Shown here: positions 1-64,000 of the stretch, in pieces
Numbering within the stretch: the first letter of the stretch is position 1
How the letters are laid out: each line of letters begins with the position of its first letter
Assembly: GCF_024055665.1 (NCBI RefSeq)
Contig: NZ_JAMXMC010000002.1
Span: 310,001 to 374,000, forward strand
Source: Ideonella oryzae
GTDB lineage: Bacteria; Pseudomonadota; Gammaproteobacteria; Burkholderiales; Burkholderiaceae_C
Direction: 5' to 3'
Length of the DNA stretch: 64,000 bases
The notes under the pieces: model-generated
What the model was told of the DNA's origin: nothing
Database searches by the model: none
What the model saw: the letters and a program-made list of their open reading frames with translations, nothing else
Position numbers and translations under genes: made by a program

Positions 1-757
1 GCCGGCCGCTGCGGCGGTCCTCCAGGGTCATGAAGTCCGACAGGCAGACGATGCCCGCGCCCGCCAGGGCCAACTGGCGCAGCGTCTCACCGCTGGATGA
101 GGCGATGGCCGGTGTGATGCGCAGCGGCGTGCCCTCGGGCGTGCGCAGCGGCCAGTCGTTCAGGCCCTCAGGCTGGGTGAAGCCCAGCAGGGTGTGGCCG
201 GCCAGGTCCTGCAGCCGGCGGGGCGTGCCGCAGCGGGCCAGGTAGTCCGGGCTGGCCAGCACCCGGATGCGGCTGCTGCCGAGGGGCCGGGCGTGCAAGG
301 TGGAATCGCGCAGCGTGCCGATGCGAAAAGCCACATCGGTGCGGTGCTCGATCAGGTCGGTGATGCCCTCGTTGCTGTGCAGCTCCAGCGTGACCTGCGG
401 GTGCGCGGCACGGTAGCTGTCCACCAGCGGCACGATCACGTGCAGCATGAAGGGCGTGGCCGCATCCACCCGCAGCCGGCCGGCCGGCTGCTCGCGCCGG
501 GCAGCCATCTGCTCCTCGGCGTCATCCACGGCGGCCAGGATCTGCCGCGCCTGGGCCAGGAAGACCTCGCCTTCCTCGGTCAGTTCCAGGCGGCGGGTGG
601 TCCGGCGCAGCAGGGTGGTGGCGAGCTTCTGTTCCAGCCGGCCCAGGCTGCGGCTGATGCCGGAAACGGTCTGCCCCAGCCGCTCGGCCGCGGCGGTGAT
701 GGAGCCGCCATCCACCACCGCGGCAAAGGCCTGGAGTTCGTCGAGGGTGGTCTTCAT
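1..757 (-). CDS. LysR-family transcriptional regulator (C-terminus off the left edge)
   Basis: DNA-binding regulator of the LysR type. Reading back from the ATG at 757, the first ~60 residues form the usual winged helix-turn-helix (GGSITAAAERLG followed by SGISRSLGRLEQKLA). A periplasmic-binding-like effector domain follows (RLRVDAATPFMLHVIVPLV, later LRQLALAGAGIVCLSDFM). About 252 codons are visible of a usual ~300, so roughly the last 45-50 residues lie outside. It is divergent from an MFS exporter and dkgB, with ~100 bp between the starts. LysR proteins commonly control the divergent neighbour and themselves. In E. coli the LysR gene yafC also sits beside dkgB, so it is probably the local regulator. 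The effector cannot be inferred. Confidence 0.9.
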   Translation of the reverse strand, partial: MKTTLDELQAFAAVVDGGSITAAAERLGQTVSGISRSLGRLEQKLATTLLRRTTRRLELTEEGEVFLAQARQILAAVDDAEEQMAARREQPAGRLRVDAATPFMLHVIVPLVDSYRAAHPQVTLELHSNEGITDLIEHRTDVAFRIGTLRDSTLHARPLGSSRIRVLASPDYLARCGTPRRLQDLAGHTLLGFTQPEGLNDWPLRTPEGTPLRITPAIASSSGETLRQLALAGAGIVCLSDFMTLEDRRSGR

Positions 758-859
758 TCTTGATTCCGCCGCAAGAGAGTTTCGTCGTCACACGGGTTTT
801 TCCGCAAGTATCCCGTGGGCAGACTGCGCGCATTCCATTTCCTTCCACAGGATGCCGCC

Positions 860-2062
860 ATGCCCATTGCCTTGCTGGCGCTGACGCTCAGCGCCTTCGC
901 CATCGGAACCACCGAGTTCGTCATCGTGGGGCTGATCCCCACCATCGCCGCCGATCTGCAGGTCAGCCTGCCCTCGGCCGGTCTGCTGGTCAGCCTCTAC
1001 GCCCTGGGCGTGGCCGTGGGCGCGCCGGTGCTCACCGCGCTCACCGGCCGCGTGCCGCGCAAGGCCCTGCTGCTGGGCCTGATGGCCCTGTTCACGCTGG
1101 GCAACCTGGCGGCCTGGCAGGCGCCGGGCTACGGCACCCTGGTGCTGGCGCGGGTGCTCACCGGCCTGGCCCATGGGGTGTTCTTCTCCATCGGCTCCAT
1201 CATCGCCACCAGCGTGGTGCCCAAGGACAAGGCCGCCAGCGCGATCGCCATCATGTTCACCGGCCTGACCGTGGCCCTGGTGACAGGCGTGCCGCTGGGC
1301 ACCTTCATCGGCCAGCACTTCGGCTGGCGCGAGACCTTCCTGGCCGTGTCGGCGCTGGGTGTGCTGGCCTTCGTCGGCAGTCTGCTGTTCGTGCCGCGCG
1401 ACGTGCACCACAGTGCGCCGGCCACGCTGCGCCAGCAGTTGGCGGTGCTGGGCCAGCCGCGCCTGCTGCTGGTCTATGCGATGACAGCGGTGGGTTACGG
1501 CGGCTCCTTCGTCGCCTTCACCTTTCTGGCGCCCATCCTGCAGCAGGTCAGCGGCTACTCGGCCAACGCGGTCAGCGCGGTGATGCTGGTCTATGGCGTC
1601 TCGGTGGCGGCGGGCAATCTGTGGGGCGGCCGGCTGGCCGACCGGCGCGGGCCGGTGGCGGCGCTGGTGCTCATCTTCGGCCTGCTGGCGCTGGTGCTGC
1701 TCGTGCTGCAGTTCACTGCACCCCACCCCGTGGCGGTGCTGCTGACCGTGTTGGCCTGGGGCGCGGTGGCCTTCGGCAACGTGCCGGGCCTGCAGGTCTA
1801 TGTGGTGCAACAGGCCCAGCGCTTTGCACCGCAGGCGGTGGACGTGGCCTCGGGCCTGAACATCGCCGCCTTCAACCTGGGCATTGCCGGCGGCGCCTGG
1901 CTGGGTGGTCACATCGTGGCCGGCTGGGGGCTGATGCACACGCCCTGGATCGGCGCGGGAGTGGTGCTGGGCGCTGTGGGCCTGACGGCCTGGAGCGGGC
2001 GGCTGGATCGGCGTGGTTCCGTGGTGGCCCGGTCCTGCGTCGGGGCCGTGGCGCCGCGCTGA
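860..2062 (+). CDS. MFS transporter, DHA1/AraJ-SotB-like efflux permease
   Basis: A 400-residue inner-membrane permease of the major facilitator superfamily with about twelve hydrophobic segments. The N-terminus ([20 protein letters not shown]) is typical of the AraJ/SotB/YdhP branch of DHA1 drug and sugar exporters. The cytoplasmic loop motif GxLxDRxGxR appears as [10 protein letters not shown] in the second half. The start at 860 is preferred over an in-frame codon at 815 because the extra 15 residues (GRLRAFHFLPQDAA) are not membrane-like and the family begins at this point. It is followed after 55 bp by dkgB on the same strand and diverges from the LysR gene, so the three probably form one regulatory unit. 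The substrate is unknown. Confidence 0.88.
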
Positions 2063-2117
2063 GCCGCAGCCCTCCCTGGCCTTCCACTCTCGCAGCATTC
2101 ACTTCAAGGACTCCATC

Positions 2118-2927
2118 ATGGGCATTCCCGCCTTCGGCCTGGGCACCTTCCGCCTGCAGGGCCAGACTGTCATCGACAGCGTGCGCACGGCGCTGGAACT
2201 AGGCTATCGCGCGATCGACTCCGCGCAGATCTACGGCAACGAGACCGAGGTGGGGCAGGCCATCGCCGAAGCCGGCGTGCCGCGCGGTGAGCTGTTCCTG
2301 ACCACCAAGGTGTGGATCGATTCACTGGCGCGCGACGCCGTGGTGCCAGGCCTGGAGGCGAGCCTGCGGCGCCTGCGCACGGACCACGTCGACCTGGCCC
2401 TGATCCATTGGCCTTCCCCAGGTGGGCAGGTGCCGCTGAGCGCCACCCTGGACGGCCTGCTGGAGGCCCGTGAACGCGGGCTGGTGCGACAGATCGGCCT
2501 GTCCAACTTCACCGTGGCGCTGATGCGCGAGGCGCTGGACAGGATTGGCCCCGGCGTGCTGGCCACGAACCAGGTGGAGCTCAGCCCCTACCTGCAGAAC
2601 CGCCGGGTGGCCGCCTTTGCCCGCGAGCACGGGCTGCACCTGACGTCCTACATGACCCTGGCCTATGGCAAGGTGCTGGGCGACCCGGTGCTGCAGGGCA
2701 TTGCGCAGCGGCATGGCGCCACGGTGGCACAGGTGGCACTGGCCTGGGCGATGCAGCTGGGCCATGCAGTGATCCCGTCATCGACGAAGCGCGAGCACCT
2801 GACCAGCAACCTGAAAGCCCGGGCGCTGCACCTGGACGAGGCCGAGATGGCCGCCATCGCCAGGCTGGACCGCCATGAGCGGCAGGCGGACCCGGAGGGG
2901 ATTGCGCCTGCGTGGGATCCGGCCTGA
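2118..2927 (+). CDS. dkgB: Aldo/keto reductase, 2,5-diketo-D-gluconate reductase B type
   Basis: A 269-residue NADPH-dependent aldo/keto reductase, very close to E. coli DkgB over its full length (for example LIHWPSP, ISNFT-like [39 protein letters not shown]). The AKR catalytic tetrad is visible: Asp34, Tyr39, Lys64 and His97. The enzyme reduces diketogluconate, methylglyoxal and related carbonyls in the cytoplasm. The start at 2118 opens directly with the conserved [13 protein letters not shown] longer in-frame reading back into the MFS gene is not conserved. It is likely cotranscribed with the upstream MFS exporter. Confidence 0.93.
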
Positions 2928-2947
2928 TGCGACGGGGGCGCAGGTCT

Positions 2948-3037
2948 TGGCGGAAGCGGTGAGATTCGAACTCACGGATGGGTTCCCCCATCGCTGGTTT
3001 TCAAGACCAGTGCCTTAAACCGCTCGGCCACGCTTCC
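2948..3037 (-). tRNA. serT: tRNA-Ser (anticodon UGA)
   Basis: On the minus strand a 90-nt cloverleaf begins GGAAGCG and ends with the complementary CGCTTCC, then G and an encoded CCA. The D-loop GCCGAGCGGTTTAAGGC, an anticodon loop with TGA inside CTTGAAA, a long variable arm (GCGATGGGGGAACCCATC) typical of class II serine tRNAs, and the T-loop GTTCGAATC are all present. It reads UCA and, by wobble, other UCN codons. The gene is expressed convergently with dkgB. Confidence 0.97.
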
Positions 3038-3062
3038 TGACGAAGGCGCCGATTATGGCGCA

Positions 3063-3097
3063 GGAAAAGCGGGCGGCCCTTCCCAGGGCAGCCCGCT
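3063..3097 (-). terminator. Rho-independent terminator of the MHS transporter gene
   Basis: Just past the transporter stop, the minus strand carries AGCGGGC, a loop-side GCCC/GGGC pair, and GCCCGCT, together a ~11-bp stem with one mismatch. A run of four T residues follows immediately. This is a good intrinsic terminator, located between the transporter and tRNA-Ser. Confidence 0.75.
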
Positions 3098-3108
3098 GAG
3101 CGGTCGGG

Positions 3109-4446
3109 TCAGGCCTTGACCAGTGTGAGGTCCAGCAGCCGCGTCTCGCGGGTGGCCAGCAAGGCCCCCAGGGTCAGCAGGCCGTTGGCGGCCAGGTACA
3201 GGCCCACGCCCCACAGGCCGAAGTTCTTGTTCAGGTCCAGGGCGACCAGGGTGGGGATGGAGGCACCGACGATGGAGGCGAAGTTGTAGGCCAGCGAGGC
3301 CCCGGAGTAGCGCACCTCGGTCGGGAACATCTCGGGCAGCAGGGCAGCCATCGGGCCGAAGGTGCAGCCCATCAGCGCCAGGCCGATGATGATGAACACC
3401 AGCACCGTCATCGGGGTGCCGTTGGTCAGCAGCGCCGGCATGGCCAGACCGAAGGCCATGATGCCCAGTGTGACCAGGATGAGCCACAGGCGTCGGCCCA
3501 TGGCGTCGGCCAGCACGCCCGACAGGCTGGTGAAGATGCCGAAAACGATGGCGCCAATGAGCAGGATGCCCGTGAAGATGTTGGCCGGGATGCCCAGGCC
3601 GGTGGGGTGACCCGCCGGCGAGGTGCCCACCGGGCTCTTGGAGTACACCTGCACGAAGGCGGTCATCAGGTAGAACAGCACGTAGGTGGTGGTCATGATC
3701 AGCGTGCCCAGCAGGATGGCGCGGCCATGCTGGCGCAGCACGGCGGCGACCGGCGCGTGCAGCTTGCGGCCGGCCTTCTCGGCTTGCTCGAAGACATGGC
3801 TTTCCTGCAGGTTCAGGCGCACGTACAGGCCCACCGCCACCATCACGAAGGACAGCAGGAAGGGAATGCGCCAGCCCCAGGCCACCATGGCCTCAGGGCC
3901 CAGGAAATAGCTGACCAGGAAGAAGCCGCCATTGGCCAGGAACAGACCGATGGGCGCGCCCAGTTGCGGGAAGGTGCCGAACCAGCCGCGGCGGCCTGCT
4001 GGCGCGTTCTCGGTGGCCACCAGTGCGGCACCACCCCACTCGCCGCCCAGGCCGATGCCCTGGCCGATGCGGAACACGCACAGCAGGATGGGGGCCCAGA
4101 CGCCGATTTGTTCATAAGACGGCAGCAGGCCGATGGCCACGGTGGACAGCCCCATGGTCAGCAGCGAGGCGACCAAGGTGCGCTTGCGGCCGATGCGATC
4201 GCCAAAGTGGCCGAACAGGGCCGAGCCCACTGGCCGGGCCACGAAGGCCAGGGCCAGCGTGGACAGCGACAGCAGCGTGGCAATGGAGGCGTCGCCCTTG
4301 GGGAAGAACTGGGTGTTGAACACCAGCACCGCGGCCGCGGCGTAGATGTAGTAATCGTAGAACTCGATGGCGGTGCCGACCAGGGAGGCGATGGCGACCT
4401 GGCGGGCGGAGTTGCGCGGCTGAACAGCGGCAGCAGGGGCAGACAT
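3109..4446 (-). CDS. MFS transporter, metabolite:H+ symporter (MHS/ShiA-YhjE-like)
   Basis: A 445-residue inner-membrane carrier with twelve predicted segments. The N-terminus (ASLVGTAIEFYDYYIYAAAA) and the loop GHFGDRIGRKRTL are hallmarks of the metabolite:H+ symporter branch (ShiA, KgtP, ProP, YhjE). EWGGAALVATENAP and PEMFPTEVRYSGASLAYN are also MHS-conserved blocks. Substrates in this family are organic acids, shikimate, 2-oxoglutarate or betaines, and the sequence alone does not decide. It stands alone, with a terminator directly behind it and ~280 bp of upstream DNA that contains an inverted repeat. Confidence 0.88.
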   Translation of the reverse strand: MSAPAAAVQPRNSARQVAIASLVGTAIEFYDYYIYAAAAVLVFNTQFFPKGDASIATLLSLSTLALAFVARPVGSALFGHFGDRIGRKRTLVASLLTMGLSTVAIGLLPSYEQIGVWAPILLCVFRIGQGIGLGGEWGGAALVATENAPAGRRGWFGTFPQLGAPIGLFLANGGFFLVSYFLGPEAMVAWGWRIPFLLSFVMVAVGLYVRLNLQESHVFEQAEKAGRKLHAPVAAVLRQHGRAILLGTLIMTTTYVLFYLMTAFVQVYSKSPVGTSPAGHPTGLGIPANIFTGILLIGAIVFGIFTSLSGVLADAMGRRLWLILVTLGIMAFGLAMPALLTNGTPMTVLVFIIIGLALMGCTFGPMAALLPEMFPTEVRYSGASLAYNFASIVGASIPTLVALDLNKNFGLWGVGLYLAANGLLTLGALLATRETRLLDLTLVKA

Positions 4447-4641
4447 GGAAACCTTTCAAGCAATGCGCGGCAGCGCAGGGGCGTGCGGCGCCTGCGGGCA
4501 GCATCAGGGGCGTGGTCGGCCTCGGGGTGTCAGGGCCGTCCGCCAGACGGGGCGGAATGTCGGTGTGGGGGGCATTCCGCCATTCGGCGGTGCCAGGCCG
4601 GGGGCATGAACCGGTGAACCGGGCCTGGAAAAGCAGCAAGG

Positions 4642-4667
4642 GTAACTTCTGCGTTACAGGGATTTTA
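4642..4667 (-). promoter_or_regulatory. Possible promoter/operator of the MHS transporter
   Basis: In the 280-bp gap upstream of the transporter the minus strand holds a TAAAAT (-10-like, 4667-4662). Five bases further downstream is a perfect inverted repeat, GTAAC-N6-GTTAC (4642-4657). An inverted repeat over the expected start point would suit a repressor site. No convincing -35 is seen and the leader would be about 200 nt, so this is tentative. Confidence 0.25.
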
Positions 4668-4729
4668 CTGATCTGACGGTTGACCGCGGACAGCAGGGTC
4701 TCTGCAGAGGCGAGGTCCGTGGCGGTACA

Positions 4730-5557
4730 TCAGCCCTTGCCGGGCGCCTGGGCTTGGGCGCATTGCACCTGAACGACGTCGCGCCGGCCACCGTCCACCC
4801 GCACGGCGGTGAGGGCGCCGCCCCAGATGCAGCCGGTGTCGATGGCCAGCAGGGTGGGGCGGTTGATCAGGCCCAGGGTGGACCAGTGGCCAAAGGCGAT
4901 GGGTTGGGCGGCGGTGGCCCGGTGCGGGTGCTCGAACCAGGGGCGCATGCCGGGTGGCGCGGCCTCGGCGCTGTCCTTGGTTTCCAGGTCCAGGGTGCCG
5001 TCGGCGGCGCAGAAGCGGATGCGAGTGAGCACGTTGACGATGGCGCGCAGGCGGTCCAGGCCCTGCAGATCGTCCTGCCAGCGGGCCGGGTGGTTGCCGT
5101 ACATCTGCTGCAGGAAGGCCGGCAGCTCGGGGCCTCGCAGCAGGTCTTCCACCTCGGCGGCCAGGGCCAGGGTCTTGGCGGTGTCCCACTGGGGCAGCAC
5201 GCCGGCATGCACCATTAGCCAGCCCTGGTCCAGGTCGGCCAGCTTGCGCTGGCGCAGCCAGGCCAGCCAGCCTTCGCGGTCTTCGTCCGCCAGGATGGCG
5301 TCCAGCGTGTCCTTGCGGTTGGGGCGCTTGACGCCAGCGGCCACCGCCAGCAGGTGCAGGTCGTGGTTGCCCAGCAGGCAGGTGGCGCTGCCCTCCAGGT
5401 CGCGCAGGCAGCGCAGCACGCCCAGCGAATCGGGGCCGCGGTTGACCAGATCGCCCAGCAGGTGGATGTGGTCGCGCGAGGGGGAAAAGTCCAGTTCGGC
5501 CAGCAGCCGTTCGAAGGCGTCGCAGCAGCCTTGGAGGTCGCCGATGAGGTAGTGCAT
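4730..5557 (-). CDS. apaH: Symmetrical bis(5'-nucleosyl)-tetraphosphatase
   Basis: A 275-residue cytoplasmic metallophosphatase that hydrolyses diadenosine tetraphosphate to two ADP. In recent work on the family it also removes Np4 caps from RNA. The phosphoesterase motifs are in order: GDLQG (residues 6-10), GDLVNRGPDS and GNHD, with later histidines VHAGVLPQWD and FGHWSTLG. The ATG at 5557 gives the standard MxxYxIGDLQGC start; a GTG one codon earlier is possible. It is divergent from the CNNM-type gene, with ~70 bp between starts. Confidence 0.96.
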   Translation of the reverse strand: MHYLIGDLQGCCDAFERLLAELDFSPSRDHIHLLGDLVNRGPDSLGVLRCLRDLEGSATCLLGNHDLHLLAVAAGVKRPNRKDTLDAILADEDREGWLAWLRQRKLADLDQGWLMVHAGVLPQWDTAKTLALAAEVEDLLRGPELPAFLQQMYGNHPARWQDDLQGLDRLRAIVNVLTRIRFCAADGTLDLETKDSAEAAPPGMRPWFEHPHRATAAQPIAFGHWSTLGLINRPTLLAIDTGCIWGGALTAVRVDGGRRDVVQVQCAQAQAPGKG

Positions 5558-5628
5558 CACACGATTCTGCTACGCTCCTGCCCCATTGCTTTCAGCTCCG
5601 CGGCGTGGAACTTGCTCCGCCGCCTCCC

Positions 5629-6939
5629 ATGGACTTTGCGTTACTTGCCTTCCTGATCCTCCTCAACGGCCTGTTCGCCATGTCCGAGATGGCCTTGGCC
5701 GCCAGCCGCAAGGCGCGGCTGCAGGTCATGGTGGAAGCGGGGGAGCGGGGCGCGGCCACGGCCATGGAACTGCAGGACCATCCGACCCACTTCCTCTCGA
5801 CGGTGCAGATCGGCATCACCTCGATCAGCGTCCTCAACGGCATCGTGGGTGAATCGGCTTTCTCGGCGGGCTTGTCGCAGTGGCTGCAATCGGTCACGCC
5901 GCTGGTGGGCCGCACGGCGGACATCACGGCGACCGCGCTGGTGGTGATCATGATCACCATCCTCAGCATCATCTTCGGCGAACTGGTGCCCAAGCGGCTG
6001 GGCCAGATGTACCCGGAAACGGTGGCCGGGATGGTGGCCGGGCCGATGAAATGGCTGTCCATGGTGGCCAGCCCGCTGGTGGCCGTGCTGGCCGCCTGCA
6101 CCGAGGCCGTGCTGCGCCTTTTGGGCATCCGCAACGACCTGACCCGCAGCGTGACGGAAGAAGAAATCGCCGCCAGCCTGGAAGAGGGGCTGGACGCGGG
6201 CGTGATCGAGGCCCAGGAGCACCAGATGGTGCGCAATGTGTTCCGCCTGGACGACCGCCAGGTGGGCTCGATGATGATTCCCCGTGCGGAGATCCGCTGG
6301 CTGGATCTGAATGCCTCGATCGAGCAGGTGCTGCACACCGTGGCGGATGAACAGCATTCCCGCTACCCGGTGTGCCGGGGCAGCCTGGACGACGTGGTGG
6401 GCGTGGTGGCCGCGCACGACCTGCTGGCGCCCATGTCACGGGGCCACATCGATTCTCTGGACGACTACATCCAGCCGCCGGTGTTCGTGCCCGAGACCCT
6501 GTCCGGCATGGAGCTGCTGGAGCACTTTCGGCGCACCCGTGCCGAACTGGTGTTCGTGGTGGACGAGTACGGTGCAGTGCAGGGTGTGATCACCGTGCGC
6601 GATGTGCTGGAGGCCATCACCGGTGAGTTTGGTGTGCCCACGGACGACGATGCCTGGATGGTCGAGCGCGAGGACGGCAGCTGGCTGGTGGATGGCCTGA
6701 TCCCGGTCCATGAGCTCAAGGACCGGCTGCAACTGAAGGAATTGCCCGAGGAAGACCGCGGGCGCTATAACACCCTGGCGGGCATGATCATGCTGCTGCT
6801 GGGCCGGCTGCCCCTGACCGCCGATGCGGTGGAGTGGGGCGGCTGGCGCTTCGAGGTGGTGGACCTCGATGGCAAGCGCGTGGACAAGGTGCTTGCCAGC
6901 CCTTTGCTGAACACGGAGAACCCGATTGATCACCCCTGA
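5629..6939 (+). CDS. CNNM/CorC (HlyC/CorC) family membrane protein with CBS pair
   Basis: About 436 residues. The N-terminus is a DUF21/CNNM membrane domain with about four hydrophobic spans. It includes the family signature VQIGITSISVLNGIVGE and FGELVPKRLG. Two CBS domains follow (from about residue 200: MMIPRAEIRWLDL, then LVFVVDEYGAVQGVITVRDVLEAI), then a CorC_HlyC transporter-associated domain ending WRFEVVDLDGKRVDKV. Homologues are linked to Mg2+/Co2+ efflux or membrane integrity. The ATG at 5629 opens at the hydrophobic segment; a GTG at 5605 would add eight proline-rich residues. Its last 14 bp overlap the next gene, so the two are probably translationally coupled. Confidence 0.9.
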   Translation: MDFALLAFLILLNGLFAMSEMALAASRKARLQVMVEAGERGAATAMELQDHPTHFLSTVQIGITSISVLNGIVGESAFSAGLSQWLQSVTPLVGRTADITATALVVIMITILSIIFGELVPKRLGQMYPETVAGMVAGPMKWLSMVASPLVAVLAACTEAVLRLLGIRNDLTRSVTEEEIAASLEEGLDAGVIEAQEHQMVRNVFRLDDRQVGSMMIPRAEIRWLDLNASIEQVLHTVADEQHSRYPVCRGSLDDVVGVVAAHDLLAPMSRGHIDSLDDYIQPPVFVPETLSGMELLEHFRRTRAELVFVVDEYGAVQGVITVRDVLEAITGEFGVPTDDDAWMVEREDGSWLVDGLIPVHELKDRLQLKELPEEDRGRYNTLAGMIMLLLGRLPLTADAVEWGGWRFEVVDLDGKRVDKVLASPLLNTENPIDHP

Positions 6940-7687
6940 CCTGCACAAGAAGCCCGTCGGCCTGGACCGCGAGAAGCACAAGAACCTGAAGCTGCGCCGC
7001 GAGCTGAGCAATCTGCGTGCGGCCGCCGGCCTGAACGCCCTGTTCCTGACCGGCGCCGAGTTCGGCGATGCCTGCAAGGAATACCCGATCCTGTTCCTGA
7101 ATGCGGGGCAGGATGATCAGGGCAAGACGCAGGTGGCCCCGGTGGCCGTCTTCGGCGTCACCCAGGGTGAGAACCTGTTCCTGCAGCCCGACGGTCGCTG
7201 GGATGCCTACTACGTGCCGGCCATGTTGCGCGCCTACCCGTTCACGATGGCCCGCCTGGACGCCGACCGCTTCGTGGTGGTGTTCGATGAATCCTATGAC
7301 GGCCTGTCCGAGACCGAAGGCCAACCCTTCTTCGACGACCAGGGCGAGCCCACCGAGATGCTCAAGGAACTGCGCCAGTTCATCGAGAACGTCGAGATCG
7401 AGATTGAGCGCACCCGCCGCGCCGGCCAGCGCCTGATGGAGCTGAAGCTGCTGCAGCCCAAGCGCTTTGATGCCACGCTGCCCGATGGCAGCCCCTTCGC
7501 GGTGGACGGCTTCCTGGCGCTGGACGAGGAGCGCCTGGCCCAACTGAGCGACGCCGAGATGCTGGAGCTGAGCCGCAGCGGCCTGCTGGCCTTGCTGCAC
7601 GCACACCAGATCTCGATGTCCAACATGCGCCGTCTGCTGGACCGCCGTCTGGCCCAGCAGGCTGTGGCGGGCCAGGCCGTCAACTGA
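6926..7687 (+). CDS. SapC-like family protein
   Basis: A 253-residue soluble-looking protein matching the SapC family, named after a Campylobacter S-layer-associated gene. It is now found widely in Proteobacteria without a settled function. Recognisable blocks are REKHKNLKLRR, EYPILFLN, PVAVFGVTQGENLFL, WDAYYVPAMLRAYPF and the acidic EGQPFFDDQGEPT. No signal peptide or membrane span is seen, which argues against a surface-layer role here. The start is a TTG. It is supported by a GGAG at 6915-6918, seven bases upstream, and by the 14-bp overlap with the CNNM gene. The 3' end overlaps the convergent DTW gene by 8 bp. Confidence 0.85.
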   Translation: MITPDLHKKPVGLDREKHKNLKLRRELSNLRAAAGLNALFLTGAEFGDACKEYPILFLNAGQDDQGKTQVAPVAVFGVTQGENLFLQPDGRWDAYYVPAMLRAYPFTMARLDADRFVVVFDESYDGLSETEGQPFFDDQGEPTEMLKELRQFIENVEIEIERTRRAGQRLMELKLLQPKRFDATLPDGSPFAVDGFLALDEERLAQLSDAEMLELSRSGLLALLHAHQISMSNMRRLLDRRLAQQAVAGQAVN

Positions 7688-8300
7688 CCGGGGGGGCGTT
7701 CGGCGGCAGGCCCGCCATCCAGCGGGCCTGTTCGCTGACAAAACCATCGAAGGCGGCCAGCAGCGGCTGGTAACGCCCGGGCTCGCCTTCCAGTTCGGCC
7801 AAGGCCTGGCAACAGGCTTCCAATGTGGACAACTGGTGGGCCTGCCGAGCCTGGCGGATGAAGTAGCGAGAGGTCGGTGTGCTCTGCAGGGCCAGGCGCG
7901 GCAAGGCCTGCAGAAGCGGGTTGCAGGCCAGCATCCGCAGGCTCTTGCGCCAGGTGGCGTCGATGATCACCAGCTTGCGGACCTGAGCCGCCTGGGCGCT
8001 TGTCTCAGGGCCCAGCCGTGTGCTGGGATAAAGCAGTGCGGCATCCTGCGCCGGGCCGATCCAGTCGCTCAACTGTGCCGGATCGAAGACCTCCCCCACC
8101 TCGCGATGGCAGTGTGCCAAGCCGCGGGCCAGCAAACCCGCACTGTTCTTGACGTGATGCTGCTCCTGCGGGTGCTGCAGGATCAGCACCGGCACCTGGT
8201 TGTCGGTCGGACAGGTCCAGTGGCACACGCAGGCTGGCTGGGGCCGGTCACAGCGCGGGCAATGCGGGCGGAGTCGTCGGGTGGGCGGCGCAGAGGACAC
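7680..8300 (-). CDS. tapT: DTW-domain tRNA-uridine aminocarboxypropyltransferase
   Basis: A 206-residue enzyme of the DTW family (E. coli YfiP/TapT), which transfers the 3-amino-3-carboxypropyl group of SAM to uridine 47 in the variable loop of tRNAs. The DxTW signature reads IIDATWRKS. The N-terminal zinc-type cysteines CPRCDRPQPACVC are intact, followed by LILQHPQEQHHVKNSAGLL. The start is GTG at 8300, which gives the normal lead into the cysteine cluster. It lies convergent to the SapC-like gene and upstream of nothing obviously related. Confidence 0.88.
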   Translation of the reverse strand: MSSAPPTRRLRPHCPRCDRPQPACVCHWTCPTDNQVPVLILQHPQEQHHVKNSAGLLARGLAHCHREVGEVFDPAQLSDWIGPAQDAALLYPSTRLGPETSAQAAQVRKLVIIDATWRKSLRMLACNPLLQALPRLALQSTPTSRYFIRQARQAHQLSTLEACCQALAELEGEPGRYQPLLAAFDGFVSEQARWMAGLPPNAPPVS

Positions 8301-8348
8301 GGCAGGGCAGGCGGCAGGCGGGCCGCCACGATACCAGTGCCGGTGCGT

Positions 8349-9179
8349 TCAGCATCCGTCGACCGACGTGGGGTCCAGGCGGAAGGCCGCCCCGTGGTAG
8401 CGGTCCAGACTGTGTTCGTCGTCGAAGGCGACCCAGCAACTCTTCTCGAGGTTCTCCCAGCGGTCCAGCTGCCGGTATCCCAGCCGACGGAGGTCCTGGA
8501 AGAAGCCGTCGTCGTGCTGGATTCGGTAGGGGCAGTAGGCCGTGCCGATGCTCTGGACGGTCCAGTAGCCTCGGGCAGGGTGCAGTGGCAGCAGGTTCAC
8601 CAACAGCCACTCGGGTTTGCGGGGAAGCGATGACACCCGCTGGGCCAGGGTTTCCTGCAGGTACTGAAGGCAACCGGCGGTGAACAGCACGTCGGCCCCG
8701 GTGGCCTCTGAGAAGTCGGCAGTGAAGTGCAGGCGGCGGGTGTGGTCCCGCGCCTTGGCCTCCTGCCGACCGTTGTCGACGACGGCCGGCACATCGCAGA
8801 CCTGCCAGGAGAGATCCTGCGGCAGCTCCATGCGGGAGGCATAGCTGTAGTAGGACAGCCCGATGTGCCCGCCCAGATCGAACACCCGGCGCGCACCTTG
8901 GGCCAGGGCACGCTGGAGCCAGAACATCATCGGGTAGTCGCTGGGGTAGATCTGACCGATTCGGTCGCGGTACATCTCGGCGGCTTCGCCGTGGTCGTAG
9001 CCCAGAGGGCGCGAGGCCGGGGCGGCGGCGGCGGCGGCCTCGTAGCTGTCAAACACACCGCGGCAGGTGCCCACGGCCTGTCCGCTCTCGAACCGGCTCC
9101 TGAAGCGCTCATGGCGCCAATGGCGAACTCCAGGCAGGTTGCCGATGAAGCTTCTGGCGTTCGACAGGTGTTCTCCCAC
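8349..9179 (-). CDS. Putative methyltransferase, TIGR04325-like family
   Basis: A 276-residue SAM-methyltransferase-like protein. The Rossmann motif I is ARRVFDLGGHIGLSYYSY. Later come LSWQVCDVPAVVDNGRQ and the partner strand GADVLFTAGCLQYL, and the protein ends in a conserved WENLEKSCW block. These features match the TIGR04325 family, often found in cell-surface polysaccharide loci. The GTG start at 9179 is chosen because AAGGGG lies five bases upstream on the minus strand; longer readings continue through non-conserved sequence to 9725. No glycan genes are nearby, so it is an orphan, and its acceptor is unknown. Confidence 0.75.
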   Translation of the reverse strand: MGEHLSNARSFIGNLPGVRHWRHERFRSRFESGQAVGTCRGVFDSYEAAAAAAPASRPLGYDHGEAAEMYRDRIGQIYPSDYPMMFWLQRALAQGARRVFDLGGHIGLSYYSYASRMELPQDLSWQVCDVPAVVDNGRQEAKARDHTRRLHFTADFSEATGADVLFTAGCLQYLQETLAQRVSSLPRKPEWLLVNLLPLHPARGYWTVQSIGTAYCPYRIQHDDGFFQDLRRLGYRQLDRWENLEKSCWVAFDDEHSLDRYHGAAFRLDPTSVDGC

Positions 9180-9363
9180 AGAGTCCCCTTGCGGTGTGAT
9201 GCGACAGCGTAGCGAATTGTTGCCCCGCCATTCTGGTCGTCGCATCCGCAAATATGACCCTTTGCCACAGACCTGGGTCGGGATCGCCCATCTCCAGGAG
9301 ACCGTGCACGGCTGAACGGGTCGGCACAATGTGGCGTCTGCTGCCACTTGGGGTGCTTTGAGC

Positions 9364-10638
9364 ATGTCGACCTTCACTTCTGCTGTCTCCGCCACTGCGG
9401 AGTCCCTGTCCGTTGTCGATGCACAGCGGCGCATCGCCGACGCCGTGGCGGGGCAGGCGCCGCAGGAGAGCGAGGTTGTCGACCTGATGGCGGCCTTGGG
9501 GCGGATCCTGGCTGAGGACGTGCTGGCCCCCCAGGACGTGCCTCCCCACGACAACTCGGCCATGGACGGCTTTGCCCTGGCGGGCCAGGCCCTGGTGTCC
9601 GGGCAGGCCACGCGGCTGCGGGTCGTGGGTCGGGCGTTGGCCGGGCATCCCTTCGCTGGCGTGGTGACGCCCGGTGATTGCGTTCGCATCATGACCGGGG
9701 CCGTGATGCCGGTCGGGACCGACACCGTGGTGCCGTTCGAGCGTTGCGAGCATCAGGACGACGTGGTGCTCATCGCACCCGGGGCCGTGCAGGTGGGCGA
9801 TAACCGTCGCCGTCGCGGCGAGGACCTGGCTGCGGGGACCGCCGCGCTCCCGGCGGGCCGTCGTCTGCGGCCTGCGGACCTGGGGTTGGCGGCATCGCTG
9901 GGGTTGACCCAGCTGCGCGTGCGTCGGCGTCTGGTCGTGGCGTTGTTTTCCAGCGGGGACGAATTGCGGTCTCCGGGGGAACTCCTGGCGCCGGGGTGTC
10001 TTTACGACAGCAACCGATTCACCCTGGCGGCGGCCCTCACGCAGCTGGGCTGCGAAGTTATGGACCTGGGCCGTGTGCCGGACGACCCCCAGGCCTTGGA
10101 CGTGGTACTACGGCAGGCTATCGACCAGGCCGACGCGGTGCTCACCAGCGGCGGCGTGAGCGTGGGTGATGCCGACCACACCCGCGCCCTGCTGGCCCGC
10201 CACGGGCAGGTGGATTTCTGGTCGGTGGCTATGCGGCCGGGCCGTCCCTTTGCCTTTGGGCGGCTGGAGCGCCCTGATCGCGCGCCCTGCTGGCTCTTCG
10301 CCCTGCCGGGCAATCCGGTCGCAGCTCTGGTCAGCTTCCAGGTGCTGGCGAGGGGGGCATTGCTGGCGCTGTCTGGGGCAGACGGTGAAGTCGCTCCGAT
10401 GTTGGCCGCCCGCTGCGCCGAACCCATCCGCAAGCGTCCGGGCCGTGCCGAGTTTCCACGCGTGCGTCTGTCCCTCGGTTCCGATGGTCACGCTCAGGCC
10501 CAAGTCTGGGGTGGGCAGGGTTCTGCCGCCTTGAGTGCGGTGGTCGGGGCCCATGGCCTGGCTGTGCTCCAGCCACAACAGGGTGATGTCGGCATCGACG
10601 ACTGGGTGGATGTCCTGCCATTCGAGGGGCTGTCCTGA
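9364..10638 (+). CDS. moeA: Molybdopterin molybdenumtransferase
   Basis: A 424-residue cytoplasmic enzyme that inserts molybdate into adenylylated molybdopterin, the last step of molybdenum cofactor synthesis. MoeA landmarks are visible: PPHDNSAMDGFA near residue 60, the motif IMTGAVMPVGTDTVVPFE, SSGDELRSPGE, DSNRFTLAAAL, TSGGVSVGDADHT and ALPGNPVAALVSF. The ATG at 9364 is preferred over 9331 because the first eleven residues of the longer form are not conserved. No other mo genes adjoin. A MobA-like protein of doubtful activity lies 36 kb downstream. Confidence 0.95.
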   Translation: MSTFTSAVSATAESLSVVDAQRRIADAVAGQAPQESEVVDLMAALGRILAEDVLAPQDVPPHDNSAMDGFALAGQALVSGQATRLRVVGRALAGHPFAGVVTPGDCVRIMTGAVMPVGTDTVVPFERCEHQDDVVLIAPGAVQVGDNRRRRGEDLAAGTAALPAGRRLRPADLGLAASLGLTQLRVRRRLVVALFSSGDELRSPGELLAPGCLYDSNRFTLAAALTQLGCEVMDLGRVPDDPQALDVVLRQAIDQADAVLTSGGVSVGDADHTRALLARHGQVDFWSVAMRPGRPFAFGRLERPDRAPCWLFALPGNPVAALVSFQVLARGALLALSGADGEVAPMLAARCAEPIRKRPGRAEFPRVRLSLGSDGHAQAQVWGGQGSAALSAVVGAHGLAVLQPQQGDVGIDDWVDVLPFEGLS

Positions 10639-10703
10639 TCCTCCTGGCTTCGTAACATCCGTCACTTGCCGCAAGGCGTGACAGGCTCAGGGAGGGCCGT
10701 GCG

Positions 10704-12758
10704 ATGTTGTTGAAGTACCTGGATCGGGATGTGCATGCATGCGCGACGGATGATGTAGTCGTTTCAAGGTGGCGCGGTCTGGTTGCGGGCGCAGCGCGCA
10801 GCCTGTTGCCCTGCTTGGCCGCCTGGAGCATCGTCGCAATGGCGCCGTCGGCAGCTGGTGCGGAGCCGCCCCCCGTTTCAGTGTTCGCAGCCCGTCCCCA
10901 ACTGGCAAGGCTTGCGCTTTCGCCGGACGGTCAGAAGCTGCTGGGTGTGATGAACGTCGGCGGCGACTCGGTGGTCGTGGTCGGAGCCTGGGATGGCTCA
11001 GACCTGCAGTCCCTCCTCCGCACAGACAACAACAAATACGTCATCAACTGGGTGCACTGGGCCAGCAACAAGCGTGTGGTGGTGAGCCTGCGCTTCCCTT
11101 CGATCACCCGGGGGGCCACTGCCACGGAGACCCGGGCACTGGCGATGGACCTGAAGGGCGAAAACATCGTGACCCTGGTCCCGCCGCCGCGTAACCGGGA
11201 CGTCAAGTGGCTGGCCCAGTTCCAGGACGTGGTGATTGACTGGCTGCCCGAGGACGAGGACCACGTCCTGATGGCCATCAGAGACGATCCGGTCGTCTTC
11301 GCCCCGAGTGTCTATATGGTCGATGTCAACACGGGGCAGCGCAAACAGGTGCTTGGTCCGCGTGAGAACGTCTGGGCCTGGATCACAGATCACGAGCACA
11401 AGGTGCGCATCGGTGTGCGTGACGATCGTGAGAAGGGAGAGGTCACCATCCTGGGCAGGAAGTCGGAAAACGACAGCTGGCAGAAGCTGTGGTCCTTCGA
11501 GCATTTCAGCCGTGATGATGTGGGTCCCATCACCTTCGGCAAGGACCCTCAGTCCCTGTATGTGACCAAGCTGAAGGACGATCGGCAGGCGCTCTACCTG
11601 GCGCATCTCGACAAACTGGATCCACAAGGCCAGCCCACCATGGATTTGGTTGCCGCGCGCGAAGAGGAGGACGTCGAGAACGTGCGCATTCTGGCGAATG
11701 GTGAATTGATTGGATTCGGTGGCGTTCGAGAGGGGGATTCACAGCGGTCCTTCATTGACGAGTCGCTGAAGGAACTGGCCCGAGGGGTCGACAAGGTGCT
11801 CCCCGGGCGTTTCAACTGGATCTATGGATTCAGCAAAGATCGCAATCGCTACCTGGTGGAGTCCACAGGCAATGGCATTCCGGGGCAGTTGCTGGCAGGT
11901 GACCGTGCGGCAGGCACCCTGAAGGTCATCGGTCAGCGGTACCCGGGCCTGGATACGAATCAACTCGTGGGTAAGCGCAAGATCAAGTTCAAGGCTCGGG
12001 ATGGACTGGAGATTCGCGGTTATCTGACCGTACCTAAGGGGGACACGCCTGAGCATGGCTGGCCCATGGTGCTGATGCCCCATGGCGGCCCGATCTCTTC
12101 GGACGACATCGACTTTGACCCCTGGACGGAGCTGCTGGCTTCGCGCGGCTATGCCGTGCTGCAGGTGAATTTCCGCGGATCGGACAACCAGGGGCGGACC
12201 TTCCGGGACGCCGGTCTGAAGCGCTGGGGCATGGAGATGCAGGACGACCTGACCGATGGTGTGAAGTGGGCCGTGGACAACCATGTAGCCGACGCCAAGC
12301 GCTTGTGCATCGTGGGTGCCAGCTACGGTGGCTATGCCGCGCTGATGGGCGCCGTCAAAACGCCCGACCTCTATCGCTGCGCAGTCAGTTTGGCGGGGGT
12401 GAGCGATCTGTTGGACATGTCGCGCGAATGGTCCGGTTGGAAGGGCGACAAGGTCGCCGACAAGCAATTGGGCAACTATTGGAATGACCGGGACAGTCTG
12501 AAGAAGACCTCCCCCGCCAACCATGCTGCTGAGATTCGGATACCGGTTCTGCTCATCCACGGCACGGCCGATGCCCAGGTGCCCTACGACCAGTCTGAGA
12601 CCATGGACAAGGCGTTGAAGTCGGCCGGTAAGTTCCACCGTTTCGTCACGCTGGAGGGGGGCGACCACCAGCTGACTCGCCTGGTGGACAGCCAGAAGTT
12701 CCTGGAGGAAACACTGGGGTTCCTCAATCAGTACATCGGCCCCAATGCACAGCCCTGA
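10704..12758 (+). CDS. Exported S9-family prolyl oligopeptidase-like peptidase
   Basis: A 684-residue serine peptidase of family S9 (dipeptidyl/acylaminoacyl-peptidase type). The N-terminus carries a hydrophobic stretch (SLLPCLAAWSIVAMAPSAAGA) that looks like a signal peptide with AGA before EPPP, so the enzyme is probably periplasmic. The middle ~370 residues should form a beta-propeller. The C-terminal alpha/beta-hydrolase domain has the triad Ser540 (GASYGGY), Asp623 (HGTADAQVP) and His655 (GGDHQ). The ATG at 10704 has GGAGG at 10691-10695, eight bases away, although the n-region before the hydrophobic core is unusually long. It ends six bases from a convergent regulator gene. Confidence 0.9.
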   Translation: MLLKYLDRDVHACATDDVVVSRWRGLVAGAARSLLPCLAAWSIVAMAPSAAGAEPPPVSVFAARPQLARLALSPDGQKLLGVMNVGGDSVVVVGAWDGSDLQSLLRTDNNKYVINWVHWASNKRVVVSLRFPSITRGATATETRALAMDLKGENIVTLVPPPRNRDVKWLAQFQDVVIDWLPEDEDHVLMAIRDDPVVFAPSVYMVDVNTGQRKQVLGPRENVWAWITDHEHKVRIGVRDDREKGEVTILGRKSENDSWQKLWSFEHFSRDDVGPITFGKDPQSLYVTKLKDDRQALYLAHLDKLDPQGQPTMDLVAAREEEDVENVRILANGELIGFGGVREGDSQRSFIDESLKELARGVDKVLPGRFNWIYGFSKDRNRYLVESTGNGIPGQLLAGDRAAGTLKVIGQRYPGLDTNQLVGKRKIKFKARDGLEIRGYLTVPKGDTPEHGWPMVLMPHGGPISSDDIDFDPWTELLASRGYAVLQVNFRGSDNQGRTFRDAGLKRWGMEMQDDLTDGVKWAVDNHVADAKRLCIVGASYGGYAALMGAVKTPDLYRCAVSLAGVSDLLDMSREWSGWKGDKVADKQLGNYWNDRDSLKKTSPANHAAEIRIPVLLIHGTADAQVPYDQSETMDKALKSAGKFHRFVTLEGGDHQLTRLVDSQKFLEETLGFLNQYIGPNAQP

Positions 12759-12764
12759 GACGTC

Positions 12765-14792
12765 TCAGTCGCTCGTGTTTCGCAGTGCGCGATAAACCGT
12801 GTTGCGGCTCACGCCCAGCCGGCGGGCCGCCAGGCTGATGTTGCCATCGCACTGCGCCACCGCCTGCCGGATCGTCTGGTGGGCCAGGGCATGCAGCGGC
12901 ACAGAGGGTGGCGTGATGCCGGACGAGGCGATCTGAGGTTCTTCCGCAGCAATCAGCCGCTGACCGGCCGCCTGCATCGCCTGCCGTGCCTCTTCCACGA
13001 AGTCATCGGGCAGGTGCTCGGGCAGCACCTCCTGCCCGGGCCCGGCCATGACACAGGCGGTGCGCAGCACGTTGTGCAGCTGGCGAACATTGCCCGGCCA
13101 GCTGCAGTGCTGGAACAGCCGGCGCACCGGGCCGGACAGGCGGGGGGTGTTTTCGGGGGCAAGCTGACCCAGCAGGCGCTCCACCAGGGTGGGCAGGTCT
13201 GAGCGTTCGCGCAGCGGCGGCAGCTTCAGGGCCAAACCGTTGAGCCGGTAGTAAAGGTCTTCCCGAAAGGTCTGGGCCTGGATCATCTCGCGCAGGTTGC
13301 GGTGGGTGGCGCAGACCACGCTCACATCCACCGGGATGGACCGGCTGCCGCCCAGCGGCATGACCTGACGCTCCTGCAGCACCCGCAGCAGGTGGGCCTG
13401 CAGCGACAGGGGCATGTCGCCAATCTCGTCCAGGAACAGGGTGCCGCCATGGGCCTGCACGATCTTGCCGACCGCGCCGCGGCGGCGGGCCCCGGTGAAG
13501 GCGCCTTCCTCGTAGCCGAACAGTTCTGCTTCGATCAGTGTTTCCGGGATCGAGGCGCAGTTCACGGCAACGAAGGGCTGCCGGGCGCGGCGCGAATCCT
13601 GGTGAATGGCGCGGGCGAAGACCTCCTTGCCGGTCCCGGTCTCGCCCAGCAGCAGGATCGGGATGTCCCGGTCCATTACCCGGCGGATCTTGTCCACCAC
13701 GGTGGCGATCTGCGGGTCGCCGCTGTGCAGTGCCTGCAGGCCGGGCGCCTGGGAGGGTGCGGTCCGTGGTGCCGGGCGCGATGGCAGATCGGCGACAGGG
13801 CTGTCCAGATCGGCCCGGTCCAGGGGAGTGGGCAAGGCAGAGGACGTCGCATCAGCGCTGCGTTCCGTGGCGGCACTCGCCAGGGAACTGGCGGTCCACA
13901 CCGGCCAGTTGAAGCGGGGCTGCAGGTGAAAGCGCCGCCCGTCGGGCAAGGTCACGGCCAGTGGCTGCCCCAGCGGATGACGGAAGCGGTCGACCAGGGC
14001 GCCGATCTCCACCCCCATCAGCGTGGACAGCGTGTGGGCCCGCAGGGCGGCACCCGACAGGCCCGTCAATTCCAAGGCCCCCCGGTTGGCACCAAGGATG
14101 CGCCCGTCAGGGCTCACCGCGACGATGCCTTCCACCAGTGTCCCGATGAATTCGGGCCGGGGGTGGAAATGCAGGCGCAGGGCCTGCCGGTGATCGTCGG
14201 CCAGCCAGTGGTTTTCGATCATCCGGGCGGACATCTTGACCAGGGCCATGGTGTGTTGGTGGTAACCCCGCTGGTCGCCTGACACGTCCAGCACGCCCAG
14301 GATGTTGCCGCGCGGGTCCAGGATGGGGGCGGCCGAGCAGGTCAGGAAGCGGTTGGAGCGGACATAGTGCTCGTCCGCATGGATCAAGGTGGGGACCTCC
14401 TCGATCAGCGCCGTGCCGATCGCATTGGTGCCCTGGGCGGCTTCGGACCAGTTCGCGCCGGGTTGCAGCGTGACGCGGGCCGCGCGGCTCAGGAAGGCGC
14501 TGTCGCCGATGGCATGCAGCACGGTGCCTGCCGCGTCGGTCAGCAGCACCATGCTCTGGCTGTCGACGATCTGTTCGAACAGCATCTCCATGACCGGTGC
14601 GGCGTGGCTGCACAGCCGCTCGTTGCGCTGCAGGGCCAGGGCCAGTTCGGGGCGGCCGGCCAGGGCCTCGTCGGCACCCCGCACGGGGTCGATCCCCAGC
14701 GCCTCGCAACGCAGGTGCGAATTGGCGATCAGGCTGGCGCGCGCGGGCGAGGCGGCGACGGACAGAGGGGTCAAGGGGGGCTGGCCTGGCAT
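12765..14792 (-). CDS. AcoR-like sigma-54-dependent activator (GAF-PAS-AAA-Fis)
   Basis: A 675-residue enhancer-binding protein. A GAF domain spans about residues 65-195 (QGTNAIGTALIEEVPTLIHA is characteristic of AcoR), and a PAS-like segment spans about 211-290. The AAA+ domain has Walker A GETGTGKE (383-390), the sigma-54 contact loop GAFTGA (430-435) and GGTLFLDE (449-456). A Fis-type helix-turn-helix ends the protein (NISLAARRLGVSRNTVYRAL). The ATG at 14792 is chosen because GGAGGA lies seven bases upstream; an ATG at 14855 would add 21 weak residues. AcoR-type proteins sense acetoin, alcohols or related small molecules. No matching catabolic operon is in the window, so the target is unknown. 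Confidence 0.9.
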   Translation of the reverse strand: MPGQPPLTPLSVAASPARASLIANSHLRCEALGIDPVRGADEALAGRPELALALQRNERLCSHAAPVMEMLFEQIVDSQSMVLLTDAAGTVLHAIGDSAFLSRAARVTLQPGANWSEAAQGTNAIGTALIEEVPTLIHADEHYVRSNRFLTCSAAPILDPRGNILGVLDVSGDQRGYHQHTMALVKMSARMIENHWLADDHRQALRLHFHPRPEFIGTLVEGIVAVSPDGRILGANRGALELTGLSGAALRAHTLSTLMGVEIGALVDRFRHPLGQPLAVTLPDGRRFHLQPRFNWPVWTASSLASAATERSADATSSALPTPLDRADLDSPVADLPSRPAPRTAPSQAPGLQALHSGDPQIATVVDKIRRVMDRDIPILLLGETGTGKEVFARAIHQDSRRARQPFVAVNCASIPETLIEAELFGYEEGAFTGARRRGAVGKIVQAHGGTLFLDEIGDMPLSLQAHLLRVLQERQVMPLGGSRSIPVDVSVVCATHRNLREMIQAQTFREDLYYRLNGLALKLPPLRERSDLPTLVERLLGQLAPENTPRLSGPVRRLFQHCSWPGNVRQLHNVLRTACVMAGPGQEVLPEHLPDDFVEEARQAMQAAGQRLIAAEEPQIASSGITPPSVPLHALAHQTIRQAVAQCDGNISLAARRLGVSRNTVYRALRNTSD

Positions 14793-14883
14793 GGCGGGTT
14801 CCTCCGCGGGCCGTCCATGGGCGGCCCCGAAGGCGCCAGTGTGCCTCAGCGACAACTCAGCCGTGCTGCGCAGCGCGCATTGC

Positions 14884-17421
14884 TCAGCGCGTGTTGCTGG
14901 TGGCGCGCACCTCTTCCATGCTGGTGATGCCGGCCAGCACCTTCTCGATGCCGTCCTGGCGCAGCGTGCGCATGCCCTCGCTGAGGGCCTGCTGTTCGAT
15001 GTCTTCGGCGTGGCCCTTGCCGTGGATCAGCTGCCGCATGGCCCGGGAGGAGGTCATCAGCTCATGGATCCCGGCCCGGCCATGCAGGCCCGTGTTGTTG
15101 CACTTCTCGCAGCCCGGGCTGTGGTACCGACGGAGCACGCCTGCGTTGCCATGGCGCTGCATCCATTCCTGCCGCAGGGCGGCCCGGTCGGGCCCGCCGG
15201 TACGGCCTTTCCAGGCACTCAGGTAGTCGTCCAGGAGCTCGTTGATCCATTCTTCCGGCGCTGGCTCGGCGCGGCGGCAGTCGGGGCACAGGCGGCGCAC
15301 CAGACGCTGGGCCAGCACGGCCAGCAGGGCGTCCGCAAAGTTGAACGGGTCCAGGCCCATGTCCAGCAAGCGGGTGACTGTCTCGGCCGCGCTGTTGGTG
15401 TGCAGCGTGGACATCACCAGGTGACCGGTCAGCGAGGATTCGATTGCGATGCTGGCGGTTTCCTCGTCCCGGATCTCGCCGACCATGATCACGTCCGGAT
15501 CAGCCCGCAGAAAGGCGCGCAGCGCCTTGGCGAAGGTCCAGTCGATCTTGGGGTTGACCTGCACCTGGCGCAGGCCGATCTGGGTGATTTCCACCGGGTC
15601 CTCGGCCGTCCAGATCTTGCGCTCGGGGGTGTTGATGCAGCTGAGCGCCGAATGCAGCGTGGTGGTCTTGCCAGAGCCGGTCGGGCCGACGCACAGCACC
15701 AGGCCGTAGGGGCGGTTGATCGCTTCCTTCAGGGCCAGCAGGTTGCGCGGCGACAGCCCCAGCTTCTCGATGGGGGGCAGGGCCTTGTTGGACGCCAGCA
15801 GCCGCAGCACCACATCCTCCAGCCCGTTGTTGGTCGGGATGGTGGCCACGCGCAGTTCGATGGGGCAGGACGGGACGAAGCGGGCAAAGTTGATCTTGCC
15901 GTCCTGGGGTCGGCGACGCTCGGAGATGTCCAGGTCGCACATGATCTTGATGCGGGCGACCAGGGCGCTGCGGTAGGTGTGTGGCAGCTCCAGATAGGGC
16001 TTGAGCACGCCATCGAGGCGGAAGCGCACGCGCAGCTTGCCGCGGCCCGGCTGGGGCTCGATGTGGATGTCGGAGGCGCCCTGCGCATTGGCTTCCACGA
16101 TCATCGTGTTGATCAGCCGCACCAGGGTGTTGTCGGACTGCTCGATCGGCGGATCTTCGAGGGCATCCGTTTCGCTCACCCGGACCTGCTCCAGGTCCGC
16201 CAGCAGGTGCTCGGTGCCCTTCTCGTCGAAGCTCAGCCGCGTGGGTTCGCTGAGGTTGACCTGGGCCTGCTCGATCAGGCCATGGCGCTGATAGGCCGAG
16301 ATGATGGGCTGCGCCAGGTCCTCGGTGGCGGCCAGCACGGGAATGACCTTGCTGCGCGAGGCGAAGCTCAGCTCGTCGATCAGGCTCTTGCGCGAGGGGT
16401 CGTCCATCGCGACGACCAGCCGTCCCGGCAGGGTCTGCAGGGGCAGCACGTTCAAGCGTTGGGCCAATCCGAAGGGCACCAGTCGCAGCGCTGCGGGATC
16501 CACTGGGTAGGTCTCGATCTGCACCACCGGATAGCCCATCTTGCGGGCCAGCGCCGAGCGCAGGGCATCCCGCTTGATGTAGCCGGCACGCACCAGCAAT
16601 TCACCCAGCGGCACGGTGCGGTTGCTGCGCTGCTCGATGAGTGCGGCGTCCAGCTGGTTCTGGCTGATGTGGCCCATGGCCAGCAGGGCCTCGCCGATGC
16701 GTACCATCGGCATGCTGGCCTGGGTCTCCAGGGCCGCTTCCAGCTGCTCGCGGGTGACCACGTCCTGGCCCAGCAGCACGTCACCCAGGCGGCGTTCGCG
16801 CAGCTGGCTCTGCATGGCCAGCACCTCGGCAATCTGGGCCGGGCTGGCGGTGTCTTCGGCCACCAGCATGCTGCCCAGGCTTTCGCCCAGCTGGAAGCGG
16901 GCATAGACGTCGCGCGGGCAGAACAGGCGCTGCACCGTGCCCTGGTCGTCCATGGGCGGGAAGAGGAAAAGCCCCTCGGGCTGCTCGACATGGCCCACGG
17001 TGCGGCCGGTCAGCACGCTGCCGTCCATCATGTCCACCCGGTAATCGATCGAGGGGTGGAAGTCGGTCAACTCAGGCGGGACGGCGCCACGGTCCATGAA
17101 GGAGGGCCGCAGAGGCGTGAGCAGGGTGATGCGCCGAAAGCGGTTCGGTCGCAGGGCCATGGCCTTGCGCGCGGGTGGCACCACCAGCTGAATCACATTC
17201 TGAGCCGGCAGATAGGCCAGCAGGCTGGCCTGCATCACCTTGCCGTTCAGACCTTCGATCTCGCAGGGCTCAGGTTCCTGCTGGGGCAGGCTGGTCGGGT
17301 AGATGGCGTAGGGCGGTGTGGGCCAGGCGAAGGCCCCCGAGATCGGTTCGGCCACGGGAACAGCAAGATCGTCGTGGGGATCTGTCGTGAGAAAGGACGG
17401 CAGCTGCGACATGTTGCTCAT
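14884..17421 (-). CDS. GspE/PilB-type secretion ATPase with three MshEN-like motifs
   Basis: An ~845-residue hexameric-ATPase-like protein of the GspE/PulE/PilB family. The C-terminal half has Walker A GPTGSGKTT (579-587), the Asp box around TAEDPVE, Walker B DPDVIMVGEIRD (641-652) and a zinc site CPDC...CEKC (712-774). The N-terminal ~170 residues (LNGKVMQASLLAYLPAQN, IDYRVDMMDGS) are an unrecognised domain. Three copies of an RLGxxLxxxGxIxxxxLxxAL-like motif follow at 30-residue spacing (about 210, 240, 270), as in MshEN c-di-GMP-binding domains. No pilC or gsp genes adjoin. ATG 17421 is used; GTG 17445 and ATG 17412 are alternatives, none with a clear ribosome site. Confidence 0.88.
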   Translation of the reverse strand: MSNMSQLPSFLTTDPHDDLAVPVAEPISGAFAWPTPPYAIYPTSLPQQEPEPCEIEGLNGKVMQASLLAYLPAQNVIQLVVPPARKAMALRPNRFRRITLLTPLRPSFMDRGAVPPELTDFHPSIDYRVDMMDGSVLTGRTVGHVEQPEGLFLFPPMDDQGTVQRLFCPRDVYARFQLGESLGSMLVAEDTASPAQIAEVLAMQSQLRERRLGDVLLGQDVVTREQLEAALETQASMPMVRIGEALLAMGHISQNQLDAALIEQRSNRTVPLGELLVRAGYIKRDALRSALARKMGYPVVQIETYPVDPAALRLVPFGLAQRLNVLPLQTLPGRLVVAMDDPSRKSLIDELSFASRSKVIPVLAATEDLAQPIISAYQRHGLIEQAQVNLSEPTRLSFDEKGTEHLLADLEQVRVSETDALEDPPIEQSDNTLVRLINTMIVEANAQGASDIHIEPQPGRGKLRVRFRLDGVLKPYLELPHTYRSALVARIKIMCDLDISERRRPQDGKINFARFVPSCPIELRVATIPTNNGLEDVVLRLLASNKALPPIEKLGLSPRNLLALKEAINRPYGLVLCVGPTGSGKTTTLHSALSCINTPERKIWTAEDPVEITQIGLRQVQVNPKIDWTFAKALRAFLRADPDVIMVGEIRDEETASIAIESSLTGHLVMSTLHTNSAAETVTRLLDMGLDPFNFADALLAVLAQRLVRRLCPDCRRAEPAPEEWINELLDDYLSAWKGRTGGPDRAALRQEWMQRHGNAGVLRRYHSPGCEKCNNTGLHGRAGIHELMTSSRAMRQLIHGKGHAEDIEQQALSEGMRTLRQDGIEKVLAGITSMEEVRATSNTR

Positions 17422-17560
17422 GGCCAGAGGGGGTGCACCCGACACGGAAGGTCGGCGATGGTGGTGATCCTAGGCGCGCGGCCCATCGGGCCATGCCGAG
17501 ATAAGCCCAGGGATTCCCGTCCTGCTCGAGGTCATGAACCTCCGCGCGGACTCACCCTGT

Positions 17561-17776
17561 TCACCGAGGCGGCTCCTCGGTATCGGTGTCGTCCCGGTAG
17601 TGCTTCCAGCGGTCCACCGCCTGATGCATCACGCGGACTTGTCGCAGAAAGCGCGGGCAGGGGTCACAGATGGTGAGGTGCAGGCGCAGCTTCACGCGCT
17701 CGGCCAGGGTCAGGGGCCGGTCTTCGGCCTGGAGGATGAGTGCGGTGGCCTGTCGGCAGGAGATCTGGAAGAGCAT
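17561..17776 (-). CDS. Small zinc-finger anti-sigma factor
   Basis: A 71-residue protein with the zf-HC2 anti-sigma signature HLTICDPC (His-x3-Cys-x2-Cys) near residues 33-40 and an upstream Cys in QISCRQAT. It has no membrane span, so it is a soluble, possibly redox- or metal-responsive anti-sigma factor. It follows the sigma-factor gene by 19 bp on the same strand. Sigma plus zinc-finger anti-sigma pairs of this size are frequent next to bufferin (DUF2282/DUF692) operons, which start on the opposite strand here. Confidence 0.82.
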   Translation of the reverse strand: MLFQISCRQATALILQAEDRPLTLAERVKLRLHLTICDPCPRFLRQVRVMHQAVDRWKHYRDDTDTEEPPR

Positions 17777-17795
17777 GGCGGACGGGTCTCAGGGA

Positions 17796-18368
17796 TCAGG
17801 CCACTGCCGCAGAGGCACTGCCGAACCAGTTGGCCTGCAGGCAGTCGCGCAGGCGCAGGCGGGCGCGGTGCAGCAGCACCCAGAGATTGGCACTGGTGAT
17901 GGCCAGTTCCTGGCAGATCTCGTCGGTCTCCAGTTCCAGCCAGATGCGCATCATGAACACCCGCCCCTGCACCGGTGGCAGGTGGTCCATGCACGCGTCG
18001 AGCACCTGCAGAAACTGCTGCTGGCCCAGCAGGGCCTCGGGATGGGCCTGCCATTCCACCGGGGTGTCGCGCCAGTGGCCCGTCTCGTCGAACAGCAGTG
18101 GGTCCAGGTCTTCGGCGTCGTCGGTCTGCAGCACCGTGGCTTCGCGCGAATGGCGTCGGAGCTGGTCCACCAGCTTGTGCTTGAGGATGCCCACCAGCCA
18201 GGTCTTGAGCTGGGATTGGCCCGCAAAGGCCTGGGGGCGCTCCAGCGCCGCCAGCAGTGTGTCCGACACGGCGTCTTCGGCCCAGGCCTCGTTGCGCAGC
18301 TGGGTGCGGGCATAGCGCATCAATTGCGGGCGCAGCGCCTCGACGGCGCGCTGGAAATCGTCGGCCAT
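17796..18368 (-). CDS. ECF-type RNA polymerase sigma factor
   Basis: A 190-residue sigma-70 family member with only regions 2 and 4. Region 2 includes RNEAWAEDAVSDTLLAALE and KTWLVGILKHKLVDQLRRH. Region 4 includes LPPVQGRVFMMRIWLELETDEICQ interrupted only by the usual turn, then SANLWVLLHRARLRLRDCL. It resembles the TIGR02943-type sigma factors. The ATG at 18368 gives the ordinary MADDFQRAVEALRPQL start; an earlier in-frame codon at 18446 would extend into the bufA promoter region. It is divergent from bufABCD and cotranscribed with the anti-sigma gene, so it probably drives bufABCD and perhaps itself. Confidence 0.92.
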   Translation of the reverse strand: MADDFQRAVEALRPQLMRYARTQLRNEAWAEDAVSDTLLAALERPQAFAGQSQLKTWLVGILKHKLVDQLRRHSREATVLQTDDAEDLDPLLFDETGHWRDTPVEWQAHPEALLGQQQFLQVLDACMDHLPPVQGRVFMMRIWLELETDEICQELAITSANLWVLLHRARLRLRDCLQANWFGSASAAVA

Positions 18369-18398
18369 GCGCGAAACAGGAGTGACAACCACCCGAGT

Positions 18399-18424
18399 GT
18401 AAGGAATGCAGGGCCTGCCGCGAC
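18399..18424 (+). promoter_or_regulatory. Candidate ECF promoter of the bufferin operon
   Basis: In the 120-bp divergent gap, the plus strand has GTAAGG (18399-18404), a 16-bp spacer, then CGAC (18421-18424). This resembles the GTAACC-N16-CGAA type reported for Caulobacter SigF, which controls a related DUF2282/DUF692 operon. It differs at two positions in the -35 and one in the -10. Transcription from here would give a ~55-nt leader before bufA, whose ATG has AGGAG (18478-18482) in front. Confidence 0.4.
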
Positions 18425-18488
18425 CACCGAATGAAGGGCAGCGCAAGGGGCGCGGCCTTCACCACCATCCTCACACCAGGAGCTTTCC

Positions 18489-18776
18489 ATGCATTCGAAC
18501 CATCTGCTCGTGACCTCTGCCTTGTCTGCCGTGCTGGCCATGGGGCTGGGCGCTTCCGCGCACGCCGAAACCGGGGCCAAGGAGAAGTGCTTCGGCATGG
18601 CCAAGGCGGGTGCCAATGACTGCGCCAATCTCTCGGGCACGCATTCCTGTGCCGGGCTGGCCAAGGTGGACCATGGCGCCGACGAGTGGAACTACGTGGC
18701 CAAGGGCAGCTGCCACGCCCTGGGCGGGCGCACGCTGGACGAAGTCAAGGCCGGTGCCAAGGGCGGCGGCAAGTGA
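18489..18776 (+). CDS. bufA: Bufferin precursor (DUF2282, BufA1-like), copper-binding RiPP
   Basis: A 95-residue exported peptide of the DUF2282 family. The first 26 residues are a signal peptide ending AHA before ETG. The mature part has four cysteines (34, 45, 54, 75) in the bufferin arrangement KCFGMAKAGANDC, HSC and KGSC. In characterised bufferins, cysteines are converted to thiooxazole-type groups by the DUF692 enzyme before export, and the product sequesters copper in the periplasm. The ATG has AGGAG seven bases upstream. The stop overlaps the bufB start (GTGA), as expected for a coupled precursor-enzyme pair. Confidence 0.93.
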   Translation: MHSNHLLVTSALSAVLAMGLGASAHAETGAKEKCFGMAKAGANDCANLSGTHSCAGLAKVDHGADEWNYVAKGSCHALGGRTLDEVKAGAKGGGK

Positions 18777-19660
18777 ACCCGGGCTCTGCCACCCCCGGCG
18801 TGGGCATTGGCTGGCGGGCTCCCCACGCGAAGGACCTGTTCCAGCGCCGGCCCGCCCTGGGGTTCATCGAAGTCCACAGCGAGAACTTCTTTCCCCAGGG
18901 CGGGGAGGCCCGCGCCGCCCTGCGTGCGGCAGCCGAGCTGTATCCGCTGAGCTTGCACGGGGTGGGGCTTGGCCTGGGCTCGGCCGGTGGGCTGGATCCC
19001 TGGCACCTGGACCACCTGGCGGAGCTGGTTGCCGAGTTGCAGCCTCGGCATGTGTCTGATCACGCTGCCTTCACCCATGGGCCGGGCCCCGATGGCAGCT
19101 GGGCACATGCGGGCGACCTGCTGCCGATTGGCTTCAATCCGACGTCCCTGGCCTTGATGGCCCGGCATGTGGACCAGGTCCAGCAGCGGCTGGGGCGGGT
19201 GCTGGCGGTGGAGAACATCAGCGCCTGCCTCTGGCGGGATGACGACGAGATGGATGAGCCGGCCTTCTTCAACGCACTCACCCGTGCGACGGGCTGCCGA
19301 CTGCTGCTGGACCTCAACAACCTGGTGGTCAATGCGCTGAACCGGGAGGCCGGCGATCCAGTGACCGCTGCCTGCGCCTGGGTGGATGCGATCGATGCGA
19401 ACAGCGTCGACGAGATCCACCTGGCCGGCCACGATGCCAGCGGCCCCCTGGTCGTCGATGACCACGGCAGTGCGGTGAGCGAGGCGGTCTGGGCCGTCTA
19501 CCGCCACACCCTGGGCCGGCTGGGGCCGGTGCCCACCCTGATCGAGTGGGACACCGCCCTGCCGGAATTCGACACGCTGCTGCAGGAGGCCAGGCGTGCG
19601 GCGGCCTGCCTGCAGCAGCCCTGGAGCACGCCATGGACGCCCTTGCCACAGGCCGCCTGA
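18773..19660 (+). CDS. bufB: DUF692 multinuclear non-heme iron oxidase (BufB)
   Basis: A 295-residue TIM-barrel enzyme of the DUF692/MNIO family, which modifies cysteines of the bufferin precursor. Metal-ligand blocks are present in order: FIEVHSENFF (about 31-40), LHGVGLGLG, PRHVSDHAAF, VENISACLW, LLLDLNNLVVNA and EIHLAGHD. The true start is taken as the GTG at 18773, overlapping the bufA stop by four bases; upstream residues in the same frame are just bufA read out of frame. The ATG of bufC lies inside its last 28 bp, so bufA-B-C-D are all overlapped and surely one transcript. Confidence 0.95.
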   Translation: MNPGSATPGVGIGWRAPHAKDLFQRRPALGFIEVHSENFFPQGGEARAALRAAAELYPLSLHGVGLGLGSAGGLDPWHLDHLAELVAELQPRHVSDHAAFTHGPGPDGSWAHAGDLLPIGFNPTSLALMARHVDQVQQRLGRVLAVENISACLWRDDDEMDEPAFFNALTRATGCRLLLDLNNLVVNALNREAGDPVTAACAWVDAIDANSVDEIHLAGHDASGPLVVDDHGSAVSEAVWAVYRHTLGRLGPVPTLIEWDTALPEFDTLLQEARRAAACLQQPWSTPWTPLPQAA

Positions 19661-20454
19661 GCCCGGTGCTGACGCCGGAGGCACTGCGCCTTGAGCAGGA
19701 ACGGCAGGCCCGGCTATTGGCGGCCATCCGGGCCGGGCAGGGCCCGCTGCCGGCCGGCTGGGCAGGGCACCGGGTCGGGCTGCGGGCCCACCAGCGCCAT
19801 GCCCGCGCCACTGCACGCCGGGCCCTGGCCGGTGCTTACCCCGTCCTGGCCAGCTGGCTGGGAGACCCGGGATTCGACGATCTGGCGTGGTGGCTCTGGC
19901 GGCGGTCACCTCCTGCGAATGGAGACCTCGGGACCTGGGGGGGCGAATTGCCTCGGGCCCTGGCCGGCCCAGCCGCTTCGGTGTCTGCCGACCAGGCGTC
20001 GCTGGCGCGCCTTGAATGGGCGGTGCATCGGGCTGCACGGGCGGCCGACCCGGTGCCGGGCTGGCCGACGGGCTTGGCGGCCTTGCACGCCACCCCGCCC
20101 GATGCCTTGTGGCTGTGGCCGCAGGCCGGCCTGTCGGTCGTGCCGTGTCGCCCGCAGGCGCTGGCGCGGTGGCAGGCCGCCCAGTCCCCGTCACCTGAAG
20201 GCGCCAGCCCGTTGGGGGCGGTCGACTGGGTTCTGGTGCGACGCGTGGGTTGGCAGGTGGCGGTGCGGGGCCTGTCGGCCGATCAGGCCCGCTTCACACG
20301 GCGTCTCCTGGCGGGAGACAGCCTGGGTCAGGCCCTGACGGCTGCTGCCCCTGCGGATTTTCAGGACTGGCTGCGCGACGCGCTGGCCGAAGGCTGGTGG
20401 AGGGCGGTGAGTCACACCGCGCACCGCCGCTTCCACGATGAGGACGAACCATGA
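19633..20454 (+). CDS. bufC: DUF2063 partner protein of the DUF692 oxidase (BufC)
   Basis: A 273-residue protein of the DUF2063 family. It begins with the helical domain seen in BufC proteins (HRVGLRAHQRHARATARRAL, then YPVLASWLG). BufC is thought to bind the precursor and present it to BufB. The C-terminal half is rich in Trp and Leu (GWWRAV near the end) and poorly conserved. The ATG at 19633 has GGAG (19623-19626) six bases upstream and overlaps bufB by 28 bp. Its stop overlaps the start of bufD as ATGA. Confidence 0.9.
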   Translation: MDALATGRLSPVLTPEALRLEQERQARLLAAIRAGQGPLPAGWAGHRVGLRAHQRHARATARRALAGAYPVLASWLGDPGFDDLAWWLWRRSPPANGDLGTWGGELPRALAGPAASVSADQASLARLEWAVHRAARAADPVPGWPTGLAALHATPPDALWLWPQAGLSVVPCRPQALARWQAAQSPSPEGASPLGAVDWVLVRRVGWQVAVRGLSADQARFTRRLLAGDSLGQALTAAAPADFQDWLRDALAEGWWRAVSHTAHRRFHDEDEP

Positions 20455-20912
20455 AGATATCGATGATCGAACGCGGCCAGGCCGTGTGGCACCCACTGGA
20501 GGCCGTGTTGAATGCGCTGCAGGCGCCAGCCCAGCTGGCGGCACGCTGCTACGTGGGCTCGGTGTTTTTCCGCTCCGGGCTGACCAAGCTGCGCGACTGG
20601 GACACCACGCTGGCACTGTTCCAGGACGAGTACCACGTGCCCTTGCTGCCGCCTGAGGTGGCCGCAGTGGCTGGCACCACCGGGGAACTGGCACTGCCGG
20701 TGCTGCTGGTGCTGGGCCTGGCCGGGCGTTTCGCGGCGGCCGGGCTGAGCGTGGTGAACGTGGTGGCGGCCATCAGCCTGGTGGACATTGCCGAGGCGGC
20801 CCTGACCCAGCACCAGTTCTGGGGCAGCCTGCTGCTGGCGCTGCTGCTGTGGGGGCCGGGCGGCTGGTCGGTAGACGCCTGGCTGCGCCGCCGCCTCAGT
20901 CCTTCGGTGTGA
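20451..20912 (+). CDS. bufD: DoxX-family membrane protein (BufD-like)
   Basis: A 153-residue inner-membrane protein with about four hydrophobic helices and the DoxX signature ARCYVGSVFFRSGLTKLRDW at its first helix. DoxX proteins are the usual fourth member of bufferin operons, where an oxidoreductase or quinone-linked role has been suggested but not shown. The start overlaps bufC by four bases. The 3' end overlaps the convergent tolA gene by 17 bp. Confidence 0.88.
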   Translation: MKISMIERGQAVWHPLEAVLNALQAPAQLAARCYVGSVFFRSGLTKLRDWDTTLALFQDEYHVPLLPPEVAAVAGTTGELALPVLLVLGLAGRFAAAGLSVVNVVAAISLVDIAEAALTQHQFWGSLLLALLLWGPGGWSVDAWLRRRLSPSV

Positions 20913-21918
20913 AGCCGATTTCCATTGTCGGCGGGATGGTGCCGTCCACGTCGCGCGGCAGCTTGCCGGTGCGGTCGATGGCGCGCAGCACCGTCTCATC
21001 CCAGTCATGGTTGCCGCTGGAGTGGGTCAGGCGCCGGCCAATGATGCTGCCGTCCGGCGCGCAACGCACCTCCACCACCGCCCGCGGGTTGCCGTCGATG
21101 CTGTCGAGCTGGACGATGTTGGGCTTGATGTAGGCCTTGAGGCGGCCTGCATAGTTGGCCGAGGGGCCGGAGGTGCGCTGGGCCGTGCCGGTGCTGCCTT
21201 GAGCACCATTCGCGCCGGCCACGCCATTGGGGCTGCCCAGCTGGGCGGCCATGCGTCGCAGCTGATCCTGGCGAGCAGCCTCGGCCGCCTTGGCCTGGCG
21301 CTGCTGGTCCTGCTTGGCCTGACGGTCCTTGTCGGCCTGTTCCTTCGCCGCCTGCTCCTTGGCGGCCTTGTCCTTGGCGGCTTTCTCCTCGGCCGCCTTG
21401 GCCTGCGCGGCTTTTTCCTTCTCGCGGGCGTCGCGCTCGGCCTGCTGGCGCTTCTCGCGGGCACGCTGGTCGCGCTCGCGCGCCAACTCGGCTTCGCGTT
21501 CTTCCTGGGCCTTTTCGGCAGCCGCCTGCGCGGCCTTGGCTGCCTTTTGTTCGGCCGCCTTCTGCGCCGTGGCCCGCTCGGCAGCGGCCTCGGCCTGCTG
21601 TTGACGGGCCTCCTGCCGGGCCTCTTCCTGCGCCTGGCGGGCCTGCTCGGCCTGGGCGGCCGTGTCCTGCGGCGGCGTGGGGGTCGGCTGGCCGTCGGTC
21701 TGGCCCTGGGGGGCTGCGGCGATCTGCGGCACGGCGGACCACAGCTCAGCGGTCACCCCTTCGGGATCGGCGGTGTGCCACTGCACGCCCAGCGTCAGCC
21801 CCAGCACCAGCAGCAGGTGGGCCAGCAGGGACATGATCCAGCCCGTGCGCGGGCTGTCCGCGGTGGGCGGGTGCAGGGCCTCGCGCGGCGTGGCCAGGGT
21901 CTGCAGCGGGCTGCTCAC
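20896..21918 (-). CDS. tolA: Cell-envelope integrity protein TolA
   Basis: A 340-residue inner-membrane-anchored protein. It has a single span near residues 28-45 (SLLAHLLLVLGLTLGV) and a long Ala/Lys/Glu/Gln-rich coiled coil (about 80-230). The C-terminal globular domain includes YAGRLKAYIKPNIV, VEVRCAPDGSI and the terminal MEIGFTPKD. TolA spans the periplasm and couples TolQR to Pal and TolB in outer-membrane constriction. The GTG at 21918 is chosen because AGGGAGG lies about eight bases upstream, straddling the tolR stop. A longer in-frame reading into tolR is not conserved. tolB and pal do not follow: convergent bufD does. Confidence 0.93.
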   Translation of the reverse strand: MSSPLQTLATPREALHPPTADSPRTGWIMSLLAHLLLVLGLTLGVQWHTADPEGVTAELWSAVPQIAAAPQGQTDGQPTPTPPQDTAAQAEQARQAQEEARQEARQQQAEAAAERATAQKAAEQKAAKAAQAAAEKAQEEREAELARERDQRAREKRQQAERDAREKEKAAQAKAAEEKAAKDKAAKEQAAKEQADKDRQAKQDQQRQAKAAEAARQDQLRRMAAQLGSPNGVAGANGAQGSTGTAQRTSGPSANYAGRLKAYIKPNIVQLDSIDGNPRAVVEVRCAPDGSIIGRRLTHSSGNHDWDETVLRAIDRTGKLPRDVDGTIPPTMEIGFTPKD

Positions 21919-21922
21919 GGCA

Positions 21923-22351
21923 TCAGCCTCCCTGGCGGACGGACAGCCCCACATGTTGCACACCGCGCCGCTGCAAGGTGTCCATCACCTTCACCACGCT
22001 CTCGTAGCGCACCTGCTTGTCGGCCGAGATGATGACCGGCACGTTGTCGCTGCCCGCCTGGGCGCCCAGCACCTGATCGGCCAGTGCGTTCAGCGTCGTG
22101 GTCTGGGCCTCGCCCTTGTCGAGCTTCAGCTGCAGCTTGTCGTCGCTCTTCACGATGATCTCGACCACGCTTTGCGGGCGGGTCTTGGCCTTGCCCACAC
22201 TGGGCAGGTCCACCACGCCGGTGGTGATCATCGGCGCGCTGACCATGAAGATGATGAGCAGCACCAGCATCACGTCGATGAAGGGGACCATGTTGATCTC
22301 GTTCATCGAGCGGCGCCGGCGGCCACCGCCGCGGGGAGCAACTCCTGGCAT
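21923..22351 (-). CDS. tolR: TolR, ExbD-type stator subunit
   Basis: A 142-residue single-pass protein of the Tol proton channel. The membrane helix follows the motif MNEINMVPFIDVMLVLLI; Asp26 is the essential proton-carrying residue. The periplasmic domain (LPSVGKAK, VIISADKQVRYESVVKVMD) is typical of ExbD/TolR. It lies between tolQ (15-bp gap) and tolA (4-bp gap). Together with TolQ it uses the proton gradient to energise TolA. Confidence 0.96.
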   Translation of the reverse strand: MPGVAPRGGGRRRRSMNEINMVPFIDVMLVLLIIFMVSAPMITTGVVDLPSVGKAKTRPQSVVEIIVKSDDKLQLKLDKGEAQTTTLNALADQVLGAQAGSDNVPVIISADKQVRYESVVKVMDTLQRRGVQHVGLSVRQGG

Positions 22352-22366
22352 CTAGGACGTCCTCGC

Positions 22367-23056
22367 TCAGTGGGTCGTCGCCCCGCCAGGGGTGCCGACG
22401 TTGCGCTGCAGGATGTTGGAGAACTCCTCGACGAAGCTCTCGAGCTGGATGGCGATGCGGTCGATGGTGCGGGCGAAGTGGTTGTAGGCCAGCACCGCGG
22501 GAATGGCCGCGAACAGGCCGATGGCCGTGGCCACCAGTGCTTCGGCAATGCCCGGGGCCACGGTGGACAGCGTGACCTGCTGCAGATTGGACAGGCCGAC
22601 GAAGGCGTGCATGATCCCCCACACCGTGCCGAACAGGCCCACATACGGGCTGATCGAGCCCACCGAAGCCAGGAAACCGATGCTGCCTTCCAGCGCGTCC
22701 AGCTCGCGCTGCAGGGTGGCCTTCATGGCGCGGCGGGCGCCATCGAGCTGGCTGCCGGCGTCGAGCTGGCGCTCGCGCAGCTTCATGAACTCGCGCATGC
22801 CACTGGCGAACAGGCGCTCCATCGGCCCGGTGTCCGGCTTGTTGCTGGCGCTGCGGTAGAGATCGTTCAGGTTGCGGCCGGACCAGAACTCCTGCTCGAA
22901 GTTGCCGTCGCGCTCGCGGGTGCGGGACAGGCCCACCACCTTGGAGAAGATCACGCTCCAGCTGGCCAGCGAGATGAGCAGCAGCGCGGTGACCACCAGC
23001 TGCACGATCAGGCTGGCGTGCATCAGCAGGGAGACGATGGAGAGGTCCTGGTTCAT
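22367..23056 (-). CDS. tolQ: TolQ, proton-channel subunit
   Basis: A 229-residue three-span inner-membrane protein of the MotA/TolQ/ExbB family. The signature is GSISPYVGLFGTVWGIMHAF, followed by the conserved last helices (PGIAEALVATAIGLFAAIPAVLAYN). The ATG at 23056 gives the normal MNQDLSIVSLL start and overlaps the ybgC stop by four bases. It forms the pentameric proton channel with TolR. Confidence 0.97.
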   Translation of the reverse strand: MNQDLSIVSLLMHASLIVQLVVTALLLISLASWSVIFSKVVGLSRTRERDGNFEQEFWSGRNLNDLYRSASNKPDTGPMERLFASGMREFMKLRERQLDAGSQLDGARRAMKATLQRELDALEGSIGFLASVGSISPYVGLFGTVWGIMHAFVGLSNLQQVTLSTVAPGIAEALVATAIGLFAAIPAVLAYNHFARTIDRIAIQLESFVEEFSNILQRNVGTPGGATTH

Positions 23057-23469
23057 GGGAAAAGGCGGGAGAGGACGTCGGAAGGGATGCGGCGGGGGCG
23101 AAAGTCGGCCTGGTCCACGCAGGCGATCTCGATCTCGCCTTCGCACAACAGGGTGTCGCCTCGCCAGGCTTGCTGGAACACGGTCATGCGGGCCCGGCCG
23201 GGCTCGGCACGGTCCACACTGACCATCAATGCATCATCGAGCCGTGCGGGGGACAGGTAGCGCAGCCGGGTCGATGCGACGACGAACAGGGCGCCGCTGC
23301 GTTCACGCAAGTCCTGCTGGCCGATGCCGGCCGCGCGCAGCCACTCGGTGCGCGCGCGCTCGAAGAACTTGAGGTAATTGGCGTAGAACACCACCCCGCC
23401 AGCGTCGGTGTCCTCCCAGTAGACGCGCACTGGGAAGCGGAAAAGCGGGGCTGTCGTGGGCTCGGACAT
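23053..23469 (-). CDS. ybgC: Tol-Pal-associated acyl-CoA thioesterase
   Basis: A 138-residue hot-dog-fold thioesterase. The catalytic signature is YWEDTDAGGVVFYANYLKFF, with the Asp used for hydrolysis. YbgC is the first gene of tol operons in many Proteobacteria and acts on short-chain or phospholipid-related acyl-CoAs at the inner membrane. The ATG at 23469 (SEPTTAPLFRFPVRV) is preferred to an in-frame GTG at 23493. It overlaps tolQ by four bases. Confidence 0.95.
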   Translation of the reverse strand: MSEPTTAPLFRFPVRVYWEDTDAGGVVFYANYLKFFERARTEWLRAAGIGQQDLRERSGALFVVASTRLRYLSPARLDDALMVSVDRAEPGRARMTVFQQAWRGDTLLCEGEIEIACVDQADFRPRRIPSDVLSRLFP

Positions 23470-23529
23470 GCGAAGCCGCGATGATACGCCCACTGCTGCG
23501 ATGCAGCAGCAGAGCCCCTGGGCGCGCCG

Positions 23530-24576
23530 TCAGCCGCGAGGTCCCCGCAGCCAGGCAAACAGGCTGCGGCGGATGGGCAGGGTGGCTTCCAGATCCGGCT
23601 CCTGACCGTGCTTCCAGTCCCGCAGGGCGTTGGCCATGTGGCGCGCCGACGGGAAGCGCGCGGCCGGGTTGCGCGCCATGGCCTGCGCGGCGATGGCCGA
23701 GAGGCCGTCCGGTGCCTGGGGGTTCCATTGGCAGGCCACCGGTTGCGGTGCAGTGAGCACGGCTTCGGTGATTTCTTCCATGGATTTGCCGGTGTAGGGC
23801 GGACGGCCCGTGAGCAGCTCGAACAGCACGATGCCCAGGGAATAGACATCGCAGCGCCGATCGATCGGCTGCTGGCGCAGTTGCTCCGGCGAGAGGTAAT
23901 GCGGGGAGCCGATCGAGGCCGCCTGCACGGTGCTGCCATCGCCGCGTGCCAGCCGGGCGATGCCGAAATCCAGCACCTTGGGCATGCGCCGGTCCACCAT
24001 GAAGATGTTGGCTGGCTTGACGTCGCAGTGGATCACGCCCTTGCCGTGGGCATAGGCCAGCGCCTCGGCCACCCGGCGCACCAGGCTGGCGGCCTCTTGC
24101 GGGTTGGGGCGCCAGCCCTGACGCAGCAGCTGCCGCAAGTCCATGCCCTGCAGCGTCTCCATGGCGATGTAGATGCCCTGGGGCGAGGCCCCGGCATCGA
24201 AGACCGTCACGATGTGCGGGTGGGACAGGCGGGCAGCCGCACGGGCTTCGTTGAGCGTGAGTTCGGCGGCTGAAGGCATTCCGGCGGAGGCCGGCACGTC
24301 GTCCACCACCTGCCGCTTGAGCATCTTGACCGCCACGCGGCGAGAGAGCAGGGGATCCCAGGCGCCGTAAACGGTGCCCAGTCCACCCTCACCCAGGATG
24401 GTGCGCAGCTCGTAGCGCCCCACGGTGCCCAGTTCCCCTGGGGCCTCCTCCTGCTGGAGCAAGGCATGCAGGGCATCGAACTGGCTGCGGCCACGGTCTT
24501 CGATGACCGTGTGCTGAAAGACCGGCGAGGCGCTATCGGTACTGCTTTGACGCGTCTTGAACGGATTCCACGACAT
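23530..24576 (-). CDS. Serine/threonine protein kinase (Hanks type), cytoplasmic
   Basis: A 348-residue eukaryotic-like kinase. The glycine loop is LGEGGLGTVY (61-70), with Lys84 in VAVKMLK, Glu110 in the C-helix, catalytic Asp185 in HCDVKPANIF (a Cys replaces the common Arg) and DFG at 203-205. SPE (229-231) takes the place of APE. No transmembrane span and no sensor domain follow the kinase; the C-terminus is a short tail. A ~50-residue N-terminal extension precedes the kinase core. The ATG at 24576 starts this extension. It lies upstream of ybgC on the same strand with a 60-bp gap. A partner phosphatase is not visible here. Confidence 0.9.
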   Translation of the reverse strand: MSWNPFKTRQSSTDSASPVFQHTVIEDRGRSQFDALHALLQQEEAPGELGTVGRYELRTILGEGGLGTVYGAWDPLLSRRVAVKMLKRQVVDDVPASAGMPSAAELTLNEARAAARLSHPHIVTVFDAGASPQGIYIAMETLQGMDLRQLLRQGWRPNPQEAASLVRRVAEALAYAHGKGVIHCDVKPANIFMVDRRMPKVLDFGIARLARGDGSTVQAASIGSPHYLSPEQLRQQPIDRRCDVYSLGIVLFELLTGRPPYTGKSMEEITEAVLTAPQPVACQWNPQAPDGLSAIAAQAMARNPAARFPSARHMANALRDWKHGQEPDLEATLPIRRSLFAWLRGPRG

Positions 24577-24647
24577 GGTGGCGGAGGATAAGCAATTCCG
24601 GAGAAAAACACCCCGGGGTTGGCACAAACGGTGGGGTCTCCCGCGCC

Positions 24648-25832
24648 TCAGCTTGCAACGAATTGTGTGAGCCGGCGGGCGGCTTCCTGCAGCTGTTCCA
24701 GGCTGCTGGCGAAGGACAGGCGCAAGTACCGTTCGGCCGCTGCGGGCCCGAAGTCCCGCCCTGGGGTGAGGGCGACGTGGGCTTCTCGCATGGCGCGCAT
24801 GCAGAAGTCCCAGCTGCTGTCGGTGTAGCGGCTGCAGTCGGCCCAGGCGTAGAACGCGCCATCGGGCATGACCGGCACGCTCAGCCCGATCGCGTCGAGC
24901 GCGGGCACGATGAAGTCGCGCCGCTCGCGGAAGGCCTGGCGGCGGCGTTCGAACTCGGCCAGGGTGTCGGGCTGGAAGCAGGCCAGCGCGGCATGCTGGG
25001 CCACCGACGAGGCACAGATGTACAGGTTCTGTTGCAATTTCTCCAGGGCGGGCACCAGCGCGGTGGGCACCACCAGCCAGCCCAGCCGCCAGCCGGTCAT
25101 GCCGAAATACTTCGAGAAGCTGTTGACCGAGATGACGTCCTCGCCCAGGGCCAGGGCGCTGTGGCCGTAGCGATCGTCATAGGACAGGCCCAGGTAGATC
25201 TCGTCCACCACGGTGACGCCGCCGCGCTGGCGCACCTCGCGCACGATGGCGGCCAGTTCTTCGGGGGCGATGGAGTTGCCGGTGGGGTTGGAGGGCGTGG
25301 CCAGCAGCACGCCGCGGGTGGCGGGCGTCCAGTGCTCGGCCACCATGCGGGCATCGAGCTGGAAACGCTGGTCCGGTCCGGCTGGCAGCGAGACGGCGGT
25401 GGCCCCGGCGGCGGCCACGAAGTGCCGGTTGCAGGGGTAGGCCGGATCGGGCATCAGCACCTCGTCGCCCGGCTCGAAGAGGGCCAGGCTGGCCAGCTGC
25501 AGCGCACCGGAGGCGCCGGCCGTGATGACAAAGCGCTCGGGGGCGATGTCCAGGCCGAAACGCTGCCGGTACCAGCCGGACAGCGCCTCGCGCAGGGCCG
25601 GCAGGCCATTGGCATCGGTGTACTGGGTGCGCCCGCCGCGGATGGCGGCCTCGGCGGCGGCCTGCACGGCCGGCGGCGCGGTGAAGTCGGGTTCGCCGAT
25701 GTTCAGGTAGATCATCGGCGTGCCCCCCTGCGTCGGGTCGCACTCGGGCAGGCGGGCGATCTCGGCCGCTGCCTTGGCGCACTCCATGACGTAGAAGGGG
25801 GCGATGTGGTCGAGGCGGCGGGCGAGCTTCAT
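24648..25832 (-). CDS. PLP-dependent class I/II aminotransferase
   Basis: A 394-residue fold-type I aminotransferase. The PLP lysine is Lys241 in NSFSKYFGMTGWRLGW. Other sites are Asn182 in ATPSNPTG, Asp210/Tyr213 in VVDEIYLGLS and the carboxylate-binding Arg in YLRLSFA. This is the AspC/YfdZ-like branch acting on amino acids such as aspartate or aromatic/branched acids; the exact substrate is not decided by sequence. The ATG at 25832 gives the family start KLARRLDHIAPF. It follows nusB on the same strand after a 64-bp gap and may be cotranscribed with the rib-nusB genes. Confidence 0.9.
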   Translation of the reverse strand: MKLARRLDHIAPFYVMECAKAAAEIARLPECDPTQGGTPMIYLNIGEPDFTAPPAVQAAAEAAIRGGRTQYTDANGLPALREALSGWYRQRFGLDIAPERFVITAGASGALQLASLALFEPGDEVLMPDPAYPCNRHFVAAAGATAVSLPAGPDQRFQLDARMVAEHWTPATRGVLLATPSNPTGNSIAPEELAAIVREVRQRGGVTVVDEIYLGLSYDDRYGHSALALGEDVISVNSFSKYFGMTGWRLGWLVVPTALVPALEKLQQNLYICASSVAQHAALACFQPDTLAEFERRRQAFRERRDFIVPALDAIGLSVPVMPDGAFYAWADCSRYTDSSWDFCMRAMREAHVALTPGRDFGPAAAERYLRLSFASSLEQLQEAARRLTQFVAS

Positions 25833-25896
25833 GGCGGGCAGGGTCGCCTGGGGGCACCAGGCCCCCGGCGAAGGATCACAGGGGGAGGGCGGGGCT

Positions 25897-26382
25897 TCAG
25901 CGCCGGGCGGCGCTGGTCTCGGCCGGGCGCAGCACGACGGCGGCCTTGTCCAGCACGCCGTTGACGTACTTGTGGCCGTCGGTGCCACCAAAGCTCTTGG
26001 CCAGTTCCACCGCCTCGTTGATGGCCACCTTGTAGGGCACGTCCAGGCAGTGCTTGAGCTCGTAGGCGCCGATCAGCAGCACGGCATGTTCGACCGGTGA
26101 GAGCTCGGTGGTGGGGCGGTCCACATGGGCTCCCAGCACGCTGTCCAGATCGGCAGCCTCGGCGATGCAGCCATGCAGCAGGGCATCGAAATGCGCCTGG
26201 TCGGCGCGCTCGAAGTCACCCTGCTCGCGCATGTGGGCATCGATGGTGCCGGCCTCGGCGCCGGAGATCAGCCATTCGTACAGGCCTTGCAGGGCCAGCT
26301 CGCGCGAGCGGCGGCGGGCGGACTTGGGCGCCGAACGCTTGTTGGGGGCGGGGCGGGCCGGGTTGGGGGAGGTCGCGCTCAC
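25897..26382 (-). CDS. nusB: Transcription antitermination protein NusB
   Basis: A 161-residue all-helical RNA-binding protein that, with NusE (S10), binds boxA in rRNA leaders. Typical blocks are [31 protein letters not shown] and [31 protein letters not shown] in interrupted order. The start is the GTG at 26382, overlapping the ribH stop as GTGA. Linkage of ribH and nusB is a common bacterial arrangement. Confidence 0.96.
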
Positions 26383-26843
26383 GGCAGTTCGTTCAGCAGG
26401 TTGGCCATCTCGATGGCGACGCGGGCGGCGTCGCGACCCTTTTCCTCGGTGCGGGCCCAGGCCTGGGCCTCGTTCTCCACCGTGAGGATGGCGTTGGCAA
26501 TGGGGATCTGATGGTCCAGGCTGACACGGGTCACGCCCGCGCCGCTTTCGTTGGACACCAGCTCGAAGTGGTAGGTTTCGCCGCGGATGATGCAGCCCAG
26601 GGCGATCAGTGCGTCGTAGTCGTCGCTGTCGGCCAAGGCTTGCAGGGCCAGCGGCACCTCCAGGGCGCCGGGCACGGTCAGTTGCTGGACGTCCTCGGCG
26701 CGCACGCCGCAGGCGGCCAGCTCGGCCAGGCAGCACTCGGCCAGCTTGCCGGTGATGGCGTCGTTGAAGCGGGCCCGCACGATCCCGATGGTCAGCCCCT
26801 GGCCGTCCAGCGAACCGCTCTGTCCCTTGTCAGCGTCTTGCAT
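26379..26843 (-). CDS. ribH: 6,7-dimethyl-8-ribityllumazine synthase
   Basis: A 154-residue lumazine synthase, the penultimate step of riboflavin synthesis. It condenses the pyrimidine from RibD with 3,4-dihydroxy-2-butanone 4-phosphate from RibB. Family motifs are [38 protein letters not shown] and the 3' part [18 protein letters not shown]. It sits between ribBA (16-bp gap) and nusB (4-bp overlap). Confidence 0.97.
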
Positions 26844-26859
26844 GGGTGTTCTTCCGGGG

Positions 26860-27960
26860 TCAGGGTTGGTCGTCGGGGCGGACGAAGCCGGTCACTTCCA
26901 GGCCGTAGCCGGTCATGCTGGGCATGCGGCGCGGGCTGGCCAGCAGCTTCATCCGGCTCACGCCCACGGTCCGCAGGATCTGGGCGCCCACGCCGTAGGT
27001 GCGCAGGTCCACCGCATGGGGCGCGCGGGGTTCGTCACCGGGCAGCAGGCGGTCCAGCAGCGCGTCGCCGTTGTCTTTGCCGCAGTTCAGCAGCACGACC
27101 ACGCCCTTGCCCGCACGCTGCAAGGTGTTCAGGGCCTGGGGCAGCGGCCAGGAGTGGGCGCAGGGGCCGGCGTCCAGCATGTCCAGCACCGACAGGGGCT
27201 CGTGCACACGCACCAGCACTTCCTCGCCAGGTGCCCACTGACCCAGGGTCAGGGCCAGGTGCACGCCACCGGAGCGGTCGCGGAACACGTGGCTGTCGAA
27301 GGTGCCCTGGGCGGTCTGCAGCGAGCGTTGTCCGACCCGGGTGACCAGGGTTTCGTTGCGGCTGCGGTACTGGATCAGGTCGGCGATGGTGCCGATCTTC
27401 AGGCCGTGCTCCTCGGCAAAGCGCTGCAGATCCGGCAGGCGGGCCATGGTGCCGTCGTCGTTCATCACCTCACAGATGACGGCCGCAGGGGTCAGGCCGG
27501 CCATGGCGGCCAGGTCGCAACCCGCTTCGGTGTGACCGGCGCGCATCAGCACGCCGCCGTCCTGCGCCTGCAGGGGGAAGATGTGGCCAGGCTGCACCAG
27601 GTCGCTGGCCTTGGCGTCACGCGCCACGGCAGCCTGCACGGTGCGAGCCCGGTCGGCGGCGGAGATGCCGGTGGTCACGCCCTCGGCGGCTTCGATGGAC
27701 ACGGTGAAGGCAGTGCCATGCGGGGCGCCGTTGCGCACCGTCATCGGCTGCAGGTGCAGCTTTTCGCAGCGTTCGCGGGTGAGCGTCAGGCAGATCAACC
27801 CCCGGCCGAACTTGGCCATGAAGTTGATCGCTTCGGGGGTGACATGGTCGGCGGCCAGGATCAGGTCGCCTTCGTTCTCACGGTCTTCTTCGTCGACCAG
27901 GATCACCATGCGACCGGCGGCCAGTTCGGCCACCAGCTCGGGAACAGGGGAGATGGGCAT
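26860..27960 (-). CDS. ribBA: 3,4-dihydroxy-2-butanone 4-phosphate synthase with decayed GTP cyclohydrolase II domain
   Basis: A 366-residue fusion. The first ~200 residues are an intact Rib[40 protein letters not shown] and [12 protein letters not shown] all carry the catalytic acids and histidine. The rest aligns to RibA, but the zinc-cysteine block (normally HSECLTGDVFGSLRCDCG) reads [20 protein letters not shown]. The three zinc cysteines are therefore not conserved, and GTP cyclohydrolase activity is unlikely. Such RibBX-type proteins are known in Proteobacteria that encode a separate RibA. It follows ribD by 21 bp. Confidence 0.93.
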
Positions 27961-27981
27961 CCCCAGATTGTAGGCGGGCTG

Positions 27982-29130
27982 TCAGGTCGGCGTGGCTGTC
28001 CTGCGTCGCAGCAGCAGCCGCAGATCGTCGCCGACACGGGTCTGGTCGTGAAATGCGTAACGCCAGGCGCCATCCAGTGCTTGCAGGGGCGGCAGGGCGG
28101 CCAGGCCCCGGCCTTGGCCCAGGAGCATAGGGGCCAGATAGACCAGGCATTCGTCCACCAGGTCGGCGGCGATCAGGCTGCCGTTCAGGCGTGGACCGGC
28201 TTCGACGTGGAGCTCGTTGATGGGCCGGCGGGACAGATCGGCGATGACCGCAGCCAGGTCCACCCGGCCGCTCGCGCCACCAGCGCTCGGCAGCGCGACG
28301 ATCTCGGCGCCGCGGTCGGCAATGGCGGCCCGTCGCTCCGGGGTGGGGTCGGCCACGTAGAAGACCAGCGGGCCATCGACCTCGAACAGGCGGGCCGACG
28401 GGGGCGTGTCAAGCCGGGCATCCACCACCGCCCGCAGAGGTTGCCTGGGCGTGTCCACCAGCCGTACGTCCAGCCGCGGGTCATCCGCCAGCACCGTGCC
28501 CACGCCCGTGAGCAGGGTGCCGGCCCGGCGGCGCCAGGCATGGCCATCTCGGCGGGCCTCGGGGCTGGTGATCCACTGGCTCACGCCATTCTCTAGGGCC
28601 GTTCGTCCGTCCAGGGATGCTGCGACCTTCAGCCGCACCCAAGAGCGGCCGGTGCGCATGCGGTGGAAGAAGCCCAGGTTGAGCGCCTCCACCGCGGCGG
28701 TGGCCTCGGCTGGGCTGTCCACGACGGTGATGCCGGCGGCCCTCAGCCGCGACAGTCCCTGGCCGTTGACCAAGGGGTTGGGGTCACCCGCAGCCACCAC
28801 CACCTTGCCCACGCCGGCGGCCACCAGGGCGTCGCAGCAGGGCGGGGTGCGACCGTGGTGGGCGCAGGGCTCCAGCGTCACATACGCCGTGGCACCACGG
28901 ACGTCGTGGCCGCGGGCAGCGGCATCTCGCAACGCCATGACCTCGGCGTGGGCCTGGCCCGCCGGCTGGGTGTGGCCTTCTCCCAGCACCCTGCCGTCCT
29001 CCGACGTGATGACGCAACCCACCCGCGGGTTGGGCTCGGTCAGCCCGACCGCCGCCTCTGACAGGGCCTGCGCTCGTGCCATGAAGACAGCATCCTGAGG
29101 GGTGAATACGAGGGAAGAAGGCTGGGACAT
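27982..29130 (-). CDS. ribD: Bifunctional riboflavin deaminase/reductase
   Basis: A 382-residue two-domain enzyme that deaminates and then reduces the pyrimidine intermediate of riboflavin. The N-terminal deaminase has the zinc site His61-x-Glu63 (GQAHAEVMAL), Cys89 and Cys98 (LEPCAHHGRTPPCC). The C-terminal reductase starts near RSWVRLKVAASLDGRTA and includes HVEAGPRLNGSLI. The ATG at 29130 leads straight into the conserved region. It heads the ribD-ribBA-ribH-nusB set; ribE (riboflavin synthase) is not present in the usual place between ribD and ribBA, and no FMN riboswitch is seen upstream. Confidence 0.95.
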   Translation of the reverse strand: MSQPSSLVFTPQDAVFMARAQALSEAAVGLTEPNPRVGCVITSEDGRVLGEGHTQPAGQAHAEVMALRDAAARGHDVRGATAYVTLEPCAHHGRTPPCCDALVAAGVGKVVVAAGDPNPLVNGQGLSRLRAAGITVVDSPAEATAAVEALNLGFFHRMRTGRSWVRLKVAASLDGRTALENGVSQWITSPEARRDGHAWRRRAGTLLTGVGTVLADDPRLDVRLVDTPRQPLRAVVDARLDTPPSARLFEVDGPLVFYVADPTPERRAAIADRGAEIVALPSAGGASGRVDLAAVIADLSRRPINELHVEAGPRLNGSLIAADLVDECLVYLAPMLLGQGRGLAALPPLQALDGAWRYAFHDQTRVGDDLRLLLRRRTATPT

Positions 29131-29283
29131 GGGGTGTGAGCGAGCGTCGGCATCGTCTCGATGTGGGGATTCTCCCCCCAAAGGTGGGCACACCGAGGGG
29201 GGAATGACATCCACGGCGACCTGTTCCCAGAATCCTCGACATCGCGAAATACATCGGGCATCCGAGTCCGACAGGGAGAGGAC

Positions 29284-29868
29284 ATGAGGCGAGGATTCGA
29301 GGGGGCGGTCCAGCCGCGTCGGAGGACGCAGCATGGCGTGACGCTGATCGAGACCACTTTGGTGGTGGGCATCGCTGCTGTGCTGATGGGGCTGGCGGCA
29401 CCTTCCATGCAGGCCACCCTTCACCGCCAGGCCATTCTGGCGGAGGCCAAGCTGCTTCGTGAAGGGATCCATCAGGCGCGTTCTGAGGCAGTGCGGCGCG
29501 GCGAGATGGTGGTTCTATGTGCCCTGGATCCCGAACCCCAGTCGGAAGGGCCGTTGCGTTGCGCGTCTTCGGGCAAGGACTGGAGCCATGGCTGGCAGGT
29601 CTTCCTGGACCGCGATGGCAGTGGAGACCAGGATGAGGGTGACACCGTCTTGATGGTGCACCAGCAGCGGTCAGTGGTCGGCACAGTGACGGCGACCTTG
29701 CGTTCGATCAGTTTTCACCCACTTGGCTTCTCGACCAGTGCGGCCTCCCATTTCCGGTATGTCCCTCCTGGCCAACCGGCCGACGCGCGAGGTGTGCCTG
29801 GCAGTCTGCTGGTCTGCGTGAACAAGCCCGGGCGGGTTCGGTTGATCGAGACAGACGACTGTGCGTGA
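29284..29868 (+). CDS. fimT: Minor pseudopilin FimT/GspH family
   Basis: A 194-residue minor pilin. A 19-residue type III leader ends QHG before VTLIETTLVVGIAAVL, so prepilin peptidase cleaves after Gly and the +5 Glu is present. The rest is the GspH/FimT globular domain (LREGIHQARSEAVRRGEMVVLC, WSHGWQVFLDRDGSGD). The ATG at 29284 has GGAGAGG just upstream; a longer frame from 29161 is spurious. FimT proteins in some bacteria bind DNA for uptake. It is the first gene of the pilVWXY1E operon and is divergent from ribD. Confidence 0.92.
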   Translation: MRRGFEGAVQPRRRTQHGVTLIETTLVVGIAAVLMGLAAPSMQATLHRQAILAEAKLLREGIHQARSEAVRRGEMVVLCALDPEPQSEGPLRCASSGKDWSHGWQVFLDRDGSGDQDEGDTVLMVHQQRSVVGTVTATLRSISFHPLGFSTSAASHFRYVPPGQPADARGVPGSLLVCVNKPGRVRLIETDDCA

Positions 29869-29871
29869 ACC

Positions 29872-30477
29872 ATGGGCGAACACTGTTTGACTTGGCCGGA
29901 TACCGCAGGCTCCGCGAAGCCAGTCGAGCGACGGTCTGTGTTGACAAGCGGTTCCCATCGGCGCGTTCGCGGGGCGACTCTTGTCGAGGTGCTGGTGGCC
30001 ATCCTCATTGTTTCCATCGGCATGTTGGCCATGGCGGGGTTGCTGGGCAACGCCACGCGCTTTGGCAAGACAGCAGAGTTCCGGGCGATCGCCACGCTGC
30101 TGGCATCGGACATGGCCGATCGCATGCGGGCGAACTTCGGGGCGCCAGCGGGTGCCGTTTACGCCAAGGTGACGCCTTCCATTTTGGCCAAAGGTATTCC
30201 GGCGGCCGCAGATTGTGTGAATCCCGATGTCTGCACTCAGACGGAGATGGCGGCCCAGGACGTGGCGGCTTGGGAGGCGGCCTTGTTCAAGGCACTGCCC
30301 AGTGGAACCGGCTACATCAGTGCGAACACGGACTACAACCTGTTTGACGTCTGGGTGATTTGGCGAGAGACAGACGCAGATTCCGCTGCGGCGGCCGGTG
30401 TTGGCAAGGATGGGTGTCCTCCCCACTTCTCTGTTGAGGGGGCACCCCGCTGCATGCACTTCCGTGTGGGGCTGTGA
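29872..30477 (+). CDS. pilV: Type IV pilus modification protein PilV
   Basis: A 201-residue minor pilin with a long leader (about 34 residues) ending RRVRG before ATLVEVLVAILIVSIGMLAMAGL; the +5 Glu is present. DMADRMRANFGAP and the C-terminal ...CMHFRVGL are typical of PilV. PilV belongs to the minor-pilin complex that primes pilus assembly and sits at the tip. The start lies three bases beyond the fimT stop. The long leader means a start further in is possible, but no better codon with a ribosome site was found. Confidence 0.9.
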   Translation: MGEHCLTWPDTAGSAKPVERRSVLTSGSHRRVRGATLVEVLVAILIVSIGMLAMAGLLGNATRFGKTAEFRAIATLLASDMADRMRANFGAPAGAVYAKVTPSILAKGIPAAADCVNPDVCTQTEMAAQDVAAWEAALFKALPSGTGYISANTDYNLFDVWVIWRETDADSAAAAGVGKDGCPPHFSVEGAPRCMHFRVGL

Positions 30478-30487
30478 GGGCATTGGG

Positions 30488-31342
30488 ATGAAGATGTCGG
30501 TTCCCCGATCCTGGCAGCATGGCTTCACCCTGGTCGAACTCATGGTGGCCATGGTGATCGGCCTGGTGCTCCTTGCTGCCATGTATTCCGGCTACCTCGC
30601 GTCCAGCCGCACCACAGGCGTGGGGCGTGCGCTGTCCCAGATTGCCGAAGATGCCAGCGCCGCCATGGGGGTGCTGCGCAGCCAAGTCAATGCAGCGGCA
30701 TACAGTGCACCTGTGGGTGGGGCGGCTGGGCCCGGGACGGGCTTCACCCACCACGCATCCACCGGCGATTGGGTGCGGGGCTGCGACACCGATTTTGCGG
30801 ACATGACGCAGCCCATCGGCTTGTTGACCTGCGGTGCCAGTGGCTCGAATGCGCTGGCCGTGGCCTATGAGGCCCACGAATTCAACAGCATCACGAAGCT
30901 GGTTGCTGGCGCGAGAGTGCCGATGGACTGCCTGGGCAACGCATTGCCGTTGACCAGTGGCTACTACCTGTCCTACAGCCGGTTCTACATCAAGGACAAC
31001 GCGCTCTATTGCATGGGGCCAGGCAATGCGGGCGGCCAGGCGCTGGTCGACAACATCTCGGGCATGCGGATCACCTATGGCGTGGCGGCTCCGGGAAGCC
31101 ACGTGGCTGCGTCCTACAAGAGCGCTTCGGAGGTGGATGCTGCGGGCACCTGGCCTCGGGTGGTCGCTGTTCGAGTGTGCCTGGTGGTCCGCAGTGCAGA
31201 CCCTGTCCTGGATTCGCCGACACCGTATCAGGACTGTGATCCGTTTGAAGAGAGCAAGGTCCCGGGGGCAGGTGACCGCCGCATGTACCGGACCTTCACA
31301 TCCACGTTCGTGATTCAGAACCGGAGGGGGACTGCACTGTGA
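30488..31342 (+). CDS. pilW: Type IV pilus minor pilin PilW
   Basis: A 284-residue minor pilin. The short leader ends SWQHG before FTLVELMVAMVIGLVLL, with the +5 Glu. The body contains the PilW features VGRALSQIAEDASAAMGVL, a cysteine-rich middle (RGCDTDFAD, GLLTCGASGS, DNALYCMGPGN) and a final YRTFTSTFVIQNR. The ATG at 30488 is preceded by GAGGG. Its TGA overlaps the pilX ATG by one base. Confidence 0.92.
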   Translation: MKMSVPRSWQHGFTLVELMVAMVIGLVLLAAMYSGYLASSRTTGVGRALSQIAEDASAAMGVLRSQVNAAAYSAPVGGAAGPGTGFTHHASTGDWVRGCDTDFADMTQPIGLLTCGASGSNALAVAYEAHEFNSITKLVAGARVPMDCLGNALPLTSGYYLSYSRFYIKDNALYCMGPGNAGGQALVDNISGMRITYGVAAPGSHVAASYKSASEVDAAGTWPRVVAVRVCLVVRSADPVLDSPTPYQDCDPFEESKVPGAGDRRMYRTFTSTFVIQNRRGTAL

Positions 31343-31902
31343 TGAACGTACGTCTACAGATCACGGCGGGAGCAAGAGTCCAGCGGGGCGTTGTTCTTAT
31401 CGTCGCGCTGGTGATGCTAGCGATCATTGCGCTGATGTCCGTTTCCGTCATGCGTGCCTCCCTGGCCTCCGACCTGATCGTCAACAACGTGCGGGCGCAG
31501 AGTTTGGCCCAGCAATCGGCCGAGCTGGCGTTGCGCTACTGTGAGCGGCAGGCCAATGCCGACGTGCAGTCTGGTCGGGCTGCTTTCATCCTGCCGGCGC
31601 TGGATGACGACGATGGCGACCCAGCCAATGGACGTCCTACCCGCTGGAACACCTTCTCCAACTGGTTCGGTGGCAGTGCGGTGGCGGTGACTGTGCCTGA
31701 TGCGGTGGTGGTGTCTGTGGACAGTCCAGTGAAGCCGCCTAACCCGCAGTGCCTGCCTGAGTACACGGTGCTCAACGATGGCACCACCACGATTGTTCTG
31801 ATCACCGCACGCGGCTTCAGTCCCGATCATCGGCAGGATGTCATCGGACGGACTCTGGCGGGGTCAGTGGTCTGGCTTCAGTCCATGCTGAGGTTCAACT
31901 GA
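31342..31902 (+). CDS. pilX: Type IV pilus minor pilin PilX
   Basis: A 186-residue minor pilin with leader ending VQRG before VVLIVALVMLAIIALMSVSV. It lacks the Glu at +5, as is normal for PilX/GspK-type tip subunits that do not need to pair with a neighbour. The rest (QSLAQQSAELALRYCE) is a PilX marker. The start is ATG at 31342, with a GTG one codon earlier. It is translationally coupled to pilW. Confidence 0.9.
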   Translation: MNVRLQITAGARVQRGVVLIVALVMLAIIALMSVSVMRASLASDLIVNNVRAQSLAQQSAELALRYCERQANADVQSGRAAFILPALDDDDGDPANGRPTRWNTFSNWFGGSAVAVTVPDAVVVSVDSPVKPPNPQCLPEYTVLNDGTTTIVLITARGFSPDHRQDVIGRTLAGSVVWLQSMLRFN

Positions 31903-31938
31903 TTCTCTGCCAGTAGACCGGCATCAGGAATTCGCCAC

Positions 31939-34900
31939 ATGAGATCGTTTCAGGGCACCAGGATCCGAAACCGGGTCTGTCTGCTGACCGCGATGGCGGC
32001 ATGCGCGACCTGGGCCACCGAGCCTTCGCAGAGGCCGCTGACCAGCCAGTCCGGTTCGACCCCTCTGCCGAATGTGATGACCACGATCGACGATTCCGGC
32101 TCGATGCTGTCGGATGCGATGCCAGAGGGGACGTTTTCGGTGAACGGGAAGAGCGTTTCGCTCCTCTCCAAGTGGGTGGCGGGGTTCCCTGGGGATCCTC
32201 GCAAGGGAACCACCTATGGCGATTGCTACGCTCCTGCTGACCCTGCATCCACGAGCACCTACCAGCGCTGGTACCGGTCTCCGGACATCAACACCATCTG
32301 GTACAACCCGGAGGTCCGTTATCGCCCATGGCTCAAGCCAAAGCCTGCGCCGGATGGGTCCGGTGTGCGCATGAGCAATGTGGCTGATCCCAAGAAGGCG
32401 CCCTGGGATCCTGTGACGACCGGTCTGAGTCCGGCCACCTTTGATCTGGTGACCAAGCGCAGCATCAACACGACCTGGTGCACCGGCTCAAGCGCGACCA
32501 GCAGTGGTAGCAAGAACTTCAGCCCTGGCATTTACTATCGTCTGAAGACTCCGACTTCGGCTCCCGACGTGGCGGGCAACTTCGTGCTCTACGACGTCAA
32601 TGGCGTGGATGGTCCCTATTCGCCTGACCTGAAATCGGCCGATCGCACCGACTGCGCAGGTACCAAGTGCACCCAGGCCGAGGAGATTCAGAACTTCGCC
32701 AACTGGTTCACCTACTACCGCATGCGTGAATCGATGGCCAAGGCCGCGGTGACCGAGTCCTTCTTCAACTTCAAGGACAAGCTGCGGGCCGGTTGGGGGC
32801 GCATCAACAAAACGACTGCCACCAAGGTTGACGGTACCGCCGCGACCAAGAGCTTCTCGATCGTGGAACTCGGCGTCAAGCAATTGGACGCCACTCAGCT
32901 GGAGACCATGCTGACCGGTGTGCAGGGCATTCAGTCCTGGCCCTCCACGCCGCTGCGTACCGCACTGGACGGAGTGGGCCAGTACTTTTACAAGCGCACC
33001 GACAGCTACAGCCCCTGGATGACCACACCGGGTGACACCTCGGCGCCCGGCAACGTGAAGCTGGCCTGTCGGCGCACGGTCAACGTGCTGACCACCGATG
33101 GCTATTACAACGACAGCTACACCGCCGCAAGTGACCAGGACACCACGGCCAGTTCCTTCAGCTATCCCTACGACGAGGCGCATCCGGACCAGAACCCTGG
33201 CAACTACAGTCCCTACACCTACACGCCGGGCCGGCCCTTCACCGACGCGCCCGGAAAGTACAGCAACACGTTGGCCGATGCAGCGATGCGTTGGTACGTC
33301 GAGGATTTGGACCCCAGCATTGCGAACAAGGTGGCGCCGATCGATGGCGACATCGCGTTCTGGCAGCACTTGACGCAGTTCACGGTGGGCATTGGCGTGA
33401 AGGGCACCCTGGATGCCTCGACGGATGCGGCCAAGGCCTCGACGCTGGCGGCACTCACCCAGGGAACGGCGACCTGGCCCGACCCGAGCCAAGGCAACCC
33501 GCAGAAGATCGACGACCTGTGGCACGCGGCGGTCAACACGGGCGGCGATTTCAATTCGGTCAAGAACGTCACCGAGTTGACCCAAGCCTTGTCGGCGGCC
33601 TTCGGCAAGGCCGTAGACAACACGGCAAGCGAGTCCGGTGCGGGCACAGTGGCGTCCACCCTGGCGCTGCAAAACATCAAGTTCGTGCCGGAATACAAGT
33701 CGGGCGCCTGGTACGGCGATGTCTTGGCCTACAAGCTCGACACCAGTGGCAATGTGATCGGTACTTCCCCGGTCTGGAAGGCATCGTCGACCCTGCCAGC
33801 GTTCACGGATCGCAAGCTGTTCACATGGAGTGGCTCCAAGCCAGAGGCGTTCACGATCAAGGGCGTCGATGCCGCCGGCAAGACCCTGATCTCCGCGACC
33901 GAGACGGACGCGGAGAACCTCATCAGCTACATCCGTGGAGATGCATCCAACGAAGGAGCTGCCTCGAGTTACCGCTCCCGGGGTGGGCAGTTCCTGGGCG
34001 ACTTCATCAACTCCCCTCCCGTGTTTGTGAAGAACCTGGTGAACCTGGGGTACGACCAGTTGAGCAACGGCACTTGGAAGGGGGCATACGCTGACTACCT
34101 CGCAACCAAGTCCAGCCGCACCGACGGTGTGGTGGCAGTGGGTGCCAACGCGGGTGTCTTTCATCTTTTCCAAGGGTCCACCGGCAAGGAGGTCTTCGGC
34201 TTCCTGCCGCGGGAGGGCTTTTCGCATTACGCCGCGCTGGCCAGCAAGACCTACGGCAGCAACGACAACTATCACCGCTTCTTCGTGGACGGACCGACGG
34301 TGGAGTCGGACGTCTACATTCAGCCGCGCGGTGAGACCGGTGCGCGCTGGACCAATGTGCTGATCGGCAGCATGGGCGCTGGCGGGCGGGATGTGTTTGC
34401 ATTGCACCTGCCCACGGCCGATCCCTCTGCCGATCTGGGGGCCAGCAATGTGCTCTGGGAGCTCTCCGGTCACGCGGATCTCGGCTATGTGATCGGCGAC
34501 ATCCGTGTCGGGGCCATCCAGGGCGCGACGCTGGCCGACCATTCCGGTTGGTATGCGTTTGTTGGCAACGGGGCCTACAGCAGCAGCGGCAACGCCGCAC
34601 TGTTGGTGGTCGATGTGCAGAGCGGTGCTGTCGTCAAGTCCATCCAGGTGCCCACCTCGGGCGCCAACGGGTTGGGGGGGGTGTACCTGTTGCGCAATGC
34701 GCACCAGGAGGTCTATGCCGCTTATGCCGGCGACCTGCAGGGCAATCTGTGGCGCTTCGACTTCGGCGATGGTGCCAACACGGACAGCTGGAAGGTTTCC
34801 TTTGGGGGGCAGCCGCTGTTCAAGGCGCTTGATTCCGCGGGGGTCGCGCAGCCCATCACGGCTTCACCGATGGTGATCGCCCATCCCAGCCAAGGCTATG

Positions 34901-35727
34901 TGGTGCTGTTCGGGACCGGTAAGTTGTTCGATGAAAGCGACCCGACCAACATGGCCCTCCAGAGCTTCTATGGTGCCTGGGATAACACGGCAGCGGGCAG
35001 TCCTGGCGGCAACGCCAGCCCCTTCTATGCAGCGGTACAGGCTGGTGGAGTCTCTCCCTATCGCAGCGTGTTGGTTCAGCAGACCATCAACACCACCGAT
35101 GTCGTGACGGGAACCAAGGTGGTCAATGGTCAAACGGTGACCACCAACGAGCGGTTCTACAAGGTGTCCTCCAACAGCATCGACTGGACTACGAAGAAGG
35201 GTTGGTATCTGGACCTGAACATCATGGGGGGGCAGCGGGTGGTGTATCCGTCGCAGGGCGTTTTGACCTTCGCCTATATCAACACCATCGTGCCGGCCCA
35301 GCCGGCGGCCCAATGCGAATACAACGTGGGGACAGGCTTCAATTTCGTGATCGACGCCTATTCCGGGGCGGCACCGACAACCCCGGTGTTTGACACCAAC
35401 GGCGATGGGGTGGTGAACAGTTCCGATGCCATCGTGGCCGGCGCGCAGAGTCTGGCCGATGGCGTCGACAAGCTGTTGACCAGCCAACCGGATGTCGTGG
35501 GCGATCAACCGCCGGTGGCCCAATGCTTGGAAGACAAGGAGGGACGTTGTCCTGTGGGCTACTGCCTGACCGTGGCGGTCAACAGCAGTGGGGAGGGGCA
35601 GGAGATGTGCCTGCCCGACAAGTGCACGATCAACCCTGCGGCCTGCCCACCTGCGGCCAGCCATGTGATCACCGATCGGGTGTGGCGCCAGATTCTCAAC
35701 CCGCCCACGCCGGCCGCCGCACCGTGA
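31939..35727 (+). CDS. pilY1: Pilus tip adhesin/mechanosensor PilY1
   Basis: A 1262-residue exported protein. A signal peptide (RVCLLTAMAACATWA) is followed by an open von Willebrand-like region with the metal site DDSGSM (Asp51, Ser53, Ser55). The C-terminal ~550 residues form the PilY1 beta-propeller (QFLGDFINSPPVFVKNL, VAVGANAGVFHLFQG, IGSMGAGGRDVFAL, GNLWRFDFGD). An RGD sits at 666-668 (YIRGD, common in this family). A dockerin-like Ca2+ loop DTNGDGVVNSSD starts at 1152, near the C-terminus, followed by cysteine-rich sequence. PilY1 caps the pilus, aids adhesion and signals surface contact. It follows pilX by 36 bp and precedes pilE. Confidence 0.94.
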   Translation: MRSFQGTRIRNRVCLLTAMAACATWATEPSQRPLTSQSGSTPLPNVMTTIDDSGSMLSDAMPEGTFSVNGKSVSLLSKWVAGFPGDPRKGTTYGDCYAPADPASTSTYQRWYRSPDINTIWYNPEVRYRPWLKPKPAPDGSGVRMSNVADPKKAPWDPVTTGLSPATFDLVTKRSINTTWCTGSSATSSGSKNFSPGIYYRLKTPTSAPDVAGNFVLYDVNGVDGPYSPDLKSADRTDCAGTKCTQAEEIQNFANWFTYYRMRESMAKAAVTESFFNFKDKLRAGWGRINKTTATKVDGTAATKSFSIVELGVKQLDATQLETMLTGVQGIQSWPSTPLRTALDGVGQYFYKRTDSYSPWMTTPGDTSAPGNVKLACRRTVNVLTTDGYYNDSYTAASDQDTTASSFSYPYDEAHPDQNPGNYSPYTYTPGRPFTDAPGKYSNTLADAAMRWYVEDLDPSIANKVAPIDGDIAFWQHLTQFTVGIGVKGTLDASTDAAKASTLAALTQGTATWPDPSQGNPQKIDDLWHAAVNTGGDFNSVKNVTELTQALSAAFGKAVDNTASESGAGTVASTLALQNIKFVPEYKSGAWYGDVLAYKLDTSGNVIGTSPVWKASSTLPAFTDRKLFTWSGSKPEAFTIKGVDAAGKTLISATETDAENLISYIRGDASNEGAASSYRSRGGQFLGDFINSPPVFVKNLVNLGYDQLSNGTWKGAYADYLATKSSRTDGVVAVGANAGVFHLFQGSTGKEVFGFLPREGFSHYAALASKTYGSNDNYHRFFVDGPTVESDVYIQPRGETGARWTNVLIGSMGAGGRDVFALHLPTADPSADLGASNVLWELSGHADLGYVIGDIRVGAIQGATLADHSGWYAFVGNGAYSSSGNAALLVVDVQSGAVVKSIQVPTSGANGLGGVYLLRNAHQEVYAAYAGDLQGNLWRFDFGDGANTDSWKVSFGGQPLFKALDSAGVAQPITASPMVIAHPSQGYVVLFGTGKLFDESDPTNMALQSFYGAWDNTAAGSPGGNASPFYAAVQAGGVSPYRSVLVQQTINTTDVVTGTKVVNGQTVTTNERFYKVSSNSIDWTTKKGWYLDLNIMGGQRVVYPSQGVLTFAYINTIVPAQPAAQCEYNVGTGFNFVIDAYSGAAPTTPVFDTNGDGVVNSSDAIVAGAQSLADGVDKLLTSQPDVVGDQPPVAQCLEDKEGRCPVGYCLTVAVNSSGEGQEMCLPDKCTINPAACPPAASHVITDRVWRQILNPPTPAAAP

Positions 35728-35747
35728 TCAACCCGCGAGACACCGTC

Positions 35748-36200
35748 ATGCTTCACTCCCGCCCCAACCGGGTCCCGCGGTTCGCCCGGGCCATGGCCGG
35801 CTTCACCCTGATCGAATTGATGATCGTGGTGGCCATCGTGGCCATCCTGGCTTCGGTGGCCTACCCGGCCTACACCAGCCAGGTCAGAAAGAGCCGGCGG
35901 GCCGATGCCGAGACGGTGCTGCTACAGGCTGAGCAGTACCTGCAGCGCTATTACGCGACCAGCAGCAAGGGCTACACCGGGGCGGACCTGTCCACGCCGG
36001 GGCTGACGATCTCGCCGATGGGTTCCGGCTCGGGCAAGCAGTACTACGACATCTCGGTGGAAATTCCGGACGACGGGCAAAGCTACACACTCAGTGCGGC
36101 GCCGACCCAGACTGGTGACCCCTGTGGCACGCTGACGTTGACCAGCACCGGGGCCAAGGGGCAAGCCGATGGCGCCACCTTGTCTCAGTGCTGGCAGTGA
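35748..36200 (+). CDS. pilE: Minor/major type IV prepilin PilE-like
   Basis: A 150-residue prepilin. The leader ends ARAMAG before FTLIELMIVVAIVAILASVA, with the +5 Glu. RKSRRADAETVLLQAEQYLQR and a C-terminal disulfide pair (DPCGTL ... LSQCWQ) follow. In minor-pilin operons this last gene encodes the PilE subunit that joins the core PilVWX complex to the shaft; it is not necessarily the major pilin. The ATG at 35748 is preferred; a GTG overlapping the pilY1 stop at 35724 would add eight residues. Confidence 0.92.
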   Translation: MLHSRPNRVPRFARAMAGFTLIELMIVVAIVAILASVAYPAYTSQVRKSRRADAETVLLQAEQYLQRYYATSSKGYTGADLSTPGLTISPMGSGSGKQYYDISVEIPDDGQSYTLSAAPTQTGDPCGTLTLTSTGAKGQADGATLSQCWQ

Positions 36201-36224
36201 TGCGCCGCCGCGCTCTCGCCGGTT

Positions 36225-36668
36225 TCAGATCTCCTTGATCAGCCGGCTGAACTCGTCCACGTCTTCGAAGCTGCGATAGACCGAGGCAAAGCGGACGTAG
36301 GCCACCTTGTCGAGGCGCTTGAGTTCGCGCATCACCAGTTCGCCCACCCGGGTGGAGGGCACTTCACGCAGACCGCTCGCCAGCAGCTTGTCCTGGATGC
36401 GCTCAATCGCTGCATCGACCTGTTCGATGCTCACCTGCCGCTTGCGCAGCGCCAGGGTCATCGAGGCGCGCAGCTTGGCCGGATCGAACTCCACCCGGGC
36501 GCCGCTGCGCTTGACCACCGCGGGCAGGGCGATCTCGGCCCGCTCATAGGTGGTGAAGCGCTTGTCGCACTTGGTGCAGCGCCGACGCCGTCGCACCACA
36601 TCGCCTTCGTCGGACTCGCGGGTCTCGACGACCTGGGTTTCATCGTGGGCACAGTAGGGGCAGCGCAT
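36225..36668 (-). CDS. nrdR: Transcriptional repressor NrdR
   Basis: A 147-residue nucleotide-sensing repressor of ribonucleotide reductase genes. The zinc ribbon is CPYC ... CTKC (Cys3, 6, 31, 34) with the basic VVRRRRRC stretch. The ATP-cone follows from about residue 45 ([23 protein letters not shown]). The ATG at 36668 gives the canonical MRCPYC start; an earlier codon at 36692 is not conserved. It lies downstream of glyA on the same strand, a typical betaproteobacterial pairing. Confidence 0.97.
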
Positions 36669-36714
36669 GCGGGATGCTCCAGACAACAGCAACGACGCCT
36701 GAGCGCCAAATATG

Positions 36715-36751
36715 CCACGGGCCCGACAACGGTGCGTTGACGGGCCCGTGG
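36715..36751 (-). terminator. Strong hairpin between glyA and nrdR
   Basis: The gap holds CCACGGGCCCG (36715-36725) and its exact complement (36741-36751). The intervening CAACG-GTG-CGTTG pairs as well, giving about 16 bp broken by a single A-A mismatch (T-T on the minus strand). On the glyA transcript it is followed by CATATTT rather than a clean T-run. It is probably a terminator or 3'-end stabiliser for glyA. Some reading through into nrdR is likely. Confidence 0.55.
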
Positions 36752-36790
36752 GGCAGTGAAGGGCAGCAAGGCCGCCCCCGCAGCGAAGGG

Positions 36791-38041
36791 TCAGCGGTAG
36801 ACCGGGAAGTCGCGGGTCAGCGCGGCAACCTGCTCGCGCACACGGGCAATGTTCGCCTCGTCATGCGGATTGTCCAGCACGTCAGCGATCAGGTGGGCGG
36901 TGGCGCGCACCTGCTCTTCCTTGAAGCCACGGGTGGTCATGGCCGGGGTGCCCAGGCGGATGCCGCTGGTCACCATGGGCTTCTGCGGATCGTTCGGGAT
37001 GCCGTTCTTGTTGCAGGTCATGTGGGCTGCGCCCAGGATGGCCTCGGCTTCCTTGCCGGTCAGGCCCTTGGGGCGCAGGTCCACCAGCATCACATGGCTC
37101 TCGGTGCGGCCGGAGACGATGCGCAGGCCGCGCTCGATCAGGGTCTCGGCCAGCACCTTGGCGTTCTTGACCACCTGTTCTTGATAGGCCTTGAACTCGG
37201 GGCTCAGCGCTTCCTTGAAGGCCACGGCCTTGCCGGCGATGACATGCATCAGCGGGCCGCCCTGGATGCCGGGGAAGATGGCCGAGTTGATCTTCTTGGC
37301 CACATCCTCGTTGTTCATCAGGATGATGCCGCCACGGGGGCCACGCAGGCTCTTGTGCGTGGTCGAGGTCACCACGTCGGCATGCGGCACAGGGTTCGGG
37401 TAGACGCCCGCAGCCACCAGGCCGGCATAGTGGGCCATGTCCACCATGAAGTAGGCGCCGATCTCCTTGGCGATCTTGCCAAAGCGCTCGAAGTCGATGC
37501 GCAGGGCGAAGGCCGAGGCGCCGGCGATGATCAGCTTGGGCTTGTGCTCGCGTGCCAGGGCCTCCATGGCCGCGTAGTCGATGTCCTCGTTGGCATCCAG
37601 GCCGTAGCTCACGACCTTGAACCACTTGCCGGACATGTTCAGCGGCATGCCGTGGGTCAGGTGGCCACCTTCGGCCAGGCTCATGCCCATGATGGTGTCG
37701 CCGGGCTGCAGCAGGCCAAAGAAAACGGCCTGGTTGGCCTGCGAACCCGAGTTGGGCTGCACGTTGGCGAAGTTGGCGCCGAACAGTTGCTTGACCCGAT
37801 CGATGGCCAGTTGCTCAACCACGTCCACGTTCTCGCAGCCGCCGTAGTAGCGCTTGCCGGGATAGCCCTCGGCGTACTTGTTGGTCAGTTGGCTACCCTG
37901 CGCCTGCATCACGGCCGGCGAGGTGTAGTTTTCCGAGGCGATGAGCTCGATGTGCTCTTCCTGGCGCTTGTTTTCAGCCTGGATGGCGGCCCACAGGTCG
38001 GGGTCGACGTTGGCGATCGTCGATTGGGAACGGTCGAACAT
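36791..38041 (-). CDS. glyA: Serine hydroxymethyltransferase
   Basis: A 416-residue PLP enzyme that interconverts serine and glycine and charges tetrahydrofolate with a one-carbon unit. Blocks include [16 protein letters not shown] (residue ~30), [13 protein letters not shown] and the PLP lysine, Lys230 in [14 protein letters not shown]. The ATG at 38041 has AAGGAAG upstream. A longer form from 38056 adds five residues. A hairpin follows the stop. Confidence 0.98.
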
Positions 38042-38273
38042 GGAAGCTTCCTTCAAGTCGGGGCGAGTTCACCCGGCGGCCCGATGTGTGGCCACATCAG
38101 GTGCGGGTTGCCCAGGCGAACGGCAGAATCGATGCGGAACGCTGGACGGGCAAGCCCGTCGCGGCGTTGCACTTCGCGCTTCCCGGTGGTGATCCACCTC
38201 GTCGGTCGGGCAGCTCGCGTGGAGCGTGCCGCGACCCTCTATCGCCAGTCGCGCGAAGGCAGCTAGTGTACCG

Positions 38274-39200
38274 TCAGCCGGTCACCAAGGCGACATGGTC
38301 GCCCTTGGCAGCGTCGGGCATGTGGCCCACCGGCGCCTCAGTCTTGCCGTTGGCGGCATCGGGCAGCACTGCATGGGAGGCGGCTTCCGCGGCTGGCGCC
38401 GCGGCCACCGCATTGGAGACGTTCACCGAGATGTTCTGACCGGCGGCGACGCGCCGCAGGCGATCCTGTTCGGCCAGCACCCGCACGGCGTAGCCGCCGT
38501 CGGCGTCCGAATTGGCGGCGCCCACGTAGTAGCGCAGCCCCGCCTCGATGCCGCCGGCCCGCGAGATGCACTCACGCAACACCTGCACACCCACACGCAG
38601 GTTGGAGACGGGGTCGAAGGCGGCCAGGGTGCCGCCAAAGGCCTCGTATTTCTGGTTGTGAACGCGGGTCATCACCTGCATCAGCCCCTGGGCGCCCACG
38701 GGGCTTTGGGCGAAGGGGTTGAAGTTGGACTCGATCGCAACCACAGCCAGGATCAGGGTCGGATCCATGCCGGTGCGTTGGCCCACATGCCAGGCTTCCT
38801 GCACCAGCAGGGCCACCGGTTCGGGGGCCACGCGGTAACGGCGGGCCAGCCAATTGGCCACCACCGCCTGTTGGCGGCTCAAGGTCTTGGGGTCCACGGC
38901 CAGGGCCTGGGCCAGGTTGGCATTGGCCGGGTCTTCGGGCAGCAAAGCGTCATCGGCCGGGCTGACGGCGTCCGGCGGGGCCAGGCGGGCTTGCAGCCAG
39001 CCATAGGCCTGTTGCTCGATGGACGCACGCAGGTCCGCGCGGCCAGCCAGGAAGATCGTGGTCGTGACGACCACCAATCCCACCAAGGCCAGCATGTTGT
39101 GGCTGACGTCCAGCAGTCCGCGTCCCACGTCGCGCAGGAACACTCCTGCGCTGTGGCGCACTGCGTCGGTCATGCGCTGCCACCATTGCGGTTCAGTCAT
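38274..39200 (-). CDS. Lytic transglycosylase (SLT domain)
   Basis: A 308-residue inner-membrane-anchored murein transglycosylase. It has an N-terminal cytoplasmic tail with a membrane span near residues 36-52 (MLALVGLVVVTTTIFLAG). The catalytic SLT domain has Glu157 in AVVAIESNFNPFAQS, then GAQGLMQVM and YYVGAANSDADGGYAVRVL. The last ~50 residues are Ala-rich and non-conserved. It cleaves glycan strands between MurNAc and GlcNAc with 1,6-anhydro formation. The ATG at 39200 is chosen because GGAAGG lies just upstream; the GTG at 39212 overlaps that site. Confidence 0.92.
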   Translation of the reverse strand: MTEPQWWQRMTDAVRHSAGVFLRDVGRGLLDVSHNMLALVGLVVVTTTIFLAGRADLRASIEQQAYGWLQARLAPPDAVSPADDALLPEDPANANLAQALAVDPKTLSRQQAVVANWLARRYRVAPEPVALLVQEAWHVGQRTGMDPTLILAVVAIESNFNPFAQSPVGAQGLMQVMTRVHNQKYEAFGGTLAAFDPVSNLRVGVQVLRECISRAGGIEAGLRYYVGAANSDADGGYAVRVLAEQDRLRRVAAGQNISVNVSNAVAAAPAAEAASHAVLPDAANGKTEAPVGHMPDAAKGDHVALVTG

Positions 39201-39466
39201 GTCCTTCCTCACTTCTCGGGTCGCCGCCCATTCAGGGGTCTGTGCGGCGTCGCGCCGTCGATCAGACCAGGGTGGCGATAATCGGATGCTTCGGCGGTGC
39301 CGGGGCTGTGCTCGCCGGCCTTCACGTCGAAGCGGAAGGTTTCCCTGTCACGGCACCCCAGGGCGGGGCGCGGGCAAACCTGAAACTTCAGTTGTCGAGG
39401 CGGATTGTAGGAAGACCGGAAATAACCGGTCAAGTATATGGAATTGATTCTTTATAACCAGAATCT

Positions 39467-41023
39467 ATGAAATACCGTGACCTGAGGGACTTCGTCCAGG
39501 GGCTGGAACGGCAGGGCGAACTGTGCCGCGTGGCCCAGCCGGTGTCGCCCCATCTCGAGATGACGGCCCTGTCCGACCGCGTCCTGCGGGCCGAGGGGCC
39601 GGCACTGTTGTTCGAGCGGCCCACCGGGCACACCGTGCCCGTGCTGGCCAATCTCTTTGGCACGCCGCGTCGGGTGGCCCTGGGCATGGGGGCCGAATCC
39701 GTGGCCGATCTGCGCGATGTGGGGCGCCTGCTGGCCGCGCTGAAGGAACCCGAACCGCCGCGCAGTCTGCGCGAGGCGGGCAAGCTCTGGGACATGGCCA
39801 AGGCGGTCTGGGACATGAAGCCCGCCAAGGTGGGATCGCCGGCCTGCCAGGAGGTGGTGCTGGAAGGCGCGCAGGGGGACCTGGCTCACTGGCCGATCCA
39901 GCACTGCTGGCCTGGCGATGCCGCACCGCTGATCACCTGGGGCCTGGTCATCACCCGGGGGCCGCAATCGGTGCCCCAGCCGCGCCAGCGCCAGAACCTG
40001 GGCATCTACCGCCAGCAGGTGATCGGCCGCAACGAGGTGATCATGCGCTGGCTGGCCCACCGTGGCGGAGCGCTGGATTTCCGCGAGTTCGCGCGGGTGA
40101 ATGCAGGCCAGCCTTTCCCGATCGCCGTGGCGCTGGGTGCCGATCCGGCCACCACGCTGGGGGCCGTCACGCCGGTGCCCGACACCTTGTCTGAGTACCA
40201 GTTCGCCGGCTTGCTGCGCGGCGGCCGCACCGAGCTGGCGGACACCCAGGTGGGCGAAGGGGGGCTGAAGTTGCAGGTGCCCGCTCGGGCCGAGATGGTG
40301 CTGGAGGGGCACATCCCTACCGCGCCCGCGGGCTACAGCGGCCACAGCGATCATGGCGTGCCGGTCAAGGAGATCGGCGGCTACCTGCATGCCTTGGAGG
40401 GGCCCTACGGCGATCACACGGGTTATTACAACGAGCAGGACTGGTTCCCGGTCTTTCGCATCGACCGCCTCACCCACCGGCGCGACCCGATCTACCACTC
40501 CACCTACACCGGCAAGCCACCGGACGAGCCAGCCGTGCTCGGCGTGGCCCTCAACGAGGTCTTCGTGCCGCTGCTGCAGAAGCAGTTCCCGGAGATCGTG
40601 GACTTCTACCTGCCGCCCGAGGGCTGCAGCTACCGCATGGCCATCATTTCGATCCGCAAGGCCTATCCGGGTCATGCCAAGCGGGTGATGTTCGGCCTGT
40701 GGAGCTTCCTGCGCCAGTTCATGTACACCAAGTTCATCGTCGTGACCGACGAGGACGTGGACATTCGCGACTGGAAGGAGGTGGTCTGGGCCATCACCAC
40801 CCGCATGGATCCGGTGCGCGACACCACGCTGGTGGAGAACACACCCATCGACTACCTGGACTTCGCCTCGCCGGTCAGCGGCCTGGGCGGCAAGATGGGG
40901 CTGGACGCCACGAACAAGTGGCCGGGCGAGACCTCGCGCGAGTGGGGGCGGACGATCGAGATGGAGGCTGGCGTGCAGCAGCGCATGGACGCGCTCTTCG
41001 AGCAACTGATGGCGGGGCGTTGA
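39467..41023 (+). CDS. ubiD: 4-hydroxy-3-polyprenylbenzoate decarboxylase (UbiD family)
   Basis: A 518-residue prenylated-FMN-dependent decarboxylase of the ubiquinone pathway. Matching blocks are [40 protein letters not shown], the metal/substrate region [12 protein letters not shown] and [32 protein letters not shown] split over its length, and late [13 protein letters not shown]. The ATG follows an AT-rich stretch with TATAAC at 39453-39458 in otherwise GC-rich DNA, which would give a very short leader. It needs the prenyl-FMN from UbiX, not seen here. 6S RNA begins about 55 bp after its stop. Confidence 0.94.
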
Positions 41024-41044
41024 AGCACCTTCGCATTCACCCCC

Positions 41045-41073
41045 TTGCCAACCTCCTGGGGCGGGAGTAATCT
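41045..41073 (+). promoter_or_regulatory. Sigma-70 promoter of the 6S RNA gene
   Basis: TTGCCA (41045-41050), a 17-bp spacer and TAATCT (41068-41073) form a good housekeeping promoter. The first transcribed base would be near 41079, which is exactly where the closing stem of the predicted 6S RNA begins. Confidence 0.6.
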
Positions 41074-41078
41074 GAAAC

Positions 41079-41250
41079 TGCCTCTTCTGAGAGGCAATCC
41101 TCGAAGGCGCCGTCGGTGCGCTTCGGGGGCACAGGCCCAATTTTCGCCAGTGCCCCATCGGGTGAGACATTCACCCCGGGCCCCTCTGAACCATCCGGTA
41201 CAGAGGGGCTTTGTGCTTCTGGGCGCATGCAGGCGAGGGACGGGGCAGCA
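41079..41250 (+). ncRNA. ssrS: 6S RNA
   Basis: About 172 nt that fold as a long rod. CTGCCTC (41078-41084) pairs with GGGGCAG (41242-41248), CCTCG (41099-41103) with CGAGG (41234-41238), and GCGCC (41107-41111) with GGCGC (41222-41226). The tip is GGGGCAC/GTGCCCC (from 41126). The 3' side of the central bubble carries GAGACATTCACC and a hairpin GCCCCTCTG/CAGAGGGGC (41180-41209), matching the ACATTCACC-plus-hairpin region of E. coli 6S RNA. 6S RNA mimics an open promoter and sequesters the sigma-70 holoenzyme. No covariance search was possible. Confidence 0.8.
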
Positions 41251-41317
41251 GCGAAGATCTATCGGCCTATAGTGATGCTCAGTCCATTGTTCGGGGTGCC
41301 GTGACCCCGAGAGCCCC

Positions 41318-44300
41318 ATGTCTGTTGCCTCCAGCCTTTCCCTTCTCTCCCGCCTTGTGAGTCGCCGCCGTCTGGCCTGGGCGGCCGGGGCACTGGTCCT
41401 GCTGGCTGCCTCGATGGCGGTGGGTGTGCCCCTGGGGCTGCGCTGGGCCCTGGAGACGCGGGCGCCCGAGTGGATCGGCCGCCCGGTGCAGGTCCAGGCC
41501 GTCCGCTTCAATCCCTTCCTGCTGCGTTTGCGGCTGGAGAACTTGGACGTCGGCGCGGCACAGGCCGGCCAGCCTCCGCAACTCCATGTGGACGAACTGT
41601 CGCTCTCCCTGGGGTGGTCTTCGCTGTGGCACCGCGCGCCGGTGGTGCGTGCGCTGTCCCTGCGGGCGCCAAGGCTGAACCTGAGCCGCACGGCCGAGGG
41701 GCACTATGACGTGGACGATCTGCTGCAGCGCTGGCAGAAGCCTGCACAGACGCCCTCGTCCGCCGAACCGGCCCGTTTCGCGCTCTACAACCTGCAGATC
41801 CAGGACGGTCAGGTCCATGTCGATGACCGCCCGGTGGAACAGCGCCACAGCCTGACCGGCCTGACCCTGGGCATCCCTTTCATTTCCACCCTCAGCGAGG
41901 CGGACGAAAAGATCGAGGTCCAGCCCCGGTTGGCCTTCGACCTGGACGGCAGCCAGTTCGACACGGGCGCCCGACTGACCCCCTTCGACCCGAAGGCGCC
42001 AGAGCAGGTGCATCTGCGCCTGCCCGATCTGGACCTGGCCCATTGGGTGCCCTATCTGCCGGCCAGCCTGCCGTTGAAGCTGCAGCAAGGACATCTGGCG
42101 CTGGATCTGACCTTGGGCCTCGAGCAGGCTCCGCAGAGCATGGACTGGCGTCTTTCCGGCCAAATCGGGCTGAAGGACCTCGCCCTGCAGTGGCCGGACC
42201 GGACGCAGGCGCTGGCCGTGCAGGCGCTGAACCTGAAGATCAAGGCGGTGGCGCCGCGGCAGCACACGCTGGACCTGGACGAACTGCAGCTCAAGGGCTT
42301 GCGTTTGGCCACGCGGCGCGATGGGCAAGGCCGTTGGGATTGGCTGGCCCTGGCCGGCGCGCCAGCGGTGCCCGGCAAAGCCACCTCCGCATCGGCGCCG
42401 GCAGCCGCGCACCCTTCGGCACCGTCTTCCGCAGGGGCGCCCGGCACGGCCGACACGGCGGCCTGGACCGTCTCCCTGGACCGGCTCACGCTTGAGGACA
42501 CCCGGGTGGCGTTGGTGGATGAACTGCCCCGTCCGGCCGGGCAGTGGTCGCTGTCCTTGCCCACCGTGTCGGCGCAGGCCCTGCGCTGGCCCTTGGCCGA
42601 CGCCGCCCGGGCCACCCATTGGCAGGCTCGCGTGGCCCTGGCCGCTGGCGAGAAGGGCGTGCCGTCCGGCGAGGCCGAGGTGCAGGGCAGCCTGAGCCGA
42701 GAAGGCGGTCAGCTGGACCTGAAGGCCACGGACTGGACGGTGGAAGCCTGGCAACCCTATCTGGCGGCCTATCTGCAACCCCGGCTGCAGGGCAGCGTGT
42801 CGACCCAGGCACTGGTTCGCTGGCAGGGAGCGCCGGGGGCGCAGCTTCCGAGCGTGCAGGTGCCCGAGCTGTCGCTGGACCAATGGAAGGTGATCGATGG
42901 TGACGGGCGCGCGGCGCGCACCGCGGTGGCCTGGGAGCACCTGGCCGTGCAGAACGTCACCGTCGACGGCCCGGCGCGGACCGTCAAGGTGGAGCAGCTG
43001 CGCTGGACGGCGCCCCAGGCACAGTTGCGTCGGGATGCCAAGGGCGCACTGGACCTGGCCCACTGGGTCCGCCCGCAGCCTGACGGGGCCGGCCGCGGTG
43101 CCGCCGGAGCGGACAAGGGGCCGGCCTGGCAGATCGCCCTGGGGCAGACCCTCATCGAGAAGGGGCGGCTGCAATGGCGCGATGAGGCCCAGGGGGGCGA
43201 GCCCATCCAGGTGAACCTGGACACGCTGGGCCTGCGCGCTGGCGCGCTGCAGTGGCCAGCCGCCAGGGGCGCGGCGGTGCCGCTGCAGGGCGAGTTGCGC
43301 TGGCTGGCCGCCGAGCGCTCTCGCCGCCCAGGCAGCCTGCGCTGGCAGGGGCAGCTGGGGCTGGACCCCTGGTCCTGGAAGGGCCAGGTCCGTGCCGACC
43401 AGCTGCCGCTGTCCACCGCCTCGGGCTATCTGGATGGCGGCTGGCCCGTGGCGGTGGACCATGCCCAGGCCAGCGCGCGCCTGCAGACCCGGGTGGCCTG
43501 GGGGCCGGCCGGTCTGAGTCTGGGCGTGCAGGGCGAGGCCCGGTTGAACGACTTCCGCCTCAACAGCCGGCTGGGGGCCGTGGGGGACGCCACTGCCGCG
43601 GCCCAGGCCGACGAACTGATGAGCTGGCAGTCGCTGGGTCTGACCGGGCTGGACATCCGGATGGTGCCGGGACAAGCGCCGCACTACGGGCTGGGGCAGG
43701 TGAGCCTGTCCGACTTCTTCGCGCGGCTGGTGGTCACGGAGCAGGGGCGCCTCAACCTGAACGACCTGGCCGCCCGGCGGGCCGCTGGGCTGGCGCCGGC
43801 AGAGACGACACCCTCCGCCCCCCCGGTGGCTCCCCCGGCTGGCGTGGCCCTGTCGGCGGCGCCGGTGGCCTCGGCCGCTTCGGCCGTCATCACGGCCGCC
43901 CAGTCTCCGGCGGCGGCTGGCGTGCCTGCAGCCCTGGCTCCCCAGATCGTCATCGGGGGCGTGGAGCTGCTGCGTGGGCGGGTGGATTTCGAGGACCATT
44001 TCATCCGCCCCAATTACCGGGCGGACCTGACCGAGTTGAACGGCCGCATCGGCGCTTTCAGCAGCGCCTCGCCGCAGATGGCCGCGGTGCAGCTCAACGG
44101 CCGGGCGGCCGGCACGGCCCAGCTGGCCATCCAGGGCACGGTGAACCCGCTGGCCAGCCCCCTGGCCATGGATCTGCAGGCCCGGGCCAGCGACCTGGAG
44201 CTGGCCCCCCTGTCGCCCTATGCCGGCAAGTACGCCGGCTACGCCATTGAGCGCGGCAAGCTGACGATGGACGTGGCCTACCGCATCGACCCGGATGGCA

Positions 44301-45166
44301 AGCTGCAGGCGCGCAACCAGATCGTGCTCAACCAGCTGACCTTCGGTGACAAGATCGACAGCCCGGAGGCCACCAAGCTGCCGGTGCTGCTGGCCGTGGC
44401 CCTGCTGAAGGATCGCAACGGCGTGATCGACCTGGATCTGCCGATCAGCGGTTCGATCAACGACCCGCAGTTCAGCATCGGCGGGCTGATCGTCAAGGTC
44501 ATCGTCAACCTGTTGGTCAAGGCGATCACCGCGCCGTTTGCGCTGTTGACCGGTGGCGGCGGCCCGGACCTGAGCCAGATCGCCTTCCTGCCAGGCACCG
44601 CGGCACCGGCACCTGGCGCAGAGGCGGCCCTGGACAAGGTGGCCAAGGCCCTGCAGGACCGGCCGGGCCTGCGCATGACCGTGACCGGCACGGCCGACCC
44701 GACGGCCGAGCACGAGGCTCTGCAGGCGGCCTGGGTCCAGCAGCGGGTCCTGGCCGAGCAGCGGCGTCTGGCCCTGCGCGAAGGGTCCGCACCGGATGCT
44801 CCGCTGCCTGCGCTGGATGCCGCCACCCGCGAGACCCTGCTGAAGCAGGTCTATGCCGACACCAAGCTGCCCGACAAGCCGCGCAATGTGCTGGGCCTGG
44901 CCAAGGATATTCCGGTGGCCCAGATGGAGGCCCTGCTGCGCAAGGCGGCCCCCGTCAACGAGGACACGGCACGCCAGCTGGCGCTGGATCGCGGCATCGC
45001 GGTGCGGGATGCCCTGCTGGCCCGCGGTCTGCCCAGCGAGCGGCTGTTCCTGGCCGCGCCCAAGGCGCACGCCGCCAGCGCCACGGGCGGGGAGGGAACC
45101 GCTGGGCGGGCCCAGGACTCCCAACCCTGGCAGCCCAGCGCACAGCTGAGCCTGGACACCCGCTGA
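41318..45166 (+). CDS. Large DUF748/AsmA-like envelope protein with OmpA-like end
   Basis: A 1282-residue protein anchored by one N-terminal span (about residues 19-38) and otherwise periplasmic. The body repeats AsmA/DUF748-type sheets (VQAVRFNPFLLRLRLENLDV at the start, YRADLTELNGRIGAFSS, DLPISGSINDPQFSIGGLI and KVIVNLLVKAIT near 1040-1075). Such proteins resemble bridge-like lipid-transport or outer-membrane biogenesis factors. From about residue 1098 the end resembles an OmpA domain split in two: LRMTVTGTADPTAEHEAL, then ~80 other residues, then RGIAVRDALLARGLPSERLFL. Low-complexity Pro/Ala linkers occur near residues 350 and 830. The function is inferred only from family membership. Confidence 0.85.
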   Translation: MSVASSLSLLSRLVSRRRLAWAAGALVLLAASMAVGVPLGLRWALETRAPEWIGRPVQVQAVRFNPFLLRLRLENLDVGAAQAGQPPQLHVDELSLSLGWSSLWHRAPVVRALSLRAPRLNLSRTAEGHYDVDDLLQRWQKPAQTPSSAEPARFALYNLQIQDGQVHVDDRPVEQRHSLTGLTLGIPFISTLSEADEKIEVQPRLAFDLDGSQFDTGARLTPFDPKAPEQVHLRLPDLDLAHWVPYLPASLPLKLQQGHLALDLTLGLEQAPQSMDWRLSGQIGLKDLALQWPDRTQALAVQALNLKIKAVAPRQHTLDLDELQLKGLRLATRRDGQGRWDWLALAGAPAVPGKATSASAPAAAHPSAPSSAGAPGTADTAAWTVSLDRLTLEDTRVALVDELPRPAGQWSLSLPTVSAQALRWPLADAARATHWQARVALAAGEKGVPSGEAEVQGSLSREGGQLDLKATDWTVEAWQPYLAAYLQPRLQGSVSTQALVRWQGAPGAQLPSVQVPELSLDQWKVIDGDGRAARTAVAWEHLAVQNVTVDGPARTVKVEQLRWTAPQAQLRRDAKGALDLAHWVRPQPDGAGRGAAGADKGPAWQIALGQTLIEKGRLQWRDEAQGGEPIQVNLDTLGLRAGALQWPAARGAAVPLQGELRWLAAERSRRPGSLRWQGQLGLDPWSWKGQVRADQLPLSTASGYLDGGWPVAVDHAQASARLQTRVAWGPAGLSLGVQGEARLNDFRLNSRLGAVGDATAAAQADELMSWQSLGLTGLDIRMVPGQAPHYGLGQVSLSDFFARLVVTEQGRLNLNDLAARRAAGLAPAETTPSAPPVAPPAGVALSAAPVASAASAVITAAQSPAAAGVPAALAPQIVIGGVELLRGRVDFEDHFIRPNYRADLTELNGRIGAFSSASPQMAAVQLNGRAAGTAQLAIQGTVNPLASPLAMDLQARASDLELAPLSPYAGKYAGYAIERGKLTMDVAYRIDPDGKLQARNQIVLNQLTFGDKIDSPEATKLPVLLAVALLKDRNGVIDLDLPISGSINDPQFSIGGLIVKVIVNLLVKAITAPFALLTGGGGPDLSQIAFLPGTAAPAPGAEAALDKVAKALQDRPGLRMTVTGTADPTAEHEALQAAWVQQRVLAEQRRLALREGSAPDAPLPALDAATRETLLKQVYADTKLPDKPRNVLGLAKDIPVAQMEALLRKAAPVNEDTARQLALDRGIAVRDALLARGLPSERLFLAAPKAHAASATGGEGTAGRAQDSQPWQPSAQLSLDTR

Positions 45167-45200
45167 AACCACCCATCACTTCCTGACCGAGGACCTCGCC

Positions 45201-45737
45201 ATGGATCGCTCCACCGACACCATCACCCTGGCCGGAGGCTGTTTCTGGTGCCTGGAGGCGGTCTACGAGCAGGTGCGCGGCGTCAGTTCGGTGCTGTCCG
45301 GTTACGCCAATGGCCAGATCGAGGCGCCCAGCTACGAGCAGGTCTGCACCGGGCGCACCGGGCATGCCGAGGTGGTGCAGGTTCGCTTCGACCCGGCCCA
45401 GGTCAGCCTGCGTGAGTTGCTGGAAGTCTTCTTCCTGATCCACGATCCGACCACGCTGAACCGGCAGGGCAACGATGTGGGCAGCCAATACCGTTCAGGC
45501 ATCTATGTGGACCGCGACGAACAGCGCGCCGTGGCTGCCGCGGTGATGGCGGAGGTGCAGGCCCATCTGAGGGACCCGGTGGTGACCGAACTCGAACCCC
45601 TGCGCGCCTTCTGGCCCGCCGAGGACTACCACCAGCACTACTTCGCCCAGCACCCGGGCCAGGGCTATTGCGCCTTCGTGGTGGCGCCCAAGGTGGAGAA
45701 GTTCCGCCGGACCATGGCGCAGCTGATGCGCTCTTGA
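45201..45737 (+). CDS. msrA: Peptide-methionine (S)-S-oxide reductase
   Basis: A 178-residue cytoplasmic repair enzyme reducing S-methionine sulfoxide. The active site is GGCFWC with catalytic Cys14. [28 protein letters not shown] and the [23 protein letters not shown] blocks appear in order over the first 110 residues, and EDYHQHYF follows. The ATG has GAGG upstream. It is 35 bp behind the DUF748 gene on the same strand. Confidence 0.96.
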
Positions 45738-45767
45738 TGCGCAGGCCGGACCACCGGTGAGCCGTGT

Positions 45768-46406
45768 CTAGGGGGCCAGCCGCTCGCGCAGCCACTGGCC
45801 GTCCACCAGGCGGTAGCGCAGCCGGTCGTGCAGTCGCGACTTGCGGCCCTGCCAGAACTCCCAGCCGTCGGGCACCAGGCGAAAGCCGCCCCAGTGGGGT
45901 GGCCGGCCGGGGTTCAGCCCATGCTGGGCGGCGGCCTTGGCCGCATTGGCCACCAGCACGGCCCGGGAGCTGATCACCTCGCTTTGCGGCGAGGCCCAGG
46001 CGCCCAGGCGGGAATCCAGCGGGCGGGATGCATAGTAGGCGTCCGACTCGGCGTCGCTCACCTTCTCGACCCGGCCTTCGATGCGCACCACCCGCTCCAT
46101 CTCCACCCAGTGGAACTGCAGCGCGGCGAAGGGGTTGCCGGCCAGCTCACGCCCCTTGCGGCTGTGGTAATTCGTGTACCAGACGATGCCGCGGGCGTCG
46201 AATGCCTTGATCAGCACGACGCGGGTGGAGGGCCGCCCTTCGGGCGAGACGGTGGCCACCGTCATCGCGTTGGGTTCGGGCACCACGCCCGAGGCCAGGG
46301 CCTCCTTCATCCACTGTTCGAACTGCCTCAGCGGTTCGGAGGAGGCTTGGATCTCCTCCAGCGTGTCGCGCTCGTAGCTCTTGCGCAGATGTCCCAGATC
46401 GCTCAT
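45768..46406 (-). CDS. pdxH: Pyridoxamine 5'-phosphate oxidase
   Basis: A 212-residue FMN enzyme that makes pyridoxal phosphate from pyridoxine- or pyridoxamine-phosphate. It shows [50 protein letters not shown] and the final [16 protein letters not shown] in the expected order. The ATG at 46406 gives the usual [17 protein letters not shown] start; an in-frame codon at 46451 is not conserved. It is convergent with msrA. Confidence 0.96.
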
Positions 46407-46519
46407 GCCGACAGTGTATGCCTGGGGTGAGGCCTTAAGTGATGCTCCCATTGCCCGGAGGGGGCGGGTCCCTGAAGCTCTCCATGCCGTGCCCCGTCAA
46501 CCTTCGCCGCCGCGCGTTC

Positions 46520-47140
46520 ATGACCGCCACACCCGTCGTCATCGTCACCGTGCCTCAGGCCACACCGGGCCACCGGGGGGGCCGGCTGCGTCCTGCGGTG
46601 TCCGAGGCCCTGGGCGAACGCAGTGTGTTGGCCCACACCTTGCACAACGTGATGGCCAGCAGCCTGCCCATGCTGGTGGTCACACCGCCAGAACTGGCCG
46701 AGGAGGCCTCCCGCTGGGTGGCGCGGCGGGACGTGCTGGTCCAGGAGGGGGGCTCGTCCGGTCCCAGGAGCGCCCATGCCCTGGCCCGCGGCGTGGCCGC
46801 GCGGCCCGACGCGTCCGGCTGGCTGCTGCTGCCGGCCGACAAGCCCCTGGTGCGGCCCGCCGTGCTGCAGGCCGTGGCGCGCGCCCTGGATGAACATGCG
46901 GTCGCCTACGCCGCACACCGGGGGCAGCGCGGACATCCCCTGGGCTTCGGGTCGGAGCTGTTCTCGGAACTGGTGCGCCTGGACGGGGATGAGGGGGTGC
47001 GGCGCCTGCTGGTGCGCTATCCGGCCGCCAGTGTTTCCGTGGACGACCCGGGCGTGCTGCAAAGCCTGGACAGTGAGGCCGATCTGGCGGGATTGCGCGC
47101 CCGTTGGCCGGAGGTGGCCGCTCTGAGCGCCCACGGATGA
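46520..47140 (+). CDS. MobA/MocA-like nucleotidyltransferase family protein, degenerate
   Basis: About 206 residues with a Rossmann-like fold of the MobA-like NTP-transferase family. The second motif is recognisable ([20 protein letters not shown], with the metal-binding Asp), as is [27 protein letters not shown]. The N-terminal glycine-rich signature (LAGGxSxRxG...K) is replaced by [19 protein letters not shown], so nucleotide binding may be lost or altered. The start is uncertain: 46520 fits the fold, while ATG 46484 and 46442 lie in frame upstream. Possible roles are molybdenum-cofactor nucleotide transfer or none. Confidence 0.7.
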
Positions 47141-47243
47141 CCGTGACGCGGTCTTCTCCCCAGGTTTGACCCTGCCGCTTGGGGCACCCAATAATGCCGC
47201 GATCGGCCCTTCCCGCGGCCGGCGCTTGCAGAAGAGGTCCGCC

Positions 47244-49085
47244 ATGCGTCCCTTGCACCCCGTTCTGGCCGCGCTCACTGCCCGCATTGGCGCGCGCAGC
47301 CAGGGTCTGCGTGCCGCCTACCTCCAGCGGGTGGACACGCTGCGTCAGCGCCCGCCTGCGGTGCAGCGCATGGGTTGCGCCAATGTGGCCCACGCCTTTG
47401 CCGCCATGCCGGGGGGCGAGCGCCTGCGGGTGGTGGCCGAGCGCGCGCCCAACCTGGGCGTCGTCACGGCCTACAACGACATGCTCTCGGCCCACCGGCC
47501 CTACGAGGCCTTTCCGGCGCTGATCCGCCAGGCGGCCCAGGCGGCCGGTGCCACGGCCCAGGTGGCCGGCGGCGTGCCGGCCATGTGCGATGGCGTGACC
47601 CAGGGCCAGCCCGGCATGGAGCTCTCGCTGTTCTCGCGTGACACCATCGCCATGGGCACTGCCATCGCGCTGTCGCACGACGTCTTCGACGGTGCCTTGC
47701 TGCTGGGCATCTGCGACAAGATCGTGCCGGGCCTGCTGATTGGGGCCCTGCATTTCGGTCACTTGCCCTGTGTCTTCGTGCCGGCGGGCCCGATGAGTTC
47801 GGGCCTGTCCAACGAGGCCAAGGCCAAGGTGCGCGAGCAGGCGGCCCAGGGCCTGGTGGGGCGGGCGGAACTGCTGGCGGCCGAACAGGCGGCCTACCAT
47901 GGCGAGGGCACCTGCACCTTCTATGGCACGGCCAACTCCAACCAGATGCTGCTGGAGGCCATGGGCCTGCATGTGCCGGGGGCGGCCTTCATCCACCCGC
48001 ATGCGCCGCTGCGCGAAGCGCTGACCCGCGAGGCGGTCCACACGGTGCTGGCGCAGCGCGCACAAGGAGGCTGCATCGGCCATCAGGTGGATGAGCGTTG
48101 CATCGTCAACGCCATGGCGGCGCTGCTGGCCACCGGGGGCTCCACCAACCACCTGATCCACTGGGTGGCCGTGGCCCGCGCGGCCGGCCTGCTGATCAAC
48201 TGGAGCGACTTTGCCGGATTGTCGGCCGTGGTGCCGCTGCTGGCACGCGTCTACCCGAACGGGGCCGCGGACGTGAATCAGTTCCAGGCCGCTGGCGGAC
48301 CGGCCTTCGTGATCCGGGAACTGCTGCAGGCCGGACTGATGCACCCGGATGTAGCAACCGTCACGGGCGAAGGGTTGGCCGCCTATGCCACCGTGCCTGG
48401 CCTGGGGGCGCAGGGGCAGGTGATCCGCACGCCGCTGGCCGCGGCCAGTGGGGACCCGGAGGTGTTGCGGCCGGCGTCGGATCCGTTCTCGGTCACCGGG
48501 GGGCTGAAACTGCTGACCGGCAACCTGGGCCGCGCGGTCATCAAGGTTTCTGCCGTGCCGGTCGACCGGCATGTGATCGAGGCGCGTGCCCGGGTCTTCG
48601 ACAGCCAGGAGGCGCTTCAGCTGGCCTTTCAGGCGGGCGAACTGACCGGAGACTTCGTGGCGGTCGTGCGCTTTCAGGGGCCACAGGCCAATGGCATGCC
48701 CGAGTTGCACAAGCTCACGCCGCCGCTGGCGGTGCTGCAGGGGCGCGGGCAGCGTGTGGCGCTGGTGACCGACGGGCGCATGAGCGGCGCTTCCGGCAAA
48801 GTGCCAGCCGCCATCCATGTCTGCCCCGAGGCCTTGGGCGGCGGACCTTTGGCCAAGGTGCAGGATGGCGACCTGATCCGGCTGGATGCCGACGCGGGCA
48901 CGCTGCAAGTGCTGGTGCCGCAAGCGGCCTGGGCCGCTCGCGTTCCACAACAACGGCCGGCTGTCCTGGCCGAGGATGCCGCCCATGGCTGGGGGCGGGA
49001 GCTGTTCGCGGGTCTGCGGCAACAGGTGCTGACGGCCGAGGAGGGGGCTTGCACCTGGGTGCCCAAGCCGCCTCAGGCCGGCTGA
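47244..49085 (+). CDS. edd: Phosphogluconate dehydratase (Entner-Doudoroff)
   Basis: A 613-residue [4Fe-4S] dehydratase converting 6-phosphogluconate to KDPG. Cluster cysteines lie in [18 protein letters not shown] (Cys115), GICDKIVPG (Cys157) and [14 protein letters not shown] (Cys224). [27 protein letters not shown] and other ilvD/edd blocks follow. The ATG at 47244 has AGAGG (47233-47237) upstream; a form from 47166 adds 26 unconserved residues. No eda, zwf or pgl adjoins, so the KDPG aldolase must be elsewhere. Its length (603 in E. coli) favours Edd over IlvD. Confidence 0.94.
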
Positions 49086-49094
49086 GAGAGGCGC

Positions 49095-50078
49095 TCAGGC
49101 GCGCAGCTTGTCCAGCCAGACGCCCATGCCCTGGGCGTTGAGCTCGATGTCCATCGCCAGCAGGTGGTCGATCTCCTCGGCCGTGAGGGTGCTGCCGGTG
49201 GCCAGCAGGCTGCCGCGGTAGATCTGCGACAGGCCTTGACGCAAGGCCTCGTGGCGATCCGGGGCGTCCTTCAGGCGCAGGCCCAGGGCCTCGACCTTGT
49301 CCAGCAGGGCCAGCAGCTGGGTGGCCATGGTCGGCACCGACGCACAGCGGCCATAGTGGGTCAGGTACATGCACTCGGGCTGGCTGGCCATCAGGCGGGC
49401 GATGGTCTGACGCATCGCGGCCGGATCGAACTGCACTGGTGTGGTGGTGGGCATGACCCAGGGCTGGCCATCAATGTCGAGCTCACGGTAGCTCAGGCCA
49501 AAGGTGTCGCCGGTGAACCAGCCGCGGGAGACTGGATCCCAGATGCAATGGTGGTGACGCGCATGGCCCGGGCTGTCGATCAGCGTGAGCACCCGTTGAC
49601 CCAGCGGCACCTGCTGGCCGTCCTCGCTCTCCACCACGCGCTCGGCCGGCACCGGCACCAGCGTCCCGTAGGAGCGATCCATCTCGGCCTGGCCGTACAC
49701 CGCCAGGGCGCCCATGTACAGCACGCTGGGGTCGATCATGTGGGGGGCGCCGCGGGGGTGGACCAGCACCCGGGCCCGAGGCAGTTGTTGCACCAGGGGG
49801 CCCACGCCGCCGGCATGGTCCAGGTGCACATGGGTGGGAATCACCCAGTCGACCTGATCTCGGCGCAAGCCCAGCGCATCCAGGGCGGCCAGCAGGCGCG
49901 GCACGGCCAGGCCGGTGCCGGTGTCGACGAAGGCCGCGTGGCCATCGTCGACGATCAGGTAGGCCGCATCGAAATGGGCCCGCTGGAACAGGGTGTCGAT
50001 CTGGTAGATGCCATGCCCCAGCGGCCGGACCACTTCCGGGTTCAGGGGACGGTCGTCAACCACAGGGCTGGACGTCAT
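49095..50078 (-). CDS. MBL-fold metallo-hydrolase
   Basis: A 327-residue metallo-beta-lactamase-fold hydrolase. The metal motif is THVHLDHAGG (His83, His85, Asp87, His88), with IDSPGHARHHHCIWD and WFTGDTFGLSYRELD completing the site. The C-terminal ~80 residues are helical and family-specific. The substrate is unknown. The gene follows a TPR-protein gene after an 8-bp gap, at the end of the tonB-exb block on the minus strand, but may be independently expressed. Confidence 0.85.
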   Translation of the reverse strand: MTSSPVVDDRPLNPEVVRPLGHGIYQIDTLFQRAHFDAAYLIVDDGHAAFVDTGTGLAVPRLLAALDALGLRRDQVDWVIPTHVHLDHAGGVGPLVQQLPRARVLVHPRGAPHMIDPSVLYMGALAVYGQAEMDRSYGTLVPVPAERVVESEDGQQVPLGQRVLTLIDSPGHARHHHCIWDPVSRGWFTGDTFGLSYRELDIDGQPWVMPTTTPVQFDPAAMRQTIARLMASQPECMYLTHYGRCASVPTMATQLLALLDKVEALGLRLKDAPDRHEALRQGLSQIYRGSLLATGSTLTAEEIDHLLAMDIELNAQGMGVWLDKLRA

Positions 50079-50086
50079 GATCGATC

Positions 50087-51283
50087 TCAGGATTGGCTGG
50101 CCAGGATGGCGTACAGGCGGGCGATGTCGGCCACGCCGTCATTGCCCTGGACGCTGCGCAGCGTCTGCAGGCCCTTGGCCTTGTTCTTCTTCAGCTGGGC
50201 CAGACCCAGGCGCAGCTTGGCATCGGCTGGCTTGCGCAGCTGGTCCTTGGCGATGCCCTTTTCCAGGAGGTCGATGCCCTGGTCTACCTGACCGTAGGCC
50301 ACCAGCTGGGTCCCGACCTGCACCATGGCATTGCCGTCGCGGGCCTGTTCGACTTCCTGGGCCAGATGGGCTTTGCCTTCCTGCTCCTGCTTCACGGCCA
50401 GGTCCAGCAGACGCTTGTGGCGGGCGGCTTCTGCGCCGACCCCCAGCACGCCGGCGGCCATGCCCTTGTCCACCACGGCCTTGCCTTCCGGGGCATAGCC
50501 AGCCTGCAGGGCCAGTTGGGCCAGCTCCATGTAGTCATCGGCGCTGCTGAGATTGCCGGTGGCCAGTTTCAGGCGCAGTACGTCCACGGCGAAGCGGTCC
50601 GAAAAGCCCGGCTTGCGCTGGATGCGACCCAGCAGGGCCGACCAGTATTCCTTCTTGGGGTAGTTGGCGACCAGCTTCTCCAGCGCCGCGTGCTGACCTG
50701 CCGCGTTGTTGGTGTGCTGGTAGGCGTCGGCCAGGCGCAGCAGGTCGGCCTCTTCCGGGCGTTTGCCAGCCTGCTCTGCCGCGGCCACGGCCGCTGCTGC
50801 GTTTTTGGCGATGGCGCCGTAGTCGCCACCGGACGCCTGCAGGTAGGCGGCCAGTTGCTTGAGCTGCGGACTGTTGCTGCCCAAGGCCTGGGCCTTTTGC
50901 ACCCACTGGCCGGCCTTGGCGTTGTCCTTGAGCTGCGAATAGGTGAAGGCCAGGGATTCGGCCACCTGGGTCTGCTCGGCAGCACTGAGCTTGCCGGTGG
51001 CGAAGGCGGCTTCGAAGGCCTTGGCGGCCGTGGCGTTGTCGCCGGCGCGCTGCGCGGCCGCACCGCGCATGCGCTCGATCATCACGGTCTCGGCTGGGGT
51101 CTTGTTGGCTGCACGGTCGGCTTCACCGACCTTGGCCAGGGCTTCCTTGGCCTTGCCTGCGCGCAGCAGGTCGCTGGCCTGCTGCAGCGGCTTACCCACT
51201 TCGGGGCGCAGGCTCTGGGCGTGAACGGCGGTGAGGCTGCCGGCGAGCAGCAGGGCGGCGGCGAGATGGCGCAGCGTGGTCAT
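50087..51283 (-). CDS. Exported tetratricopeptide-repeat protein, unknown function
   Basis: A 398-residue protein with a signal peptide (HLAAALLLAGSLTAVHAQ) and helical repeats of TPR type across most of the chain (for example RAGKAKEALAKVGEADRA, NATAAKAFEAAFATG, YGQVDQGIDLLEKGIA). It is expected in the periplasm. I do not recognise a named family member. It sits ~125 bp behind two exbD genes, so it may be an accessory of a TonB-type energising complex. The ATG at 51283 gives a normal signal peptide; a longer frame to 51376 does not. Confidence 0.8.
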   Translation of the reverse strand: MTTLRHLAAALLLAGSLTAVHAQSLRPEVGKPLQQASDLLRAGKAKEALAKVGEADRAANKTPAETVMIERMRGAAAQRAGDNATAAKAFEAAFATGKLSAAEQTQVAESLAFTYSQLKDNAKAGQWVQKAQALGSNSPQLKQLAAYLQASGGDYGAIAKNAAAAVAAAEQAGKRPEEADLLRLADAYQHTNNAAGQHAALEKLVANYPKKEYWSALLGRIQRKPGFSDRFAVDVLRLKLATGNLSSADDYMELAQLALQAGYAPEGKAVVDKGMAAGVLGVGAEAARHKRLLDLAVKQEQEGKAHLAQEVEQARDGNAMVQVGTQLVAYGQVDQGIDLLEKGIAKDQLRKPADAKLRLGLAQLKKNKAKGLQTLRSVQGNDGVADIARLYAILASQS

Positions 51284-51408
51284 GTGATGCGAATTCCTTA
51301 GCGGGAGGGTCCGAAAAGACATCGGGGTTCGGACCTTGCGGAACGAACCCCGATTCTGCGGCAAGCGGTGCAGCACTTCGCCTGGGCGGCGAAAGGCCGC
51401 ACCCAGGG

Positions 51409-51834
51409 TCAGTTCATGAACTGCTCGTTGCCGATGATGCCGATCTTGGTGACGCCCAGGCGCTGGGCCTCGGCCAGCACCATCGCGACGTACTTGTAGG
51501 TCACCAGCTTGTTGGGGCGCACATGCACCTCGGGCTGATCCGGCAGCTGCGACAGGCGGTACAGCCGCGCTTCCAGGTCACCCCGGCTGGGCACCTGCTC
51601 GCCGTTCCAACCAATGGTGCCATCGAAGTCGATGTCGATGCGCACGATCTCGGGCGGCTTGGGCGGCGGTGCATTGTGGGAGTTCACCGGCATGTTCATC
51701 TTCACTGCGTGCGTCTGCACCGGGATGGTGATGATGAACATGATCAGCAGGACGAGCATCACGTCGATCAGCGGCGTGGTGTTCATCTCGACCATCATGT
51801 CGTCTTCGGCGGACGACCCGACACTCATGGCCAT
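51409..51834 (-). CDS. exbD: ExbD/TolR-family biopolymer transport protein (second copy)
   Basis: A 141-residue single-pass stator protein. The span follows VEMNTTPLIDVMLVLLIMFI, with Asp24 as the proton carrier. The periplasmic domain ends LAEAQRLGVTKIGIIGNEQ. It is the second of two adjacent exbD genes, with AAGGAAG before its ATG. The two differ strongly after the membrane span (this one has VNSHNAPPPKPPEIVRID), so they are not recent duplicates and may form a heterodimeric ExbD pair. Confidence 0.93.
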   Translation of the reverse strand: MAMSVGSSAEDDMMVEMNTTPLIDVMLVLLIMFIITIPVQTHAVKMNMPVNSHNAPPPKPPEIVRIDIDFDGTIGWNGEQVPSRGDLEARLYRLSQLPDQPEVHVRPNKLVTYKYVAMVLAEAQRLGVTKIGIIGNEQFMN

Positions 51835-51845
51835 GGTGCTTCCTT

Positions 51846-52274
51846 TCAGTTCTTGGCCGGCGGCTCAGTGATGAAGCCCACCTTGGCGATGCCGGCGCGC
51901 TGGCAGGCGACGATCAGGCGGCCCACCGACTCATAGCGGGCGTTTTCGTCACCGCGGATGTGCACTTCGGGCTGCGGATCCTTGACCGCTTCCTTCTTGA
52001 GCATGTCCACCAGGGTCTCGGTGTCGGGGATGTACTTGGTGGACCAGTACACGTCGCCATCCTTGGTCACCGCCAGCAGGATGTTTTCCGGCTTGGTCTG
52101 CGTCGGGACGTTGATTTCCTTCGGCAGGGACAGGTTGACGGACTGGGTCACCACAGGGATGGTGATCAGGAAGATGATGAGCAGCACCAGCATCACGTCC
52201 ACGAGGGGCGTGGTGTTGATGCTGGAGTTCATCTGCTCTTCATCGCCATCGGCGGAGCCAACGCTCATAGCCAT
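51846..52274 (-). CDS. exbD: ExbD/TolR-family biopolymer transport protein (first copy)
   Basis: A 142-residue stator protein with NTTPLVDVMLVLLIIFLITI and Asp26. The periplasmic part contains INVPTQTKPENILLAVTKDGDVYW and EVHIRGDENARYES. It is 11 bp upstream of the second exbD. About 106 bp with three strong hairpins separate it from exbB. It forms part of the proton-driven ExbB-ExbD-TonB complex. Confidence 0.94.
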   Translation of the reverse strand: MAMSVGSADGDEEQMNSSINTTPLVDVMLVLLIIFLITIPVVTQSVNLSLPKEINVPTQTKPENILLAVTKDGDVYWSTKYIPDTETLVDMLKKEAVKDPQPEVHIRGDENARYESVGRLIVACQRAGIAKVGFITEPPAKN

Positions 52275-52294
52275 CTTGCGTTCCTTTGTTCGAG

Positions 52295-52373
52295 CGGACG
52301 GTTCGTCCGGTGCGCCGGGGATCGGCCCGGCGCGGCCGGGGTCGCAGCCCGTGGGCGGTGCTCGGCACCGCCC
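52295..52373 (-). promoter_or_regulatory. Three tandem hairpins between exbB and exbD
   Basis: Within the 106-bp gap: CGGACG/CGTCCG (52295-52300 with 52304-52309, 3-nt loop), GCGCCGGG/CCCGGCGC (52312-52319 with 52326-52333, 6-nt loop) and GGGCGGTGC/GCACCGCCC (52353-52361 with 52365-52373, 3-nt loop). All are perfect stems. No T-run follows any of them. They are likely RNA structures that stop 3'-exonucleases or dampen read-through, setting exbB above exbD output. Confidence 0.5.
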
Positions 52374-52380
52374 AGGAAAA

Positions 52381-53223
52381 TCACTTCTTGCCGGACAGCA
52401 GCACGTTGTGCACGTCGCCCGAGAAGGCGCGGACCTTTTCCATCACCGATTTGTTGCGGCGGATCAGCCAGTTGTAGCCCATCACCGCGGGCACGGCGAC
52501 GGCCAGGCCGAAGGCGGTCATGATCAGGGCTTCACCCACGGGACCAGCCACCTTGTCGATGGAGGCCTGGCCGGAGATGCCGATGGCGGTCAGGGCGTGA
52601 TAGATGCCCCACACGGTACCGAACAGGCCGACGAACGGAGCGGTGGAGCCGACGGTGGCCAGGAAGGCCAGACCATCTTGCAGGCGGCTGTTGATGTTGC
52701 CCACGGCGCGCTCGACGCTCATGCCGATCCAGGTGTGCAGGTCGATGTTGTCGACCAGCGTGCCTTCATGGTGCTCGGCCGCCTTGATGCCTTGGTCGGC
52801 CACGAAGCGGAAGGCGGAACCGTCATCCAGCTTGGCGGCGCCGGCCTTGATCGAGCCCGACTTCCAGAAGTCCTCGCCCACCGAACCGGCGCTCTTGAAC
52901 ATCTTGTGCTGTTCCCAGAGCTTGGTGAAGATGATGTACCAACTGCCCATCGACATCAGGATCATGATGATCAGCGTGCCGCGGGCCACGAAGTCGCCCT
53001 GGCTCCACAGCGCGTCCAGGCCGTAGGGGTTGTCGATCGTTTCCTTCTTGGTCTCGGGCGTGGGCACCGAGCCAGGGGCGGGGGCGGTGACGTCGGTCGG
53101 GGCGCTGGCCTCGGCCGGAGCGGAAGCGGCGGTCTCCTGCGCCAGAGCGGCCAGCGGCAGGGTGCCGGTGAAGGCGATGGTGGCTGCCACGAGGGGCGCG
53201 CGCAGAAGCTTCAGAAAGGACAT
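52381..53223 (-). CDS. exbB: ExbB-type proton channel (MotA/TolQ/ExbB family)
   Basis: A 280-residue protein with a cleavable-looking N-terminus (LVAATIAFTGTLPLAALA before QETAA), an Ala/Pro-rich stretch to about residue 68, then three membrane spans. The channel signature is GSTAPFVGLFGTVWGIYHAL, and GEALIMTAFGLAVAVPAVMGYN ends it. The ATG at 53223 has GGAG at 53228-53231. ExbB-family proteins with an added periplasmic extension are common in Proteobacteria. It lies between tonB and exbD. Confidence 0.94.
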   Translation of the reverse strand: MSFLKLLRAPLVAATIAFTGTLPLAALAQETAASAPAEASAPTDVTAPAPGSVPTPETKKETIDNPYGLDALWSQGDFVARGTLIIMILMSMGSWYIIFTKLWEQHKMFKSAGSVGEDFWKSGSIKAGAAKLDDGSAFRFVADQGIKAAEHHEGTLVDNIDLHTWIGMSVERAVGNINSRLQDGLAFLATVGSTAPFVGLFGTVWGIYHALTAIGISGQASIDKVAGPVGEALIMTAFGLAVAVPAVMGYNWLIRRNKSVMEKVRAFSGDVHNVLLSGKK

Positions 53224-53311
53224 GTTCACTCCAAGGGGTATCCAGGGGGAGGGGGGGAGGCCCGTCACACCGGCGGGTCGCCGAGCGGAGGGGCGGTTCA
53301 AAAAAGAAGGT

Positions 53312-53989
53312 TTACTGCAGGGTCCAGACGTACTCGGCCTCGAACGTGCCACCCGCCGGGTGACCGTTCTCGTCCACGCCCGGGCGGAACTTGCATTCGC
53401 TGAGCTTGTCGACCGCGATGCGATCGAGCATGCGGTGCTCGCGGCTGGGTCCGGCGGACTTGACGATCTCTGCCTTGGCCAGTTTGCCCTCGGCGTCCAC
53501 GGTGAAGCGCACGCGGGTGGTGCCGGTGGCCTGGGCGCGGGCCGCGGCCACGGGGTAATCAGACCCCTTGGGCGCGCAGGCCGAGATGTCTGCGATGGCA
53601 GGGCGCGCGGCGCGCGGAGCCGCCGGCGCGGGTGGCGCTTGCACGGCCGGGGCGGCCTGGCTGATCTTCACCTCTTGTGGCGGCGGTTGCACGTTCGTGG
53701 TGGTGATCGTCGGCGCCTGCGGTTGAGCGACCTGCACTTCAGGCGGCGGCACAAAGGCCGGCGGCGGGGGCAGGTTCTTGGGAGGCGGCGGCAGATTCTC
53801 GGGCGGTGGCGGCGGTGGCGGCTTGACCTCCTCGATGATCTTGGTCTCGATCGGGGCCTTCACGACCTCGACCACCTTGCGGGCCAGGCCACTGAGCAAG
53901 GCCCAGCCCAGCAACACGTGCAGCACGATCACGATGATCAGCCCCACAGGGTGCTTGCCCGGGCGGCGCTGCGATTCAGCGAAATCCAC
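53312..53989 (-). CDS. tonB: TonB energy-transducing protein
   Basis: A 225-residue inner-membrane protein. One span (about residues 16-36, VGLIIVIVLHVLLGWALL) is followed by a Pro-rich spacer (PPPPPPENLPPPPKNLPPPP) and a C-terminal TonB domain from about residue 140 (TTRVRFTVDAEGKLAKAEIV, EFRP-like CKFRPGVDENG). It passes the energy of ExbBD to TonB-dependent outer-membrane receptors. The start is a GTG at 53989 with GGAGG just upstream. It is the first gene of the tonB-exbB-exbD-exbD block. Confidence 0.94.
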   Translation of the reverse strand: MDFAESQRRPGKHPVGLIIVIVLHVLLGWALLSGLARKVVEVVKAPIETKIIEEVKPPPPPPPENLPPPPKNLPPPPAFVPPPEVQVAQPQAPTITTTNVQPPPQEVKISQAAPAVQAPPAPAAPRAARPAIADISACAPKGSDYPVAAARAQATGTTRVRFTVDAEGKLAKAEIVKSAGPSREHRMLDRIAVDKLSECKFRPGVDENGHPAGGTFEAEYVWTLQ

Positions 53990-54363
53990 TCGTATCCTCC
54001 AGTCGCCTTGCGGCGCTGTCTTTCATCGACGGCAGCCTTGTGGGCCACCAAAAGGCGCCACTATAGCGCCCAACTTCATCCACCTTACCGAGGCCAGACC
54101 CTTAGAAGGTTTGGGTAAACGCTCCAAAAGTAAACAAATTGAAGCGTTGGGCCCTTGTTTCTCCGAGTCTTGCTTGCTCGAGAGGCATCGCGGTAGTGGA
54201 TCACCCCAGCGAGTTCTGTGCCAGCGCGCTGCACCAGTATGGTGACCTGTCGGCAGGTTTGCCTATCCCAAGCTCGCAGAACGCCCGCAGAACGCCTTTG
54301 GACGGGTCGTTCTCCCAAAGACAAAGGGGTTGCGGCCTTTCGGTGCAACCCCTGTGCGGTTCT
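53990..54363. other. Long intergenic region upstream of tonB
   Basis: This 374-bp gap holds the tonB leader and the tRNA-Ala terminator. About 120 bp before tonB is an AT-rich segment flanked by the inverted repeat AACGCT...AGCGTT (54118-54146), a possible operator. A TATAGT (minus strand, ~54062-54067) could be a -10, with no good -35. No clear Fur box matching GATAATGATAATCATTATC was found. I see no protein-coding candidate in it. Confidence 0.4.
54316..54353 (-). terminator. Rho-independent terminator after tRNA-Ala
   Basis: On the minus strand AGGGGTTGC pairs with GCAACCCCT (54325-54333 with 54345-54353) around an 11-nt loop, followed by TTTGTCTTT. It lies about 10 bp past the tRNA 3' end, a standard tRNA terminator. 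Confidence 0.8.
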
Positions 54364-54439
<76 letters not shown>

Positions 54440-54515
54440 AGAAGCTTGAAATCATAGCATGGCCGCCCAGGGTTAGGGCAAGCCGCGCGATCGCGGTGCA
54501 AGCGCCGCGCAGGCA

Positions 54516-55397
54516 TCAGGCTGGGCGAGACAGCCGGCGTGCCCGCCAGAGGGTTTCGCCGCTGTAGAGCAGCAGGGCCAGCCAGATGAGCGCGAAGCCG
54601 GTCAGCCGGGCCGCCTGCAGCGGCTCGTGGAACAGCCAGACGCCCAGCAGGAACTGCAGTGAGGGGCTGATGTATTGCAGCAGTCCGAGGGTGCCCAGCG
54701 GAATGCGGCGCGCGCCGTGTCCGAACAGCAGCAGGGGCACGGCGGTGATGGGGCCCGCCAACAGCAGCCAGGCCCACAGGCTGGTCGGGGCGCCCGCCAG
54801 CGCGCTGTGGCCGCCCAGATCCCAGGCCAGCAGGACGGGGGCCGCGACGGTGGCCAGCAGCAGGGTCTCCAGCGTCAGGCCCTCGAGGGCATCGAGCGGT
54901 GCGGTCTTCTTGATGAGCCCGTACACGCCGAAGGTCAGCGCCAGTGCCAGTGCGATCCAGGGAGGTGCGCCGGTGTGCCAGCTCATCCACAGCACGGCAC
55001 CCGCCGCCAAGGCCAGCGCAGCCCACTGCGCGGGCCGGGGCCGCTCCCGCAGCACCAGCACGCCCAGCAGCACATTCACCAGTGGATTGATGAAATAGCC
55101 CAGGCTGGCCTCCAGCACATGCTGGTTGTTGACCGCCCAGACATAGATGAGCCAGTTGACCGACAGCAGGGTGGCGCTGGTGGCGTACAGGATCAGCACC
55201 CTGGGCTGGCGAAAAGCATTGCTCAGCCATTGCCACTGCTTGCGCCAAGCCAGCACCAGGAGCAGGAAGCCCAGTGCCCAGAGCGTGCGATGCAGGACGA
55301 GTTCGAAGGCGCTAATCTGGCTGAGCTGATGAAAGTAGAGCGGGAACAGGCCCCAGATGACATAGGCCAGGGCGGCGGCAAGCAGACCGTTTTGCAT
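54516..55397 (-). CDS. rarD: RarD-type EamA permease
   Basis: A 293-residue inner-membrane protein with about ten spans in two EamA repeats. RarD features are LLAAALAYVIWGLFPLYFHQL, the early HRTLWAL block, NWLIYVWAVNNQHVLEASLGYFINPLVNVLLG split across the first half, and LQYISPSLQFLLGV. RarD was first linked to chloramphenicol sensitivity in Pseudomonas; its transport substrate is unknown. The ATG at 55397 is preferred over a long upstream frame that runs antisense through the neighbouring gene. Confidence 0.93.
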   Translation of the reverse strand: MQNGLLAAALAYVIWGLFPLYFHQLSQISAFELVLHRTLWALGFLLLVLAWRKQWQWLSNAFRQPRVLILYATSATLLSVNWLIYVWAVNNQHVLEASLGYFINPLVNVLLGVLVLRERPRPAQWAALALAAGAVLWMSWHTGAPPWIALALALTFGVYGLIKKTAPLDALEGLTLETLLLATVAAPVLLAWDLGGHSALAGAPTSLWAWLLLAGPITAVPLLLFGHGARRIPLGTLGLLQYISPSLQFLLGVWLFHEPLQAARLTGFALIWLALLLYSGETLWRARRLSRPA

Positions 55398-55471
55398 GGA
55401 GCGGCGACGGAGCCTCGTGGGGTCCGTCCGCAAAGACAGCGGGCAGGCATTGTCGCCTGGGGGGCTCGGCC

Positions 55472-56245
55472 TCAGGGGCGGTGGGGGCTCGCTGGGGCCA
55501 TGATCCCTGCCAGGGTCGCTTCGTCGTCGATGGCCCAGTTTCCGCGGTCCAGCAGGGCCCCCCATTCCTGCTCGGCCGCGGCATGCAGTGTCAGGGGACG
55601 CCCCGTGGCAGGATGTGGAAGGCTCAGGTGATGAGCCAGAAGCCACAGCCGGGTCGTGCCGGTCCAGGCGGCCACGGCCCGGTTGTGCGGGCCCTTGCCA
55701 TGGGTGGCGTCGCCGATCAGCGGATGGGCCAGGTGCTTGAAGTGGCGCCGGATCTGGTGCCGGCGACCGGTCTGTGGCAGCGCCTCGACCAGGGCGTAAC
55801 GCGCGGTGGGGAAGCGGCCATCCACCCCCAACGGCCACTCCACACGGGCCAGCCGGCGAAAGTGGGTGAGGGCGGGCAGCAGAACCTGGCCCTGGCTTGG
55901 ACGCTCCGGGTCGCGGGCCAGCGGATGCTCGCAGCTGCCTTCGGGCGCCGGCCAGCCGCGCACCAGGGCCAGGTAGCGCTTGTGGACCTGACCGGTCTCG
56001 AACAGTTCGCCCATGCGGCGTGCGGCCTGGGCGTGGCGGGTGAAGACCAGCAGGCCCGAGGTGCCCTTGTCCAGTCGGTGGGCGGGCGCCAGATGGGCCG
56101 CTTCGTCGACGGGCAGGCCTTGGCGCAGGCGGTCCAGCACGCTGTCATGCTCATGCCAGTCCAGGGTGGTCCGGTGCACCAGCAAGCCGGCGGGCTTGTG
56201 GACCACCAGCAGGTCCTCGTCCCGGTACAGGATGGGCGGCAGCAT
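55472..56245 (-). CDS. truC: tRNA pseudouridine synthase C (RluA family)
   Basis: A 257-residue pseudouridine synthase. The catalytic motif is HRLDKGTSGLL with Asp59. ILYRDEDLLVVHKPAG begins it, and GRRHQIRRHFKHLAHPLIGDATHG follows, all matching TruC (pseudouridine 65 in tRNAs). The ATG follows the ychJ stop with no gap (TGAATG), so the two are cotranslated. Confidence 0.92.
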   Translation of the reverse strand: MLPPILYRDEDLLVVHKPAGLLVHRTTLDWHEHDSVLDRLRQGLPVDEAAHLAPAHRLDKGTSGLLVFTRHAQAARRMGELFETGQVHKRYLALVRGWPAPEGSCEHPLARDPERPSQGQVLLPALTHFRRLARVEWPLGVDGRFPTARYALVEALPQTGRRHQIRRHFKHLAHPLIGDATHGKGPHNRAVAAWTGTTRLWLLAHHLSLPHPATGRPLTLHAAAEQEWGALLDRGNWAIDDEATLAGIMAPASPHRP

Positions 56246-56671
56246 TCAGTCGGGGAAGGCCCCGTCGAGGTACAGCCAATGGCCCTGGGCATCGCGCTCG
56301 AAGCGGCTGCACTCGTGCAGGCGCTGGGCCCGTCCGCCCAGCTTGCAGCGGGCCACGAATTCGACCATGGCGTGGTCGTCGTCCTGCTGGAGGAGCCTGC
56401 GCACCTCCAGGCCCAGCCAGCGCAGGCCCGGTTCGTCGGGCGCCAGGGCGGTGGGGCGCGTGTCGGGGTGCCAGGTGTCCCGCAGGTAATCGTGCAGGCC
56501 CAGCACATAGGCGCTGTAGCGGGAGCGCATCAGGCTTTCGGCATCCGGGGCCTGCAGATGGGACGGACCCTCGTGCCAGCGGCCGCAGCAGTCGCGGTAA
56601 AGCAGGGGCGCCTTCCGGGTGTCCGGTGACAGGCGGCCGCAGGGGCAGGGGGCATCGGGGGCAAGCGACAT
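56246..56671 (-). CDS. ychJ: YchJ-family zinc-binding protein (UPF0225)
   Basis: A 141-residue protein with SEC-C type cysteines at both ends of its N-terminal module (CPCG near residue 9 and DCCGRWHEG near residue 28), then DAESLMRSRYSAYVLGLHDYL and WLGLEV typical of YchJ. The central VEFVARCKLGGRAQRLHECSRFER is an NTF2-like fold. Its role is unknown; zinc or ribosome contact has been suggested for SEC-C motifs. ATG 56671 is used (MSLAPDAPCPC); 56689 is in frame upstream. Confidence 0.9.
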   Translation of the reverse strand: MSLAPDAPCPCGRLSPDTRKAPLLYRDCCGRWHEGPSHLQAPDAESLMRSRYSAYVLGLHDYLRDTWHPDTRPTALAPDEPGLRWLGLEVRRLLQQDDDHAMVEFVARCKLGGRAQRLHECSRFERDAQGHWLYLDGAFPD

Positions 56672-56716
56672 GCCGTCATCTTGCCTCAACCCCCGCTCGG
56701 AGGGCGGTCGCCAGGC

Positions 56717-57574
56717 TCAGTCCGGGTCTGCCGAGCCGTCCTCTTCGGCTTCCGGCAGCACCGCTTCGCGGTAGGCGTGCCAACTGGCGTGACCCAGCAC
56801 CGGCGCCACCACCAGCAGGCCGGCAAACCACGGCAGCATGGCGACCACCACCAGCACCATCAGCAGCAGTGCCCACAGCAGCATCACCAGGGGCTGGCCC
56901 AGCACCAGGCGCAGGCTGGTCAGACCGGCGGTCACCGCGTCGGTGTCCCGGTCCAGCAGCATGGGGATGGAGATGGCGCTCACCGCGAAGATCAGGCCGC
57001 CGAACACGGCCGCCACCGACAGGTAGGTGATGGCGAACTCGATGTTCTCGGGGTTGAGCAGGGCTGTCAGCGAGCCCTTGAAGTCGGGCATCCCGTCGAA
57101 GCTGACCGCGAAGACGATCAGCGAGGCCCGGCCCCAGAGCATCTCGAGGATCAGCAGCACGAAGCCGAAGATGGCCAGTTGCCCGGTGCGCGTCTCCCAG
57201 GCCAGCAGGGAGCGGCCCAGGTCGGGCGTCTCGCCCAGGTGCAGGGAGCGGCTGGCCTGGTAGATGCCCAGGCACAGGCAGGGCCCCAGCAGCAGGAAGC
57301 CGGCGGACAGGGCCAGCGTGTAGGCCGGCGCATGGTGGAAGACCGAGAGCAGCAGCCAGCCCATGGCCATGAAGGCGGTCCCGTAGAACAGGCCGATCGC
57401 CGGGCACTCGTTGAAGTCGCGCCAGCCCATCAGCAGCCAGCGAAAGGGGGCGGACAGCGGCAGCTGTCGCAGCACCGGCGAGCCGGTGGAGGCCGGCAGC
57501 GGCCGTGGCGCCGTGGTGGATGCCGCTGCGGCGGCACCGAAGGAGACTCCAGGGTGGTGTTCAACCTGTGGCAT
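56717..57574 (-). CDS. DUF2189 integral membrane protein
   Basis: A 285-residue membrane protein of unknown role with six or so hydrophobic segments, matching the DUF2189 family (WLLMGWRDFNECPAIGLFYGT at the start of the membrane part, CLGIYQASRSLHLGE, HASWHAYREAVLP at the end). The first ~40 residues are non-conserved and Ala/Pro-rich. The ATG at 57574 has GGAGGG seven bases upstream; the upstream frame to 57766 is spurious. It is followed after ~45 bp by ychJ on the same strand. Confidence 0.82.
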   Translation of the reverse strand: MPQVEHHPGVSFGAAAAASTTAPRPLPASTGSPVLRQLPLSAPFRWLLMGWRDFNECPAIGLFYGTAFMAMGWLLLSVFHHAPAYTLALSAGFLLLGPCLCLGIYQASRSLHLGETPDLGRSLLAWETRTGQLAIFGFVLLILEMLWGRASLIVFAVSFDGMPDFKGSLTALLNPENIEFAITYLSVAAVFGGLIFAVSAISIPMLLDRDTDAVTAGLTSLRLVLGQPLVMLLWALLLMVLVVVAMLPWFAGLLVVAPVLGHASWHAYREAVLPEAEEDGSADPD

Positions 57575-57695
57575 ATGCAAACCCTCCTGTCCCCGTACCC
57601 TACGCCGCTGGCGCGGGGTTGGAGAGCGGGAGAGCCCTGTCCGCAGCAACCCGGGTGACGAGGGCGTCAGCCGGCTGCCGAGGCCGCACAGGCCT

Positions 57696-59390
57696 TCACT
57701 CGTCGTCCAGGTGCCTTCGGCTGCGGATGATCGAACGCACCAGCCAGAAGGCCCCGAGGGCGGCACCGACGAAGCCCATCAGGCCGAAGGCCGGCAGGCC
57801 CAGCAGCTGCGGGCCGCTGTGCACCGTCATGACGATGGACGAGCCGATGATCAGGGCGGCGATCACCAGCGCCACTGAAAGCCGGCTGGCGGCGCGGTCG
57901 AGCTGGTCGCCCACCCGCTGCAGCGACTGCACCTCGATGTTGATGTTGAGCTGCCCTCGGCGCGCACTGCGCAGCAGGCGCGAGATGTCGTGCGGCAGCT
58001 GCTCGGCCAGCTGGAAGACCCGCTGCAGCGATTGCAGGCCGCGGCTGGCCAGGGCCTTGGGCTGGTAGCGGGCCCGCACCACCTGGCGCAGCAGGGGCAG
58101 GGCTTCCTGGGCCATGTGGAAGTCCGGGTCCAGTGCGCGGCCCATGCCCTCCAGCGAGATGAAGGCCTTGATCAGCAGCGCCAGGTCGGCCGGCAGGGCC
58201 AGGCTGTGCTCGCGCAGGATGGCGGTCACGTCGGTCAGCATCTGGCCCAGGCTCAGCTGGGCCAGCGGCGTGCCGTGGTACTGGTCGACGAATTCCTCGA
58301 TCTCCGCCTCGAGCTGGTTGAGCTGCACATTGGCCTCGGCACCGGCCCAGTCCATCAGCACATCGGCCACGGCCTGGGGGCGGCGCTGCACCAGGCCCAG
58401 CAGCAGCTGCAGCAGCTCCTCGCGCCGGCGTGACGAGAGCCGGCCGACCATGCCGAAGTCGATGAAGGCCAGCCGGTTGTCCGGCAGGTAGAAGACGTTG
58501 CCGGGGTGCGGGTCGGCATGGAAGAAGCCGTCCTCGACGATCATCTTCATCACGGCCTGGGCGCCGCGCTTGGCCAGCAGCACCTTGTCCATGCCCTCGG
58601 CCTCCACCCGGGCCAGGTCGGTGCCGGGTGTGCCCTGGATCAGCGTCTGCACGTTGAGGCGAGCGCTGGTGTGTTCCCAATGCACGGCCGGGATCACGAC
58701 AAAGCCCAGCGGCATCAGGTTGGTGGCGATGCGCTCGGCGTTGTGGCATTCGGCCGCCAGGTCCAGCTCACGGCGCAGCGAGCGGCCGAACTCCCGCACC
58801 AGGTTCTGCGGGCGGTAGGGCTTGAGGGCGGGCACCTGCTTCTCGGCGATGCCGGCAAAGCGCTCCAGCAGACGCAGGTCCGATTCGATGATGGCGTCGA
58901 TGCCCGGGCGGCGGATCTTGACGACGACCTCGGTGCCGTCCTTGAGCGTGGCCCGGTGCACCTGGGCGATGGAGGCCGCCGCCATGGGCTCGGGGTCGAA
59001 GCCGGCGAAGACTTCCTCCGGCTCGCCACCCAGGTCCTGCACCAGTTGGGGCCGCAGCTGGTCCAGCGGCAGGGCCGGTACCTGGCTGTGCAACTGTTCC
59101 AGCTCGTGGATCCATTCCGCGTCGAGCAGGTCGGCGCGGCCGGCCAGGATTTGCCCGAGCTTGACGAAGGTGGGCCCGAGCTCCTCCAGGGCCTTGCGCA
59201 GCTGCACCGGCGGGGGCAGGCGGGCCAGGTCGGCTGCGCCTTCCCAGTGCAGGCGGTGGCCGGCGCGGTCCAGCGTGTCGGCCAGGCCCCAGCGGCGCAC
59301 CAGGTCGCCCAGGCCATGGCGGATCAGCACCCCGGCGATGGTCTTCAGCCGCCCCAGGTCGCGGGCGGTGTCGATGGTCTCGAGCAGCAT
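57696..59390 (-). CDS. AarF/UbiB/ABC1-type atypical kinase
   Basis: A 564-residue protein of the UbiB/ABC1 family. Marker motifs are KLGQILAGRADLL (the KxGQ loop, near residue 78), AAASIAQVHRATLKDG, VVVKIRRPGID, FHADPHPGNVF and FIDFGMVGRL. Two hydrophobic segments close the C-terminus (VALVIAALIIGSSIVMTV and FGLMGFVGAALGAFWLV). The family is needed for ubiquinone synthesis or lipid homeostasis through ATPase activity. There are no ubi neighbours here, so it may be a second copy rather than the pathway UbiB. Confidence 0.88.
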   Translation of the reverse strand: MLLETIDTARDLGRLKTIAGVLIRHGLGDLVRRWGLADTLDRAGHRLHWEGAADLARLPPPVQLRKALEELGPTFVKLGQILAGRADLLDAEWIHELEQLHSQVPALPLDQLRPQLVQDLGGEPEEVFAGFDPEPMAAASIAQVHRATLKDGTEVVVKIRRPGIDAIIESDLRLLERFAGIAEKQVPALKPYRPQNLVREFGRSLRRELDLAAECHNAERIATNLMPLGFVVIPAVHWEHTSARLNVQTLIQGTPGTDLARVEAEGMDKVLLAKRGAQAVMKMIVEDGFFHADPHPGNVFYLPDNRLAFIDFGMVGRLSSRRREELLQLLLGLVQRRPQAVADVLMDWAGAEANVQLNQLEAEIEEFVDQYHGTPLAQLSLGQMLTDVTAILREHSLALPADLALLIKAFISLEGMGRALDPDFHMAQEALPLLRQVVRARYQPKALASRGLQSLQRVFQLAEQLPHDISRLLRSARRGQLNINIEVQSLQRVGDQLDRAASRLSVALVIAALIIGSSIVMTVHSGPQLLGLPAFGLMGFVGAALGAFWLVRSIIRSRRHLDDE

Positions 59391-59428
59391 GGGGCCAGTC
59401 TACCGTCCGGCCGCTGCGCGACCGGGGC

Positions 59429-59944
59429 TCAGGCTTTGCGCACGCGGCGCAGCTCGTCCAGGACCAGGCAGATGGCCCCCAGCGTGATAGCGCTGTCGGC
59501 CAGGTTGAAGGAGGGGAAGTAGCGCCCGGCGTAGTGGACCTGGATGAAGTCGACCACATAGCCGTGGATGACCCGGTCGATCACATTGCCCAGCGCACCA
59601 CCCAGGATCATGCTGACCGCGAAGCAGAACAGGGTCTGGCCGGGGTGGCGGCGCAGCATCCAGACGATGAAGGCGGAGGCGGCCGCGCCCAGGCCGATGA
59701 AGAACCAGCGCTGCCAGCCCGAGGCCCCGGCCAGGAAGGAGAAGGCTGCACCGGGGTTGTGCACCCGCACCACGTTGAAGAACGACGTGACGGTGTGGCT
59801 GTCGCCCAACTCGAAGAAGCCCAGGATCAGCGTCTTGCTGAACTGGTCCAGCAGGATGACCACCGCGGCCAGGCCCAGCCAGACCCACAGGTTGGTACCG
59901 CCGCCGGACGACTTGCTGCGCGCGCTGCTGATGCTGCGGGCCAT
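59429..59944 (-). CDS. lspA: Lipoprotein signal peptidase (SPase II)
   Basis: A 171-residue inner-membrane aspartic peptidase with four spans. The catalytic dyad is Asp123 (GNVIDRV) and Asp150 (FNLADSAI), with [12 protein letters not shown] and YFPSFNLAD also present. It removes signal peptides from prolipoproteins. It lies 12 bp behind ileS, which is typical of Proteobacteria. Confidence 0.97.
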
Positions 59945-59956
59945 GCTGTCCCCCGC

Positions 59957-62878
59957 TCAGGCCACGGTGCGGGTTTCGCCCGCGCCGTAAAGGTTGCTGC
60001 TGCAGCGGCCGCACAGCGTGGGGTGGGCGGCATCGCTGCCCACGTCCTCGCGGTAGTGCCAGCAGCGCTCGCACTTGGCGGCGGTGCTGGGCGCCACGGC
60101 GACAGCCAGCTCGGCACCGTCCACCACCGTGGCGGCGGAGGTGATGGTGACGAACTTCAGGTCCTCGCCCAGCGAACGCAGCAGGGCCGCGTCGTCGGCG
60201 CCGGCGGTGATCGTCAGTGTGGCCTGCAGGGAGGCGCCCACGGCACCAGCCGTGCGCACGGCCTCGATCTCCTTGTTGGCCAGCTCGCGGATGGCGCGGA
60301 TGCGGCCCCACTTGGCCAGCAGGGCCTCGTCCGGCGTCGTGAACTTCCAGAAGGTCTCGAAGAAGATCGAGCCCTGGTTCTTGGCCCCGGCGATGATCGG
60401 CCAGGCTTCTTCGGCGGTGAAGCTGAGGAAGGGGGCCATCCAGCGCAGCATGGCCTGGGTGATCTGCCACAGTGCGGCCTGGGCCGAGCGGCGGGCCAGG
60501 CTCTTGGGCGCCGTGGTGTAGAGCCGGTCCTTCAGCACGTCCAGGTAGAAGGCCCCCAGGTCTTCCGAGCAATACACCTGCAGCTTGGACACCACCGGGT
60601 GGAACTCGTAGCGGTCGAAGTGGGCCAGGATCTCGGCCTGCAGTTCGCCGGCCCGGGCCAGCGCGTAGCGGTCGATCTCCAGCAGCTCGGTGTCGGCCAC
60701 GGCGTCGGTGGCCGGGTCGAAGTCGGCCGTGTTGGCCAGCAGGAAGCGCAGGGTGTTGCGGATGCGGCGGTAGGCGTCGATCACCCGGGCCAGGATCTTG
60801 TCGTCACCGGCGATGTCGCCGGAGTAGTCGCTGGCGGCCACCCACAGCCGAATGATCTCGGCGCCGAGCTTCTTGTTGACCTCCTGCGGGTCGATGCCGT
60901 TGCCCAGGCTCTTGCTCATCTTGCGGCCCTGGCTGTCCACGGTGAAGCCGTGGGTCAGCAGGCCCTTGTAGGGCGCGCGGCCGAACAGCGCGCAGCCCAG
61001 CAGCAGCGAGCTGTGGAACCAGCCGCGGTGCTGGTCATGGCCTTCCAGGTAGAGGTCCGCTTCGGGGCCTTCGGCATGGAAGTCGCCGTTCGGGTAGGCC
61101 TTGGCGTGGCTGCCGCGCAGCACATGCCAGAAGGTCGAACCCGAGTCGAACCACACCTCCAGGATGTCGGTGCTCTTGGTGTAGAGCGGGGCGTCGGCCG
61201 CGCCGAGGATCTCCTCCGCGGTCACGCGGCTCCAGGCCTCGATGCCGCCCTTCTCGACGATGTCGGCGGCCTGGTCCAGGATCTCCATCGTGCGCGGATG
61301 CAGCTCACCCGTGTCCTTGTGCAGGAAGAAGGGCACCGGCACGCCCCAGCTGCGCTGGCGCGAGATGCACCAGTCCGGCCGGTTGGCGATCATGTCGCGC
61401 AGCCGGGCCTGGCCGTTCTCCGGGTAGAAGGAGGTGTGCTCGATGGCTTCCAGCGCCATCTGGCGCAGGGTCTTCTCGGCGCGGTCCTTGACGAACACGC
61501 CACGGCTGTCGGGCGTCTCTTCGTCCATGCGGATGAACCACTGCGCGGCGGCGCGGTAGATCACTGGCGTCTTGTGGCGCCAGCAGTGCGGGTAGCTGTG
61601 GGTGATGGGCACGGTGGCCATCAGCCGGCCGGCGTTCTTCAGCGCCTCCAGGATGACCGGGATGGCCTTCCAGATGTGCAGGCCGCCGAAGAGCGGGAAG
61701 TCGGCCGCGTAGCAGCCGTTGCCCTGCACCGGGTTGAGGATCTGGTCGTAGCTCAGGCCGTTGGCGACGCAGGAGTTGAAGTCGTCCAGACCGTAGGCCG
61801 GCGAGGAGTGGACGATGCCGGTGCCGTCGCTGGCGGAGACATAGTCGGCCAGGTAGACCGGGGAGAGGCGGCGATAACCTTGTCCTGATTCACCGGCATC
61901 CACGTCATACAGCGGGTGGCGGAAGTTCAGCCCGCCCAGCTTCTCGCCCTTGGCGGTGGCCAGCACCTGGCCTTCCAGGCCGAAGCGCTGCAGGCAGCTC
62001 TCCACCAGCTCCTCGGCCAGCACCAGGCAGCCCTTGGGGGTGTTGACCAGGGCGTAGCTCAGCTCGGGGTGGGCGTTCAGGGCCTGGTTGGCCGGGATGG
62101 TCCAGGCGGTGGTGGTCCAGATGACGATGAAGCCACTCTTGCCCACGGGCAGCGCCGGCAGGCCGAAGGCGGCGGCCAGCGCATCCGCGTCATCGGTCTC
62201 GAAGGCCACGTCCAGCGTGTCGCTCTTCTTGTCGGCGTATTCGATCTCGAACTCGGCCAGCGAGCTGCCGCAGTCGAAGCACCAGTAAACCGGCTTCAGG
62301 CCGCGGTAGACGAAGCCGCGTTCGATCACCCGCTTGAAGGCGCGGATCTCGCCGGCCTCGTTGGCGAAGTCCATCGTGCGGTAAGGACGCTCCCAGTCGC
62401 CCAGCACGCCCAGGCGCTTGAAGTCCTCGCGCTGCTGCTGGATCTGCTCCGTGGCGTAGGCACGGCTCTTGGCCTGCATGTCGTCGCGGCTCAGATTGCG
62501 GCCGTGCTTCTTCTCGATCGCGTTCTCGATCGGCAGGCCGTGGCAGTCCCAGCCCGGGATGTACTGGGCGTCGAAGCCGGCCAGCTGGCGGCTCTTGACG
62601 ATCATGTCCTTGAGCACCTTGTTGACGGCGTGGCCCATGTGGATCTGGCCGTTGGCGTAGGGCGGGCCATCGTGCAGCACGAACAGCGGGGCGCCGTGGC
62701 GGGCGTCGCGCAGGCGCTTGTACAGGCCGCTCTCGTTCCAGTCCTTCACCCAGCCCGGCTCGCGCTTGGGCAGGTCGCCACGCATGGGGAAGGGGGTGTC
62801 GGGCATGTTCAGCGTGGCGCGGTAGGCACCGCCGCTGTCCTTGGCGTCGTTCTTCGGGGCAGGGTTCTTGTCGGTCAT
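59957..62878 (-). CDS. ileS: Isoleucyl-tRNA synthetase
   Basis: A 973-residue class I synthetase. HMGH stands in the HIGH position (residues 80-83, in [14 protein letters not shown]), KMSKSLGN is the second ATP motif, and editing-domain blocks ([17 protein letters not shown]) are present. C-terminal zinc cysteines are CERC and CGRC in [12 protein letters not shown] and LCGRCSSNL. The ATG at 62878 is preferred to an in-frame GTG at 62890. It lies between ribF (~240-bp gap) and lspA. Confidence 0.98.
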
Positions 62879-63116
62879 GGCGTCTCGCACGGCGCGTGGG
62901 GCCGCGCGCAGGGGCAGGCGAAAAGGGAGGAACGGCGCCGCGGGCGCCGCGCGACAGGGCTGGCGGGGCCGGGTTCAGGCCGCGCCGAGCGGAATTCGGT
63001 CGCGCGTGGTCTGCCGCCGCACGGCGCTGTGCGCGCGGGGGTGGCCGGCCAGGAAGGGAGCGGGGCGCATCCAGTGATTCTAACGGCCGGGCCCGCCCGA
63101 AGCGGCCGGCCCAGGT

Positions 63117-64000
63117 TCAGGCCTGGGTGCGCCACCAAGCCTTGGCGTCCACCACGTCCTGGGCGATGCCCTCGCGCAGCGCGTCCAGCGAGGGGTAGCG
63201 GCGCTCGTCGTGCAGCTTGTGCATCAGCTCCACCCGCAGCAGCCGGGCGTAGCCGCCCTCCAGCGCGATGTGGGCCGGCCAGTTCAGGCAGTGCACCTCC
63301 AGCAGCACGCGGCCGGCGTCTTCCACCGAGGGCCGCACGCCCAGGCTGGCCACGCCGGGCAGCGGGCTCGGCCCCAGGCCATGCACCCGCACCACGAAGA
63401 TGCCCTGGGCCGCAGGCCGGTGGGATGGAAAACGCAGGTTCAGGGTGCGGAAGCCCAGGTCGCGGCCCAGCTTGCGGCCATGCACCACATGGCCGGAGAT
63501 GCTGTAAGGCCGGCCCAGCAGGGCCGCGGCGCGACGCATGTCGCCAGCGGCCAGGGCCTCGCGCACGGCCGAGCTGGACACGCGCAGGCCGTGCACCTCG
63601 TAGCTCATCATCCGGGCGACATCGAAGCCCAGGTCGTTGCCCGCGGCGTCCAGCAGGGCGTAGTCGCCCGCTCGCTTGGCGCCGAATCGGAAGTCGTCGC
63701 CCACCAGCACATAGCGGGCGCGCAGCTGCTCCACCAGCACCTGGCGGATGAAGTCCTCGGCCGGCAGACTGGCCAGGCGGTCGTCGAAGCGCATCAGCAC
63801 CACATCGTCCACGCCGCAGTGCTCCAGCTCCTGCAGCTTGTCGCGCAGGGTGGCAATGCGCAGCGGCGCGGCCTCGGGCTTGCCCAGCTTGCGGGCGAAC
63901 CAGTCGCGCGGATGCGGCTCGAAGGTCATCACGCAGCTGCGCAGGCCGCGCAGCCGGGCTTCGTTGTTCAGCAGGGCCAGCATGGCCTGGTGGCCACGGT
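63117..64000 (-). CDS. ribF: Bifunctional riboflavin kinase/FAD synthetase (N-terminus off the right edge)
   Basis: About 294 codons are visible, starting in the nucleotide-binding HxGH-type motif (RGHQAMLALL) at the window edge; about 20 residues with GNFDGVH are missing. The FAD-synthetase part continues with TFEPHPRDWFARK, LVGDDFRFGAKRAGDY and SSSAVREALAAGDM. The riboflavin-kinase domain follows with GRPYSISGHVVHGRKLGRDLGF and QGIFVVRVHGLG. It converts riboflavin to FMN and FAD. The order ribF-ileS-lspA is conserved. Confidence 0.95.
   Translation of the reverse strand, partial: RGHQAMLALLNNEARLRGLRSCVMTFEPHPRDWFARKLGKPEAAPLRIATLRDKLQELEHCGVDDVVLMRFDDRLASLPAEDFIRQVLVEQLRARYVLVGDDFRFGAKRAGDYALLDAAGNDLGFDVARMMSYEVHGLRVSSSAVREALAAGDMRRAAALLGRPYSISGHVVHGRKLGRDLGFRTLNLRFPSHRPAAQGIFVVRVHGLGPSPLPGVASLGVRPSVEDAGRVLLEVHCLNWPAHIALEGGYARLLRVELMHKLHDERRYPSLDALREGIAQDVVDAKAWWRTQA

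Follow-up and report, generated by a model that had tools for sequence, protein, structure and literature searches.

Bufferin operon and adjoining regulatory genes

A complete Buf1 bufferin operon was located at positions 18489-20912 of the window (the whole 64,000-nucleotide stretch of Ideonella oryzae DNA analysed here); genes for a DUF2282 precursor, an MNIO maturase, a DUF2063 protein, and a DoxX protein followed one another in that order (Table 1). The operon diverged from a gene pair encoding an ECF sigma factor of the TIGR02943 type and a ZAS anti-sigma factor. An earlier note on this DNA had described a complete operon of overlapping genes, an adjoining sigma/anti-sigma pair, and a precursor with four cysteines, and all three descriptions held. 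The open reading frames and overlaps were as claimed, and Pfam scores exceeded the cut-offs for bufA (DUF2282, PF10048; 73.5 bits, cut-off 22.4), bufB (MbnB_TglH_ChrH; 289.8 bits, cut-off 25), bufC (DUF2063; 42.3 bits, cut-off 27.2), and bufD (DoxX; 66.1 bits, cut-off 23.6). The NCBIfam BufB equivalog was the top match of six for the bufB MNIO, at 283 bits and below its cut-off of 310; the HvfX model reached 55.9 bits on the operon, below its cut-off of 80. The longest frame for bufC opens at GTG 19546. No Rfam match was found in 14000-24000.

The signal peptide of BufA was called by eye. The mature product contains four cysteines, as do the products of 58 of 59 relatives. Each thiooxazole cysteine is given as a loss of 4 Da in PMC12668002, and the mass shift to expect in mature BufA would be −4 Da per thiooxazole cysteine plus, we infer, −2 Da for a disulphide, beyond the −2 or −4 Da alone put forward previously.

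The sigma factor scored 228.1 bits against TIGR02943 (cut-off 162.2) and is the single copy of its type in the genome (E ≤ 0.001). Its neighbour matched both zf-HC2 (25.6 bits, cut-off 22.2) and the anti-sigma model NF052368 (69 bits, cut-off 50). With an H-x3-C-x2-C motif, an upstream cysteine, and a position beside an ECF sigma gene, it is a ZAS protein of the MseR/HrsE/RsrA kind, predicted to bind both the sigma factor and zinc. HxxxCxxC was present in all 94 relatives in which the anti-sigma gene was found, and the four putative ligands were invariant among 21 aligned sequences. No membrane helix was detected in the protein: its top 19-residue hydropathy was 0.5, and the maximum over all relatives was 1.44, with 2.07 in the DoxX protein for comparison. 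The predicted structure consists of three helices (pLDDT 72). Fold searches with this model gave no informative match and no anti-sigma structure among the matches, an absence that carries no weight; searching PDB sequences with the single protein or with its profile yielded no useful match.

Table 1. Features of the divergent locus (window positions).
Feature	Position	Strand	Basis
Soluble ZAS (zf-HC2) anti-sigma factor, 71 aa; putative ligands C7, H33, C37, C40	17561..17776	-	ORF, Pfam, NCBIfam
ECF sigma factor, TIGR02943 family, 190 aa	17796..18368	-	ORF, NCBIfam
TACACT (AGTGTA on +), overlapping the bufA -35; may be a housekeeping -10 for the sigma gene (inferred)	18396..18401	-	conservation in relatives
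bufA promoter, candidate -35 element TGTAAGGA	18398..18405	+	conservation in relatives
bufA promoter, candidate -10 element CGAC, 64 nt upstream of bufA start codon	18421..18424	+	conservation in relatives
AGGAG, bufA ribosome binding site	18478..18482	+	sequence
bufA, DUF2282 precursor of the Buf1 bufferin; four Cys and a signal peptide	18489..18776	+	ORF, Pfam
bufB, MNIO maturase; GTG start, 4-base overlap with bufA	18773..19660	+	Pfam, NCBIfam
bufC, DUF2063 partner protein; start uncertain	about 19633..20454	+	ORF, Pfam
bufD, DoxX-type membrane protein; ATGA overlap with bufC	20451..20912	+	ORF, Pfam

Promoter element ahead of bufA

The earlier note had also proposed GTAAGG-N16-CGAC, in the divergent gap at 18399-18424, as a candidate promoter. 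No other exact match occurs in the window, where shuffles predict 0.02, though the pattern counted was derived from that very site; at N16 spacing the exact match is also unique in the 4.7 Mb genome. We accepted the candidate not because of the window count but because it was conserved ahead of bufA in relatives. GTAAG-N16/17-CGAC pointed toward bufA in 36 of the 47 family loci with bufA nearby, as compared to 0/47 on the opposite strand and none in 200 shuffles; footprinting of this kind confirmed the candidate promoter. The motif was present in 14/24 bufA loci outside the motif-discovery set. In its strict form it was absent from 11/47 bufA loci and was also found in 5/41 loci without bufA. 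A further check of its conservation drew on 50 named loci less the four most distant (L179-L182).

The suggested closeness to the Caulobacter SigF motif, GTAACC-N16-CGAA, did not survive comparison. Three of the 10 positions differ, and with 3 mismatches allowed the window contains 284 matches where shuffled sequence gives 250 (a count of 284 was reached by 2 of 100 shuffles), a likeness of about chance level. The consensus of the Neisseria sigmaE promoter is GTMAGBWTT, 12-13 nt, CGTCTAAH (PMC2893595); against it GTAAGGAAT fits at 8/9 positions, the spacer is 13, and CGACCACC fits at 5/8. By this comparison, the candidate bufA -35 appears closer to that of sigmaE than to the SigF motif.

The same element at a Buf2 operon and msrPQ

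Only four exact matches to GTAAGG-N15/16-CGAC were found in the genome, compared with 35 for the reversed pattern, and three of them precede the Buf1 operon, an unlinked Buf2 (BufA2) operon, and msrPQ. The fourth (C13:30888, L183) falls within an ORF, in antisense orientation; the ORF is HipA-like by eye, and the site was taken as chance. A scan allowing one mismatch returned 149 matches, fewer than the 388 for the reversed pattern; it was therefore uninformative and was dropped in favour of exact matches. The earlier note, right about the operon and its regulatory pair, missed this wider candidate regulon (Buf2 operon, msrPQ).

Relatives carried the element at the same places. Within the best 30 of 40 BufA2 places it preceded BufA2 in 24 loci, was missing in 6, and occurred on the opposite strand in none. 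An order-wide scan, which gave a match in 65 genomes and used the best 30 loci, found it ahead of BufA2 in 14/24 loci from genomes with the sigma gene vs 1/6 from genomes without it. For msrP, found in 178/200 genomes, the 90 best-scoring places were compared using an upstream stretch of 160 bp or 220 bp, and a genome was counted as lacking the sigma factor when none was found at E ≤ 1e-30. The motif preceded msrP in 38/45 genomes with the sigma factor vs 11/45 without (Fisher 1.3e-8, kinship not corrected). It was missing in 7/45 genomes with the sigma factor, and present in all 30 with a sigma of 60% identity or more. Outside the search pattern, the third base after CGAC was A at 29/36 Buf1, 21/24 BufA2, and 44/49 msrP sites; at the window's own bufA site it is C. 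At two loci (L386 and L387) the sigma, anti-sigma, BufA2, and MNIO genes lie in a row.

Which sigma factor reads the element

Since the same promoter signature stands ahead of Buf1, Buf2, and msrPQ, all three are probably under a single stress switch, and the sigma factor of this locus is presumably what reads the element. We consider it likely that the sigma/anti-sigma pair acts as such a switch, with the adjoining bufferin operon as one target and two or more others elsewhere in the genome. The pair might instead control the adjoining operon only, with another ECF sigma factor of similar specificity reading the BufA2 and msrP sites; the 11 genomes that have the motif at msrP without this sigma factor (E ≤ 1e-30), and the one that has it at BufA2, would fit such an arrangement, as would the more distant sigma (38% identity) in one of these genomes, G103. 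That explanation is unlikely, however, given how presence of the sigma gene tracks the motif at msrP, without exception where the sigma is close, that the element is the same at all three targets, the unsearched base included, and that the sigma gene itself adjoins BufA2 in L386 and L387. Much less probable still is a metal-stress system of the SigF/NrsF type (ECF16), as the earlier motif comparison implied. Its targets are of similar kinds, Caulobacter SigF controlling Buf1 operons and YedY (PMC3511200), but the anti-sigma factor here is a zf-HC2/ZAS protein of 71 residues with no membrane helix rather than NrsF, and the SigF motif matches at about chance level.

Conservation of AGTGTA, which adjoins the ECF element, was confined to the divergent promoter. 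AGTGTA may be the promoter of the sigma gene itself and would then overlap that of bufA. Alternatively, it may simply lengthen the -35 of bufA's ECF promoter, with no overlapping sigma-gene promoter, a reading to which we give an appreciable, somewhat less than even chance. AGTGTA does abut the bufA -35; its counterpart -35 on the sigma strand matches TTGACA poorly (at best 3/6, in 38/53 loci); a consensus sigma-70 scan of 17400-21100 gave no promoter; and at loci without bufA nearby whose sigmas are 50-60% identical, AGTGTA (8/37) was no commoner than the ECF motif (9/37). An extended -35 sits poorly, on the other hand, with the presence of AG before TGTAAG in 33/36 Buf1 sites vs 5/73 BufA2 and msrP sites. 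Nor would it predict that, where sigmas are at least 60% identical and bufA is not nearby, AGTGTA persists in 8/17 loci, against an expected 0.17 under shuffling, and the ECF motif in 1/17. These survival counts cover non-duplicate sequences and, among loci lacking bufA, those with at least 900 nt upstream.

Proposed mechanism

The proposed order of events is as follows. In the unstressed cell, the small cytoplasmic zinc-type anti-sigma factor would hold the ECF sigma factor. Damage to the C7/H33/C37/C40 site, by thiol oxidation or by displacement of zinc (e.g., by excess copper), would free it, and RNA polymerase with the freed sigma would start at TGTAAGGA-N-CGACnnA promoters, firing the Buf1 operon, the unlinked Buf2 operon, and msrPQ. 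The output would be copper-binding peptides (predicted) and methionine-sulfoxide repair, both in the periplasm. Copper, hypochlorite, and thiol oxidation are each, at best, a tentative candidate for the signal; in meningococci, according to PMC2893595, the oxidative stimuli tried left sigmaE expression unchanged and MseR gave no response.

If the housekeeping promoter of the sigma gene occupies some of the same DNA as the bufA -35, active sigma at bufA would shut off its own gene. The full proposal, that one cytoplasmic zinc-thiol switch co-ordinates the unlinked and chemically distinct Buf1 and Buf2 with MsrPQ in Burkholderiales while the sigma represses its own gene in this way, is offered as a speculative one. 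If true, it would describe a self-limiting sigma loop, the reverse of the positive feedback in Neisseria.

With a shared promoter, Buf1, Buf2, and MsrPQ would belong to a single regulon, and this suggests copper combined with periplasmic methionine oxidation as the stress encountered. A tie between MsrPQ and copper, through CusSR, is on record for E. coli (PMC9302797). Sigma and NrsF genes have been reported for Buf1 clusters and not for Buf2 (PMC12452194). The promoter signature could be used to find bufferin regulons in other genomes.

Comparison with known systems

Caulobacter SigF/NrsF (ECF16) likewise controls two Buf1 operons and an MsrP-like YedY gene (PMC3511200), but through a six-helix membrane anti-sigma factor, NrsF, and another promoter motif. 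In Brucella BcrS/AbcS (ECF16), an ECF sigma drives an HOCl-induced MsrQP-like operon; the anti-sigma is of the NrsF type, and bufferin genes are not mentioned in the available part of PMC8315932. The gigPABT/rpoQ/rsqA locus of Cupriavidus metallidurans, compared by description only, resembles the window in its divergent four-gene operon, four-cysteine precursor, and ECF sigma gene, and differs in that RsqA is predicted to be membrane-bound; rpoQ is described as dependent on the housekeeping sigma, and that account maps no gig promoter (PMC10304878).

Soluble anti-sigma factors provide the closer parallels. The earlier note had regarded a soluble rather than membrane anti-sigma as a distinct regulatory arrangement; it was already described for MseR of Neisseria (PMC2893595) and HrsE of Haemophilus (PMC7907618), where the sigma controls an MNIO-peptide/DoxX operon in both, and is therefore not new here. 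In Haemophilus influenzae, HrsE is a 67-aa cytoplasmic ZAS protein, and the RpoE2 regulon includes MsrAB and a DoxX/DUF2063 operon, with a link to HOCl (PMC7907618); on description only, its targets are unlinked to the sigma gene or otherwise arranged around it. The Neisseria sigmaE/MseR system (NMB2140-NMB2145) has a sigma factor in the same TIGR02943 model (284 bits for N. gonorrhoeae), 37% identical to that of the window, and a soluble ZAS protein, MseR, in the same NCBIfam model as the window anti-sigma, with the arrangement C-x25-H-x3-C-x2-C (PMC2893595). As here, DoxX, MNIO, and DUF2063 genes are linked to it and its regulon includes a methionine sulfoxide reductase; its promoter has a -35 that appears similar, with a 12-13 nt spacer. 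The account in PMC2893595 reports no Buf2 target. The two systems differ in that Neisseria has one operon with positive feedback, a precursor of the EGKCG/HvfA kind, and MsrAB as target, whereas the pair here is divergent, the precursor is a DUF2282 protein, and the reductase is MsrPQ. What is new here is the placement of three of the genome's four exact sites ahead of Buf1, an unlinked Buf2 operon, and msrPQ.

The sigma/anti-sigma pair and the bufferin locus

The adjacent sigma/anti-sigma pair described in the earlier note was borne out by model searches, and the bufferin operon (Buf1) diverges from it as listed in the table. The best NCBIfam match of bufB was the BufB model, at 283 bits against a cut-off of 310. 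The neighbours on either side, a type II secretion-like ATPase and a Tol-like cluster, are ordinary and seemingly unrelated.

Features at the bufferin locus and elsewhere in the host genome (G000, 4.7 Mb, 31 contigs; C, contig; L, fetched locus); unprefixed positions count from the start of G000:C12:310001-374000
Feature	Position	Strand	Remark
T2SSE ATPase with MshEN	14884-17445	-	neighbour
zf-HC2 protein, 71 aa	17561-17776	same as sigma	passes NCBIfam anti-sigma model NF052368
ECF sigma gene	17796-18368	opposite to bufferin operon	TIGR02943 (NCBIfam)
Candidate bufA promoter	18399-18424		GTAAGG-N16-CGAC
bufABCD (Buf1)	18489-20912	+	
TolA-, TolR-, TolQ-like cluster	20896-23146	-	neighbour
Buf2 MNIO-DUF2063 frame	L131:616-2340; G000:C23 near 127815-128597	- (L131)	at least 574 residues
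Fourth exact motif site	G000:C13:30888-30912 (L183)	-	antisense within ORF, HipA-like by eye

The sigma gene was found at E <= 1e-30 in 95 of 200 family genomes, from which 100 sigma places were fetched; by sigma identity, the closest named genomes were Ideonella sp. B508-1 at 94% and I. benzenivorans at 88%, which suggests an Ideonella-like host. In 94 of the 100 loci the sigma gene had an anti-sigma gene downstream of it, and a divergent bufA was present in 59 (47 at no more than 320 bp, 12 at 680-800 bp). A thioredoxin-like periplasmic gene (CAVCRDKM) separated the sigma promoter from bufA in all six of the 12 far loci inspected (L041, L044, L045, L062, L063, L078); Pfam assigned one such gene to AhpC-TSA/Redoxin.

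Residues C7, H33, C37, and C40 were invariant across 21 aligned anti-sigma sequences. All 94 relatives with the gene carried HxxxCxxC, and 93 of them matched C-x25-H-x3-C-x2-C exactly. Hydropathy revealed no membrane helix in the anti-sigma factor. Its predicted model has three helices (pLDDT 72), and a fold search with that model returned no informative match.

A motif shared by bufA, BufA2 and msrP

The candidate promoter proposed at bufA in the earlier note held up, as did the pattern when searched for upstream of DUF2282 genes in other genomes. Among the 47 family loci with bufA close by, GTAAG-N16/17-CGAC pointed toward bufA in 36 (22/23 loci where it was first spotted, 14/24 loci unused for discovery), on the opposite strand in none, and in none of 200 shuffles of the set. 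It was also present in 6/12 far-bufA loci and 5/41 bufA-less loci; in L010 and L159, which are bufA-less, the motif stands upstream of the sigma gene ahead of a small gene, cupin-like by eye in L010. Comparison of the window with two Ideonella genomes showed AGTGTAAGGAATG and GCGACCAC unchanged and the intervening bases altered. The claimed closeness to the Caulobacter SigF promoter, GTAACC-N16-CGAA (PMC3511200), was at about chance level and was rejected.

The host genome contains four exact GTAAGG-N15/16-CGAC sites, as compared to 35 matches when the pattern is reversed. Of the four, one belongs to bufA. Another ends 97 nt ahead of a gene for a BufA2 precursor (NF050166, 99 bits, cut-off 60). 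The ORF after that gene carries both MNIO and DUF2063 domains; in the host genome, where this was examined, the single frame amounts to a maturase-partner fusion. A third ends 52 nt ahead of msrP (NF003767, 474 bits, cut-off 207), and the ferric-reductase-type gene past the msrP 3' end is, by position, MsrQ. The fourth is probably due to chance.

The strict motif recurred in relatives, upstream of BufA2 in 24/30 family loci and on the opposite strand there in 0/30. Among the best 30 BufA2 loci order-wide, it was found in 14/24 genomes with the sigma gene (host counted) and 1/6 without, with three further near-matches among the former. For msrP, present in 178/200 family genomes, the 90 best-scoring places were compared (45 with the sigma gene, 45 without): the motif was upstream in 38/45 versus 11/45 (Fisher 1.3e-8, which ignores kinship), or 15/15 versus 3/15 and 23/30 versus 8/30 by batch, and on the opposite strand in 0/60 of the second batch (30 of each kind). 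Where the sigma factor was at least 60% identical, the motif was at msrP in 30/30; of the 11 sigma-less genomes with it, three (G098, G166, G197) are labelled with the genus of a sigma-bearing genome. The third base past CGAC, outside the search pattern, was A in 29/36 Buf1, 21/24 BufA2, and 44/49 msrP sites; the window bufA site has C. In L386 and L387, from other families, sigma, anti-sigma, BufA2, and MNIO genes are consecutive on one strand, and thus sigma genes do adjoin Buf2, an arrangement unreported in the available text of PMC12452194.

The new and testable part is a candidate three-target regulon, with Buf2 in trans plus msrPQ; a literature search covering few subscription papers found none uniting Buf1, Buf2, and MsrPQ under one sigma factor.

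A possible promoter of the sigma gene

The bases AG preceded TGTAAG/NGTAAG at 33/36 Buf1 sites versus 5/73 BufA2 and msrP sites (Fisher 3e-19). With sigma at least 60% identical, AGTGTA lay no more than 100 nt from the sigma start in 48/50 loci with bufA close and in 8/17 without, where shuffling expects 0.17 and the ECF motif occurred in 1/17. Our favoured reading, and our boldest, is that its complement TACACT may serve the sigma gene as a housekeeping -10 that overlaps the -35 of bufA; we hold it tentatively, at a little under an even chance. C. metallidurans rpoQ is said to rely on the housekeeping sigma (PMC10304878). Counting against the TACACT reading, the partner -35 is weak, a consensus scan revealed no sigma-70 promoter, and at 50-60% sigma identity without close bufA, AGTGTA (8/37) did not exceed the ECF motif (9/37).

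Comparison with known systems

The earlier observation is confirmed and its interpretation partly right: a soluble anti-sigma factor, put forward as a distinct arrangement, is already published for Neisseria and Haemophilus. In both, a sigma factor with a soluble ZAS anti-sigma drives an MNIO-peptide/DoxX operon and methionine sulfoxide reductase (Neisseria: PMC2893595, PMC3240639; Haemophilus: PMC7907618). The ligands reported for Neisseria MseR, Cys4, His30, Cys34, and Cys37 (PMC2893595), show the same C-x25-H-x3-C-x2-C spacing, and the N. gonorrhoeae protein aligned to the family profile with a probability of 96.9%, its ligands in register. Against the Neisseria sigmaE consensus, GTAAGGAAT agreed at 8/9 positions of the -35 (GTMAGBWTT; PMC2893595), with a 13-nt spacer, and the window -10 at 5/8 of CGTCTAAH. 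The precursors differ, being EGKCG/HvfA-like in N. gonorrhoeae but DUF2282 in the window. Modification of Buf1 falls on the central cysteines, and a disulphide links the outer pair (PMC12452194); a thiooxazole corresponds to -4 Da per cysteine (PMC12668002).

Caulobacter SigF, paired with a membrane anti-sigma, has two Buf1 operons and a YedY gene under its control (PMC3511200). In Brucella, an MsrQP-like operon depends on BcrS, whose anti-sigma is of the NrsF type (PMC8315932). A Pantoea soli plasmid has adjoining sigma, zf-HC2, DoxX, DUF2063, DUF692, and DUF2282 genes, so the host's family is not alone in pairing a zf-HC2 anti-sigma with Buf1. On Burkholderia glumae plasmid bglu_2p (L340), thioredoxin and CcdA genes are followed by related sigma and zf-HC2 genes, with no bufferin gene annotated in the stretch; from this arrangement, the pair serves other redox operons too.
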